Shown here in pieces: positions 1 through 63,460 of a stretch of 63,460 nt of DNA (within the stretch, counting starts at the first letter, position 1; every line of letters begins with the position of its first letter). The notes below the pieces were generated by a model. That model made no database searches and was not told the origin of the DNA. It saw only the letters and a list, made by a program, of their open reading frames with translations. The translations under genes were made by a program, and so were the position numbers. The DNA is from Syncephalis fuscata (taxonomy: Eukaryota > Zoopagomycota > Zoopagomycetes > Zoopagales > Piptocephalidaceae): the NCBI GenBank assembly GCA_025786725.1, contig JAHLTZ010000067.1, positions 1 through 63,460 of the forward strand, given 5' to 3'.

Positions 1-230
1 GACAATTGACACTAAACTACTCATTATTATAGAACATGCTGCCAATAAATAGCGAGTATATTAAAAGGGCTAAACTAATGTAATAAAAGCCATTCGACCC
101 TCAAAAACACTTATTATCATAGAACATATTTTTAGTATAGTAGTGAATATGTTAAATAATAAAGTTATTGATTCAAAAAAACAATTGCCATCTTATAATT
201 TTATAATTTGAATGAAGATAATGACTGCTT

Positions 231-2003
231 TTAGTCCTCACTGGCACTCGAAGAATCGGTAGAATCGGTGAAGCTTTCGGACTCGGTGAAGCGGCTTGAT
301 GGGAGCTCATTCATAATGGTTTGGTCGGGACTGTCGGCCTTCTTGACGTGGTGGTGGTGCTGATGAGCTTTGTGCATGACTTGGCGACGTGTGCGGATTT
401 TGCGGTGGGGCATAGCAACATGATCTTTGCTTTCGGTCATTGGTACTGGCACGGTTGTTTGTACATCATCTGCGTCTTCGTTCTCGGCTCCGGCAACAAC
501 GGCGACTTCATCCATATCTGCTTCGTCCTCATCGGCCTCAGGATCAACAAGAGCCTCTGTAGATACTTCTGCATCCTCTTCAGCATCCATCTCAATGTTA
601 TCGTCTGCTACAGCATCTTCGGGAGCCACATCCATAAGCTGTACTCGTTGAATACGCTCAAACGCCGCATTCTCGGGAGCGATAGCACCGGTACGTTCGG
701 CAAAATCTAGATTGGTTTCTGCGAATTCGCGCTGAAGTTCACGGACCTCCTCTTCGGCTTCAGAGTGAGTCATTGGCTGCTTCATTTCGCTTTCGTCAGA
801 GCGACGGTAAAGGCGGTAGTATTCGTTTGAGCTCTTCTCTCCTTCGTTGTCGTCGTCATCATCTTCATCAGCATCTTCGTACTTCTTCTCGGTCTTCTTG
901 TGCCATAATTCGTAGCATTTGGCCAAACTGTGATCCTTCTTGGCACACTTCAAAATAAATTCCTTGTCTGGAGACGAGCAATAGCCGTGGTCGAAACCGG
1001 CTGCCAAACATTTCTTAATCCACCATGGGAGCTCACCCGATGGACCATAGCCTGGCCCGTATGAGTTGTCGTTGGATTCATAATCCGGTTTACCATAATG
1101 TTCCTCTGGATGGCCACCGTAATACTCTTCTGGATGGCCGTCGTGGTGTCCTTCAAAATGGCCATCATGATGATCTTCGAAACGGCCGTCGTGATGTCCT
1201 TCAAAATGACCACCATGGTGGCCTTCGAAATGGCCATCGTGATGATCATCGAAATGACCACGGTGATGTTCACCAGGATAGCCACCGTGATAGCCTTCAA
1301 AATGACCATCGTGGCGACCATCGAAATGGTCACGGTGATGTTCATCAGGGTAGCCACCATGATGACCTTCGAAATGGCCACCATGATGTCCTTCGAAATG
1401 GTCACCATGATGTTCACCAGGATAACCACCATGATGGCCTTCAAAATGACCATCGTGATGCTCGCCAGGATAACCACCATGATGGCCTTCAAAATGACCA
1501 TCGTGATGCTCGCCAGGATAACCACCATGATGGCCTTCGAAATGGTCACCATGGTGACCTTCAAAGTGTGGCTCTTTACCTTCAGGATAAAGTGGCTTGC
1601 CAATGCAAACAACATGTGCACAAGCTTCACAGCTATCTGGAACAATTTTGCATTGAGTGTCGGCTGGGCAAGAAGTGCAGCCTAGAGGTTCTTTCTTACA
1701 GACAACACACTCGGTAGGCTTATTTTTTCCGTTGAAAGAGGCTGGCTTTGTTGACTCCAACGAGAGGGCGTTACCTGAAGTTGGCTCTACAGGCATAGCG
1801 TTGTTATTCATTGCAGTGTTTGGATCTGCGCCCATGATTTGATCAAATGTAGGGCGCATCTGATCAGCTGGACCTTGCATATCCATCGCTGGCCCCATCA
1901 TACCGACATCAAACGGTACTTGGCCCATAGCATCTTGGGCACATACGGCACCAAGCGCACAAAGGAGAAGAGCGGCACTAATGATGCTCTTTTCTTTCAA
2001 CAT
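231..2003 (-). CDS. Secreted His/Gly-rich repeat protein with Opy2-like Cys motif and twin CX9C motif
   Basis: Single-exon gene of 590 codons. The frame is open 26 codons further upstream, but I start at the ATG at 2003 because it opens a clean signal peptide (hydrophobic core, then CALGAVCAQ). Residues 99-133 hold eight cysteines spaced like the extracellular Cys-rich domain of fungal Opy2 (CVVC, CTSC, CEAC). Residues 146-305 are tandem His/Gly/Glu repeats with cores GHFEGHHGG and YPGEHH, likely metal-binding (inference). Residues 332-363 carry four cysteines in exact CX9C-X10-CX9C spacing. A very acidic stretch follows (residues about 375-525), then a dibasic RTRRQ site suited to Kex2-type cleavage, a His run and a Ser/Glu tail. 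Function is unknown; export and metal or wall association are inferred. Confidence 0.75.
   Translation of the reverse strand: MLKEKSIISAALLLCALGAVCAQDAMGQVPFDVGMMGPAMDMQGPADQMRPTFDQIMGADPNTAMNNNAMPVEPTSGNALSLESTKPASFNGKNKPTECVVCKKEPLGCTSCPADTQCKIVPDSCEACAHVVCIGKPLYPEGKEPHFEGHHGDHFEGHHGGYPGEHHDGHFEGHHGGYPGEHHDGHFEGHHGGYPGEHHGDHFEGHHGGHFEGHHGGYPDEHHRDHFDGRHDGHFEGYHGGYPGEHHRGHFDDHHDGHFEGHHGGHFEGHHDGRFEDHHDGHFEGHHDGHPEEYYGGHPEEHYGKPDYESNDNSYGPGYGPSGELPWWIKKCLAAGFDHGYCSSPDKEFILKCAKKDHSLAKCYELWHKKTEKKYEDADEDDDDDNEGEKSSNEYYRLYRRSDESEMKQPMTHSEAEEEVRELQREFAETNLDFAERTGAIAPENAAFERIQRVQLMDVAPEDAVADDNIEMDAEEDAEVSTEALVDPEADEDEADMDEVAVVAGAENEDADDVQTTVPVPMTESKDHVAMPHRKIRTRRQVMHKAHQHHHHVKKADSPDQTIMNELPSSRFTESESFTDSTDSSSASED
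1091..1570 (-). repeat. Coding tandem repeat, His/Gly-rich
   Basis: Degenerate tandem repeat inside the secreted protein gene. It alternates 5-residue modules (HFEGH type) and longer GGYPGEHH modules. Three neighbouring copies near 1430-1540 are almost identical at DNA level, so the array is recently expanded. It keeps all six frames open and so creates several spurious antisense and frame-shifted ORFs. Confidence 0.8.
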
Positions 2004-3793
2004 GTTTATAAAAGGTATTGCTTTTAATACACTTTGGAAAAAAATTAATTTTTGGCGCAGTAGATAATAAAGCGCACGCAAATTGGTAAATAATGAATAT
2101 TCAAAAGTACTTTTGTCGTTTTCCCAGTGCTAACAGCGTAGGCCAGACAATATATAAAAGGTGTTGGCGATGCAGCGACTAATGTGTGGTGATATGAGAA
2201 ACTGACCGTGTTGTAATCGCAATTATATATTATTGTGCTATTGAGTCGCAGTTTGTTAATGGCTCCTGAAGTGGTCAAAAAGGGATTATTTGTTGTCGGC
2301 AACAGCAATAACCAACACTGCTAATGACTAACAGCCCCTTAGCAAATACGTACTGGCTTTTGTTGCGGCCAATAGTACAAAAATGCGCCAGGAGAACCCG
2401 CATTCTTTTGTACACCTCCTGCATCAATAACGCCCCCTTGTGCTGCACTATAAGGGATATGAACGCAGTCGTTAACCGAACCCAGGGGAGATTCACTGGT
2501 GTTGACTAGCTCTATTAGTACAATATGCTGCCCCTTTAGTAACTATTAATTGGATATTAACGCACGTGCCTAAACTGTATCTATAATATTGTGCACAAGC
2601 AACATTGTTGATTTAATTGCATTTTATTAAGTTTGACGGTCATTGCGCTAACTTCGATAATGCATTGATATTGTTTTTCCATTTTTAATATGAATAAACT
2701 TTAACATTTAGCAACAATAGCAACCACTGTATTGTACTTTACTGAGACGGAGTTATTGTACTTTTTACATTTTTTATTTGTCCATTTCACTTACTTTTCT
2801 TAATACTCTTAGACACAATTAAACACTCATTCATTACTATAACATGTATAATATCGCATCCAACACTAATTAATTCATGTGTAATTATCAGTATAATAAT
2901 GTAATTAATTAGTTATTTTATTATTGCTTTAATATATATATATATTGTCATTTATTTAGTCAGATTGGCTATAGGGGAAATGACTGTTTAATAAACGACA
3001 TTTATACTAATTATATTAATATTGATCTTACATCACAAATATGCCCAGAATGCTATAATAAAATAGTAGAAAATAAAAGAGAACATTTAGGCGCAATAAT
3101 CCATGCTGATGTAGATGCAACAACAACAAATGCAGAATGACACGGAATCGCAATCATATGGCTTTTATTGATATTCGATCAATCTTTCTACGCATAACCA
3201 ACAACAATAATGATTAACCTCAAACGTTTCAATGAAATCAAATGTTATGTTACATTATTTATTTAAACCAATCTATTAGCAATATTTTAATAGGAAGTAA
3301 CATAACCATGCTTGTTGTGCATGACTGTATGACTTTGACTGGAACGAATTTTGCTATGAGGACTTAAAATAAAAAAGTCAAATGCAATTTGGCCAAGAGC
3401 CTTTACACAAGCAGTCTTATTATTAGTAAATGCAATGTTTCTGCTGGATGTTACAACCATTGCATAATAAACATTACAGTATAAGATTAAAATATTTTAT
3501 TAAATATTAATAAAAACATAGTGCATGGTTTAAAAATAATTAATTTTAAAATATTAGCTTATAGCTACATCTTTAGCATAAATGGAAAATAAAACAAAAT
3601 AATAAACGATTGTACAAGTTACATTAAACCAAATCTTTATCTATTCTACATTAACATAACTAACTTTAATTCACATATTAGCTTAGTTTAGTATGTTTAT
3701 TAGATATTGGGATACATATTTTGTATTAGTCTGGCCGGACTAACAGAATTTTCAACGGAGGTAAGTAATACAACAACTAATCGCTTTGCTGAG
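2004..3793. other. Intergenic, no gene recognised
   Basis: AT-rich spacer of 1.8 kb between the start of the secreted-protein gene and the 3' end of the lipase gene. It holds a TATATAAA-like box near 2150 and a short AT dinucleotide run near 2931-2945. The short ORFs present have no splice partners and no recognisable domain. Confidence 0.5.
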
Positions 3794-6700
3794 CTATACT
3801 TCGTATATATTGTTATCCTCTGCTTGATAAGTATTTTCGCTGAGAAAGTCGCTATCACTACTTTCGCTACTTTCATCGCTATCTCCATATTTATCTGATT
3901 CATTTTCACTTTCATATCCATCAGCAATCTCAGCATCATCATCATCAGCATCATCATTATGTGGTGCGAAACTGATGGGTGGTGGGCTGTGACCCAGTTC
4001 ATCAACGAATATAGTTGGACGACCGCCAATGTCTAGATGATCTGCAGGTATATCCACGCTGTTAGGATCGATATCAGGACTCAATTGTCCTATTTCTACT
4101 TCACTACCGCTGCCAACACCGCTTAACAAGGTGCGTACACGCTCCGCACTCGTGTTGCTTTCTATTGTTTGTGCTGCACCACTATCAGCACCGTTACCAT
4201 TAATGACATTATTCCTATTTTCGATTTGTAATGCCGATATGTTAAGTTGAGTACGGCGTAACCGACGTCGACAGATGGCAATCTTTTTCTCAATCACCAT
4301 ACGATTTTCAATCATATGTAGTTTTGGCCAGGTACGGCGCCGACCCTTATTCATATAATGAACCATGCTTTCTGGTGTTGGATCTTTCAATAGTCTGGGA
4401 TAGTCTCCTGGGGCAATCTTAGGAATAATGGTAACGTTGCCGTGAAAGCGCTGCAGCCATAAAAATGCCAAATCTTCGTCCATAATACGAGGCAGTAATT
4501 CCAAATCGGACACAATACGAACCCATTTTTTTAGATCCAATTTTAAGCCGTGTTCAATAGATGAGGCCACGAAGCCACCTCGCCTATAATAGATATATTA
4601 ATAAATGAACCAACAAGTAGTAACGTTCAGCTCACCATCCTTGACCACGTAAATGAGACGATGGTCTACCTACACTACCGCGATGGTCATAGAAGAACAG
4701 GATGACATGCGGATTAACTTGGCTTACAATGGTATATCGAACATTAAACTAATAAATCATAATATAAGATTATTTAACTTCGTGTTATCATGATAATACT
4801 TACGTAATGATTTAATGCTTCAATTGGAATATCCACTCGTAGACTTCCATCACGCCATGTATGACCACTATGAATGAATGGTTCGGCTTCACCTGCTTCA
4901 TTTTTCATCATAAGCACAACTGGTTGCAACAAACCAGGAACGGCAGAGCTAGCCAACACTAAAAACAACAGTCAATTAACCAATACATTAAATAACAGGC
5001 TTTCAACACCACTACCCACATGCACTCCATATAATAACATCAGGCGCCGTTAGATGATTGAGCAATTTTGGCGGTCCATGGCCGCCATATGGCACTACAG
5101 TTACATTAAGAATACGACCAGTACGTTCAAATGCCTCACGGAATGTTGTGCTTCCAAATGTTACCCACTGAAGTTTCTCGGCCATTTCTGTCACTTCAAG
5201 CCTGTATAAACTTGTAATTAGTATACTCGGTCGTTATTGCTAATAAGTATTAGTGAACCTACATGACACGTTTTTGGATAAATCGCTTAGCTACCGTCTA
5301 TGGATTATAATAGTATATATTACATTAGTTTATTATCTCAATATTTCTTCTACTTACTATCCATCCATCGGTAAATGGATTAATACGGTCTGCCAATTGT
5401 GGTGTTATTAAAGGGCGTAGCTCCTCATCAGTACGCACACCAATAATAGCCGCTAAATTAGTGTAATTAGCACTCATCAATAATCATTTATCCATAAACT
5501 ACTTACCAATAAGTGCACCACCACTTGTACCAGTAACCACCTTGGGCAGCAATTGTCGGTCCAATAATGCCTGAATAACACCAAAGTGATAATAAGCAAA
5601 AGATGCACCTCCACTAAGACACAGGGCCGTGCGACCATAGCTACGGCTGGCCTTTTTAAAAAAACGTATTTTCTTTTCTAAGGATAGCGTATTTGATTCG
5701 TAGATATGTTCAAGTGAACCGGTAACTATAAAATAATATATATTTAACAAATATTAAATTACTTATTATTCAGCCTACCTTGATTGACATAACGTTCCAA
5801 TACGTCTTTAGTGCCATAATAGGTGCGTGAATAAAGACGAGAATTTTCACATCCGCCAATATTGCTTTTCATCGCACCACTAAGTAATGCATCCTGTAAA
5901 CGTGGTACGGCCGATTCACCTTGCTCACGTAACTCGCGGAGAAGACGGCCTTGCTTATAAATTAATCGACCATCATACGAAGAATCAAGCGGCTCTCGTT
6001 TCCACGCATCTAGGCCCAGGTAGCGATCAAGTTCCATGGCCGCTTCTTTCCATTCGTTATAATCGCTAGTGTTTTGTAGCTTTTGACGCAGTCGATTCTT
6101 ATTGCCGCGCCTAAATCAAATAATTGATTATTGTATTAATATGTAACAATTTACGTAAAAATCAAACTTACCACGTAAAAAAATATTCCCACACATTAAC
6201 TATTTGTCGAACCAAGAAATATAATATTAATTCAAATAAAACAACACATAAAATGACCAGAAATAAAGGGATGCGTATAAAGGCATAGGTAATACTTGAG
6301 GCATGTGATGGCCGCGACCGTTTCCTCGGTCTTACAGCGCCCATCAGTGCTGAATGAATACTACGCTGGCTGCGTAGCCGTCCTAGATTGCGTAAGCGTG
6401 ATTTTAATGTCGATGCATGGTATGGGCCATTTGCTGTGTTTGTCCCCCCTCCAGCACTGCTACCTGAATTACGTTTTCGACGTAAAAGTGGCACCTCAAG
6501 TGTACTAGATCGTTCGCCACTATGTTGTGTTTGGCCGGCCATAGAAGAGCGACGTGACGTACCCAACGGTGTGCCGATTCCTGAAAAACTATTGTTTCTT
6601 GAACTACCTATACCGCTATAACTAGCACTGCCACTATTTGCTTCCTGTGACGCTGCTTGAGCGGCCAAACTTAGCGCCTGTTTAAAGGCAGCTAAATGAC

Positions 6701-6863
6701 GATGATCTGTATAGTCTCGGTCCAGCAAACGTAAATGCTCTTTTAACTCTGGCGATACAATAACTCGATTGCCTTCAACGCGCAGCTGTGGTCGCTGCAA
6801 TGGTGGTGGCAGTTTAGGCGGCGGCGTATTTAGCCGAGAAGTATCGCTATTGCTCGCCGACAT
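3794..6863 (-). CDS. Patatin-like triacylglycerol lipase (TGL3/4/5 / SDP1 family)
   Basis: Nine exons: 6863-6172, 6110-5779, 5725-5507, 5452-5358, 5297-5263, 5201-5020, 4958-4804, 4748-4636, 4583-3794. They close to 870 residues in one frame. The family hydrolyses triacylglycerol (and lysophospholipid) at lipid droplets. Seen: a Ser/Pro-rich N-terminus, a hydrophobic hairpin near residues 200-225, the family block around EWKEAAMELDRYLG, oxyanion motif SGGAS (379-383), nucleophile Ser409 in GTSGG, and catalytic Asp555 in WRDGS. HYFNV, SQVNPH and the WRGG block complete the patatin fold. The C-terminus is Asp/Ser-rich. Exon 6 must use a GTGGGT donor, because the GTAGTG four bases on gives a stop. 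Which TGL paralogue this is cannot be told by eye. Confidence 0.93.
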
Positions 6864-9800
6864 GGCAGCCAGCTATTTCTTTTTTTTCTATGATCACTAG
6901 ATGATGTGTGCAATGGTCGTATTGGTTTATCCAATCCAATGAATATTAATAAAGTACTCGATATTGCCAACGCTATATAACTAACAAAATAATATTAGTA
7001 AAAAGACTACTATTGCTATTACTACACAATGAACAATAGTTAATGGCAGAATGTTAAAACGAATGCAATAGTATAGAAGCTGGTCTGGCCACTAGGCTTG
7101 GCGTAATATACCGACTAGTCTTGCCTAGCCGTGAAATAACGCACTGCGTATACCAGTTATTTAAAATAGAAATACCGGTGTCGTTATTGTATACTATCAA
7201 ATCCGTCAATTGTACGAATAGCGGGCTGACCAGTGCAAAATAGATAATGCGCAGAACTGAAGTTTTGTCGTTAATACAATAACTAAAGAATCAATAGAAA
7301 AATGTTTAACGTTTAAAGCCCCAAACATTTTGTTTTGGATCATTGTAGAACAAGTGTGCCATTTTTGGGGGAAATTGAATAACAGCGACTAGCGGGGATA
7401 CAGACCAGCTGATTGGAAGTTACGAGTGTGTACCGATAAACTCATGGTTATGATGTAACTGTTTGGCTGGTTCTCGCCTTATTCGGGAAATAATACCCGC
7501 TTTTTATTCAGCAAATGAGTTTGTATGATATAATTGCGTACTAGTATTATGAGAAAATGCTATGAACTTGTTTGTTACTAAATTATCTCGTGCCTATCGG
7601 CTGTTCGCTGTTATTATTGCTATTCAGATACACATGCAACAACGGCATATTAAATTCAATAGTCGATAGACAGAGTGGTACAATAATCATTTTCCTTTCT
7701 TTCAATAAAAGTAGTAAGGAGCGTGTTTGTAGAAACAATAGAAATTTAATATTACAATTATACGCTTTATTTGTGTATTGATTTACACGGTAGTATTGAT
7801 CAAAGATTAAAGCAACCAGCGTAGTCCTCCATTTAGTATGTTGAGAAAGAAATATTATACACATGAATTAATTACTAATTTATAACATGCCTATTAGCTA
7901 CTCGCTACTCTTATTACCATCTAATACACATGTAATGATGAAATATTGATATCAATATTTGATAGGCATGGTTACACGATAGATGTTTTTGATTTTTCAT
8001 TGCCCATTGCTGCTGATGCATTATAATAGCATAAATGGTTTATTTAGCAGCTGACACATATTATTATTTTAAATAAAGTTTATTGCCTAAGATAGATATT
8101 AAATAATAACATGCTGTATATGTGCATTATAGGTAGTGTATACCGTATATCGTAGAATAGCCATAAAGTGTTTTATAGTTAATTAAACACTAAAAACAAT
8201 TGTAGACACAATGGTAATAAAACAGTCGACATCATTGTCTGTTTTATCACTATTCTAATTACATCATATAAACTTGGGCAAATATAAAGTATTTTAACGG
8301 CACTTGGATGAATTGTATTAGTATACATGTATATTCCATTAAGATTTGTTATAACTACCAATTGAAACTTGATTCCAATTAGTTGGTTTGTATACTGTAG
8401 AATAACCAGTGCTGATTTAAAATAAAACTGTAATTGGCATTACTAAACGAATAGAGCTGCCTAGTATGTTATGTATGTCATTTTAACCTATAACATACTT
8501 CACGCTTAATCGGTTGAATCCTGTAACACGAATGCTATTCGTCAGTTTATCACATTGTAAAGATACTGCTAATAATGATGTCTATTCAATATGAGCAATA
8601 GCAATAATAATTATTTGTATCACGGATGTAAAGAATGGCGTTTAAATAAAAGCACGGCTGTCGAATATTACACGAATAGTTATTTATACGGAAGAATAAC
8701 TGCATAGTACATTGGTCTTGGACGGTTTCAGGTGAGTCATGTTTTATTGCAAAAATTCGTAATCGTCACAATATAAGCCGGCCCTGCTGCTTTTGAACCA
8801 AGCATTATGTTTTTATCTCCTCTTGCTATTCTTTGTCGCTCGATATGACCTACGCCCCTTTCTCTTACCGCTGTTTGTTGCTCGATATGCTTATCATTTT
8901 TTAAATGTCCGATAATTACAAGACCGCTGCAACTTACTGTTTTATATGCTTAAGTTTAGTAAATGAGCGTGTGAGGAGCAATGCGGTTGTGTTCTTTGGC
9001 TATGTGAGCACCATTAGATATATAGTAAACTAGACACTATATGATTTGGCAGCATGCATTCCAACATGCTGTATACGGTGTTAGACTGCACATAGCCAAT
9101 AGGCCTTCTGTTCAGTGATATGGCGTTTGCTGTGTGTTTGTTTGTGGTAATTGCATTGCTAAGTATTTGGTGTATGGGCAGTAAAGATCTTTAGATATCG
9201 CCTATAACTAAATTGACTTGGATGTGGTGGTAGGATTAGTTGCTGTTTATATAACAGTCACTAGCTTGACCCTGTACGAACGTACATAGTGTTGCATACG
9301 GATAACGTATGCGATAGAGCCAGTGCGGTTGTGCGGGATGAGAGTAGTGGTTTGTGCGACTGGTTGAATAGTTTATCAACGTAATAGGGGCTGAGCTTCT
9401 GCTTGTGACGGTACAGTGACATTGCGGTTTGATGCTATGCCCAACAGTTATTTCGGGTGCTTAGCAATGTGATTATGCGGCAAGCATAATTGCTATAGTT
9501 TATTTACATGTATCGTTTGCTAATGTCACTTTTAATAGATATAGATTCCAGGCATGGTTATATTCAGCAAGCATAGAATTGCAATACATCGTTTAGTCAC
9601 TATTCTGTACCATTATCATTATACAGGTGTATTTTTATGAATAAATAAAGTTATTTTGCAAATATTACTGTTACAATCAGCTATATTTGATACAACTTTA
9701 GCACACTGCTTATCTTAATAGCAATAGTTTATTAATCATTTACTGTGATTTGATGGTTAAATAATCAAATTTAATAATAATTGCCTAATTGAACTAGACA

Positions 9801-10089
9801 TTTGTTTTATTGAAGATGGGCCAGGCGGTGAGAAATATTAAATAATAAAATTACTTTATTATATTATTTGTTTTGTGGTCAATAATTAACATTCACGTAA
9901 TTGCACTAGACTTTTTTCTATTGAACGTAATAATGGTGGTGAATGGCATTAAAGTTTAAACTACCCATCGTAGATTTATTATTCAGTATGCATATATTCT
10001 CTATTCCCCTATATTCTTTATCAGTATATAATCACCGCTATAAACATACCGATGTATATATAACTTTACGCTATATTGAATATATTCTA
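6864..10089. other. Gene-poor AT-rich spacer
   Basis: No gene is supported over 3.2 kb upstream of the lipase. A weak candidate is a 24-codon ORF at 9120-9194 whose product resembles a signal peptide and which has a GTAAAG donor-like site near its end; no convincing following exon was found. Parts around 9790-10090 resemble the dispersed repeat family described at 13300-13917 and 32200-33714. Confidence 0.45.
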
Positions 10090-10474
10090 TTTGCTATAAA
10101 TTTTAAGTACATATAGACTAATGAACGAATGAGTGACATTAGTCGAGATTTATTAATAATTAAGCCAGAGTCAAACAAACAATGGTTCTAGACGGCGCAT
10201 GTTCAATATATAATAAAATAATGTACATTATAATGAATATACTAACTGAAGCAACGATTAGCCTTACTAAAGCTATTGAGCATATATGCATGAGCAAATG
10301 ACCGACATTAGTCGACATTTATTAATAATGATGCTAGAACAAAAATAATAACAGTTTTGGATAGTGGAAGGCTATACAAATATAAAATAATATTGAATAT
10401 AATGAATATACAATGAAAAGGATATGATAAATGGTGTTAAATTTATAGTGCATATAATGCAATGAGAGGAATGA
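10090..10474 (+). repeat. Dispersed repeat (R1 family), left flank of satellite
   Basis: Shares diagnostic stretches with R1 copies elsewhere, such as GAGCATATATGCATGAGC, the motif around AGTCGA followed by ATTTATTAATAAT, and TATAGTGCATATA. The satellite begins directly after this segment. Confidence 0.55.
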
Positions 10475-12710
10475 GCATTTGTGCTAAGCATTATGTGTTA
10501 GCATTTGTGCTAAGCATTATGTGTTAGCATTTGTGCTAAGCATTATGTGTTAGCATTTGTGCTAAGCATTATGTGTTAGCATTTGCGCTAAGCATTATGT
10601 GTTAGCATTTGCGCTAAGCATTATGTGTTAGCATTTGCGCTAAGCATTATGTGTTAGCATTTGCGCTAAGCATTATGTGTTAGCATTTGCGCTAAGCATT
10701 ATGTGTTAGCATTTGCGCTAAGCATTATGTGTTAGCATTTGCGCTAAGCATTATGTGTTAGCATTTGCGCTAAGCATTATGTGTTAGCATTTGCGCTAAG
10801 CATTATGTGTTAGCATTTGCGCTAAGCATTATGTGTTAGCATTTGCGCTAAGCATTATGTGTTAGCATTTGCGCTAAGCATTATGTGTTAGCATTTGCGC
10901 TAAGCATTATGTGTTAGCATTTGCGCTAAGCATTATGTGTTAGCATTTGCGCTAAGCATTATGTGTTAGCATTTGTGCTAAGCATTATGTGTTAGCATTT
11001 GTGCTAAGCATTATGTGTTAGCATTTGTGCTAAGCATTATGTGTTAGCATTTGCGCTAAGCATTATGTGTTAGCATTTGCGCTAAGCATTATGTGTTAGC
11101 ATTTGCGCTAAGCATTATGTGTTAGTATTTGTGCTAAGCATTATGTGTTAGCATTTGTGCTAAGCATTATGTGTTAGCATTTGTGCTAAGCATTATGTGT
11201 TAGCATTTGTGCTAAGCATTATGTGTTAGCATTTGTGCTAAGCATTATGTGTTAGCATTTGTGCTAAGCATTATGTGTTAGCATTTGTGCTAAGCATTAT
11301 GTGTTAGCATTTGTGCTAAGCATTATGTGTTAGCATTTGTGCTAAGCATTATGTGTTAGCATTTGTGCTAAGCATTATGTGTTAGCATTTGTGCTAAGCA
11401 TTATGTGTTAGCATTTGCGCTAAGCATTATGTGTTAGCATTTGCGCTAAGCATTATGTGTTAGCATTTGCGCTAAGCATTATGTGTTAGCATTTGCGCTA
11501 AGCATTATGTGTTAGCATTTGCGCTAAGCATTATGTGTTAGCATTTGCGCTAAGCATTATGTGTTAGCATTTGCGCTAAGCATTATGTGTTAGCATTTGC
11601 GCTAAGCATTATGTGTTAGCATTTGCGCTAAGCATTATGTGTTAGCATTTGCGCTAAGCATTATGTGTTAGCATTTGCGCTAAGCATTATGTGTTAGCAT
11701 TTGCGCTAAGCATTATGTGTTAGCATTTGCGCTAAGCATTATGTGTTAGCATTTGCGCTAAGCATTATGTGTTAGCATTTGCGCTAAGCATTATGTGTTA
11801 GCATTTGCGCTAAGCATTATGTGTTAGCATTTGCGCTAAGCATTATGTGTTAGCATTTGCGCTAAGCATTATGTGTTAGCATTTGCGCTAAGCATTATGT
11901 GTTAGCATTTGCGCTAAGCATTATGTGTTAGCATTTGCGCTAAGCATTATGTGTTAGCATTTGCGCTAAGCATTATGTGTTAGCATTTGCGCTAAGCATT
12001 ATGTGTTAGCATTTGTGCTAAGCATTATGTGTTAGCATTTGTGCTAAGCATTATGTGTTAGCATTTGTGCTAAGCATTATGTGTTAGCATTTGCGCTAAG
12101 CATTATGTGTTAGCATTTGCGCTAAGCATTATGTGTTAGCATTTGCGCTAAGCATTATGTGTTAGCATTTGCGCTAAGCATTATGTGTTAGCATTTGCGC
12201 TAAGCATTATGTGTTAGCATTTGCGCTAAGCATTATGTGTTAGCATTTGCGCTAAGCATTATGTGTTAGCATTTGCGCTAAGCATTATGTGTTAGCATTT
12301 GCGCTAAGCATTATGTGTTAGCATTTGCGCTAAGCATTATGTGTTAGCATTTGCGCTAAGCATTATGTGTTAGCATTTGCGCTAAGCATTATGTGTTAGC
12401 ATTTGCGCTAAGCATTATGTGTTAGCATTTGCGCTAAGCATTATGTGTTAGCATTTGCGCTAAGCATTATGTGTTAGCATTTGCGCTAAGCATTATGTGT
12501 TAGCATTTGCGCTAAGCATTATGTGTTAGCATTTGCGCTAAGCATTATGTGTTAGCATTTGCGCTAAGCATTATGTGTTAGCATTTGCGCTAAGCATTAT
12601 GTGTTAGCATTTGTGCTAAGCATTATGTGTTAGCATTTGTGCTAAGCATTATGTGTTAGCATTTGTGCTAAGCATTATGTGTTAGCATTTGTGCTAAGCA
12701 TTATGTGTTA
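10475..12710 (+). repeat. 26-bp satellite, 86 units
   Basis: Perfect-register tandem array. Each 26-bp unit is two related 13-mers, AGCATTTGYGCTA and AGCATTATGTGTT. The only common variation is T or C at one site (TTGTG versus TTGCG). Reading the array gives runs of T4, C15, T3, C3, T11, C23, T3, C20, T4, and one unit with GTATTT instead of GCATTT at about 11125. Each 13-mer carries a short dyad (AGCA...TGCT), and GCTAA...TTAGC spans the junction. No ORF is encoded. The role is unknown; a satellite of subtelomeric, pericentric or origin type is possible. Confidence 0.95.
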
Positions 12711-12970
12711 GCATTATGTGCTAGCATTATGTGTTAGCATTATGTGCTAGCATTATGTGTTAGCATTATGTGCTAGCATTATGTGTTAGCATTATGTGCT
12801 AGCATTATGTGTTAGCATTATGTGCTAGCATTATGTGTTAGCATTATGTGCTAGCATTATGTGTTAGCATTATGTGCTAGCATTATGTGTTAGCATTATG
12901 TGCTAGCATTATGTGTTAGCATTATGTGCTAGCATTATGTGTTAGCATTATGTGCTAGCATTATGTGTTA
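12711..12970 (+). repeat. 26-bp satellite, second subfamily, 10 units
   Basis: Continues the first array in exact 26-bp phase, but the first 13-mer is replaced by AGCATTATGTGCT, so the unit becomes two copies of nearly the same 13-mer differing at one base. Ten units are followed by one decayed half-unit (ACATTATGTGCCAGCATTTT). Confidence 0.95.
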
Positions 12971-13299
12971 ACATTATGTGCCAGCATTTTTAACAACATT
13001 CGTGTAAGTAACTACATATCCGTTTTATTGAACATGAAACTAAATGCTAAATAGTATCAATCATTAAAATATTCATTATTGTATATTCATTATCTAGTAC
13101 GCATATATCATCATTACAATACTATGTTGTTACTGTTTATGTTATTTTATTTCTAACTTTCTTTCTATACATACTTATCAACTCATCGCGTTTCTGTTTT
13201 CCTTGAACTTGCTATTACTGCGAATATCCATCATTTTACTTGATCAACATTAAAGTTATAATCAATTTGTATTAACTAATTGTCAACCAGATAGTTACA

Positions 13300-13917
13300 C
13301 TGCACATATATGCATAAGCAAATAACCTAAATAACCTAAATTTTATTAGCAATTAAGCTAACACAAACAAACAGCAGCTCCAAATGACGCGTTAATACTA
13401 TATAATAGAATGATATAAAACGATAATACACGATATACAAGTATAAATAACGTTGTCAAAACTATAGTGCATATAACGCAATAAATGGACTGAATGAAGT
13501 GTATTGGTGTATATTAACAATAGAATGTATTCAATATGTCATAAAATGATATATAATAGTGTGGGACAGAATGGGAATGATATATATGAATAGAGGATAT
13601 ATGTACACTGAATATATGCATACTGGACAATAAATCTACAATGATGAGTATTTTAGACTTTAATGTCACTCACCACCCATCACCATGTTCATTAGATTCA
13701 ATGGTATTAAAAATAATCATTTGACCACTAGATTACAATAAAGACTAATAAATTGTTTAATAGTAATAAAGGAGATAAGATAGTTAATTAGATAAATTAC
13801 TGACATTGTTTGAATGACTGTATGAGTGTAGTTGTATGGATTACAAAGCTAAAGGTTAGCATTATAGAACATATCATTAATGAAGCAATAAGTATAATAT
13901 AACAGGTCAATAGTAAA
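13300..13917 (+). repeat. Dispersed repeat R1 copy
   Basis: Closely matches 32200-32720 in the same orientation (for example the block GTGTGGGACAGAATGGGAAT). Its distal part, 13540-13917, matches 31754-32131 as an inverted copy. No coding potential or terminal repeats of a known element were recognised. Confidence 0.75.
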
Positions 13918-14329
13918 AAATAAACCTCAATTCATTATAAGGCCAAATATAGTTATAGAACATATTACCAGTAAAAAAAATATACTAAACATTTCCACTC
14001 TAACTACTGCCTTTAACCGGCATCTCTTTTCATGGACCAAACTATTGTTATAGCACGAGTCTCGCGATATGTATCGACCGCGTGGTACAATGGCGCCGCA
14101 CACCGCCTGCCTTTTACATATAAATAGCCATATTGTGCTCATCATTTGAAATAAAGATTCAGTTCAGTTCTATCATTCAATCCGCTACTCTATTATTGTG
14201 AATTGTGTTATACCGTCTCTGAGGACGTCACATGACCTTAACACCTCATCTATTTCTCATTCCGCATAACTTACTGCTTCATCCTAGACTTGGATTTGCT
14301 TTACCCGCCCGCGTGCTACACTTCTAGTC

Positions 14330-16961
14330 ATGTCGAATCTCAAAGAAATACTGAAGAATCGTAAGTAAGTTTATAACGACGCATCCCATAGCTAATCCAA
14401 TTACACTTGTATAGGTTATCTGGAAACGGTTCGCTCAGTGCAGCCACCAGCCCGATACAAGATTGTCGTTGTCGACGCGACATCTGTTAAATTACTTTCC
14501 GCAGCCTGTAAGATGTATGACATTCTTGAAGAGAATGTGACCTGTAAGTTTAGAATAATGGTCATTATTAGCAATCACTTATACTAGACAGTGGTAGAGA
14601 GTATTGAGAAGAAACGACAGCCATTTACCAATCTGGAGGCGCTCTATTTAATTACGCCATGTGTAGAAAGCGTATTCTTGATGATTCAAGATCTTACCAA
14701 CGGTGGACCGGGTGGTAGGCCTGGTTCAATGTACGCTGCGGCACATGTATTTTTTACTCATACATTGGATGATATGTTATTTAAAAAGATCACATCTTCC
14801 AAGGCCGGTCCAATGATTAGAAGTTTAAAAGAGCTCTACGTCGACTTTTATGTAATTGAATCTAAAGTATTCTCTCTTGGACTACACAATTCGTTTTATT
14901 CATTTTTCGGTCCTAAGCATGAGAATATGGACAAAGACTTGCCGTTAGTTGCAGATCGGGTAAATCAACTATATAGTTATATCACATCAATTTATTAACT
15001 TGTATATAGCTATTCTCTGTATGTTCAACACTAGGCGAAAATCCAATTATTCGCTATCATCGACCAGGTAGCGATTCAGGTAGTTTCAATCATACAAATC
15101 TACCTGCACAATTGGCCAATATTCTCCAAGACAAGCTGGATGAATTCTGTAAACTTAGTAACGGCGAGTTTCCGGTAAGTAATATTTAAACTAATAATGT
15201 TTATCTGCTTACAAGTAAAGTATTATTACAGCCTAAACGCGAAGGAAATCCACCACGCGCCACGCTCTATATTCTAGATCGTAGTATAGACTTGACTGCA
15301 CCTCTAGTACACGAGTTTACTTATCAGGCAATGATAAACGATCTACTTACAATTGAGGAAGGATCCAAATACATGCACGAGTTTGTATCAGGCACAGGCG
15401 ATGTCAGTTCGAAAGAAGTTATTCTTGATGAATCTGATAATATTTGGATGGAATATCGACATGCTCATATTGCAGAATGCAGCGGAAGACTTACAGCTGA
15501 TTTTAAAAAACTGACGACCGAAAACAAAGCCGCAATGTCAAGCGGTAAAGGAGAAGCTAGTTTGAACGATATGAAACGCATTTTATCGGATCTGCCACAA
15601 TTTCAAGAACTTAAAGAAAAGGTACAGTTATTAGACAATGATTACATTTTACTAAATACAATTTATCATCTAGTATTCCGTGCATATCAGCATGGCACAA
15701 GAATGTATGAGTCTTTTTAACAAACAAAAACTTCCAGCTATTGGTGAAGTTGAGCAAGATATGGCTTGCAAAGAAACATTGGAAGGAAAATATCCAAAGC
15801 ATTTGGTCGAGCGACTACTTCCACTTTTGGATGATAGTAGTATCACGTTAGTATAGCGGCGGCACATATAAAAGCTTGTGTTAATTAGCTGATAATTTAG
15901 AGAGGATGATAAGCTACGACTGGTTATGCTTTATATCATATACAAAGGTGGCTTAAAATGGGTAGACCGTTATCGATTGCAACAACATGCAAATTTATCA
16001 GAAAAGGACATTGTAGCCTTGGAGAATCTGGAACTACTACATGCTTGTGTTAATAAGGTATAATATTGATTTTAGGTAGTTAACTATTATTAACACGATT
16101 AATTAGGAGCCAAATAGTGGTATTAAAAGGTTAAAAATGCCTCGTTTAAATAAGGACAGAACTGAGGAAGTTCCTTATGAACTTTCACGCTTTGTACCTG
16201 AAATTCAAAAGCTTTTAGATGTAAGTACTGACATGCAAATATATGCCATCATTGACACACGTTACATTAGAAACAAATCAATGGTCAAGTGGACGACAAG
16301 CTTTTCCCTTACACGCGTGAAGTTAGGCCATCTGAATTGAATGAACAGTCGAAAAAGGCAGTGCAATCATTAAGAAGGTAAATAATTTGGTTAATGTAAT
16401 TATCACTGCTAAATTGTTATTATAAATTTAGTACAAAGCCAAGCTGGCAAAAATCAGTACAGGAACGAGTAAGTAATACATATTGCAACTTTAATTAACT
16501 ATTTAATAATCTAATAATAATAATAATAATAATAGTCGGAAGGTAAACCGGTTACCGGTGGAAAAATCATTGTCTTCGTTGCTGGCGGTATAACCCACTC
16601 GGAAATGCGTTCTGTGTATGAACTAGGTAGCAAATTTGGACGTGACATTATTATTGGTAAGTGTATATAAATTGGTTGGTGTTGATTTGTTTATATAATA
16701 CTGTATTTATTAGGTTCGACACATGTTGTCACACCGCAACAGCTGTTGAAGGATTTGCGTCGACTGCGTGAAGGTCCTCCTAAGGAATTGCCGCCGCCAC
16801 CGCCACCACAACCAGTACAGCCTCCTGCTGATATGGCAGGCCAGATGGGCGCAATGAGTATTCAAGACAATCCACACGTTCAAGGGCACATTAGTAAACA
16901 TAAGCCTACTAATAGCGGTAGCTCCAAGAATGTATTTGGGCTGTTTGGAAAGAAGAAGTAA
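14330..16961 (+). CDS. SEC1: Sec1/Munc18-family syntaxin-binding protein
   Basis: Twelve exons: 14330-14360, 14415-14543, 14592-14959, 15010-15174, 15232-15621, 15674-15846, 15901-16057, 16107-16220, 16271-16377, 16432-16468, 16536-16656, 16714-16961. They close to 679 residues. SM proteins clasp syntaxin/SNARE complexes and drive exocytic vesicle fusion at the plasma membrane. Family blocks are clear: SNLKEILKNR start, VESIEKKRQP, STLGENP, YILDRSIDLTAPLVHEFTYQ, a WMEYRHAHIAE helix, VEQDMA, and the C-terminal VFVAGGITHSEMRSVYEL. A Pro-rich tail ends in KKK. The exon 3/4 boundary (donor GTAAAT at 14960) was chosen because it restores the family LFSVCSTLGE block. Sec1 rather than Vps45 or Sly1 is inferred from these blocks. 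Confidence 0.93.
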
Positions 16962-17268
16962 TAACTAAAGCACTTGTATTGGTTTAATAAACATTATTAT
17001 ATTTTAGTAATGGACTATATAGATATGCTTACTTATGCAACACTGGTTATGGTCAATTATTTACTGTACAGCTTACTAGCATCAACAGCACATTCATTCA
17101 TAACTAAACAGCGCAACTATCAAACTTATTGACATGAATGCTATTGTTAATAATACATATATTTATATAGCATTGTAATATATAGAAACTATCTACTACT
17201 TAGTTAGAACTCTATACAATATTGTTAATTATACGTATATTAAAATTGTCTTTAATTTATTTATAGCT
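16962..17268. other. Convergent intergenic spacer
   Basis: About 300 bp between two convergent 3' ends. It contains AATAAA-like polyadenylation signals on the SEC1 side (near 16985) and nothing else recognisable. Confidence 0.5.
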
Positions 17269-17907
17269 CTACAGTATCTTTAATTCATAATCACAGTAAT
17301 AGCTAGCTCCTTGTGACCGACACACAGTGCCTGTCGGACAACTGGTCCATACAAATCGGCCAAAGTTGCACACGCCAATCATATTACCATTGCAGGCAAA
17401 TGTACCTTGCTTACAACCTGTTGGTACTTGTCCTCCCTTACTATTATTAATAATAGGACGACTAGTAACTAATGATTCCATTGTAGTTGATGGTATAGCG
17501 GTGTTATGAACAGGCGATAAAGTATTAATGCTATTAATATGACTAGGCTCTACTTCTGCTTGTACTGTATTATCCAGTTCATTATATTTTTTATCGGCAT
17601 GTACAGATTGATTGGGCGTTAATAGCGTTTCTGCAGATACTTGAGACGACTGTTGTGGCACATTTGCATTCTTAGCCAATCGTGCAAACTCATTCTTCAG
17701 CTGATTAGTATAATCCATATTACCACAGCTGCAAATCAAATCGTTTGGATTTGAGGAAAAGCATCGATTAAACTTGATATCCCAGTTTTGACTTTGAAGG
17801 CACATTTTTTGGCACGTTGTCTTCCATTCAGGATAAAGACAATCAGCCAGACTGATTGGTATAGGTGCAGACAATAAAATAATCACAGATTTTGCAAATA
17901 GAATCAT
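17269..17907 (-). CDS. Small secreted protein with CBM19-like chitin-binding domain
   Basis: Intronless, 212 residues. The signal peptide spans residues 1-21. The mature N-terminus has six cysteines (23, 32, 36, 49, 59, 61; the last two as CSC). A Ser/Thr/Asn-rich linker follows. Residues 165-205 have the cysteine and aromatic pattern of CBM19 (GCKQGTFACN, GVCNFGRFVW, SCPTGTVC). In known proteins CBM19 sits at the end of fungal chitinases and binds chitin; here there is no catalytic domain, so wall binding or chitin masking is inferred. A TATATATATA box lies about 35-60 bp upstream of the ATG. Confidence 0.82.
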   Translation of the reverse strand: MILFAKSVIILLSAPIPISLADCLYPEWKTTCQKMCLQSQNWDIKFNRCFSSNPNDLICSCGNMDYTNQLKNEFARLAKNANVPQQSSQVSAETLLTPNQSVHADKKYNELDNTVQAEVEPSHINSINTLSPVHNTAIPSTTMESLVTSRPIINNSKGGQVPTGCKQGTFACNGNMIGVCNFGRFVWTSCPTGTVCRSQGASYYCDYELKIL

Positions 17908-18459
17908 TATAGCTTAGTGTAATATTGCTATAAACGTATATGATCAAGCAAACCGATATATATATATTGCGATTTGCTATGTAATTAGTAAGGTTTATTT
18001 GTAAATAATAATATTGTTGTCAAAGTAACAATCCAACTACCAAAATAAATACAAATATACAAAACAATTTATTATTAGTATAAATAATGTTTACAATATT
18101 AACAATAGTCGATGGTACATACAGCACTTGTAGGTGTGTTCTTGTATTTATTATCGGTACTGTTATTAATAATTACACAAGTGTACTAGTGTTTTAAAAT
18201 AATAAGTAATTCATCGGTAAAGTCATTGGTAATAACGAAGTGTATAAATATATTATTATTATACGTTAATATTATTAAGTATTTTTAAATAATTATAGTA
18301 AATATACCTCAAACACTATTACTTTTTTATCAATACTGATTATTGCTGTAATATATTACATAAATTATAAAAATTAATTTATTTTTAAACAAATTATAAA
18401 TTATATTTTGGATTATATTACTAAAAATTTGTAAAATTTTAAGCAAGCAGCTTCAAGTT
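17908..18459. other. AT-rich spacer upstream of tRNA-Cys
   Basis: Contains the TATA-like promoter of the CBM19-like gene (about 17950-17972). No other feature was seen. Confidence 0.4.
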
Positions 18460-18531
18460 GGGGGTTTAGCTCAGGGGTAGAGCAATCGGCTGCAGTCCGA
18501 TAGGTCATTGGTTCAATTCCGATAGCCCCCT
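18460..18531 (+). tRNA. tRNA-Cys (GCA)
   Basis: 72 nt cloverleaf without intron. Acceptor GGGGGTT pairs with AGCCCCC; D arm GCTC/GAGC; anticodon stem ATCGG/CCGAT around loop CTGCAGT (anticodon GCA); T arm ATTGG-TTCAATT-CCGAT. A T-run terminator follows at once. LTR-like fragments lie about 95 bp downstream. Confidence 0.97.
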
Positions 18532-18624
18532 TTTTGCTGCATTTACTTTTACAACAATAACAGGTGTGACTGCTATTTGCTTATTTTTACATATTACTAT
18601 TGTAAGTGTCGTCAAAGTCACTAC

Positions 18625-18914
18625 TGTCGGACTTTGAAATTTTGCCTAACTAAATTACACACCACTCCACCCAGCACCAAGTATTTACCATATGACTAGT
18701 TATATAAATTATCTATTTATATGATCAATCCGATGACCAGCCATATCAATTCACTCTTGAAATAACCCATGATAATATGACGTCGACAATGATATTGACG
18801 ATCAATATCGTCATAGGACCATGGGTTAGCTCAGGTGTGAATTCATATGGTAAATACTTATTGCTGAATGGAAGTGGTGTGTAAATTAGTCAGGCAAAAT
18901 TTCAAAGTTTGACA
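18625..18914. mobile_element. Head-to-head pair of LTR-like fragments
   Basis: 18625-18771 is the 5' part of the roughly 300-350 bp element seen complete at 43502-43849 (starts TGTCGGACTTTGAAATTTTG). 18772-18914 is another copy in the opposite orientation, ending AATTTCAAAGTTTGACA. The two are joined tail to tail, and a 15-bp fragment of the other end (GTGTCGTCAAAGTCA) precedes them. They sit just downstream of tRNA-Cys. Confidence 0.7.
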
Positions 18915-20462
18915 CTAGTAACAGGTAATAATTCACCATCACTTAGTTTTTACCATATAAATTAACAACAATATGTATTCTCATCGTCATAATATACTAC
19001 TACTATTATATTAAGTAAATATTTAGTATATAAATTATTAATTAATTAAATAAATATAATATTACATCCGATTGTTTACTGTCTTACCTGTATTCACATA
19101 CTTTTATTGTTCAAGCTAATACAATACTTAAAAAGTAGCGATTTTGATGACAGAGATAAATTAGAAAAGAACGCAGTGATGTGACTTTATAATGTTTAGA
19201 TAATTGCGCTTTAAATACGTGAATTAATAAATGTTGATCATTATGCGAACAGCTACTATCAGGACTTTTACTAATATTTAAAGGTTAAAAATACTACAAA
19301 TACATAGACAATAAGATAGAAAAAAAGGTTGTTTTATTACAAGTTGTGTACCAATTGTATGATTTATATAGTCTTAGAGTAGCGTAATATATAGATACAC
19401 TGCTAAAGCTAGTGCTTGTTTTTATATAGTAAAGCTGAAAGAATAGTAATGAAAATAATAAAATATTTGCTAAATGGCAATAGGAAACAAACAAGTAAGC
19501 AAATATATTACTAATTGGCCATGTGACAACATAATCGCTATTTAGATTGGTAAATGGTTAATGGTTGTATTAAGACGACAACTGCTTTATCAATAGATAC
19601 ATTTAGTGATGTGCACTAGTAGACACATCATTGTAATGTATAATAATGTGTAAAAAATGTAAAACTGGCCACAAAAGTAGCAATAGCTTTACATAGAATA
19701 AGTCAAATTGTATAGTATTTTGCACAAGTATTCATATGATATATAGATAGCTATTGATAAAGTATACCGCAATTACATAGCGCGATAGTGTAATGGTAGT
19801 GATAATACGTTAATAAATGCGCAAAAATAGCAGTTTTTTACTGTTTATGGCTTGTATAATTAAAATACAGCAAAATAGTTGGCAGATTCAAGTTCCCCAT
19901 GCTAAGATGTACCGTTTGGTATAAGATTTAAAACAATGATTTTTGCAACAAATGTTAGTCAAAAATGCAGTCTACGTATAAATTAACAAAAAGTGACTAG
20001 ACTTTATAATTTCAAGCAATTTAATACTAATAATTAAATTTGGCTTAAAGTAAATTCAAAGCGTTCTACAACACTAAAACAAGCATAATAAGTTGTTATG
20101 CATAAATAACGACATATAGTAGTAAGTTATGCCATATATTTACATATAGCAGATTTTCATTAAGCTACTTATGTAAATCGTATTTTTGACTAACATTTGT
20201 TGCAAAAATCATTGTTTTAAATCTTATACCAAACGGTACATCTTAGCATGGGGAACTTGAATCTGCCAACTATTTTGCTGTATTTTAATTATACAAGCCA
20301 TAAATAGTAAAAAACTGCTATTTTTGCACATTTATTAACGTATTATCACTACCATTACACTATCACGCTATGTAATTGCGGTATACTTTGTCAATAGCTA
20401 CCTATATGTTATACACACACTTATGCGAAGTATCATACAATTTGCTTCATTATACGTAAGAT
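18772..20462 (+). repeat. 1.7-kb direct duplication (copy 1 of 2)
   Basis: Almost identical to 46621-48310, offset about 27,850 bp. It spans an LTR-like fragment, about 800 bp of AT-rich DNA and a fold-back element. Differences are scattered substitutions and small indels. In both copies it lies just downstream of a Pol III gene. Confidence 0.9.
19744..20406. mobile_element. Fold-back element, locus 1
   Basis: Inverted arms 19744-19966 and 20181-20406 (about 220 bp each) flank a 214-bp spacer. Each arm has an A-box-like TAGTGTAATGG (19786) and, about 100 bp on, a B-box-like GATTCAAGTTCC (19885), suggesting a tRNA-derived SINE origin. The arms do not fold as a tRNA. The same family occurs at 39516-40770 and 47341-48835. 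Confidence 0.7.
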
Positions 20463-20852
20463 TATATTTAAGATTAAAATTTTATTAATTAAATAGTTAC
20501 TATTGGTTTATACATTCCATTGAATTTCGTTACTTAATTACACTAAAATTGTATTTTTATGCTTCCGTATAATTTCATAGCATTGACGCAATGATTTCAA
20601 TTTTGAATTCGTAAGCCGAGTTTTGTCAGCTTTCTAAAGTATCATGGTAAATTAAATCTGTTTATTATAATAAAAAGTATTATAGTTAAAATATTGCATC
20701 TTTACGATAGCTGTATTTCTATCATTACAACATTATAATTACATTACTATGACAGTGTGACTAAAATACATAATGTAATTGGGCAATCTGCTAAAGTGGC
20801 TTGTAGTTAGTTACAAAAGCAATATCTATCAAATATCAACACTAGTTACTAG

Positions 20853-23201
20853 AAAGGGAAATTTTGAAAAATACACCGTTTCTCAGTTTTAATTACAAAA
20901 ATACTTTTTTCTTGTTTTATAAAATAAATACACTGCTTTTCACTTTTATTTAGGAAAATACGTTGTTTTTAAACTTTACCATAATAAATTATTATTTTTT
21001 AAGCATATTGTAATAAATTTAATAAATAAAAATAAATCGTTCTTTGATTTTATTTATCAAGATACGCCGTTTTGAAAAGCCTATCGCAATGTCTACCAGC
21101 TTATTTAAAAAAGCTATATTTAACAGCATTGAAGAACTAAGTATTGCTGTTGACGAGTTTAAGCTTGTTAACGGTTGCAATTTAAGAGGAAAAATAGTGA
21201 TTCAACAAGATTACGGCTTATTTGCCCTCATGAAGACCATTTTAGCAACAAATATCAGTTTGTTTTGACTGCCAGAAAGCAGAAAACTGGCTTAGTAAAG
21301 ATTGTTCAATGCAATCTTGAGCATCTTAATGACTGTCCATATAACACGGGTAATGGTACTATTAAGTCTATTGCTAAATATATTACGAATGATGTTGCTA
21401 CATTTTCAATTGTAAAACCAAAAGATGTACAAAGAAAACTATTAAAGTAGGTACATATTTGATTATTTAATATACACTAACAACTGTAATAGTTCAACAG
21501 GAGTCGATATTTCTTATTACAAAGCTTGGTCCGCCCTTAATTCAATGAAAAATAATGATATTAACAGCAATATCAATTCTTTTTCATTTATTAAAGATTA
21601 CCTTATCAAATTTAAACATTTTAATCCGGGTTCTGTTCAGCACTTCTCGCAGAACCAGTCTGGTAACTTTGAAAGGGCATTTTTATGTCCTTCATCAGCT
21701 ATTAAAGCTTACCACTATACTCGTAAAGTACTGGTAATTGATGGCTGCCATTTGAGATCTTCTTATGGCGGTGTTGCTCTTACTGCGGTTGTTGAAGATG
21801 GAAATAACAATATTTTCCCTTTGGCTGTTGCTATAGTATCTCATGAAAATGAAAACAACTGGGTCTATTTTCTTAAACATCTATCAGATTCAATACCTGA
21901 ATTAAGAGAAAAAAATCAAGTCATCATTAGCGACAGAGATAAAGGAATAGAGTCTTCGATAAAAACTGTATTTCCCTTGGCACACCACTCTGCATGTGTT
22001 GCTCATATCGAAAGAAACATCAATGCTGAATTTAAAACAAAGCTTAATGGTTTAATATGAAAAGCTGCAAAAGCTTTAACTAGTAAAGAATTTGATGGTA
22101 TTTATATTTATTTAAATTACATTCAAAGTACTAATTTATTTTCTAGATTCAATGAAAGTGATACGGTCATTAAATGAGCCAGCTTATAACAAGCCAATAG
22201 ACTCAGAAAAAAACTGGGCTAGATCATTTTTTAAATGGTCAAGATTTGGTTGCGTTACTTCAAATTCATCAGAGTCATTGAACTCATGGATGAACGACCT
22301 TCGGAACAAATCCCATTATCAATTTTTTACTGGATTTGTCGCCAAAGTTGGAACTTTGTTGAATAAGCGTAGAATTAAGTATTCACAAACTCAAGGATTG
22401 TTAACTAATAATAGCTATTTGTTGTATAAATCAACATTAACTGACGCTAATAATTATATAATTGACGATTATTCTGATTCCAAATTTCAAGTTAAAGATA
22501 TCAAGTCTGGTATTGTCAGAACAGTAGATTTAACTGCAAAAACCTGCACATGTGGATACTGGGAAGAGATGAAGTTTGTTTGTAGTCATGTGGCAATAAT
22601 TTCAAAGAATCTTAGGCTTTTATTAGATGATTTTATTGATAAATCTTACACCATTGATTATTTAAGCAAACTATCTGCTCCAAATATTTGTCGGGTTGAA
22701 ATGGAATTAATTACTGCAGACATTTCGTGTTTGCCACCGACAATAACGAAGAAAGCCAGTAGACCAAGAGTTAAAAGAATTAGATGTTATAGTAAAGCTT
22801 TGAAAGTCACCCAACAATATACTGTCGCAATTGTAGCTTAAAAGGACACAATACAAGAATATGCACTGTAAACACTAGCATTAGTAACGTTAAAACAAAC
22901 ACTTTTATTGAAGAACAAATACAAACTACTAGTGAAACGGCTATTAAGAAAAGAAAACGTGTTATTAAAGAATGCTTAATTTGTGGTGAACGCCATTACA
23001 AGAAAACGAAGTGTGGGGTAAATAAAAAATGATTTTATTTATTATGATAAAGTTTTAAAAACAATGTATTTTTCTAAATAAATTTGAAAAGCGGTGTATT
23101 TATTTTATAAAACAAGAAAAAAAGGAATTTTTTTTAGAATTTAAAAAAAGTATTTTTGTAATTAAAACTGAGAAACGGTGTATTTTCCAAAATTTCCCTT
23201 T
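20853..23201 (+). mobile_element. Mutator-like (MULE) DNA transposon, decayed
   Basis: 2.35 kb element with long terminal inverted repeats: left 20853-20942, right 23085-23201. Both start AAAGGGAAATTTTG, include AATACACCGTTTCTCAG, and are near identical apart from a roughly 26-nt insertion in the right copy. No convincing 8-11 bp target duplication remains. Between the repeats lies a transposase pseudogene. It is inserted between the fold-back element and the EFG1 gene. Confidence 0.9.
21089..23032 (+). pseudogene. MULE transposase pseudogene (DDE plus SWIM zinc finger)
   Basis: Order seen: an N-terminal MULE DNA-binding-like region (21160-21450, RLICPHEDHF), an intron at about 21446-21491, a DDE/MULE core with VIDGCHLRSSYGG and IISDRDKG, a C/H block ACVAHIERN, a second 49-bp intron ending 22146, a conserved SESLNSWMNDLRN glutamate block, a SWIM finger CTCGYWEEMKFVCSH, and a CCHC knuckle CRNCSLKGHNTRIC near 22830. 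Three lesions: a frameshift near the A-run at about 21185, a TGA at 22058-22060 where the family has Trp (I-W-K-A-A), and a frameshift just before the CCHC knuckle. The product would not be functional. Confidence 0.88.
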
Positions 23202-23841
23202 AATAAAAGCTTGAATCAATGTTGAATATAATTATTTATTGTAAAAGTATATAGATGTTAAATGAATATCAAGAAACATACAGCTCAGTTTCTATATACA
23301 TTTCCAGGATAGTTGTAGAATGTTGATGCTGGGTGTTTCAAGTTAATACAAGGAAACAGAGACCAATTTATTTTAATTGTTCAATATTCACGCACAAAAT
23401 TGTGCAATTTGTAGTTTATAGTGCCCATATGTGTTGACAGACGCATGACATGTATATTCCGTTTACTAATGGTGAAGATCAAAGGCTGTGTTCGAACTTG
23501 TTATTGCCAAATACTAGAATACAAAATAGCTAGCTTTACGTTTAAAAGCCATATTCCAGATATTATCTTGTATAGAAAACAGCTATATAATTGCCAGGCT
23601 TTTCTTAATAGATGTAAGTAAACAAAATTGCGAAACAATAGCTGCTGTCTTTTAAATCCAATAGCAATTTATTTGAGCTGATTGCTTTTAATATAATATA
23701 ATACTAGTGTAAATAAAACACCAATGAATGTCTTTACGAGTAAATATTTGTATTTATTGTATTAGCCACTGTGTACCAAATAGAATGTGAAAAATATAGT
23801 ATTTATTCTAGTATCTAATACATGTATTCAATAACATAAAA
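23202..23841. other. Spacer between transposon and EFG1
   Basis: 640 bp of AT-rich sequence with no recognisable gene. A 66-codon ORF at 23421-23621 has no supporting features. Confidence 0.4.
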
Positions 23842-24832
23842 CTAGTCTTCATTGCTACTAAGCTCGGCGAAAAAGTCATCCATATCTGCATTTATAGCAA
23901 ATTAAAATTAGCGAATTAATTGAGCAATAATCAATAGCTTACCCGTTTTAACAGCCTTCTTTGCATTCTTCTTTCGGTTAGATTGCGTTGCTATTACGCC
24001 TTCGAATTCGTTACGTTCCATTGCTACACAGATCTGTTCGCGAATCTTATTGCGTTGTTGCAATGTATGTTCGCTAGCATCGTTATTATTATCCTTATCG
24101 TCGGATGTTGTTGGAAATAATGCAATATATTTTTGTCCGGCGGGAAAGTGCTGCAAAATATTAGATGATGGCGTAGTGTGTTGCATATACACTGTTACTT
24201 ACTATGACATAGTTTAGATCAATCTCAAGGTCCTTAATCTCACCATCCAGTCTTCTTTGCTCTTTAATTGTATCGATACAAATATCAGTAGCTATATATT
24301 ATGTTATTAGTAATAATAATTACCTTGCTCATCAATATTATCAGCCATCTTTAGTTTTTCTAGTCGTTTTTTTGTTTTTTCCAATTTTCGTCGCACTTTC
24401 TGCTCCTCTATAGACACAAATAGTTATTATTATTTTCCATACTTTGATATCTAGACCATAGATTTACCAATAAATCGGACCATTTTATATTTACTTGCGC
24501 GTCGTTTCTCAGTAGCTGCACGGCTGCCTTCTTCCAATTGTAGCTGCAATGCTTTCAATCGTCGTTCCGAAGCCACTTTTATATCAGCCGTAATAGTTGG
24601 CTATCGTTCATTCAAATAAGCAAAGACTCATAACAACCGAACAACTTACTCGTCGTAAAAGACGCTCTGTATCGCGAATTCGTTTGCGAATGGTGGCATT
24701 GCTCTCTCGTGTATCATTCTTGTTATTATGTCGTTTCTTATACGGCATAGGACGGCTTGAATGGTTATTGCCCGATGCTCCAGAAGAGCCTTGAGTACGG
24801 TTTGCTTCAGCCATTCTTGAATTATTTTCCAT
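23842..24832 (-). CDS. EFG1: rRNA-processing protein Efg1
   Basis: Six exons: 24832-24650, 24600-24468, 24407-24324, 24291-24203, 24150-23943, 23885-23842. They close to 246 residues. Efg1 is a nucleolar factor for early 18S rRNA maturation in the small-subunit processome. Family signature: TIRKRIRDTERLLRR, then a long coiled coil (SERRLKALQLQLEE, ASKYKMVRFI, EEQKVRRKLEKTKKRLEKL), the IDLNYVIHFPAGQKYIALFP block, and a short acidic C-terminus ending DDFFAELSSNED. It is divergent from LEO1 with 187 bp between start codons. Confidence 0.9.
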
Positions 24833-25019
24833 GCTGTATATTGCTAAAAAAGAAAAATAAAAGTGGCAATGAAGTGTTTGTATTGTTTGCTTATAAACTG
24901 TTATTAATTAAACTGTGTAGTTCCATTTCTTGTTTCAGGTCGTCAGTCAACAGACACTCAGTGCTAATCTTTTACACCACGCGATATACTACGTGAAGAC
25001 ACGATAGTTCAGGATTATT
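24833..25019. promoter_or_regulatory. Bidirectional EFG1-LEO1 promoter
   Basis: 187-bp gap between divergent start codons, so both promoters must lie here or overlap the 5' UTRs. No strong TATA box was seen, in contrast to the genes for secreted proteins in this window. Confidence 0.6.
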
Positions 25020-26702
25020 ATGGCAAATTTACATCAACCAGCTGAAATGGCGATAGCTGATGAACTACGGAATGTAACCAACAGCGAGCACAATGATGAA
25101 GCAGATGATTTATTTGGCAGTGGGTCTGACGACGCGGATGGTGACAGTCGCCCAACTGAAGCAGCTACTTCCAATGCAGCAATTAGACGACGTGGTCGTT
25201 TGGCAGTAGAATCAGACGATGAGAATGACGATAAAGATGGAGACAAATTGGCACTACCAAATAGCCATGAAGTAGTGGATGATAATTCGTAAGCAAAGGA
25301 TGTTAATATTAAATGTTATATTTATGTAATTAATCACTAGAGATGATGAAACGGGTCTGTTTGGAAGTAATTCCGAGGCTGAATCTACAGGATCAGTTAC
25401 CAATGATGTAGGTGGTAAAGCATCTAGGTAAGTGTTATTTGTACACTCTACACCGATGGCAGACTAATCAAATACTACATCTATATCTATAGAGCAATTC
25501 ATAGTGATGAAGAAATGGATGAACCTATTGCACGAACACCACCACCAGCTCTTCGTATTCATCTTACGCAACCATCAGCTCCTGTTAGTGGAGAAGATTC
25601 GGTAACTATTGGATTAGTGGTTAGTATTAACTATTACTTATGATTTGCAGTCGGATTATTATTTGGCCCGTCTACCAAAACACTATCATTTAGAAACAAA
25701 GCCATTTGACCCAAGTTTATATGAAGCGGAAGTATTAGAAGTGTTAGATAAGGAAGGAAAGACGCAAAATACTGATGAACAGAGTAATACAGAAGGTAAA
25801 GGACGCAACGCTAATAGCGGCGACGAGGAAGCAACACAACAAGCAACTCAGTTGCGTTTACGAGTACAAGGTGCACTACGCTGGCGACATGCGCCTCAGT
25901 CGGCTACTGAAACCAATACAGAAGTAATGAATACATAGTTTTATTTATCATCTAGTTTACATTTATGTTAGGTGGAATCGAACGCACGTATTATACGCTG
26001 GTCCGACGATAGTCTATCACTTTATGTCAATGGAGAACTATTTGATATTGATCGACAGCCTATGCATGATGAACACCATTACGCACTTACCCATCATCCT
26101 GAAGAGGGTGTTTTAAAGGTAGATCGTCGTCTTACATCTCATCTGGTATTCCGTACAACTTCAGCCACTGGATTAGCGGCTCAATTGGAGGCAGCCTCGA
26201 CGGAACAGAAGAAACAGACTAAAGCAGTTCTGGTGTTTGAAGATCCGGAAAAGCTGCAGCGACAACAAGCAGAGGTAATAGACAAAGCTAGTTGGCATAG
26301 TAATGTTTATAATGAATTATATAGGTTGAGAAGCAACGTTTACGCCATGAACGTAAAATTGCCTCCTATACACAATCTCGTGTAGCACGTCAATCTGCAC
26401 GGCAGTATGCTGATTCTGGTTTGACAGTTGATGATTTAGAGGCTGAAGAATTAGATGACCGAATGGAAACGGACGATTATAGTTATCGAGCACGTGGAGG
26501 ACGGAACAGACGACAAGGCAACGAATTAAGTGATTTTATTGTAGATGATGAAGATGAAGAAGTAGATGAAGAGGCGGACGAGGAAATGGTCAGTCATAAA
26601 AGTCGTCGACAACAACGCTATCGACAATATTCTGACGACGATGACGATGACGATGAAGATACTAATAATAACAATAATGATGATGATGATGATAAGTCAT
26701 AA
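25020..26702 (+). CDS. LEO1: RNA polymerase II-associated protein Leo1 (Paf1 complex)
   Basis: Six exons: 25020-25288, 25341-25427, 25493-25601, 25651-25923, 25972-26274, 26325-26702. They close to 472 residues. Leo1 is a Paf1-complex subunit acting in transcription elongation and histone modification. Seen: an acidic Ser/Asp-rich N-terminus, then the core with LARLPKHYHLETKPFDP, ALRWRH, ESNARIIRWSDDSLSLYVN, ELFDI, HHPEEGVLKV and LTSHLVFR, a basic helix EKQRLRHERKIASY, and an acidic Asp/Asn tail. Domain order and length fit the family. Confidence 0.93.
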
Positions 26703-27935
26703 AAGTTCAACTATCAATATGGTATAAAGTATGGTTCATTATTATTGCATCTATACTGTAATGGTACTACTGTTATTTCAACACTGTTTTATAGCAATAA
26801 ACATAGTATAAGCATGGTTTATTTAGCCGATAGTAGTCAGAAGTGAAGATAGAACAACGGATAATAATAATAAATTATAGTGTAATATATGTGATCCTGT
26901 ATTATTATATAAAAGCTACTTCACTTCAAGCCCCTGCCCTTAAAGTGGGGACAAAAAGATTCATAGTTTGAATAATAAATTATCGATTAGTTTTTACTAC
27001 TGATAAGTGGTTTGTTGAAGCAGCGCCACATCAGCTTCGATTAAATCAATCAGTGTCAATTAATCTGCACTATTTTCAATATCCGATATTAGTGTTAATA
27101 AATGTTATAGTATTCCATGTTACTTACAATAAAATGCTGCATTTGGTTATGATGTTGATGCAACAGTGCCAGTTTAATTTTTTATAGTAATAGGCGGTAA
27201 GAAATTGGAAGGTCTTGGTTTACCACTGGCCATTATACTGAATATACTGTGCATGTTTCTGCTGGCATTGATATCGCGTTGCTTATTTATTCATTTAAAC
27301 TGTTGATTTATTGCTCCATCTTCTAGAATATAATTATATTTTATTATCTTAATAATGACACTTTCTATGACTACACTTGTCTTTAAAAAATATCAACTTT
27401 GATTGTATTTCCTATTACACTCAGTTACATTGCCAAGAAATAGCTAAATAGGAAATAATTTAATATTTCTATTAACTGATTTATTGAATACGGTTATAAA
27501 CTGATCCAAAACCTTTTATAAATATAGACATATTGCCAAGCACTATGTCCCCTCATGGCAAGCAAAGGTGAAGGTTTTAGCTGTCATATAATTATTAGTA
27601 TTTATTTTGATAGCACCACATGAATGAGCTGCTGTGTAACCATACACCCTGTTACTGTTTCCTCTTTAAATATCTAACATATAGTGCTTGGCTTTTGCCG
27701 AATATCTATTACTTCTTATTCTTTTCGTCCTTCTATCGAACTATCGGCTGTATATTGTCGCATCTATTTCATATCACTCTTTTCGATCCAAGTTAAGCTG
27801 GTCTTAGCCTACCTGTCGTATATAACCTTCTCCGCCACTACTGCTCCACAACTCCACAACTTACCATTTTGTTGTTATTATTGTGTGCCTGTATTTATCA
27901 GAATATTGCTTTAGTTAATTTCAAACTAGCACAGC
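26703..27935. other. Intergenic, nothing recognised
   Basis: 1.2 kb between LEO1 and the DUF4112 gene. AT-rich with short ORFs only. Confidence 0.4.
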
Positions 27936-28791
27936 ATGGCAACACCCGCTCGAAGCTCAAGTCTTTTGACCAAATCGGTAGCCACTGCGGCGGCAAGTGA
28001 GATAGCGCGGAGAGCTTTACAAAGCAGTAGCAACAATAGCGCAGCTTCTTCACCCCCACCGGCCCAGCAAAAGAAAAATGGCAAAGTCTCTAGGAGTAAA
28101 ACCACGATGGCTGTAGCCATTGCCCGACCTGTGGCAGCGATGGCTGCCACCGCAGTTACAGATGCTATTATAAAACAACAATTGTCGTCATCGTCGGCCG
28201 CAGCAACACCGCCTGTGCCCCGTCCAGTACACGCGGCTACTGCACCACCAGTTATTATGGTGGCCGAACCATCTTCTTCAAATCAATTCAATAAAATACG
28301 GCGTAAAACTCGTCCTAATATGCCCCACCACCGGTACAACCGTCTTCTACCTGAGGATCGCGATGCATTTAAAGCGTTTAGATCACGGGCTAAGTGGCTT
28401 GATGGCAAGAAGACCTGTTGCTGTTGCCTCACTGTCGGTGTAGATCCATTGATTGGACTACTACCGGTTGTGGGTGACTTTGCCGGTGTTGTTCTAGCCA
28501 CCATGCTGTTGTATACTGCCATGCACACTTGGCAATTACCACGTGCCTTGATTTCTCGTATGATCCTTAATATTGCTATTGATGCCCTGGTAAGTAACAA
28601 TACTGCTGTTTCTTAGATTAGTCCTAACAACAACACATTACTATATGACTGCTTAATAGGTGGGATTTGTGCCAATTATCGGTGATTTGGCCGATTTCAT
28701 GTTCAAATGTAACTTGAAAAATTCTGACCTTCTCGAAACATTTTTAATGGAGAAAGCCAGTCTCGCCCAGCAGCCTATGGCAATGGCTTGA
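27936..28791 (+). CDS. DUF4112-family membrane-associated protein
   Basis: Two exons, 27936-28589 and 28660-28791, giving 261 residues. The N-terminal 110 residues are Ala/Ser/Pro-rich low complexity. The DUF4112 block follows (about 150-250): AKWLDGKK, GVDPLIGLLPVVGDFAGVV, a hydrophobic segment, SRMILNIAIDALVGFVPIIGDLADFMFKCNLKN. The two repeated L-P/V-P-v-V-GD motifs are the family hallmark; in the second the residues flank the splice junction, confirming the intron. Molecular function of the family is not established. Confidence 0.85.
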
Positions 28792-29022
28792 GTACCGTTA
28801 TTGCCATTGTTTATTTGTTCTATCGCAGTAGTTATTGGCAACATTGCTTATTTGTTTGTTTTTCTAAAATTTATAAATGCATTTAAAACAATACACAGTA
28901 ATGATTTGCATATTGTGATATTTTACAATGATTTCAAATATAATATGTTTTAATCATTGTAACAAATAACTTCTAATGTGTATTAATATAAAATAACAAT
29001 CTTTGCAGGCAAGCAAGTATTT

Positions 29023-31413
29023 CTAAGCAGATGATTCATTAAGCGACTTGATAACCGTGTCCAAGGCGCTGTACCATTTGTCACGAATACTACTGCTATC
29101 AGCAGCTAGTAGGTAGGGACGCTCGGGCGTTATTAGCTGGAAGCAAAATGGTCTTTGTTTGGACGGTGGATCTGCTATCATTTGAACTGCTTGTACTTGG
29201 GCCAAAGGGATTAGCTGGCGTACTGTCGATTCCTATAGTGTTATAACAATGTTTAAATTAGATACTTATATTATATATCAATCAGCTAATTACCTTTTCA
29301 TTTTTATAATAGGCTAAACGATTATCACGTAGAACAAACCATCGTTTTTGCCATGCCTAGTCGTTCAAATGTTATTATTAAAATAAAAGACATAATAAAT
29401 AAATGATGCGGGTCTTACCCGAATAATGCCCACCTTGTTATTCTGTGATTGCTTTGTTAAGTAGCCTTGTAAAGGTTGATCAGAGCTATTACCCGTAACA
29501 TCTGCAAGTATCGTATCTTCTTGCTGAGATGCGGCTCCTGTATTGATTGATGTTCCCGATTGGTTACTAACGGGTGCACTGCCACTTGTTTTTGCTGTTC
29601 CATGCTGAATACCAGAGCTGTCTACCGATGAGCGCGTTGTGGCCCATGAGGGCAATAATGAACGGCGATGATTGGCTGGCTTTTCTACCGGCGCTTCTTC
29701 TTCTTTGGTAGATGAACGACGGCTTCGTGCGGCTTGGCATGCCTCTCGCAACGCATGTGTCCATCCCAGTAGTTCTTCCGGTGATCCGGCTTGAAAATAG
29801 TATTTGCGACGCGTGGTAAGCACACCAAACACATTCACACGCTTCTTTCGCGGGATGGCCGCCACTGCTTTTACTTGGGCCAAATCGATAATACCCAACG
29901 ATTTATATTCCTATTATTTCAATTAATGATGAGGTTCTAACAAAGATTAATTTACTTACACGTTGATCTTTGTAATAAACAAGTTGTGTAGGTCGTAGTA
30001 CAAACCAACGCTTTTTCCATATCTATAATATATATTCGCTATTAATATATACTACCTATGACTATCAACTCTATAACTTACCTTTCGCGGCCCTCCTCGC
30101 TTATGGAGCTGGCCACTTTTGATAATATGAGCTGAAGTAAGCGTATTCAGTGTCTCATCCCGTGTAATCATTTCTCCTTCCTCATAATCTTCGTCTTCGC
30201 CTTCATCCAAATCATCTACTTCTTCGGCATCGGCTAGAATGATTGCTGCTGCTTCTTCGTCATCCGACATTAGATCAAATTCATCATCTGCGTACTCATC
30301 AAAGCTAGTTTTCTCTATATGTTTGTTAATATGCGCATCTTCTTCATTCTGGCTACTCATTGGTGTAGCAGTAATTGCCGCATCTTTATGCAAACTACTT
30401 TCAGCCATTTCATTAGCTGGTTCAGTCTTGTGCACAGTAGTAGTGGCAACAGATGCAGGTCGGCCAGATGACTCTCTTTGAACTACAAATGTTACTGTAC
30501 GTCCATTGGAAGCACTTGTTGCGCTGATCTCCAATGGTGCTTGTTGTGAATTAGGAGCATTCAGTGCTACGGAGCGGTGAAAATTCGTTTTGTCTGGCAA
30601 GCTAGCGACTGGAGATACGTGGCGTTTAAGAGGCGTTGTATGTTGCGGCTCTTCATCATGTAGTGACGCATTGTCAGAAACGGCAGCTGCACGAGTCTCC
30701 CGGATTGAATGCAGCCATGAAAGCATATCTTCCGGCGATGGTGCTGCAAAGTAAAACTTTCGCTTTGTTGTTACAACGCCAAATACGTTGGCACGCTTTG
30801 ACTTGCGCTTTTTTGTTCTTTGAACTTCTGCACATGCCAAAATACTATCCAATGGAATGATGCCCAGCAATTTATACTCCTATATATATATATTCATGGT
30901 TAGCGTCACCAAAATCATATTTTACTAGCATGGTAACCATCGACTAGCGCTGAAGCATTCTATATGTACCTTTTGGTCCTTGTAGTAGACTAGTTCGCTA
31001 GAACGTAATATAAACCAGCGTTTCTTCCAGGCCTAGTTGTATTTAACAGATGTGAATACAACCCTGTACAAAATGCCAATGCTTACCTTGCGTATCTCGC
31101 CTCGTTTCATTAGATAGCCGGAATAGATTGTTTGTTCACGGGTGACTTCTGTAAGTTGGCTTTTACTTAGATTCATTGCTTCCAACTCGTATTGCTCTTC
31201 TGATTCATAGTGCAGAGCGGCTTCATCGTGGCCGCCACTTGCTTGTCCAGGCTCATTCGTGCAGTCAAATAGCTCTGGTTCCGAGTCTGATTCATCAGAA
31301 AATGGAATAGGATCGAGCTGAGCTCGTGGCGAGCGGCTGCTGCTGCTGTTCTGTTGTTTGGCCGTCTCGGCGGCGATGCCGGCCGTGGCGCTGCTTTGTT
31401 GCTGGGTTGACAT
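29023..31413 (-). CDS. Triple PH-domain protein
   Basis: Seven exons, all phase 0: 31413-31087, 31032-30970, 30879-30082, 30022-29960, 29910-29419, 29356-29294, 29232-29023; 671 residues. There are three pleckstrin-homology domains at about 97-185, 383-470 and 562-668. Each starts with a G-Y/Q-L-x-K strand, has an xWxKRWFxLR core and YYK, and ends with a W-containing helix (MLSWLHSIRE, LLGWTHALRE, IRDKWYSALD). Acidic and Ser-rich linkers separate them. PH domains bind phosphoinositides or proteins, so a membrane adaptor is likely. The three middle exons (2, 4, 6) are each exactly 63 nt and cut each PH domain at the same places. Confidence 0.88.
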
Positions 31414-31753
31414 GATAGAGACAAGTGTCTTATTCTAAAGTACACTGTGCTCTAGTATTGTTATCAAGTGTTTGATGTATAATGCAATAGATGGATAGAT
31501 GGATAGATGGGTAAATGAATCACAGACCAAGGAAGATGAGTCTTTACTGAATATTGCAGGGGAAAAGTGAGCGAAGCATGTTACGGGATGGGAATCGTTG
31601 TTGCATGTGTTTCTCTATTAAAAGCGTGACGGGCCGCGTGTCCTTAACCAAGGGGGCTATACTATTTCAAGTTGAACCGCATCAATACTAATTCTGCCTA
31701 ATGGAAAAGCCGAACTAACAGCCAATTATTATTGACCACTTTATTCTTTATTC
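31414..31753. promoter_or_regulatory. Upstream region of triple-PH gene
   Basis: 340 bp 5' of the gene with a short GATGGATA microsatellite (31490-31510). Relatively GC-rich near 31560-31680. No defined promoter element. Confidence 0.35.
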
Positions 31754-32140
31754 CTTACTATTGACCTGTTATATTATACTTATTGCTTCATTAATGATAT
31801 GTTCTATAATGCTAACCTTTAGCTTTGTAATCCATACAACTACACTCATACAGTCATTCAAACAATGTCAGTAATTTATCTAATTAACTATCTTATCTCC
31901 TTTATTACTATTAAACAATTTATTAGTTTTTATTGTAATCTAGTGGTCAAATGACCATTTTTAATACCATTGAATCTAATGAACATGGTGATGGGTGGTG
32001 AGTGACATTAAAGTCTAAAATACTCATCATTGTAGATTTATTGTCCAGTATGCAAATATTCAGTGTACATATATCCTCTATTCATATATATCATTCCCAT
32101 TATATCATATACTGCTATATACTAGTTATGCTATTTTGGA
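31754..32140 (-). repeat. R1 repeat, inverted copy
   Basis: Reverse complement of 13540-13917. It abuts the forward R1 copy that starts near 32200, so this site is itself a head-to-head arrangement. Confidence 0.8.
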
Positions 32141-32199
32141 TATATTATATTGTTATATGTCCCAATTACATATAACTTGCTAAATGGATTAGGTGAATG

Positions 32200-33714
32200 A
32201 GTCGATATTTATCAATAACAACGCTAGAACAAAAAGGATAGCTACAATAGCTAGCGCGTACTTACTAGACAATAAAGTTATATATAATATAAAGAATATA
32301 CAACATTGAGTGACGATTAGCCGTGTTGAAGCTACTGAGCATATATGCATGAGTAGATGAGCGGAATTAGTCGAGATTTATTAATAATAGCGCTAGAACA
32401 AAAATAAAACTAGTTTTGAATAGAGGAAGGCTAGGCAATTATATAATGATATATAAAATGCTAGATATACGGTGAGAAAGCATGCAAAGCAATGTCAAAA
32501 ATATAGTGCATATAGCGCAATAAGTGAAATAAATAATGTATATTGAAGCATATAAACAATAGAATGTATTTAGTATATCATAGAATGGTATATAACAGTG
32601 TGGGACAGAATGGGAATGATATAGGTGAATAGAGTATATATGTGTACTGGATATATGCATACTGGATAATGGATCTACAGTGATGAGTATTTATAATTGA
32701 TGTCACTCACCGCTCATCATCATGTTCAATAAATTGGTTATTATTAGATATCAGCCATTTGACCACCAGAAAACAACAAATGTGATAATGTAATGATTAA
32801 ATAAAACTCACCACTTGTCCCCATGTTCAAGAGAACGAAAATGTAGTTCAGCTACGCGAATGTTATTAAATAAATTCATTTGACCTCAAATCACACTAAA
32901 TGGGTAATAAATTGTTTAATAGTGAAGAAATAAACCAACATATAATAATAGCATAATACGAATCAATGGTTAAACAAAAATATGCCATTTAAAAAGGACT
33001 GTAGATAGACTAGTCATTGTTAAATAAAAGACTCAACCTTTAGATGGCAGTAGTACTTTGCATTATCGCTGATGGTCAATCACAATGATTTTATAACAAA
33101 AGCTTTTAGTAAAGCTGAGAGATTAGTAAAAAGATAATGAATTATTTGTAAATAATAACAGAAAGAAATAACTAGTGGTTATATTGTTGCTTGGCCATGT
33201 GGCAATATAATCGTTATTTAGATTGATAAATGGTTAATAGTCGTATTATGACAATAATTGCCTTATTAATAGGCACCTTTGGTGATGCGTTGGCCATTAC
33301 ATATCACTATTGTTTAAGTAGTATCGTAACGTACCAATAGTAATATATATTAATAGATACACCATTGTAATATGTAATAATGTGCGTATGGTGCACACCA
33401 TTAATAACACGCACCTACTAGTTTATCGACATCTATACTAACTATACCCGGCACAGCATAACTATTATCCATACTAATGCTATTCTTATCGGTAGTGTTA
33501 CTAATAGCCCACTAGTTACGCTTTGTGTTTGCCTATATAACATCTTCACATTCACAAGCAATAATAAATAATGTCGTATTTTCTTTACTTGTACTACACA
33601 CTCAGCAGCACTATTGGCCTCCCTTTGTTATTGGATGTATTAAGAGTGGCTGCATTGTATAACTATGTTGATTAGCTACTACTACTTACATATAACTATC
33701 TTAATATTCGTAAA
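32200..33714 (+). repeat. Left arm of 1.5-kb inverted repeat
   Basis: Positions x in 32200-33678 pair with 77528-x (43850-45328) at near identity, including an identical 73-codon spurious ORF in both. Homology continues inward to 33714 against 43458-43497 once the LTR-like insertion at 43502-43849 is removed. Part of it (32636-33287) recurs at 58083-58735 in direct orientation. Confidence 0.95.
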
Positions 33715-33752
33715 ATACCCTTTGTTTAGTTAATAAAATAACTTGGTTTATA

Positions 33753-33989
33753 TGTCAGACTTTAAAATTTTGCCTGACTAATTTACACACCACTTCCATT
33801 CAGCAATAAGTATTTACCATATGAATTAGCACCTAAACTAACACATGATCCTATGACGATATTGATCGTCAATATCATTGTCGACGTCATATTATCATTA
33901 CACGGTTATACCAATTATTTTAGTATACAAACCAACACATTTTATTGCTCAAGTACTACGATAGTCAGAAAGTAGTGACTTTGACGACA
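33753..33989 (+). mobile_element. LTR-like element next to tRNA-Glu
   Basis: Starts TGTCAGACTTTAAAATTTTG and ends GTAGTGACTTTGACGACA, i.e. TGTC...GACA ends as in LTRs. It lies about 70 bp from the 3' end of the tRNA-Glu gene. Shorter than the 348-bp copy at 43502, so internally deleted. Confidence 0.7.
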
Positions 33990-34056
33990 CTTAGCATAAT
34001 AGTAATAAGTAAAAATAGCCGTGTGACTGCTTTTCGGGGCAAAAATAAGTAAAAAG

Positions 34057-34128
34057 CACCGGTACAGGGAATCGAACCCTGATCTCCTCGGTGAAAGCGA
34101 GATATCCTAGCCGTTGGACTATACCGGT
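34057..34128 (-). tRNA. tRNA-Glu (TTC)
   Basis: 72 nt. Acceptor ACCGGTA pairs TACCGGT. Anticodon loop CTTTCAC gives anticodon TTC. T arm CAGGG-TTCGATT-CCCTG. No intron. Confidence 0.97.
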
Positions 34129-35303
34129 TTTTGTGCTGTGTATTACAACTAAAATTTTAAGCGCTTTAGAATATATATTAGAAATTTAAAATTTTAATAA
34201 TTTACTTTGCCGTTACATTATGGCGCTATAATAAATTTAATGGCACTTTTGTTATAATTAACAAATATTTAATTGATTTAGAACGTTTTTTAGTCTGTTT
34301 GACTAATAATTTTAATAAACATGATATAATAATTAAATTATTTATTTATTTAATACACTCATTTTTATTAAATAATAAATCAAAGTGCTTAATCAATCAC
34401 AATTCTTATAACTTATACCCGTTGCTTATATAACTGTATGATATTTTAAAATACGTATCAATTCAATTAATATTATTATATTTATTATACATGTATTTAT
34501 TGCTTATAATGTGTGTTTAGCAAGTAGTAGTACAACTACTGTTCGTGTCTAATTGTTATGCCCGCCTTATTTATACATTAGTCACTGTTTTTGACCTACT
34601 TCATTTCATCGCTTTAAGTGTCAGTTTTGCTTACTACTTGCATTATACTGCTTTTGTTGAGTAGTTTGACTAAGTTGTTACACATTCTACTATTATTTAA
34701 ATAATGATATTGATCGTTGATTACGTTCACTTATACAGATAAAGTGGCTGTAACTAGTCTTATTAAATGCTGCTAGTTTAATTTAACTATACAAAGCTAC
34801 TTTGTATGTTTTGCATGAACATTTTGAACACAAGTTATCACATGCCTAAACGCTGTAGATTTATATAGCATATTTATAATTTAAATGGCCAACATTGTCA
34901 TGTTATTTGCTTTATTGATTTTATTGTCTAATTAAAGGCCAATGTTGGCACCACCATAAATTTATATTTAGAAAATAGCATACAAAGTTTTAGCAGATTA
35001 CTAAATATAATTGAAATAAAACTATTGTTTATTACCACATGTTTGCATAGCTGAATAAACACAGCTAAATGCAGTCTTGTTAGTAGTATAATAGTACTGT
35101 TGGCTAAAAGTTGAATAAACTAAAGCATTGAACGGAACTTGATATATGGATGAACTGAAAGGCATACTTGTCAAATGATCTTGTTTTATGCCAAATGGGC
35201 ACTTAAGGTGTGCTGAACAATTAAACCGCTGCATTACCAATGCTAACATATTGGAGATACAAGTTATTTATGCTCATAAACATATACAGCCCATGTCATA
35301 TAT
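34129..35303. other. AT-rich spacer downstream of the microexon gene
   Basis: No supported gene. A 75-codon minus ORF (35022-35249) lies just downstream of the microexon gene's stop on the same strand, but has no signal or domain and may simply be 3' UTR. Confidence 0.4.
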
Positions 35304-36587
35304 CTAGTATATCGGCCAGCGACGTATGATCTCAGTTATTACCTATTAATAAGTGTTATTGAACGTACAACAAATAGTATGTAATTAGTATACAGCTAAT
35401 TAAAAGCAACATCACTTACCGTCTATTAATAGCAATTAGTGAACACACAGCAAATAGTATGCAATTAGTACATAACCAATTAAAAACAACACCGCTTACC
35501 GGCTATCAATATACATTAGTGAACGAACAGAAAATAGTATGCAATCAGTGATAGTTAGCTGCTATGGTGTTTCACTTACGACCTATTCGTACAAGTTGTT
35601 AAACATGCATAGTATATAGTGTATGTTCAGCACATAATTAATAAATATGTAATTTCACTTACAACCTGTTATGATTAAATCATTGACAGACACAGTACAT
35701 ATAATGTGGTGAATATACAGACATCTAATATGCAACATTACTTACATCCTATTAATATTGAGTTATTAGTAACAGCGAATAGCATGAAATTAGCTCATAG
35801 CCGATTATTATATAACGCCACTTACTAACTATTATATTCAATTATCAATCCATAAATACATAGCATATAAGTGATAAATAGCTAATTGACATGCAATATT
35901 ACTTACACGCTATCAATATTAGGTTGTTAATACACAAATAAACACCATGTAATTAGCGTATTTTTAATCAGCATAAAACATTACTTACTAGCTATTCATG
36001 TTAAATTATTGGCCCACACAATGTATAGCATGCAATTAGTGCGCGGTCAATCAATATATAGAATTACTTACGACCTGTTATATTGCATTGCCAATACACA
36101 CAGTACATAGCGTGTAGTTAGAGTATAGGCAACCGATATACAATACCACTTACAAACTATTCATATAAAATTGTTGACATAAACAGTGCATAGCATGCAG
36201 TTAGCCCATAGTCGCTTAATATACAGTATCACTTACTGCCTATTAATATTAAATTGTCGATACACATAATATGTAGTATTCAGTTAGTGTATATTCAACT
36301 AATATTCAGCACTGCTTACATTCTAATAATAGTAAATTGTTGGTAACGAATAGTATAAGATTTTTGCCCAATTATTTATTATACAGTGCTACTTACTGGC
36401 TATTATATTCAATCGTCGACAAAATATCATTAGTTATTAATACACTGATAGGCATAATGTTGATGCATATTTGTTGTAATTAAAACATACCAGTATTTAC
36501 TTGAGCTGGCACGGCATCCACTGTGACTGTATTAGTCACAAAAACTACGAAAAGGACGCAAGCAGCAGTAATGGAAAGCTTCATCAT
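35304..36587 (-). CDS. Candidate microexon gene: secreted peptide with thirteen 3-nt exons
   Basis: Exon 1, 36587-36501, codes a signal peptide (two starting Met, then hydrophobic core, ending VDAVPAQ; cleavage near VDA). Thirteen 3-nt exons follow, lowest bases at 36397, 36320, 36237, 36154, 36072, 35989, 35907, 35826, 35746, 35663, 35580, 35500 and 35420; they code PNAFVLRLDVVPT. The terminal exon 35342-35304 codes VITEIIRRWPIY and TAG. All junctions are phase 0, giving 54 residues, about 29 after signal removal. Every 3-nt exon has YAG before it and GTAAGT (11) or GTAAGC (2) after it. Intron 1 is 101 nt, the others about 75-80. It is divergent from a secreted pseudokinase gene. Alternatives: the codons are recursive-splicing steps and are skipped, or the array is a non-coding tandem repeat. 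Splicing is inferred from sequence only. Confidence 0.6.
35343..36500 (-). repeat. Tandem array of related intron-like units (77-83 bp period)
   Basis: Fourteen intron-like segments, each starting GTAAGY (first GTAAAT) and ending YAG, separated by 3 nt. Steps between successive 3-nt gaps are 77, 83, 83, 82, 83, 82, 81, 80, 83, 83, 80, 80 and 78 bp. Interiors share features such as ACTAATTGCATGCTAT and a CAATAATTTAATAT-like segment before the acceptor, but have diverged. The splice-site bases are kept while the 3-nt gaps differ. Confidence 0.85.
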
Positions 36588-37249
36588 GGTATTGTTTGTT
36601 ATGGTATTGCTTGTTGAAACAAAAAAGTAGAATGGATGATAGAGTGAAGTAAGGATACCGTTGATTAGTTGTGTACACTTTATGGCCTATTTGAATCTAT
36701 AACTATGGTAACATATTAACATGCTGATTGTATGAAATATACCATTGATATGCCATGTAAACCAATAGCAACACGTCCACGTGGTAACTTGAAACATGCA
36801 CAGAGTAATAGATTGATAGTGTGATAGCATTATGCATATTCTATGTTTCAGCCTATTCGGCAATTACACAAAAATTCGGCGATATCAAGTATCCAGTATA
36901 TATGTGCTGTAAACAAACATCAACCTGCTTTTTGTTTCACACTGAAGTCAGATTAAAGTCCAGCTGACCACTGAGTTTTTGAAGCATGCACAGAGTAATA
37001 GATGGATAGCATGTGTCAATATATCTATATATAGATAATATTATGAATATTTGGGGCACAACAATTTAATAGGCAATGATATCATGACTTGTCTTGATAT
37101 AGAAACAGCAAAGAATAAAATAATAAAACGCAAAAAATACATAAACATGCAGTCTATTTAGTATGTTTGTTCAGTATTTTACAACATATAAACTATTCCT
37201 TACACTTATCCTTTTATGCATTTTTTTGCAAAAGTAACGAGCTATAAAC
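36588..37249. promoter_or_regulatory. Divergent promoter region between two secreted-protein genes
   Basis: 660 bp shared 5' region of the microexon gene (-) and the pseudokinase gene (+). It contains two related segments, both with AGCATGCACAGAGTAATAGAT-like sequence (about 36792 and 36981), a possible repeated control element. Confidence 0.4.
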
Positions 37250-38770
37250 ATGATGTCAAATTTGAAATGGAATCAAGTTGCAATGATAAGCAGCATCTTG
37301 GCACTAGTATTTATTGTTCAGCCTATATTTGCTACACCGCGTAAAGCCAATTTACCCGAAGGTAGATTATTATACCAGATAGTTTATGCATCCATACTAA
37401 TAGCATTGATATATAGATGTATTTGAACCTGATCCACCGCAAGTATACGATGGTATTGATATACCCGCTGGATTTGAACAAGGTGAAGAGACATCATGGG
37501 AGCAACAACTACAAGGCATGGATGTGAATGTCATGTGCCGCATACGAAACAATCTCAATGATAAATTTCGATTTCTTCAGGTATTTATTAAATATTGCCA
37601 ATATTACAACTAGCTAAGCAATTATAAATCTAGGACCTTAGCCGCAAACGAGTGCTATTACAAAATGATCCCGGACGCCAGTATGTTTTACACCCGCAAC
37701 GCTCGTTCACTTTTCGAGGCAAGCGCTGTTTTGTTATGCCTCGCTCAGTTGATGAAAATTTGAATGACTTTTATTTAAATTACATACCATCTTTGGCTGA
37801 GGCTAAATCGATTTTATCATTTTTCACTAAATTGATACAAGGTAGGCCTAGCCGATATGTTTGAGTATGCACAGTATCTCATAATGAAATATGATTAGGT
37901 ATTAATTATATCCACAAAGTTGGATGGACCAACATTAGTTTAAATGAGTTCAGTAAGAAAATGTCGCATTAACATTTAAGCCATTGCTAACTATAAATTA
38001 TAGGCATTGTTGTTAGATTAAATCTCAGTAAATATCCTGTTATCAATGTAATGAAAATTGAACAGCTAAGACGCATCAAATTTAAAAACAATATTGTAGT
38101 ACCGATAGATGCACCTCAAATGAAACTATTATATCTTCCTGAATGGATCAAAAATACTAAAATCGATCCACGTAAGGCTGATCTATGGAGAATCGGCGAA
38201 CTTTTTTATGCTTTCCAATATGAATTCTACTTTAAAATGCCAAAAAAATCCACTAAACAAATTTTAGAAGAAACTTTTTCCAAAATGCCAGACGTCAAGC
38301 TAGAACTCCACGACACACAACAGCAGTTCAAAAGATTTATGTCATACTTCAAGAAACTTATTGAAGATAGCTATCAATCTGGATTAATAACAAAAAATAA
38401 CGGTCGAGCTATTCTATTAAATACGAACAGCGGATTTCTAAAGAACAGCATTGATATATCGTTGTCGCCAATCAAGCAAATTTATTTAACGATAGAAATG
38501 CTAGACTTATTCATTGCTGCGCAAAACTGTGTTTTTGGAAATAAGCCATTGCGAGGGTACTCACAGTTTTTGCTTAATGGGCTCTTCCAACTAGGAATAT
38601 ATAGCATGCTTCCTGATATATATATAGCACATCCAAATGAATATACTCCCGTATTAGACATGCTAAATAGGCTGCTAACACTCAATCCCGAAGAGCGATT
38701 AACGCCGGACCAATACTTGAGACAATTTGATAGAAATACAAATGCCAACCGTTTGCATGTATCTTATTAA
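37250..38770 (+). CDS. Secreted protein-kinase-like pseudokinase
   Basis: Five exons: 37250-37361, 37417-37580, 37634-37841, 37899-37952, 38004-38770; 434 residues. A signal peptide precedes TPRKAN. The kinase fold is suggested by a hinge-like CFVMPRS, a catalytic-loop position GINYIHKVGWTNISLNEF (162-179) where HRD and its Asp are lost, a subdomain IX-like DLWRIGELF (239), and a C-terminal LNRLLTLNPEERLTPDQYL typical of subdomain XI. No glycine loop and no DFG motif can be seen. Catalysis is therefore unlikely; a secreted binding or effector-type protein is inferred. It is in-frame across all junctions and so not a dead gene. Confidence 0.75.
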
Positions 38771-39515
38771 CAAAATTAACTATAAAACACCAGTATGATA
38801 GACAATTACTTTTAGTAATAAACATTAACATTTGCATCAAGTGTGTTTTATAGTGAAATAGTCGACGCTAAATGGCTGGATGATGGCAGAAGCAAATAAA
38901 TAAATACACCACAGTATTTGTATCATATTAATCGTTCATCAAACATGTTAGTATAGTAATCAATGTTGATAGCAAGCCAGATACACTGTCAAGCAGTAAG
39001 AGGCTAGGTGGGAAATTAGTACAAGCATAATTAGCTGAATACAAAGCCTCTTGATTTATATGTAATATTTGATACTGCTTAGTGTACAAGCTGTCACACA
39101 GACGGCATCGCAGTTGAAGCTACAATAAGAGCAAAACTAAAATTGGTCACTAAGGCTGTCTGTATGGCTATCATAATTAAATCAATGACAATCAAGCGTA
39201 TATTCGAACAGTGGGATATAACAAGGATTTGAATATGGATCAATCAACCGATGTAGGATTTACACATATATAAAGAAGCACGTGTAATATTTTATTTAGA
39301 CTTCACAATAACTGTACTAGTATATTGATAATGTAATAAAATATATTGTTTATAGAGATTATAGCATATAATTAAAAAATAATTGAATACAATGGAAAAA
39401 TAGATTTTATAATAACTTGAATATTGATAAAACGCTAGTCTTCAAACTTAAATTTGAAACTATTGGCCCAATGCTATAAAAATATGCAACAGTATTAGAA
39501 AAGCAATTTTAACGT
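38771..39515. other. Spacer, nothing recognised
   Basis: 745 bp AT-rich DNA between the pseudokinase gene and the fold-back locus. Confidence 0.4.
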
Positions 39516-40770
39516 AGGTGGTAAAATGCAATGGCATATGAATTAGAAATATTAGTCATTTAATTAATAAAGCGTTACTAATAATACGTATAACTTTACG
39601 TATAATAAAGCAAGTTGTCTGATACTTCGCATAAGTGTGTGTATAACATATAGGTAGCTATTGACAAAGTATACCGCAATTACATAGCGTGATAGTGTAA
39701 TGGTAGTGATAATACGTTAATAAATGTGCAAAAATAGCAGTTTTTTACTGTTTATGGCTTGTATAATTAAAATACAGCAAAATAGTTGGCAGATTCAAGT
39801 TCACCATGCTAAGCTTTACCGTTTGGTATAAGATTCAAAACAATGATTTTGCAACAAATGTTAGTCAAAAATGCAGTCTACGTATAAATTAACAAAAAGT
39901 GACTAGACTTTATAATTTCAAGCAATTTAATACTAATAATTAATTTGGCTTAAAGTAAATTCAAAGCGTTCTACAACACTAAAACAAGCATAATAAGTTG
40001 TTATACATAAATAACGACATATAGTAGTAAGTTATGCCATATATTTACATATAGCAGATTTTCATTAAGCTACTTATGTAAATCGTATTTTTGACTAACA
40101 TTTGTTGCAAAAATCATTGTTCTAAATCTTATACCAGACGGTAAAGCTTAGCATGGGGAACTTGAATCTGCCAACTATTTGCTGTATTTTAATTATACAA
40201 GCCATAAACAGTAAAAAACCGCTATTTTTGCACATTTATTAACGTATTATCACTACCATTACACTATCACGCTATGTAATTGCGGTATACTTTGTCAATA
40301 GCTACCTATATATTATACACACACTTATGCGAAGTATCAGACAATTTGCTTCATTATACGTAAAGTTATACGTATTATTATCGATGCTTACTATATGTAT
40401 TTAAACAATGTAAACTGCATTTTGGCTAACATTTGTTGCAAATCATTGTTTGAATCTTATACCAAGCGGTACATCTTAGCATGGGAACTTGAATCTGCCA
40501 ACTATTTTGCTGTATTTTAATTATACAAGCCATAAATAGTAAAAAACTACTATTTTGCACATTTATTAACGTATTATCACTACCATTACACTATCACGCT
40601 ATGTAATTGCGGTATACTTTGTCAATAGCTACCTATATGTTATACATACACTTATGCGAAGTATCAGACAACTTGCTTTATTATACGTAAAGTTATACGT
40701 ATTATTAGTAACGCTTTATTAATTAAATGACTAATATTTCTAATTCATATGCCATTGCATTTTACCACCT
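39516..40770. mobile_element. Fold-back element, locus 2 (three-arm palindrome)
   Basis: A near-continuous palindrome centred at about 40143: 39516 (AGGTGGTAAAATGCA) pairs with 40770. It contains three copies of the arm family: one forward (about 39655-39885) and two reverse (about 40090-40320 and 40425-40645). Each has the A-box-like TAGTGTAATGG and B-box-like stretch. Locus 3 has the same F-R-R order with different outer flanks. Confidence 0.8.
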
Positions 40771-41930
40771 AATCACGTTAAAATTTCTTTCAAGATATAG
40801 CTCAGAATTATATATTTACTATATATAGAAAATAGAATAAAAAACTCATATTTAAGTGTGCAATACACATTGAATCATTTATCCAGTGATGCTCATATTA
40901 GATCATAATGAAAATATTTAATTATATTATTTAATCCGGGATGTCAACTATTTTACATCATTTATTTATTTCAATACATTCGCTGCTTATTTTAATTATA
41001 TTGCTTTATCTTCTAATTATTTTTCTTTTTCATGGTATCTATTAATTGTCACTGGCGTGATTATTGATTAGTATACGTACTTAATTCATTTAATACATAG
41101 TTTGGTAATAGTTTTAACTAAACAGCACTATTTCCAACAGTGTGAGCGTACTAATCGTACAATGCTCAATAATGTAACACTTATAACAATATAAGGAAGG
41201 CCAAAGTAAATAATAAAACATTCTTACCATCTTATTTCTAGTTGTACTATATATAGTTTATATCATTCGTAAATGAGCAGTAATCCAGCAAAAAAATTAT
41301 GTCAATCATATGTTAATTATATTTTTACATTATTATTTCATTACTTAACTCACTAAACAGCAATAAAAAATAGTAGGCAGTACTGTTTAATTTTTTGGAA
41401 ACTATACCCTGTTATCACATTAAACCAATACGATAACAAGTCGGCTATATGACAATTCGACCATTGGTACAAGCTACATTTATTGTTTCTAGAAACAGTT
41501 CCGGTGTACCATTATGTTTTTGCTATTGCTTTGCCGCCAATCCTAATTCCCAATGGCTGCATACATTCCAAACAACGCTTAACACCAATACTGCACCAGC
41601 TTTAAGGCACTGAAATTGCATTTTTGCTTATAACACACTTAAAATAGCTCAACACTTCAGTGTGCAATGCAATAATATTAATTATTTGACACTTGTGCCA
41701 TCCAGAAATATTATATTGGTATCTACCTCTACATTACTTATTTGAAAGGTAAATGATACAGCTATTGCTTTTAGCGAAACAACAACAGGTGTGTAACATT
41801 TGTTGCTGCGTTCATTGATAATATTAATGTTTAATAGTCGCAGTTTTCCTAAACATGACATAATACTGGCAATACAGCTGCTCTTATATTCATATACACA
41901 TCGATAATGTATAATAAAGTTTTATTTTAT
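40771..41930. other. AT-rich spacer
   Basis: 1.16 kb with no supported gene or RNA. It ends at the stop codon of the proline-rich secreted-protein gene. Confidence 0.4.
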
Positions 41931-42596
41931 TTATGATCTGTGATAAATCAATGATTTTATCTCATCTTCGGATACATTATCAAAGTTTATTGGCTTCTTT
42001 TCAATGCTAATACGTTCGGATTTTACTGATTCATTTATTGAAGGTGAAGGTGATGTATTGTAGCGTGATTCTTTGTTAGCTTTCTTTAATAGCGATGTAG
42101 AAAATAGCTGGCTTCCATTGAAGCTTTTTGGTCTAACCTTAGCTAGTGTCTCCTTGCTTTTGGTAAAAAGATTCGAAACGCTGAGCTTTGTTTTAAGCGA
42201 TGACGAACTCAAGCGTTTATGTTTCGGTGGCAGTGGTGGTAGCGGGCGATCCTTATTTTCAGCACTTGGTCCATGTAATATATTTTTCTTCAGCTCTTCA
42301 GTGCCTCTATTTGACCAATGTTTGGGTGGTTTTGGTGGCGGTAAAACTTCAACTTTACTATTTAAATAGTGTTCATCACTAAGTGCTTGTAATGGACGAT
42401 TGTTATTGCTAAAACTCGGTTTATGCAATATAGGTTCATCTAGCTCTTTACTACTTCTATTTGACTGATGCCGCGGTGGTGGCGGGATTTCAAATTTACC
42501 GTTTACATAACGTTCATTATCAGCTGGTGCTGCCGCGATAAATGCCGTAAACGCAGCAAGATTACTTAGTATTATAGCAATAGCAAGCACACGCAT
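41931..42596 (-). CDS. Secreted proline-rich protein with two internal repeats
   Basis: Intronless, 221 residues. Signal peptide about 1-23 (ends AAAPA). Two related units follow at about 29-70 and 76-120, each built as Y-x-N-x-K-x-E-x-x-PPP, then SNR with a Ser/Thr-K/E-EL block, ILH-x-P-S, and N-x-RPL. The segment RPLPPLPPKHKR is SH3-ligand-like. The rest is Ser/Lys-rich. No known domain. An alternating TATATATGTATATATAT tract about 80-100 bp upstream of the ATG may be the TATA region. It lies in the same inverted-repeat-bounded interval as the microexon and pseudokinase genes. Confidence 0.75.
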   Translation of the reverse strand: MRVLAIAIILSNLAAFTAFIAAAPADNERYVNGKFEIPPPPRHQSNRSSKELDEPILHKPSFSNNNRPLQALSDEHYLNSKVEVLPPPKPPKHWSNRGTEELKKNILHGPSAENKDRPLPPLPPKHKRLSSSSLKTKLSVSNLFTKSKETLAKVRPKSFNGSQLFSTSLLKKANKESRYNTSPSPSINESVKSERISIEKKPINFDNVSEDEIKSLIYHRS

Positions 42597-43264
42597 TATA
42601 ATTGTCGTATCAATTTGTAATTATAATAAAAGAAAAAAATAAAATATACCAGAGACTATGCGCGTGAAGGCTATAATATATATGTATATATATATCAGCA
42701 CATGTGCGTGGCATGTTCCAAAACTAAATACAAATGCTTAAACAAAACAACATTAGCACGTTTATAAATATTTATTGGATAATTACTTGATTTATTTGGG
42801 TTACAATGCTTTTTATGGTCTATTGTCAAATGCACCCATGTTGTATTTGCATATTGGTTCAGATAATGCTTTGTCTTTCTTTATAGCTCTATATGTGTGT
42901 GTGTATCTATATACAATTATTCAAAGCGGTGTATAACAAATACTCATATGTAAAAATGTGTTTACTAATTTTTGCTAATATACTACATGAAAAATGCTAC
43001 TAGTGATAAATCTATAAATAAATGATCATTTATTATAATTATAGTTTTATTCACTCTAAAATATTATTATTTATAATAATTATTTAATTAGAAGTATGCG
43101 ATAAATGGTAAAATATAAATGATATAGTTAAACAAATTTTAGCTAAATAATTAATGTTATTACCGTTATATATAGCTTGTAATACTTTTGTAAAAAATGT
43201 AATATTAAACAAGGTATTATTTTAAGTTTTGCTTTATGTACCATTTAAAACACAAAATTATATC
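42597..43264. promoter_or_regulatory. Upstream region of proline-rich secreted-protein gene
   Basis: Includes the TATA-like tract at about 42672-42696. The remainder is AT-rich up to tRNA-Gln. Confidence 0.45.
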
Positions 43265-43336
43265 GGTTGCATGGTGTAATGGTTAGCACATCAGACTTTG
43301 AATCTGGGGACCTGAGTTCGATTCTCAGTGCGACCA
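43265..43336 (+). tRNA. tRNA-Gln (TTG)
   Basis: 72 nt. Acceptor GGTTGCA pairs TGCGACC, with discriminator A. Anticodon loop CTTTGAA gives anticodon TTG. T arm CTGAG-TTCGATT-CTCAG. No intron. Confidence 0.97.
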
Positions 43337-43396
43337 AACATTTTTGCACATTATTTTTAATAATGTGCAGTACTTTTGTGACTTTTTACATTTTTA

Positions 43397-43470
43397 AGCA
43401 TTTGTCGGACTGTAAAATTTTGCTTAACGAATTACACGCTACAACTGGCAATAATTTACCATTACGAATA
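43397..43470 (+). mobile_element. Truncated LTR-like fragment
   Basis: Begins TTGTCGGACTGTAAAATTTTG about 60 bp after tRNA-Gln; it is the diverged 5' end of the LTR-like family and runs into the inner edge of the inverted-repeat arm. Confidence 0.55.
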
Positions 43471-45328
43471 TTAAGATAGTTACATGTAAGTAGTAGTAGC
43501 TTTTGGACTTTGAAATTTTGCCTGACTAAATTACACACCACACACCACTCCATCCAGCACTAAGTATTTACCATATGAATAGATAATTCATATGATCAAT
43601 CCGATGACCAGCCATATGAATTCACACCTGAGCTAACCCATGATTCTATGACAATCAACATCGTCAATATTATTGTCGACGTCATATTATCATTATTATT
43701 ATCATTACACGGTTATATTAATTATTTTAGTATATAAACCAACACATTTTATTAACAAATAAACAATAAATTGTTAACTGTCTTATCTACAAAACACATT
43801 TTATTGATCAAGTACTACGATAGTCAGAAGGTAGTGACTTTGACGACAATAGCTAATCAACATAGTTATACAATGCAGCCACTCTTAATACATCCAATAA
43901 CAAAGGGAGGCCAATAGTGCTGCTGAGTGTGTAGTACAAGTAAAGAAAATACGACATTATTTATTATTGCTTGTGAATGTGAAGATGTTATATAGGCAAA
44001 CACAAAGCGTAACTAGTGGGCTATTAGTAACACTACCGATAAGAATAGCATTAGTATGGATAATAGTTATGCTGTGCCGGGTATAGTTAGTATAGATGTC
44101 GATAAACTAGTAGGTGCGTGTTATTAATGGTGTGCACCATACGCACATTATTACATATTACAATGGTGTATCTATTAATATATATTACTATTGGTACGTT
44201 ACGATACTACTTAAACAATAGTGATATGTAATGGCCAACGCATCACCAAAGGTGCCTATTAATAAGGCAATTATTGTCATAATACGACTATTAACCATTT
44301 ATCAATCTAAATAACGATTATATTGCCACATGGCCAAGCAACAATATAACCACTAGTTATTTCTTTCTGTTATTATTTACAAATAATTCATTATCTTTTT
44401 ACTAATCTCTCAGCTTTACTAAAAGCTTTTGTTATAAAATCATTGTGATTGACCATCAGCGATAATGCAAAGTACTACTGCCATCTAAAGGTTGAGTCTT
44501 TTATTTAACAATGACTAGTCTATCTACAGTCCTTTTTAAATGGCATATTTTTGTTTAACCATTGATTCGTATTATGCTATTATTATATGTTGGTTTATTT
44601 CTTCACTATTAAACAATTTATTACCCATTTAGTGTGATTTGAGGTCAAATGAATTTATTTAATAACATTCGCGTAGCTGAACTACATTTTCGTTCTCTTG
44701 AACATGGGGACAAGTGGTGAGTTTTATTTAATCATTACATTATCACATTTGTTGTTTTCTGGTGGTCAAATGGCTGATATCTAATAATAACCAATTTATT
44801 GAACATGATGATGAGCGGTGAGTGACATCAATTATAAATACTCATCACTGTAGATCCATTATCCAGTATGCATATATCCAGTACACATATATACTCTATT
44901 CACCTATATCATTCCCATTCTGTCCCACACTGTTATATACCATTCTATGATATACTAAATACATTCTATTGTTTATATGCTTCAATATACATTATTTATT
45001 TCACTTATTGCGCTATATGCACTATATTTTTGACATTGCTTTGCATGCTTTCTCACCGTATATCTAGCATTTTATATATCATTATATAATTGCCTAGCCT
45101 TCCTCTATTCAAAACTAGTTTTATTTTTGTTCTAGCGCTATTATTAATAAATCTCGACTAATTCCGCTCATCTACTCATGCATATATGCTCAGTAGCTTC
45201 AACACGGCTAATCGTCACTCAATGTTGTATATTCTTTATATTATATATAACTTTATTGTCTAGTAAGTACGCGCTAGCTATTGTAGCTATCCTTTTTGTT
45301 CTAGCGTTGTTATTGATAAATATCGACT
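43458..45328 (-). repeat. Right arm of 1.5-kb inverted repeat
   Basis: Reverse complement of 32200-33714, interrupted by the 348-bp LTR-like insertion at 43502-43849. It diverges outside 45328. Confidence 0.95.
43502..43849 (+). mobile_element. Complete LTR-like insertion with 5-bp target duplication
   Basis: Flanked by TAGCT on both sides (43497-43501 and 43850-43854). The other inverted-repeat arm keeps the empty site with one TAGCT (in GTAGTAGTAGCTAATC, minus strand at about 33672-33687). The insert starts TTTGGACTTTGAAATTTTG and ends GACTTTGACGACAA. Length and TG...CA-type ends suggest a solo LTR. No internal gag/pol sequence occurs in the window. Confidence 0.8.
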
Positions 45329-46201
45329 ACTGTTGGTCATCTGTTCATGCATATATGCTCATTATTTTTTACACAGCTAGTCATGTTCTTTCATTATCTG
45401 GTCATTCTACTACATATCATTTTATCATTCTGCAATAGCTACACACTATATAACAGGACTAGCGCTAATGCTATGACAGTGATGACAGTTGGACTCATCA
45501 CTATATAGCATAGGTTATATGGGCTACACTTACTTCTTTCTATCACTTTTCATTACGTCACCATCACACTCTTTCTTTCTATTCCTTATTGTACTTGCCA
45601 TCTGTATTCTTTATTCATCACTTTCATATGTAATTATGATGGTAAGTAGGTATGCTATATGCACATCACGCTTGAGTCTATCTTTTCTGTCCTTCATACC
45701 ATCTTACTTTGTTGTTGCTGTTGTCCGCCAAATATTCTCTTATTATTTACACTATACAGCGTGCATGTATGCTAGTCATCTACACTATATGCATTCTGGT
45801 TATTGCACATCATTGTTTAATGCGCAGCGTTGCTTTGTCATCTGTTACAACTATTGAATAGTATTTACATTTTATATTGATATGTAGATTGCACCACAGT
45901 AACCACAGTTACTTTTGTTATTATTCATTGTCTCGTTGGTATGAGTCATCTATCATATTGTGCTGATGATAACAGTAATTATATTAATAGATTATATGCA
46001 TATACTATTAGCATTATTATATGCCTATTTATTTATATGTAATATATCTATAATCATTGTTATTATTATAAGTGTACGCTTTATTCAATGCATGATGCAA
46101 TCTTGGGGGAGGGAAAGACTGTGTGTGACCAAATGACAGATAGTAACAGTTTTACGTAAAACAGAAATTACGAACGACCTGCAAAAAACTGCCTTCATTT
46201 C
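45329..46201. other. Spacer before 5S rRNA
   Basis: T-rich on plus, giving a spurious 122-codon hydrophobic ORF (45489-45857). No supported gene. Confidence 0.4.
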
Positions 46202-46319
46202 AACTACGTTCATTGCGCCTAGAAAGCACCGGATCCCGTCCGATCTCCGAAGTTAAGTTAGGCCGCGCTTCTGTAGTACTGCGGTGGGGGACCACGCGGG
46301 AATGAGAAGTAATGTAGTT
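46202..46319 (+). rRNA. 5S ribosomal RNA
   Basis: 118 nt. Terminal helix AACTACGTT with AATGTAGTT. Conserved loop block CGGATCCCGTCCGATC followed by TCCGAAGTTAAG, and the C-box region GGTGGGGGACCACGCGGGAA. It is a lone copy, not in an rDNA unit. No T-run follows its 3' end. Confidence 0.95.
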
Positions 46320-46327
46320 ACCGAATA

Positions 46328-46400
46328 GCCCGGTTAGCTCAATCGGTAGAGCGTGAGACTCTTAATCTCAAGGTTGCGGGTTCGACCCCCGCATTGGGCT
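46328..46400 (+). tRNA. tRNA-Lys (CTT)
   Basis: 73 nt. Acceptor GCCCGGT pairs ATTGGGC. Anticodon loop CTCTTAA gives anticodon CTT. T arm GCGGG-TTCGACC-CCCGC. It starts 8 nt after the 5S gene and is followed by TATTTTTTG, the first Pol III terminator after the 5S gene. Confidence 0.97.
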
Positions 46401-46455
46401 TATTTTTTGTTGCGTTTGGTTGTACGTAATCTTTTTGCGGTAATTTTAAGTTAAC

Positions 46456-46764
46456 TGTCATCAAAATAGCTACTTTCTGACTATCGTAGTACTTGATCAA
46501 TAAAATGTGTTTTGTAGATAAGACAGTTAACAATTGGATGTAAGATATTGTTTATTGGTTAATAAAGTGTGTTGGTTTATATACTAAAATAATTAGTATA
46601 ACCGTGTAATGATAATAATAATAATATGACGTCGACAATGATATTGACAATCAATATCGTCATAGGATCATGTGTTAGTTTTAGGTGCTAATTCATATGG
46701 TAAATACTTATTGCTGAATGGAAGTGGTGTGTAAATTAGTCAGGCAAAATTTCAAAGTTTGACA
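46456..46764 (-). mobile_element. LTR-like element next to tRNA-Lys
   Basis: Reverse-orientation copy of the LTR-like family (TGTCATCAAAATAGCTAC ... CAAAGTTTGACA), 55 bp after tRNA-Lys. Confidence 0.7.
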
Positions 46765-48310
46765 CTAGTAACAGGTAATAATTCACCATCACTTAGTTTT
46801 TACCATATAAATTAACAACAATATGTATTCTCATCATCATAATATACTACTACTATTATATTAAGTAAATATTTAGTATATAAATTATTAATTAATTAAA
46901 TAAATATAATATTACATCCGATTGTTTACTGTCTTACCTGTATTCACATACTTTTATTGTTCAAGCTAATACAATACTTAAAAAGTAGCGATTTTGATGA
47001 CAGAGATAAATTAGAAAAGAACGCAGTGATGTGACTTTATAATGTTTAGATAATTGCGCTTTAAATACGTGAATTAATAAATGTTGATCATTATGCGAAC
47101 AGCTACTATCAGGACTTTTACTAGTATTTAAAGGTTAAAAATACTACAAATACATAGACAATAAGATAGAAAAAAAGGTTGTTTTATTACAAGTTGTGTA
47201 CCAATTGTATGATTTATATAGTCTTAGAGTAGCGTAATATATAGATACACTGCTAAAGCTAGTGCTTGTTTTTATATAGTAAAGCTGAAAGAATAGTAAT
47301 GAAAATAATAAAATATTTGCTAAATGACAATAGGAAACAAACAAGTAAGCAAATATATTACTAATTGGCCATGTGACAACATAATCGCTATTTAGATTGG
47401 TAAATGGTTAATGGTTGTATTAAGACGACAACTGCTTTATTAATAGATACATTTAGTAATGTGCACTAGTAGACACATCACTATAATGTATAATAATGTG
47501 TAAAAAATGTAAAACTGGCCACAAAAGTAGCAATAGCTTTACATAGAATAAGTCAAATTGTATAGTATTTTGCACAAGTATTCATATGATATATAGATAG
47601 CTATTGATAAAGTATACCGCAATTACATAGCGCGATAGTGTAATGGTAGTGATGATACGTTAATAAATGTGCAAAAATAGCAGTTTTTTACTGTTTATGG
47701 CTTGTATAATTAAAATACAGCAAAATAATTGGCAGATTCGAGTTCCCCATGCTAAGCTTTACCGTCTGGTATAAGATTTAGAACAATGATTTTTGCAACA
47801 AATGTTAGTCAAAAATGCAGTCTACGTATAAATTAACAAAAAGTGACTAGACTTTATAATTTCAAGCAATTTAATACTAATAATTAAATTTGGCTTAAAG
47901 TAAATTCAAAGCATTCTACAACACTAAAACAAGCATAATAAGTTGTTATGCATAAATAACGACATATAGTAGTAAGTTATGCCATATATTTACATATAGC
48001 AGATTTTCATTAAGCTACTTATGTAAATCGTATTTTTGACTAACATTTGTTGCAAAAATCATTGTTCTAAATCTTATACCAGACGGTAAAGCTTAGCATG
48101 GGGAACTTGAATCTGCCAACTATTTTGCTGTATTTTAATTATACAAGTCATAAACAGTAAAAAACCGCTATTTTTGCACATTTATTAACGTATTATCACT
48201 ACCATTACACTATCACGCTATGTAATTGCGGTATACTTTGTCAATAGCTACCTATATGTTATACACACACTTATGCGAAGTATCAGACAATTTGCTTCAT
48301 TATACGTAAA
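46621..48310 (+). repeat. 1.7-kb direct duplication (copy 2 of 2)
   Basis: Near-identical to 18772-20462. Here it begins inside the LTR-like element downstream of tRNA-Lys and runs through fold-back locus 3. Confidence 0.9.
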
Positions 48311-48835
48311 GTTATACGTATTATTATCGATGTTTTACTATATGTATTTAAACAATGTAAACTGCATTTTTGACTAACATTTGTTGCAAAATCATTGTTT
48401 TAAATCTTATACCAAACGGTAAAGCTTAGCATGGGGAACTCGAATCTGCCAACTATTTTGCTGTATTTTACTTATACAAGCCATAAACAGTAAAAACTGC
48501 TATTTTTGCACATTTATTAACGTATTATCACTACCATTACACTATCGCGCTATGTAATTGCGGTATACTTTATCAATAGCTATCTATATATCATATGAAT
48601 ACTTGTGCAAAATACTATACAATTTGACTTATTCTATGTAAAGCTATTGCTACTTTTGTGGCCAGTTTTACATTTTTTACACATTATTATACATTATAGT
48701 GATGTGTCTACTAGTGCACATTACTAAATGTATCTATTAATAAAGCAGTTGTCGTCTTAATACAACCATCAACCATTTACCAATCTAAATAGCGATTATG
48801 TTGTCACATGGCCAATTAGTAATATATCTGCTTAA
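47341..48835. mobile_element. Fold-back element, locus 3 (three-arm palindrome)
   Basis: Outer palindrome centred at about 48090 joins 47341-47760 to 48410-48835. Inside is a second F-R pair centred at about 47924. Arms: forward about 47590-47815, reverse about 48030-48255 and 48370-48595. One B-box-like copy reads GATTCGAGTTCC, closest to the Pol III consensus. Confidence 0.8.
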
Positions 48836-49237
48836 TTATTACTATTATCATTATTACTATTATACTAAGTAAATATTTAGTATATAAAGCAGGTTATTTT
48901 ATTAATTAAATAAACATTATATTACATTCACATATTTTTATTGTTCAAGCTATCACGATAGTCAAAAAGTAGCTATTTTAATGGCAGCTGTGTACACGTT
49001 TGATTGCACGTGATTTTTTGCGGTATCTTTAAGCCGGTTACAGTGCGGAAAGTACATGTGGCGTTCCGGTAGAACGGTCGCGCTACTTTGGCCACCAGTA
49101 TTTAAGTGACGTACTTGTGCTGTATTCGTTACACAATACTGCTTTAACATTTTATTTATTCATTACACTTTTCCTGCTACTAGTTCGTCATCTATATAAC
49201 TACGCGGAATTTACTGTTTTTATTCTACACTACTAAC
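48836..49237 (+). promoter_or_regulatory. Upstream region of the acyl-CoA dehydrogenase gene
   Basis: About 400 bp between the palindrome and the ATG. 48960-49110 has higher GC content, including GTACATGTGGCGTTCC. No defined element. Confidence 0.4.
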
Positions 49238-50565
49238 ATGCTCCTTGCACTACTTCGTAATACTGCTGTACGCGCCAGTATTGTTAATACAAACGTGCGC
49301 CGTGCATTTAGTGCGGCCGTGTCATCATCTGAAGGTGGCGTTAGTTTTAACCTGTCTGAAGATCAACGTGCCATCCAAGAGCTAGCTCGCAACTTTGCAG
49401 CTGAAGAGATCATACCAAAAGCACGTCATCACGATATTACTGGTGAATATCCTATGGAGATTATTAAGAAAGCATGGGCACTTGGTCTTGTTAATACGCA
49501 TGTACCGCAAGAGTGTGGCGGTCTTGGTCTTGGCGTGTTCGATTCGAGCTTAGTGACGGAAGAGCTAGCATATGGTTGTAGTGGCATTCAAACAGCCATA
49601 GAAGGCAACAATCTGGCTCAAGCACCAGTTGTATTGGCTGGCAATGAGGCGCAGCAGCGCAAGTATCTTGGACGTATGACGGAAGAGCCATTGATGTGCG
49701 CATACTGCGTGACCGAACCAAGTGCTGGCTCTGATGTTGCAGGCGCCAAAACACGCGCCGAAAAGCAGGGCGACCACTGGATACTTAACGGCCAAAAGAT
49801 GTGGATTACTAATGGCGGCAAGGCCAATTGGTACTTTGTATTAGCACGTACCGATGCAAAAGCAAGCACTGGCAAAGCATTTACTGGCTTTATTGTGGAT
49901 GCTGACTCGCCAGGTATTACTGTAGGCCGCAAGGAAATCAATATGGGCCAACGTGCCAGTGATACGCGTGGTATTACATTTGAGAATGTTAAAATACCCG
50001 ATGAGAATCGGTAAGTTTATTTGCTTGGATGTTTGCTTATAAATACTGAATAGTTTCACTGAATAAAACATTTATTAGGTTGGGCGAAGTTGGCCAAGGC
50101 TTTAAGATTGCCATGGGTGCATTCGATATTACTCGCCCGTTAGTTGCAGCCGGTGCGGTTGGTCTTGCTCGTCGCTGCTTGGACGAATCGACACGCTATG
50201 CACTGGAGCGACGCACCATGGGTCAACCTATCATTCAGCATCAGGCCATTCAATTTATGCTAGCTGATATGAGCATTGGTATTGAGTCGGCTCGTATGAT
50301 GGTGTGGCGTTCTGCTTGGTTGCGTGACCAAGGAAAACGCAACACGTATTACGCTTCAATTGCTAAAGCATTAGCAAGTGAAGTGGCCAATAAGTCTGCA
50401 GCCGATGCCGTGCAGATATTTGGCGGCAACGGCTTTAACACTGAGTACCCGGTTGAAAAGCTAATGCGTGATGCTAAAATTTTTATGATCTACGAAGGAA
50501 CAAGTCAGATCCAGCGTCTGGTCATTAGTCGCTTTATTGCGGAAGCTGCCGCTTCTAAATCTTAA
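49238..50565 (+). CDS. ACADM: Medium-chain-type acyl-CoA dehydrogenase, mitochondrial
   Basis: Two exons, 49238-50010 and 50079-50565; 419 residues, the same size as animal ACADM. FAD flavoprotein that makes the first oxidation of mitochondrial beta-oxidation, passing electrons to ETF. Seen: an Arg/Ala-rich presequence (about 1-28), [57 protein letters not shown]-like [33 protein letters not shown], and catalytic Glu397 in [10 protein letters not shown]. These match ACADM more closely than short-chain or isovaleryl enzymes. The codons are richer in G and C at third positions than in neighbouring genes, suggesting high expression. Confidence 0.95.
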
Positions 50566-53500
50566 ATCATTATTATAATAAAGTAGCAGTCGATTATGTA
50601 CAGCTTATTGATTGTCGTTTGTCTATGACATGTATGAATCATTGACGCATAAACGATTAATAAAACAAAGTTCTATTGTTAATATAAAGTACGCAATACA
50701 GTCAAAATGATACACCGACATTACTTCATTCAATACTTGTTTGTATAAAGGCGACTAATAATATCAATGAAAAGTATATATGATAATTATAGGTAGGATA
50801 GGCACTGAGTGCAATACAATAAGTGGCACATTTAATGATGATTTAAATGACTCTATCATTTGTTTATCGATTGTTTGATTAAAACGTTTGCTTGTCTAAC
50901 TATGATAATAAGTAGTTTTGATGTCAATTGACATTATTATTATCAATTCACTTATATTAACAACACAACGTATAATCTACGTCACTATTTTTTTTACACT
51001 TGACAGTATATATCCACAGCATATACTTTTACATACCATATATGCTACACAAATGGTATCGATAATAATCTAACTATTAGTTAAATTCGAACACTTTCTA
51101 CATTAATCTCTTGCAAATTACTTTCATCACTTCGATTATTGACGTTATCATCTTTATTGATACAACAAGTACATTTCTAGCTTGTTTTTATGTTATGTTG
51201 AGTATACGATGTAAAATCTCATTTTATACTTTGCTCTTACTATAAATTGCCATTACTATTCATTTAGCAACAACATTGCAATTTCAACATTGGCAGTGCG
51301 ATTTGTTACTACAAACTGAAAAAACCGTTGTTAGTACGATCTGCAGTGACAATCTATGATAAATTAGAAAATAAGGCAGCTTTGGCAACATGTAGTCTGT
51401 ATGCTATATACTAGTATATGTGCTTATATATGATCGTAATAAGTAATAAGTTAATATTAAATTGCTAAATATCATGATTCATTGTTCTATTACAATTAGT
51501 ATATAAGTAAATGGTAATAGCAACAATATTAATCTATATTATTGTTGTTACTGTAAAGTATGCAAAAAATTATATTTCAAATTCCTATGCCACTCATTGT
51601 TCAGCTTCATGTTCAATAAACGAATGTTTAGTTTGATAAAATATAATATTATTTAATGTAGTAATTTGACCATTAAATCATACTAAATTGCTAATGAATT
51701 GTAATAAAAGGCATAAATAAAAAAATCATTGATGTTATTGTCTGCATGGATAGTGTATAAATGTATTAAATGGAATTGTAATCTAGCTATTTAAGTATCA
51801 ATAGCTTTCCAATCAAATAAATAATGACTGTTTAATCTTAAAACAAATACCAAGCATAACATTAAATAAACAACAGCAAAAGTTATTATCATAAGATGCT
51901 GTTACTTTAATAAACACGCCATATATTTCTTTATTGAAATCATTTCAGTTCAATGTAAATACATACATCTCTTTGTTGCCACTATCACATCATTTATTTA
52001 ACCAATACATTTAACAAACGTGCAATAACAATACCAATTAACACTTGACTGGATAAAAATCAAATGAATATATTCCCCTCCATTTGAACAACCATGCCAA
52101 GCGATGACACCAACAACAACGTGTAATACTGCTGTTGATACTTGTGCCAATAAAGGCAATAATTGGTATTGTAAACTACATGCAAAAATGATAAAAGGTG
52201 TTGATAAGTGCAGTCCAGATATATTTGTTGATTTGGCACAAATATTTAAATGATTATAGCAAGTATTTGTTAGTAATAAAATACTTACATCTGGTTGATT
52301 GTTGTTCGTATATAAGTTATAAAACACATTTAAAATAATTCTTTTGTTGTTTGGATATTGTTATTATCTGTTATGCAATACTATAAATAAATGTAAAAGT
52401 AGTTAAAAATTGTTAAAAGTTGTTAATCATGATGATCAGCTAATATAGAAACTATGCGTCCACCTGGAATACTGGCAATACTACGACTTGGGCGTAAGTA
52501 ACAGTTGTCAGAAGCACATAGCCCTATACTAGCTTCCTATCAGGATGACAATACGGTTTATTAAACGATATGATATGCAGCAATAAACATCACTGGACTA
52601 CTGGTTCACCCAATTGTAGCTAGTGTGTAAAGCTAAGCGTATAAACACCGCTGCATACTACGATTAAAAACGAATATTGCCAAATGCTGCAGCATTATTA
52701 AATGGTTACAACATAATAGCTAATCTTTACCACGCTGTAACCAACTGCAGAAATACCATTAACAATCCGCGCAGAAGTTCTAGCACAAGGTGGCTCTTTC
52801 ATAACACTGCGGTAGCGACGCGGCATTTTATCCGATATTTGAGACTAGTATTATGTTGCACTTCATTTAATAACGCCCACAAGTAAACAGTAAACGACAT
52901 GTAATTGTCTACAAAGATGATTACATATCACATCTGGCCTAGTGTGTGATGATAGTGTTCAGCAAGTCGGAAACCGCTACACACCTCCAGCGCGCGTTTA
53001 AAACAAGTGGGCACTAGCGTATGGCCACCCATTACAGGTGCGCCGCATCGGCATGAGGTGAGTTACAACAGCGATATTTAACTTGCTAAATATCGCTGCC
53101 GAAACCCCAAAAGTTCCACATGCATCCGCACTACACTAGTATACATTCGCCTATTACAGGCAACCATACAATATTAATCTTAGTATAATGCAATAGTCTG
53201 CAATATCGCATTATACATACAATACTGCCCACAAGCAGTACACAGTATTCCATGGTCAACCAACAAGGGGACCACACACCACTGGATGTGACTACTATTC
53301 CTGATGCATACCATTAACAAACAGCTTACAGTATATTAACAACTGGAAACAGGAGAAGGCGAGGTAATGAGCAAAAGTAATTATTGCACACCTTTATGAG
53401 TTTGGTCTAAGACATGCCTACCAATTAGAATGCATAATATTGGTAAATAGTACGTGGTAGCTGCTCATTGGCGTATTGCAACTGACTGAAACCTTCTAAT

Positions 53501-54385
53501 GTCAGATACCATCTTATCAGTATATTGGATTATAATCCCTTCCTTATTTCCATATTTGCTCACTTTTTGCCTTCCATTTGCCGGTCATTTCCGCGCATAA
53601 TCAGCATATCTACACTGGCTAGTTGAATCAATTGGCCAATGCAACTGAAACATAGCCAAATACAACCATTCTTAATCAGTTGTACCACTATAATAGCGGC
53701 TCTTTCCGATGCTATCAATATTTTCAGGGTCTAGCGGGTATTTTTGCTTTCCCCCAAGTATTCTTGCCATTCGCACACAATTAAATCAGTCGATCCACAC
53801 AATTTATTACTGTATTAGTTAAATAAAAATGACTACTTTTCTTTAGAAATATGGTCTATAAAATAATTCACCGATTGAGTTTCAATGCTACTAAATAGAA
53901 ATAAAATACACGTTGTTCATATTACATTACAAAGTCCGTTAAAGTTATGAAGTAAAAGCAGGAATAAACACGTAACCATATTGACTGCAAAGGCCAACAT
54001 GAAAACCAGTATGATGTGGCACATGCATGCTTAGCCAAGTGACTATGCAAATACCGATGTGTGCAATAGTTTGCTATACAGCTTAGGACTGAGCTATAGC
54101 ATCAGTAAGCAGAACATACTACAGCGGATGTAGAATTAGTGTATATGTACAATAAAGTATTATTATTATTTTATTACTTTCAATACTGACTGATATTATA
54201 CTATTATAAGCGTATTTAAGTCGATTCAATTTATTGTTACAATTGTCTAAAAAACAGATGGCACTATTTAACGTGGGCCAAACATATATTTTGTTTTAAG
54301 CATTGTCGCTATTGCACTTTCATCTTTTGTTTCTTTGCTTTAACAATTACTCATTTCCATTGTTTTTACTTGATATCTTACAACC
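50566..54385. other. 3.8-kb gene-poor region
   Basis: Contains a 167-bp repeat (50667-50832), a diverged repeat (about 50905-51390) related to 57236-57880, and, at 52440-53800, less AT-rich unique sequence in which I found no gene. Small ORFs there (such as 51998-52327 minus and 52677-52886 plus) show no domains or coherent exon partners. Confidence 0.4.
50667..50832 (+). repeat. 167-bp direct repeat (copy 1)
   Basis: Nearly identical to 58806-58972, including CGCAATACAGTCAAAATGAT. Present 3' of ACADM here and 3' of RSR1 in the other copy. Confidence 0.9.
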
Positions 54386-56922
54386 ATGAATCCTTCAAAC
54401 GAGCAACAAGCGGCGACTCCAGCTTCTGAGTCCACCTCCTCAAACTCACGCTCAGCCTCGCCTGTCGCGGCTCTTTCTACCGCCACATTGCCATCGGCCT
54501 TTTAGGCAATGGCAAAGCATTCTACGCAAAGATTCCGGTTTGCTGGGATGCTTTGACGCAAGAAGAGCGCAATAGCGCTGTAGGCTGGCTTGAAGTATAT
54601 GGAGAAGAGCCTCAAGGTATGTTGGAATGATACTAAACGTATATGTATCTAAATAATAGCTGCTTAGAATTCATTTTGATGGCTAACCAAAAGTTCATTG
54701 TTGGTGCCGACCAACAGTGGTAAGTAACAATAAACTTATGTATAGTAGCAAACTAACAATATGCCAAATCTTCAATAGTGACTACCAGTTAAGTGTGGCT
54801 GATATGCCACAGGTCTGCTTTGCAGTATCGGCAGTAAGTATATCATACACTTTAATAGCTAATCATTAACTATGAATCATCATAGGACCATACAACAGTC
54901 TCATGCACGGTAAGTAATAACTATTTAACATTTTTATTACTAACTAGTAAATTAGAACATGGGATTGCCGACTTTAATGAGTAAGTTTTAATAAGTAATA
55001 GAAATCAAATTATTAACGTTTAATTTAGTGAATAATCATGAGGTAGTTCAAAATGAAGTAGATCAAGATACAGATAAATGCTTCATTAAGATTCCAGGCT
55101 GCAAAAGTAAGTACCGATTGTTTAATATTATTGCTATTAACAACATTTATTGCAGCTACATTTACGGCTTATAATCTTAAACTGGCTATCAGCTCGCCAG
55201 AAGAATATAATTTAAATTATATTTTAGTAAGTTTACAAATGCAATTAGATAGTAGAATAACACACATATTGCTACCATAGAACGCTCATTCTTATTATGA
55301 AATTACGAGCGATGCTCTTGGGCAGTAAGTATTTAGACCAGTAAGACAACTAGATAGCTAACTATTTATAACAGCGGCTCCTTTGGCACGGTGCATCTAG
55401 CATTGAATCGCAACACAGGCCAACGTGTTGCGGTTAAGGTCTCATTACACCGTAATAATGAAGACCGCATTGCAAATGAGCTTGCCGCCTTACGTAGCGT
55501 AAGAAACGACACTCATTTCGCAACGTTGCTAGATCAAATAGGCACTCCCAACAAAATGTACTTGATTCTTAAGTACATGGCCGGCGGCGATCTGGCTGGC
55601 TACGTCAGCCGCCATGGACCTCTTCCAGAGATGGAAGTAAAACATATCTTTAAGCAGCTATTCGAAGGTGCTCAGGTAAGTACTACTATAATTAATAATT
55701 AAAATACTAATACTGCATTAGATTTTACACAATCTGAATATTGCTCATGGCGGTAAGTAAACATGCATTTATATTACAATTATTAATTATGGCTATTATT
55801 ATCACATAATTAGACATCAAGGTAATTTATTTATTTAACATTATGCAGCATTGCTAACAATCAAATAGCCACGCAATATATTGTTAGCTGCAGACTGTGA
55901 GCGCCCTGAAGTCGTGTATACGGACTTTGGGGAAGCCCAGTTTATAGATTCTCATATGCCGTATGTTTATTGCGGCACCGTGCCATACATAGCACCCGAG
56001 GTGGTGTTGGCATCAATTATGCGACAAAATCTATTGTCAATTGCACTAGGCGACGAGGATAATGAGTTTCGCAACCAGCTAAACTCGTCAACTGTCAGTG
56101 GGTATGGCACCCCCATTGACATGTGGAGCCTAGGCGTAATGCTCTACGAGTTGTTAACAGGTAAGTGCAAACAAAAACAAAATGTCATACTAACTATTTT
56201 ATGCTGCAATTAGGCCATTATCCTTATAATAATCGGCATGGCGTTTTTGGATACATGAAGAATGTATTGACAACGACGCTTAATGTGGAGCAGACAAATC
56301 AACTCAGCAATGAAGGTAAGTTGAATATTTATTTACTAACAATAGCTAACATTGCGCAGCTATTGATTTGATAACGCGGCTACTGACCATTGATAGTAGC
56401 ACGCGTTATACAGCAGAAGACGCGCTGGTTTGCCACTGGTTTGATGAGGAGGAGCAAGTGGATGCAGATGCACCACTTAATGTCGTTTCTTTAAATGAAG
56501 AAGAACCAGAAGCATCAACGGCATCACCACCAACAACACCACCACCACCACCAACGACACCAACAACAACACCACCTCCACCAATAACACCAATAACAAC
56601 ACCAATAACAACACCAATAACAACACCATCACCAATAACAACACCAACAACACCACCATCACCAATAACAACACCAATAACAACACCATCACCACCAACG
56701 ACACCAGCAACACCACCATCACCAACACCAATGCCATCACCACCGCCACCAACAACAACACAAGCAGCATTTGGGCCAACAACAAAGAAGCAGCGGCTAG
56801 CGCCTAAGCTTTTACAGCGACGCCGCCTAAAGCGCCAATGCTACTCAAAATACAAATCACAAGGTGCTGCCAAACGGTCAATTCCCTTCCGAAAATGCCG
56901 CCTCAATAAAGGTGCATATTAG
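54386..56922 (+). CDS. FHA-domain serine/threonine kinase, Chk2/Rad53/Dun1-like (N-terminus uncertain)
   Basis: Exons: (54386)-54616, 54668-54719, 54779-54833, 54886-54909, 54956-54980, 55029-55106, 55156-55226, 55281-55324, 55375-55675, 55722-55752, 55814-55821, 55869-56160, 56214-56315, 56360-56922. A diverged FHA region (FIVGADQQCDYQLS, TNMGLPTLMNN) is followed by a complete kinase: GHGSFGTV, AVKV, HGDIKPRN (Arg of HRD is Gly), TDFGEA, CGTVPYIAPE, DMWSLGVMLYELLTG. FHA kinases act in DNA-damage checkpoint signalling. A Pro/Thr low-complexity stretch and a basic tail end the protein. Exon 11 is 8 nt. The ATG frame hits TAG at 54503, while the FHA frame is offset; either the start is elsewhere, a short intron exists, or there is an indel. 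Confidence 0.8.
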
Positions 56923-58082
56923 TTAAAGGTAAGAACTCATTAACAATCAATCAAATCATAATGCTAACTATCTAATATACTTAGTTGCTTTACATCATCT
57001 ATTCATTGCTTATATGGTACCAATAAATATTGTGAATATTCTTTTATTTAGTATATAAATCATCGTTTCATTTTCTACAATGTAATAAAACTAACATGTT
57101 TTATTTTAATGACTTTTATTCTTTTAATACATTCGCCATTATACTGAAGCTACGTTCTATAATAATGAGTGTTTTTTGGGTGTAAATGATTTTATTTTTT
57201 TAATACATTCGCCATTATACTGAAGCTACGTTCTATAATAATGAGTAGTTTTGGTGTCAAATGACTTTTATTCTTGATGCATTTATTCATTTACTATTAA
57301 TCTGTTCTATGATGTATTGACATGTTGGGTAAATTGACTTTTATTATTTACACTCCGTTTATTAATAAGTCAAACTCGGCTGTTTATAAATATTGACTGA
57401 CTGACTCACATCTCACAATCTACGTCATCACATTTTCTTTCTCTTTCTTTACACTTGATAACATGTATACATTGTATATACTTGTGCACTCCATATATAC
57501 TATTTAGATAGTATCAGTAGTTGGCTGAATATTAGTCAAGTAAATAGTGTAGAGGGTGTTTGTACTTGCATTGCTCTTTTGTAATCTGACCTTTTTTATA
57601 AATCACTTTCTTCACTTCGATCATTGGTGTTAACAACTTTTATTGACACGGTAGGTGCATTTCTGACTTGTTTTATGTTATCTCGAGCATATACTGTAAA
57701 ATCTTGTTGTATGCTTTGTTTTATTATGGATCGCCATTGCAGATCATCTGGCAACAACTTAGCAATCTCAACAGTGACAGTGCAATATGCTACTGCCAGG
57801 GCTGTAGAAAGCTGCTGTTAGTACGATCTGTGGTAGCAATCTATAACAAACTAAAGGATACAATAAATTTTGTAGCATATAACTACCACATTGATTCTAC
57901 ATCAATCCTGTGCATATATAGCAATGGCAATATTGAAAGTACTGCTAGTATGGTTGTTGAACAAGTCTTCAACGCCGATACAGCAATGTAATCCGCTACT
58001 ATTGCTACTACTGTGTGTGCACAATTACCAGCATAATGACCGCACTGGATATGTACTGTTACTTCTTTACTAATAGAATGTT
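56923..58082. other. Spacer with diverged repeat copy
   Basis: 57130-57245 has two near-identical 70-bp stretches in tandem (around CATTCGCCATTATACTGAAG). About 57236-57880 is a diverged relative of 50905-51390. ORFs here are not supported. Confidence 0.5.
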
Positions 58083-58735
58083 ATATATGTGTACTGGATA
58101 TATGCATACTGGATAATGGATCTACAGTGATGAGTATTTATAATTGATGTCACTCACCGCTCATCATCATGTTCAATAAATTGGTTATTATTAGATATCA
58201 GCCATTTGACCACCAGAAAACAACAAATGTGATAATGTAATGATTAAATAAAACTCACCACTTGTCCCCATGTTCAAGAGAACGAAAATGTAGTTCAGCT
58301 ACGCGAATGTTATTAAATAAATTCATTTGACCTCAAATCACACTAAATGGGTAATAAATTGTTTAATAGTGAAGAAATAAACCAACATATAATAATAGCA
58401 TAATACGAATCAATGGTTAAACAAAAATATGCCATTTAAAAAGGACTGTAGATAGACTAGTCATTGTTAAATAAAAGACTCAACCTTTAGATGGCAGTAG
58501 TACTTTGCATTATCGCTGATGGTCAATCACAATGATTTTATAACAAAAGCTTTTAGTAAAGCTGAGAGATTAGTAAAAAGATAATGAATTATTTGTAAAT
58601 AATAACAGAAAGAAATAACTAGTGGTTATATTGTTGCTTGGCCATGTGGCAATATAATCGTTATTTAGATTGATAAATGGTTAATAGTCGTATTATGACA
58701 ATAATTGCCTTATTAATAGGCACCTTTGGTGATGT
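58083..58735 (+). repeat. R1 / inverted-arm fragment, third copy
   Basis: Near-identical to 32636-33287 in the same orientation, thus a dispersed copy of part of the inverted-repeat arm. Confidence 0.95.
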
Positions 58736-58805
58736 GCATTAGTAGACACGTCATTGTGGTATATAATAATGTGTAAAAGATGTAAAACTGTCCATAATCG
58801 TGACA

Positions 58806-58972
58806 AAAGTTCTATTGTTGATATAAAGTACGCAATACAGTCAAAATGATACACCGACATTACTTCATTCAATACTTGTTTGTATAAAGGCGACTAATAA
58901 TATCAATGAAAAGTATATATGATAATTATAGGTAGGATAGGCACTGAGTGCAATACAATAAGTGGCACATTC
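58806..58972 (+). repeat. 167-bp direct repeat (copy 2)
   Basis: Matches 50667-50832. The region to 59200 also has short GATAGAT-type repeats (59120-59160). Confidence 0.9.
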
Positions 58973-59200
58973 AATAATGATATTAATAAATGAGAAAAGC
59001 ACGAAACGACTGTCACAAATGAATGTGTACTAATCATTATTCTATTTACTAACCAGAGCCAGCTGGCAGACAAATAGAATAAAGACAAAGGCAGACAGGT
59101 AGGCAGACGAATATATAAATGAATAGATAGAAGGGTGGATGGGTAGAAAGATAGATAGCTTGGTAGTATAGACTGTAGCCAAGGGATAGGTGTGGTATCA

Positions 59201-60126
59201 TTACAGGATAGTGCACTTCTTTCGACGAGATTTACCATGAGTACCATTTTGTTTACCGGTACCTAGTATGCCGCCTGCACGTCGTACTTCGCGTACCAAT
59301 GCATAGAATGCCTCATCTACATTGTCGGCAGTCTTTGCACTCGTTTCAAGGAATGGACAACGCCATTCGGCTGCCAATTTCCTGCCTTCATCGGTTGACA
59401 CTTCGCGCTCATGGCTGATGTCCGTCTTATTACCAATTAGAACAATAGGTACGTCACGATCATCAGCCGCGCCTTTTACATGGAGAATCTGTTCGCGCCG
59501 TTCAGCCAACTCTTCAAATGATCCTTTTGAAGTAACCGCGTAGACAAGAAGAAAGCCTTCACCACGCTTCATGTACATATCGTACAATGCGGTGAATTGT
59601 TCGGTACCGGCCGTGTCGATAATTTCAAGCAAACAAGGCAGTTCATCGACCTGAAGTGCACGTCGGAAGCAGTCTTCTATAGTTGGATCGTAAAATTCAA
59701 TGAAAAGTCCTTGGACAAATTGAATCGTCTATAATAAAACAAAAGAAGTGTAAAAAGATGATAAATGATTAGTATTGATATTTCTATTAATAATAGTATA
59801 TTCATCATTAATACTATTTCATTTCTATTGGAAAATGGTCATTACTATATTAAATACAGGATTAAATACAAAAATTCAATACAATCTATACAATGCCATG
59901 TAAACAAGTAAAAAAAAACACCCACAGCAAAACCACATGGCACCCACATGGCTATACATAAATAACTGAATGATTACAGCTATAGATAATTACTACAATT
60001 ATCTATGACTATGCTTATTATACCAACAGTAACGCCATCTAATTGCACAATCTGACATTCTCTACTTACTAGGGCAGATTTTCCAACACCACCTGAACCA
60101 AATACTACTAGCTGAATAGTTTCCAT
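59201..60126 (-). CDS. RSR1: Ras-superfamily GTPase, Rsr1/Bud1-Rap type
   Basis: Two exons, 60126-60070 and 59728-59201, around a 341-bp intron, unusually long for this window; 194 residues. G1 is GSGGVGKSAL, the effector loop is YDPTIED, G3 is DTAGTEQF, G4 is NKTD, G5 is ETSAK. It ends in a polybasic KSRRKK and CAAX box CTIL, predicting geranylgeranylation and plasma-membrane targeting. Thr in place of Ras Gln61 (DTAGT) is the Rap/Rsr1 hallmark. Rsr1 marks the site of polarised growth via Cdc24/Cdc42 in yeasts; the same role here is inferred. Confidence 0.9.
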
Positions 60127-60934
60127 AGCGCTATAGACAGTAATAGGTTAGTTAATCAATCAATGGTGAGTCAAATAGTAAGACGCCGAATAGATGGCAC
60201 CACTTCTTCACTTACTACTATGAATCAAAGCAGATGAATAGCCCGGTCCAATATAGATAGCGTGGCAACGACGAATTAAGCTATCGATGTAAGATGACAA
60301 ATAAGTATGCTAATTCGCTACTTTGCAATAAATGGCTTAGTAGAATTCAAAGTAAGCGAGCGGAGAACAGGTCACAAAGTGGAAGAAGAAGAAGCGAGGC
60401 AAGGCGAGAATAAAAGCATGCGTGCGTGGGTGTGCTTGTGATAGTCTCAGCACTGCACGCATAACATCTTTTATTTTCAAAGACTTTCCTGTTATTACTA
60501 CAAATGGATCGGGTAATTATTACCATCGTTGCTATCTAGTAACTGTAAATCCTTTTTACGCAGCAATGCGATGTTAATAGACGCAGAGAAAAGTGGTTTA
60601 TTTGCACAATAAATTCAAGTAATCAGAGACATTGATAAAAATAAACATAGGTGTTATATTAATTCTGTGTTGTTGTTTGTTGTTATGTTGTTGCATGTCC
60701 ACAAATATAGCCTGTAATTGTTTATAAGCCAGACAAAGTAGCAGTAAGGCGAGACCGGCACGCCTTGCAATTGAATAAACTGATATCCTCAAGGCAAGTC
60801 GCTGGTTTTGTAGTTGATTAAGATAGAAAAGTTAGAGGAAGGACAAAAAACAGCTGTAGACAGATCAACAGATAAGACGTAAAATAAGTCTTTAAGCGCA
60901 AAAGTAACAAAGTAAATGCAGTAATATACATGCA
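60127..60934. other. Spacer between RSR1 promoter side and DMA-type gene 3' end
   Basis: 800 bp. The RSR1 5' side contains purine-rich stretches near 60370-60410. No gene recognised. Confidence 0.4.
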
Positions 60935-62975
60935 TTAACAATGATGTGTTGTCGAAGTTCCATTTGTACGAGCCGTCGTGGATCCTGCATTATGATGTTC
61001 CAAGTTAATAATACCAGTAACGACTGTACGATGGCTGTGGTGCATATCTATGTTGCTAGCATCTGCGCCATCGCTACTATCGCCTAAATCCGGATTGCCC
61101 AGCCCAGCTATCATTCTTGTATCGTTAGTACCGTTCTCGGCTGCTGCTGCCGCCGCCCCTGCCGCCGCCGCTTCTGCTAATAATATGCTAGGCTGTCTTG
61201 TTTGCACCGTTTTACCGAGTAATGCCGTGAGATCAATGCCGGCCGTATTATTGGTATCCATATCCATACCTATTTCATTATTGGCACCGGGACTTGAAGT
61301 GCCATGCAGTAGTGCACTTTGGCCACCGCCTGGCATTTGTACAGGCAAGGCTGTGGTCGTTGCTATGGAGGCCGGCATGCCCACAGAAGTAGGTAGAGCA
61401 TGTGCAGTACTATGCTCATCATTTTCGGCCGCTTCTATATCCGCGTCAGCATCATCGGCACTGCTTAGACCGCCTGTATCCATAGGAATGTCCGATTCAT
61501 CGTCCATCGCGGTATGGTGTGGGAAGTGAAGGCCATGTGCTGTCAATGGCCCTGTATCGTCTGATCTAGCTGGAATAAGTCGCGGCATTTGTGGAGTAGC
61601 TGGCGTAATTGGATCGTTGTTTAGCATAGGATCGACTGGTGTTAATGGCGCAGGAGTTACACGCGAAGAGCGTGAAGTAGATGTACCATCTGGAGGTAGA
61701 TTTAAGCCTAATGCTAATCCAATTGCCGTCATTTCCTCTACTTCCGCCGTTTCATCTTCATCTTCATCAGCTGGCTCTGCCGCTAAATCAACATATGAAC
61801 GACACATTGGACAGCTAAATCCATCAACCGGTTCAAATACAGTGCGGCCACCACGATTTCGTCTTGTTCCTAGTAGCGTGCGGACACATGCATAATGGAA
61901 AGCATGGGCGCATGACGTTAAAAAGAGTGGAGTTCGTCGGAGTGGCAGTAAACAGATACAACAATCGGTTGTTACTGGACCAATAGATAATTGTGGAGTA
62001 AATTCTTGTGGTGCTTTTGTGTCGCCGCCATTTCTACCATCTTTTGGTGCATTTAGAAGATTAGGCGATAATGGAGCCGACGAGCTTTGTGATCTTAATT
62101 GGCGTGATATTGCTTGTGCTTCAACCAATGCCGTAAATGTGGCCATTCGAAGTGCCGTGCTGGCAACTGAGCGACGATTAAGCTCCACACGCATTCGAAC
62201 ACATCGGTAAATTTCTTCTTCTCCGCCACGGTACTCCACTCCTAATTGCAAACAATCGCCGTCACGTAGACGATGAGCATCGCTGCGTATGTTTTGTGCA
62301 GATAGTCTGCTATGGTTGAGAAAAGTGCCCGATGAACTAGAAGTGTCACGGATATAAAACTAAATGATAAAATAAATAGAAAATAAAGTTAGTTTTATAT
62401 TATATATTAAATAAATAAAATTAACAAATTAACAAATAAATAATAAATAAGTTCAAGTTACAATAAACAATAATACTATTAATTAAATAGTAATTATTAT
62501 TATTACTGACTCGACTGAAACATTAATATTGGCCGTTATGAATACTTGCCTTGCCATCTTCTACCCAAATTTCTGCATGTGAACGACTAACAACTTTGCT
62601 TTTGAACAAGACATCTTCTGGGGGTGCTGTGCAATTTGTGCCGGCAGCACTAGGGCCAGCCGGAGAGGCCTGTACGCCAGGAGAAGGCAAACCTTCGTTT
62701 TCTGGTGAAGGTTGGTTGCGTTGGTGTCTATTGGTGCGCTCGGTGTAGCGACCAACTTTAACAACAACTCCCGGGGAGATAAAGCGTTCTATGACTGGAA
62801 ACCGCAGCGAGGGAGAAAGAGAAGAGCCGGAAGAGCTGGACGGTGCATTGGTGAGATAAGGTGCCAGCCGTAAATGTGGAATAGAATTGGGCAGCGGAGA
62901 AGTGGCCGTTGCCGGGCCACCTGTATTCGGCGGCGTGCTGGTTGCAAAGGAATTGGTAGTATTTAATGCAGACAT
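60935..62975 (-). CDS. FHA-RING ubiquitin ligase, Dma1/Dma2 type
   Basis: Two exons, 62975-62550 and 62359-60935; 616 residues. Dma proteins are FHA-RING E3 ligases controlling septins, spindle position and mitotic exit. FHA: VVKVGRYT (73-78), SRSHAEIWV (130), then across the intron FYIRDTSSSSGTFLNHSRL, and DGDCLQLG. Between GR and SRSH there is a roughly 50-residue insert. RING about residues 275-330: C-x2-C, CAHAFHYAC, CPMC. The remaining 280 residues are low-complexity Ala/Thr/Met-rich with acidic clusters. The intron uses a GC donor (AAG|GCAAGT); it is required to join the FHA halves. Confidence 0.9.
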
Positions 62976-63460
62976 GGTCCTTCGACCGATAGATGCTCAA
63001 GATGAGTCTAGATGAAACTACTTCGATACAGGTACAAACCGCAATGGCTGATCACGACGTCAATGTATATATGGATTACAGCCAAAGGGTGTTGGCAGCG
63101 TCGAGAGACTGATGACGTTAGAAGCACAGCGGATGATGCGGACTGAAGGCCGTACAAAAAGTGCGTGGTAGCGCAGTAGTGTCGTCGATGTGTAAGCAAG
63201 CAAAGATGGTAGCAAGAGCAGCCACTTAGAAGTGCGCAGGTAGCAGCGAACAAACAGAAAGAAAAATGAGGACGACAAGCGCAGATGGAAAACCAAGTGA
63301 TACTGGGAACGAAGAAGGTCAGGGGACAAATAACGCAAGGCAATCCAAGGTCACAAGCTCAACGCGTCAACATATGAGCAATGCTACACTTCAATAAAAG
63401 TAAACAGGTCGATAGGGAAAGATCAGTTGTGAAAAGAATAAAAGGGGAGCTGAAACATAA
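62976..63460. promoter_or_regulatory. Upstream region of the DMA-type gene
   Basis: 485 bp to the window end, with no supported gene. ORFs on minus are out of frame with the real start and lack domains. Confidence 0.4.

Follow-up and report, generated by a model that had tools for sequence, protein, structure and literature searches.

Predicted serial 3-nt exons in a family of putatively secreted peptides of the mycoparasite Syncephalis fuscata

Introduction

In schistosome microexon genes (MEGs), as described in PMC5825161, about 80% of the coding region lies in symmetric exons of 6-36 bp; they encode proteins of secreted or exposed type, as the genes considered here may also do, and, like these in their predicted structure, consist mostly of short exons that keep the reading frame (PMC5825161). 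Alternative splicing gives rise to variation among MEG proteins. The bicycle genes of aphids, in the account given in PMC9168663, have internal exons that are almost all of phase 2, and many of their proteins carry CYC motifs; like the present genes, they form a large and fast-evolving family of putative effectors in which the exons are small, numerous and of one phase (PMC9168663). Among filamentous fungi, Trichoderma virens has one regulated microexon in the transcription-factor gene Xlr2, an instance of a functional microexon in such an organism (PMC11121469). A 1-nt exon in Arabidopsis APC11 and 3-nt exons in animals, for example in Drosophila homothorax, indicate that the spliceosome handles exons of 1-3 nt, and intron definition with stepwise removal was proposed in those reports (PMC4674806, PMC7392893). 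Recursive splicing ratchet points, in which acceptor and donor stand almost back to back, likewise suggest stepwise removal (PMC8605326), and fungal introner-like elements offer a parallel in the many related introns that they place in one genome (PMC4457414).

The genes described here belong to the fungus Syncephalis fuscata, and the starting point was one locus in a stretch of 63,460 nucleotides (contig JAHLTZ010000067.1 of GenBank assembly GCA_025786725.1, positions 1 to 63,460 of the forward strand; hereafter the window). Their predicted products recall conotoxin-type venom precursors, in which a conserved signal is followed by a hypervariable, cysteine-rich mature peptide under diversifying selection; the resemblance lies in the signal and the hypervariable cysteine-rich peptide, and the mature regions of conotoxin-type precursors are not known to be split one exon per codon. 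The species of Syncephalis, a genus in the Zoopagales, are mycoparasites, and a review credits the genomes of Syncephalis and Piptocephalis with few secondary-metabolite genes in comparison with the mycoparasitic Dimargaritales (PMC10386755), so that peptides may carry much of the chemistry of these two genera.

By examining the window locus, its counterparts throughout the S. fuscata genome and the intronless members of the same family, we arrive at the view that this fungus very probably possesses a large family of secreted peptides that evolve fast and whose mature part takes one exon for every codon.

Results

The array in the window

The original prediction described, on the minus strand, thirteen sites of the exact form YAG-NNN-GTAAGY at intervals of 77-83 nt, and on re-reading of the window all thirteen sites and their spacing were confirmed. 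The pattern occurs 14 times on the two strands of the whole 63 kb window, 13 of these within the array, whereas 100 dinucleotide shuffles of the window gave a mean of 1.92 matches and a maximum of 5; with 14 matches against 1.9 expected, and 13 of them in the array, the observation stands.

Read in phase 1, the gene (all features on the minus strand) opens with exon 1 at 36491..36587, which holds the start codon, a signal-like segment, the pro-region (MMKLSITAACVLFVVFVTNTVTVDAVPAQVNT) and the first base of the next codon, and which ends at the donor GTATGT. Intron 1 (36400..36490, 91 nt, GTATGT...ATAG) is followed by microexons 1 (CCA, 36397..36399), 2 (AAT, 36320..36322), 3 (GCA, 36237..36239), 4 (TTT, 36154..36156), 5 (GTC, 36072..36074), 6 (CTA, 35989..35991), 7 (CGT, 35907..35909), 8 (TTA, 35826..35828), 9 (GAT, 35746..35748), 10 (GTT, 35663..35665), 11 (GTC, 35580..35582), 12 (CCG, 35500..35502) and 13 (ACG, 35420..35422), each placed by the pattern scan and the splice reading. 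Introns 2 to 14 (74-80 nt each) span 35343..36396 with microexons 2-13 between them, which brings the gene to 14 introns of 74-91 nt with a summed length of 1,109 nt, and the terminal exon begins at 35332..35342 with GT AAT AAC TGA, read in phase 1 as G-N-N-stop. The resulting frame, entered through the first donor ACTG/GTATGT, is open over 48 residues with four cysteines among the last 16. Its predicted product is MMKLSITAACVLFVVFVTNTVTVDAVPAQVNT-AKCICPTFRCCPDGNN, with a signal-like start and a cysteine-rich end; exon 1 and the 13 microexons join to give MMKLSITAACVLFVVFVTNTVTVDAVPAQVNT AKCICPTFRCCPD GNN and then the stop.

A profile built from 200 family introns matches all 13 introns of the span 35343..36396. 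The only other match at E<=0.01, with none in the window away from the array, is the array's own 3' edge at 35337-35274, immediately after the last acceptor, which is still like an array intron (E 0.006); further downstream, inspection by eye finds sequence resembling the terminal-acceptor region usual in the family, its AG changed. Together these make the GNN end less certain than the rest of the gene, and the true last acceptor could sit further downstream. A sister of the window gene on contig C267 is 98.9% identical over 1.3 kb, with zero changes in the microexons.

Elsewhere, the window holds an acyl-CoA dehydrogenase exon with 99% identity to an S. fuscata protein, a 26-bp tandem repeat at 10474-12975 (96 copies, 99% matches) and a 332-bp tandem duplication at 48021-48654 (1.9 copies, 88% matches). 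Two open frames at 21545-22841 resemble, by eye, parts of a MULE-type transposase, and a minus-strand frame of 616 aa at 231-2081 carries a long His/Gly-rich repeat and, close to its start, a hydrophobic stretch.

Recurrence of the pattern in the genome

The locus is not a lone odd gene: elsewhere in the genome the site pattern is found thousands of times. A donor followed after 62-92 nt by YAG NNN GTAAG, enclosing a 3-nt exon, has 3,355 matches against 35 in the reversed control; the corresponding patterns with exons of 4 nt and 6 nt have 52 and 114 matches, against 45 and 29. For three sites in a row the 28.95 Mb assembly has 2,424 exact matches and the reversed control has none, and the difference between 3,355 and 2,424 suggests about 930 runs, several of which may lie within one gene. 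With the window's exon 1 as query, 104 places were found in its own genome at E up to 0.065, while two longer family proteins gave 315 and 313 candidate places, 150 of each being scored. On an estimate from these pattern and query counts the family probably comprises hundreds of genes, the counts being inflated by near-identical duplicated segments in the assembly and so not numbers of independent genes.

Near-identical arrays in opposite orientation and tens of kilobases apart occur on contig C1 (476223-477501 and 531727-533409, with others near 575 kb and 610 kb), which suggests either large recent inverted duplications or an assembly effect. Among the 52 matches of the 4-nt control, 13 share the strand of a family exon 1 and stand some 1.0-1.4 kb upstream of it (for example C2:224164, C13:197318, C79:326789 and C289:164525), so that a conserved far-upstream element seems to be part of the unit that is duplicated with the gene.

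Structure of forty loci

Forty of the 104 exon-1 places, all found with the window exon 1 as query, were read individually. Exon 1 ends in a donor at 31 of them (GTATGT in 26, GTACGT in 3, GTAGGT and GTATGA in one each), always in phase 1, and at the remaining 9 a single open frame runs onward with no intron after exon 1. A hydrophobic, signal-like N-terminus was seen by eye in the 40 loci, which had been picked by just such a query. The pro-region ends in Arg-Arg, presumably a Kex2-type site, at 32 of 40 loci; the window gene lacks it.

The split loci were parsed with a segment model that uses splice-site matrices, places a flat prior on exon lengths of 1-33 nt and imposes no rule of reading frame. 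Initial training of these matrices was on YAG-NNN-GTRAGY sites, with re-estimation afterwards, which leaves the parse not wholly blind to exon length; the genome-wide pattern counts are independent of it. A version allowing exons of up to 90 nt was dropped, as it gave false exons of about 75-90 nt; exon length was therefore capped at 33, and GC donors were admitted later. Internal exons were found in 29 of the 31 split loci (none in L062 and L072), and of 420 such exons 399 are 3 nt long and 411 are a multiple of three. In 7 of the 29 loci at least one exon has a length not divisible by three. By eye, use of a neighbouring AG or GT would turn the exons of 4, 4, 2 and 7 nt in L041, L048, L070 and L074 into exons of 6, 6, 6 and 3 nt, although they are still scored as misses within the 411 of 420; in L046 one parse yields a 2-nt exon. 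L078 and L076 have 27 and 28 predicted exons in stop-free frames. Among the predicted products are DPGLVCVEKCKKNWMGPEPVACRFECGV for L078, AQDPAKCERCVERCARIRRQNCAEKCKDEC for L076 and, rich in proline, AETSLPTPTLPIPTISTPPPAG for L069. One or more introns of 162-580 nt are present in each of the three genes, and such over-long introns in otherwise good genes, as in L076 and L078, may hide exons or inserts.

Among the donors of the 420 exons, 324 are GTAAGT and 11 begin with GC, nine of these being GCAAGT; some exons skipped by a GT-only parse carry GC donors. Since skipping any 3-nt exon would preserve the frame, the microexons might instead be used alternatively, each gene yielding many peptides by omission of single codons and thereby a combinatorial library. 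We consider this unlikely, though it deserves some weight: mostly consensus donors are what constitutive use would lead one to expect, and two matches to intronless members, described below, fit full inclusion.

Reading phase and translational constraint across junctions

The original prediction had read the window gene in phase 0, with exon 1 ending at 36501 instead of 36491 through the donor CAA/GTAAAT, and a product of 54 residues with the C-terminus VITEIIRRWPIY. That frame does exist and is open from end to end, and among the upstream exons of a 302-junction sample none of 302 is a stop codon when read in phase 0. A frame test on translated arrays failed to separate the two phases, with stops at 0/290 in phase 1, 1/290 in phase 0 and 26/290 in phase 2. 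What separates them is the relation between neighbouring exons, because codons in phase 0 do not span introns and so cannot give rise to any rule from one exon to the next.

Such a rule is found. For TAA and TAG formed across the intron in phase 1, the genome-wide test gave an exon starting in AA or AG at 9 of 778 junctions where the upstream exon ends in T and at 381 of 2,001 with other endings. The nine stops compare with 148 expected under independence, a 16-fold depletion (Fisher p 2e-46) that would be difficult to account for if the codons were not joined and translated; the nine that persist count against our preferred explanation. In the sample of 302 distinct junctions from the fetched loci, compared with 2,000 re-pairings of the exons, phase-1 stops numbered 0 against 11.0 expected and phase-2 stops 26 against 23.8, while cysteine codons numbered 30 against 11.4. 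Phase 0 leaves both the avoidance of stops and the enrichment of cysteine at junctions unexplained, and all 31 split loci have the phase-1 first donor. The 54-residue frame is real as an open frame and unsupported as a product: the family donor, genome-wide stop avoidance and the cysteine pattern all point to phase 1. The earlier reading is probably wrong in this respect, and phase 0, which the junction tests lead us to reject, is very improbable for the window gene.

The same results bear on whether the array is translated at all. Array units are homologous and duplicate in tandem, and repeats can carry variable cores, so one might regard the array as an unspliced tandem repeat resembling a minisatellite, with units of about 80 bp whose core is hypervariable, the splice-like motifs being part of the repeat. 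Such a repeat would not be expected to avoid stops between neighbouring units in one phase only and across an intron of about 80 nt, nor to replace the GT donor, at 11 of 420 sites, with GC (nine GCAAGT), a change that the spliceosome tolerates; moreover, in two cases the cores, once joined, agree with the coding sequence of intronless members. On these three grounds we reject a minisatellite, to which we give almost no credence, in favour of spliced and translated arrays.

Intronless members and shared flanks

Two S. fuscata proteins of the family, P0127 and P0128, are each encoded by one uninterrupted coding stretch. Joined in phase 1, the exons of L068 give CKCQ-DEGNCTSC, matching CKCRDDDGYCTSC of P0128, and those of L076 give DPAKCERC, matching NPAKCKEC of P0127, with scores of 52 and 53 for L068 and L076 in phase 1 against 23-28 in the other phases, a further point against phase 0. 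None of 500 shuffles of exon order reached the observed score in either gene (p 0.002 each), and a control with shuffled residues gave p 0.002 and 0.006. In L068 a 3-nt exon with a GC donor, skipped by the GT-only parse, supplies the missing aspartate that completes CKCQDEDGNCTSC. For the remaining 17 of 19 genes, which include near-copies of one another, no intronless match reached p<0.01 (L078, p 0.03), and in several of the 17 a wrong phase scored equal or higher; this is what hypervariable peptides would lead one to expect, yet it lends no support.

Split and intronless members also have flanking sequence in common. An alignment was obtained for 16 upstream regions, of which 12 belong to split and 4 to intronless genes; 13 carry taaata at the same position, the exceptions being L031, L040 and L043, and the window gene has, at 36688..36695 on the minus strand, TTCAAATA as a weak counterpart of this AT-rich box. 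Between split L062 and intronless L063 the identity is 99% across 494 nt reaching as far as the end of exon 1. Five of seven intronless genes tested share some 60-260 nt of 3' flank with split genes (the other two, L049 and L075, have no 3' flank in common with them), and the window gene's 3' flank at 35112..35210, minus strand, resembles that of intronless L067 (77% over 99 nt). From these shared upstream and 3' flanks, the split and intronless layouts look like versions of one gene family. In the intronless genes L043, L044, L063 and L067 what follows the stop resembles the tail of the last array intron, and some retain its acceptor AG; keeping this end, they are not simple copies of a fully spliced mRNA.

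Common flanks on both sides would also be found if the arrays were silent or decayed copies of genes that had been contiguous before introns invaded them, and some loci do look broken. Genome-wide stop avoidance and the stop-free frames of 27 and 28 exons in L078 and L076, however, show present or recent constraint, and we regard decay as highly unlikely beside functional one-codon exons.

Used as a query against proteins, the family alignment yielded 16 at E<=1, every one from S. fuscata, and a Pfam search of 10 family proteins gave nothing above the cut-offs. An AlphaFold model of intronless P0127 was poor (pLDDT 61, pTM 0.28). The deposited family proteins P0124, P0126 and P0131 seem by eye to run on into array introns, for which reason these public gene models look wrong.

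Divergence of codons, donors and introns

Conservation of splice-site bases relative to intron interiors, proposed in the original prediction as a comparison between related strains, was checked on paralogues. Thirteen gene pairs were aligned, and six one-to-one pairs were used for rates, the second gene of each being unconstrained by the parse. Two pairs were dropped because array units had turned over and were not one-to-one (L046/L038 and L034/L038, with microexon changes of 16/36 and 22/33), two as nearly identical (L036/L037 and L078/L077) and three as too distant for a trusted alignment (L076/L078, L041/L076 and L048/L041). Over the six pairs, 9 of 503 bases had changed at donor positions +1 to +6, 14 of 336 at acceptor positions -4 to -1 and 359 of 6,765 in the rest of the intron, so that the donors are clearly kept and the acceptor stretch, taken as a whole, is hardly conserved above the intron.

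Within arrays, codons diverge faster than introns while donors are kept. In 25 non-overlapping pairs of units from the same gene (8 genes), chosen at >=90% identity of the distal intron, the three exon positions differ in 28, 20 and 44% of cases, the distal intron in 4% and donor positions +1 to +6 in 0.7%, the last figure being partly by construction since the parse requires GT/GC and AG. In the pairs L073/L064 and L069/L064, which both contain L064 and in which AG and GT/GC are likewise required by the parse, codon positions 1 and 2 had changed in 19 of 58 cases, the wobble position in 2 of 29 and the introns in 288 of 2,866, rates that fit diversifying selection acting on the phase-1 peptide. 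Four close pairs, among whose genes three form one trio, had 0 changes in 153 microexon bases against 71 in 3,899 intron bases, a difference that is not significant (p 0.11) and that gives no sign of exon hypermutation.

Discussion

Splicing throughout is deduced from constraint on the sequence, and on that footing a gene of secreted type built from serial 3-nt exons in a fungus, as originally proposed for the window, is supported. Exon 1 would provide a signal-like segment and a short pro-region, and each later 3-nt exon would complete one codon with two bases and open the following codon with its third; with 3-nt exons in phase 1, the removal of 14 introns of 74-91 nt would add the mature peptide residue by residue, approximately as AKCICPTFRCCPDGNN. 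The spliceosome would recognize each intron singly, by intron definition, and probably stepwise, as splice sites 3 nt apart can hardly be occupied together; the near-consensus GTAAGT donors would offset the lack of an exon. The peptides would then be secreted and, in those relatives that have Arg-Arg, processed after it.

Among described systems, the arrays are set apart by exon length and by arrangement. MEG exons of 6-36 bp, as given in PMC5825161, differ from those of S. fuscata, where 399 of 420 are of 3 bp in long runs, and the organisms belong to different kingdoms; length in multiples of three does hold here, for 411 of 420. Bicycle genes, in the account of PMC9168663, differ from the present exons of 3 nt, with phase 1 in 31 of 31 loci, and no CYC motif is present in the predicted products of the S. 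fuscata loci parsed. Where Xlr2 has, as reported in PMC11121469, a single microexon, S. fuscata has long serial arrays in peptide genes; and where the ultra-short exons covered by PMC4674806 and PMC7392893 stand isolated in ordinary genes, here often 10-28 are predicted serially and would form the mature product. A ratchet point, following PMC8605326, has an exon of zero length and leaves nothing behind, whereas a step in S. fuscata would leave one codon, AG and GT being separated by three bases at all 13 window sites. Introner-like elements, as presented in PMC4457414, differ in that the S. fuscata introns form arrays in one family and duplicate together with a codon. Having looked for the defining feature of MEGs, bicycle genes and ratchet points and found it in none of these comparisons, we do not assign the arrays to any of the three; they appear to be a new and extreme variant of the microexon-gene kind, far beyond known microexon genes. 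Among the matches listed in the open-access literature there was no earlier report of serial 3-nt exons or of this peptide family.

As to function, the mature peptides may act extracellularly on the host fungus or on competitors and may be under diversifying selection, so that signal exon, flanks and donors would be kept while the mature peptides diversify. Arrays would grow through duplication of units of intron plus codon. Beyond this, with a probability that we place a little short of even, the layout of one codon per exon may itself be an engine of diversity: related introns of about 80 nt flanking every codon would let recombination add, remove, duplicate or swap single residues with the frame intact, while splicing would join the codons step by step, giving an evolvable library of hundreds of host-directed peptides.

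If so, S. fuscata would hold a peptide library invisible to normal annotation, and the case shows how a large family of secreted peptides can stay hidden from it. Were 10 to 28 consecutive 3-nt exons joined by a spliceosome, exon recognition would have a new limit, and intron definition and stepwise splicing could be tested directly in a single organism. For the arms race between parasite and fungal host, the arrays would offer a natural form of exon shuffling at the level of the single residue.
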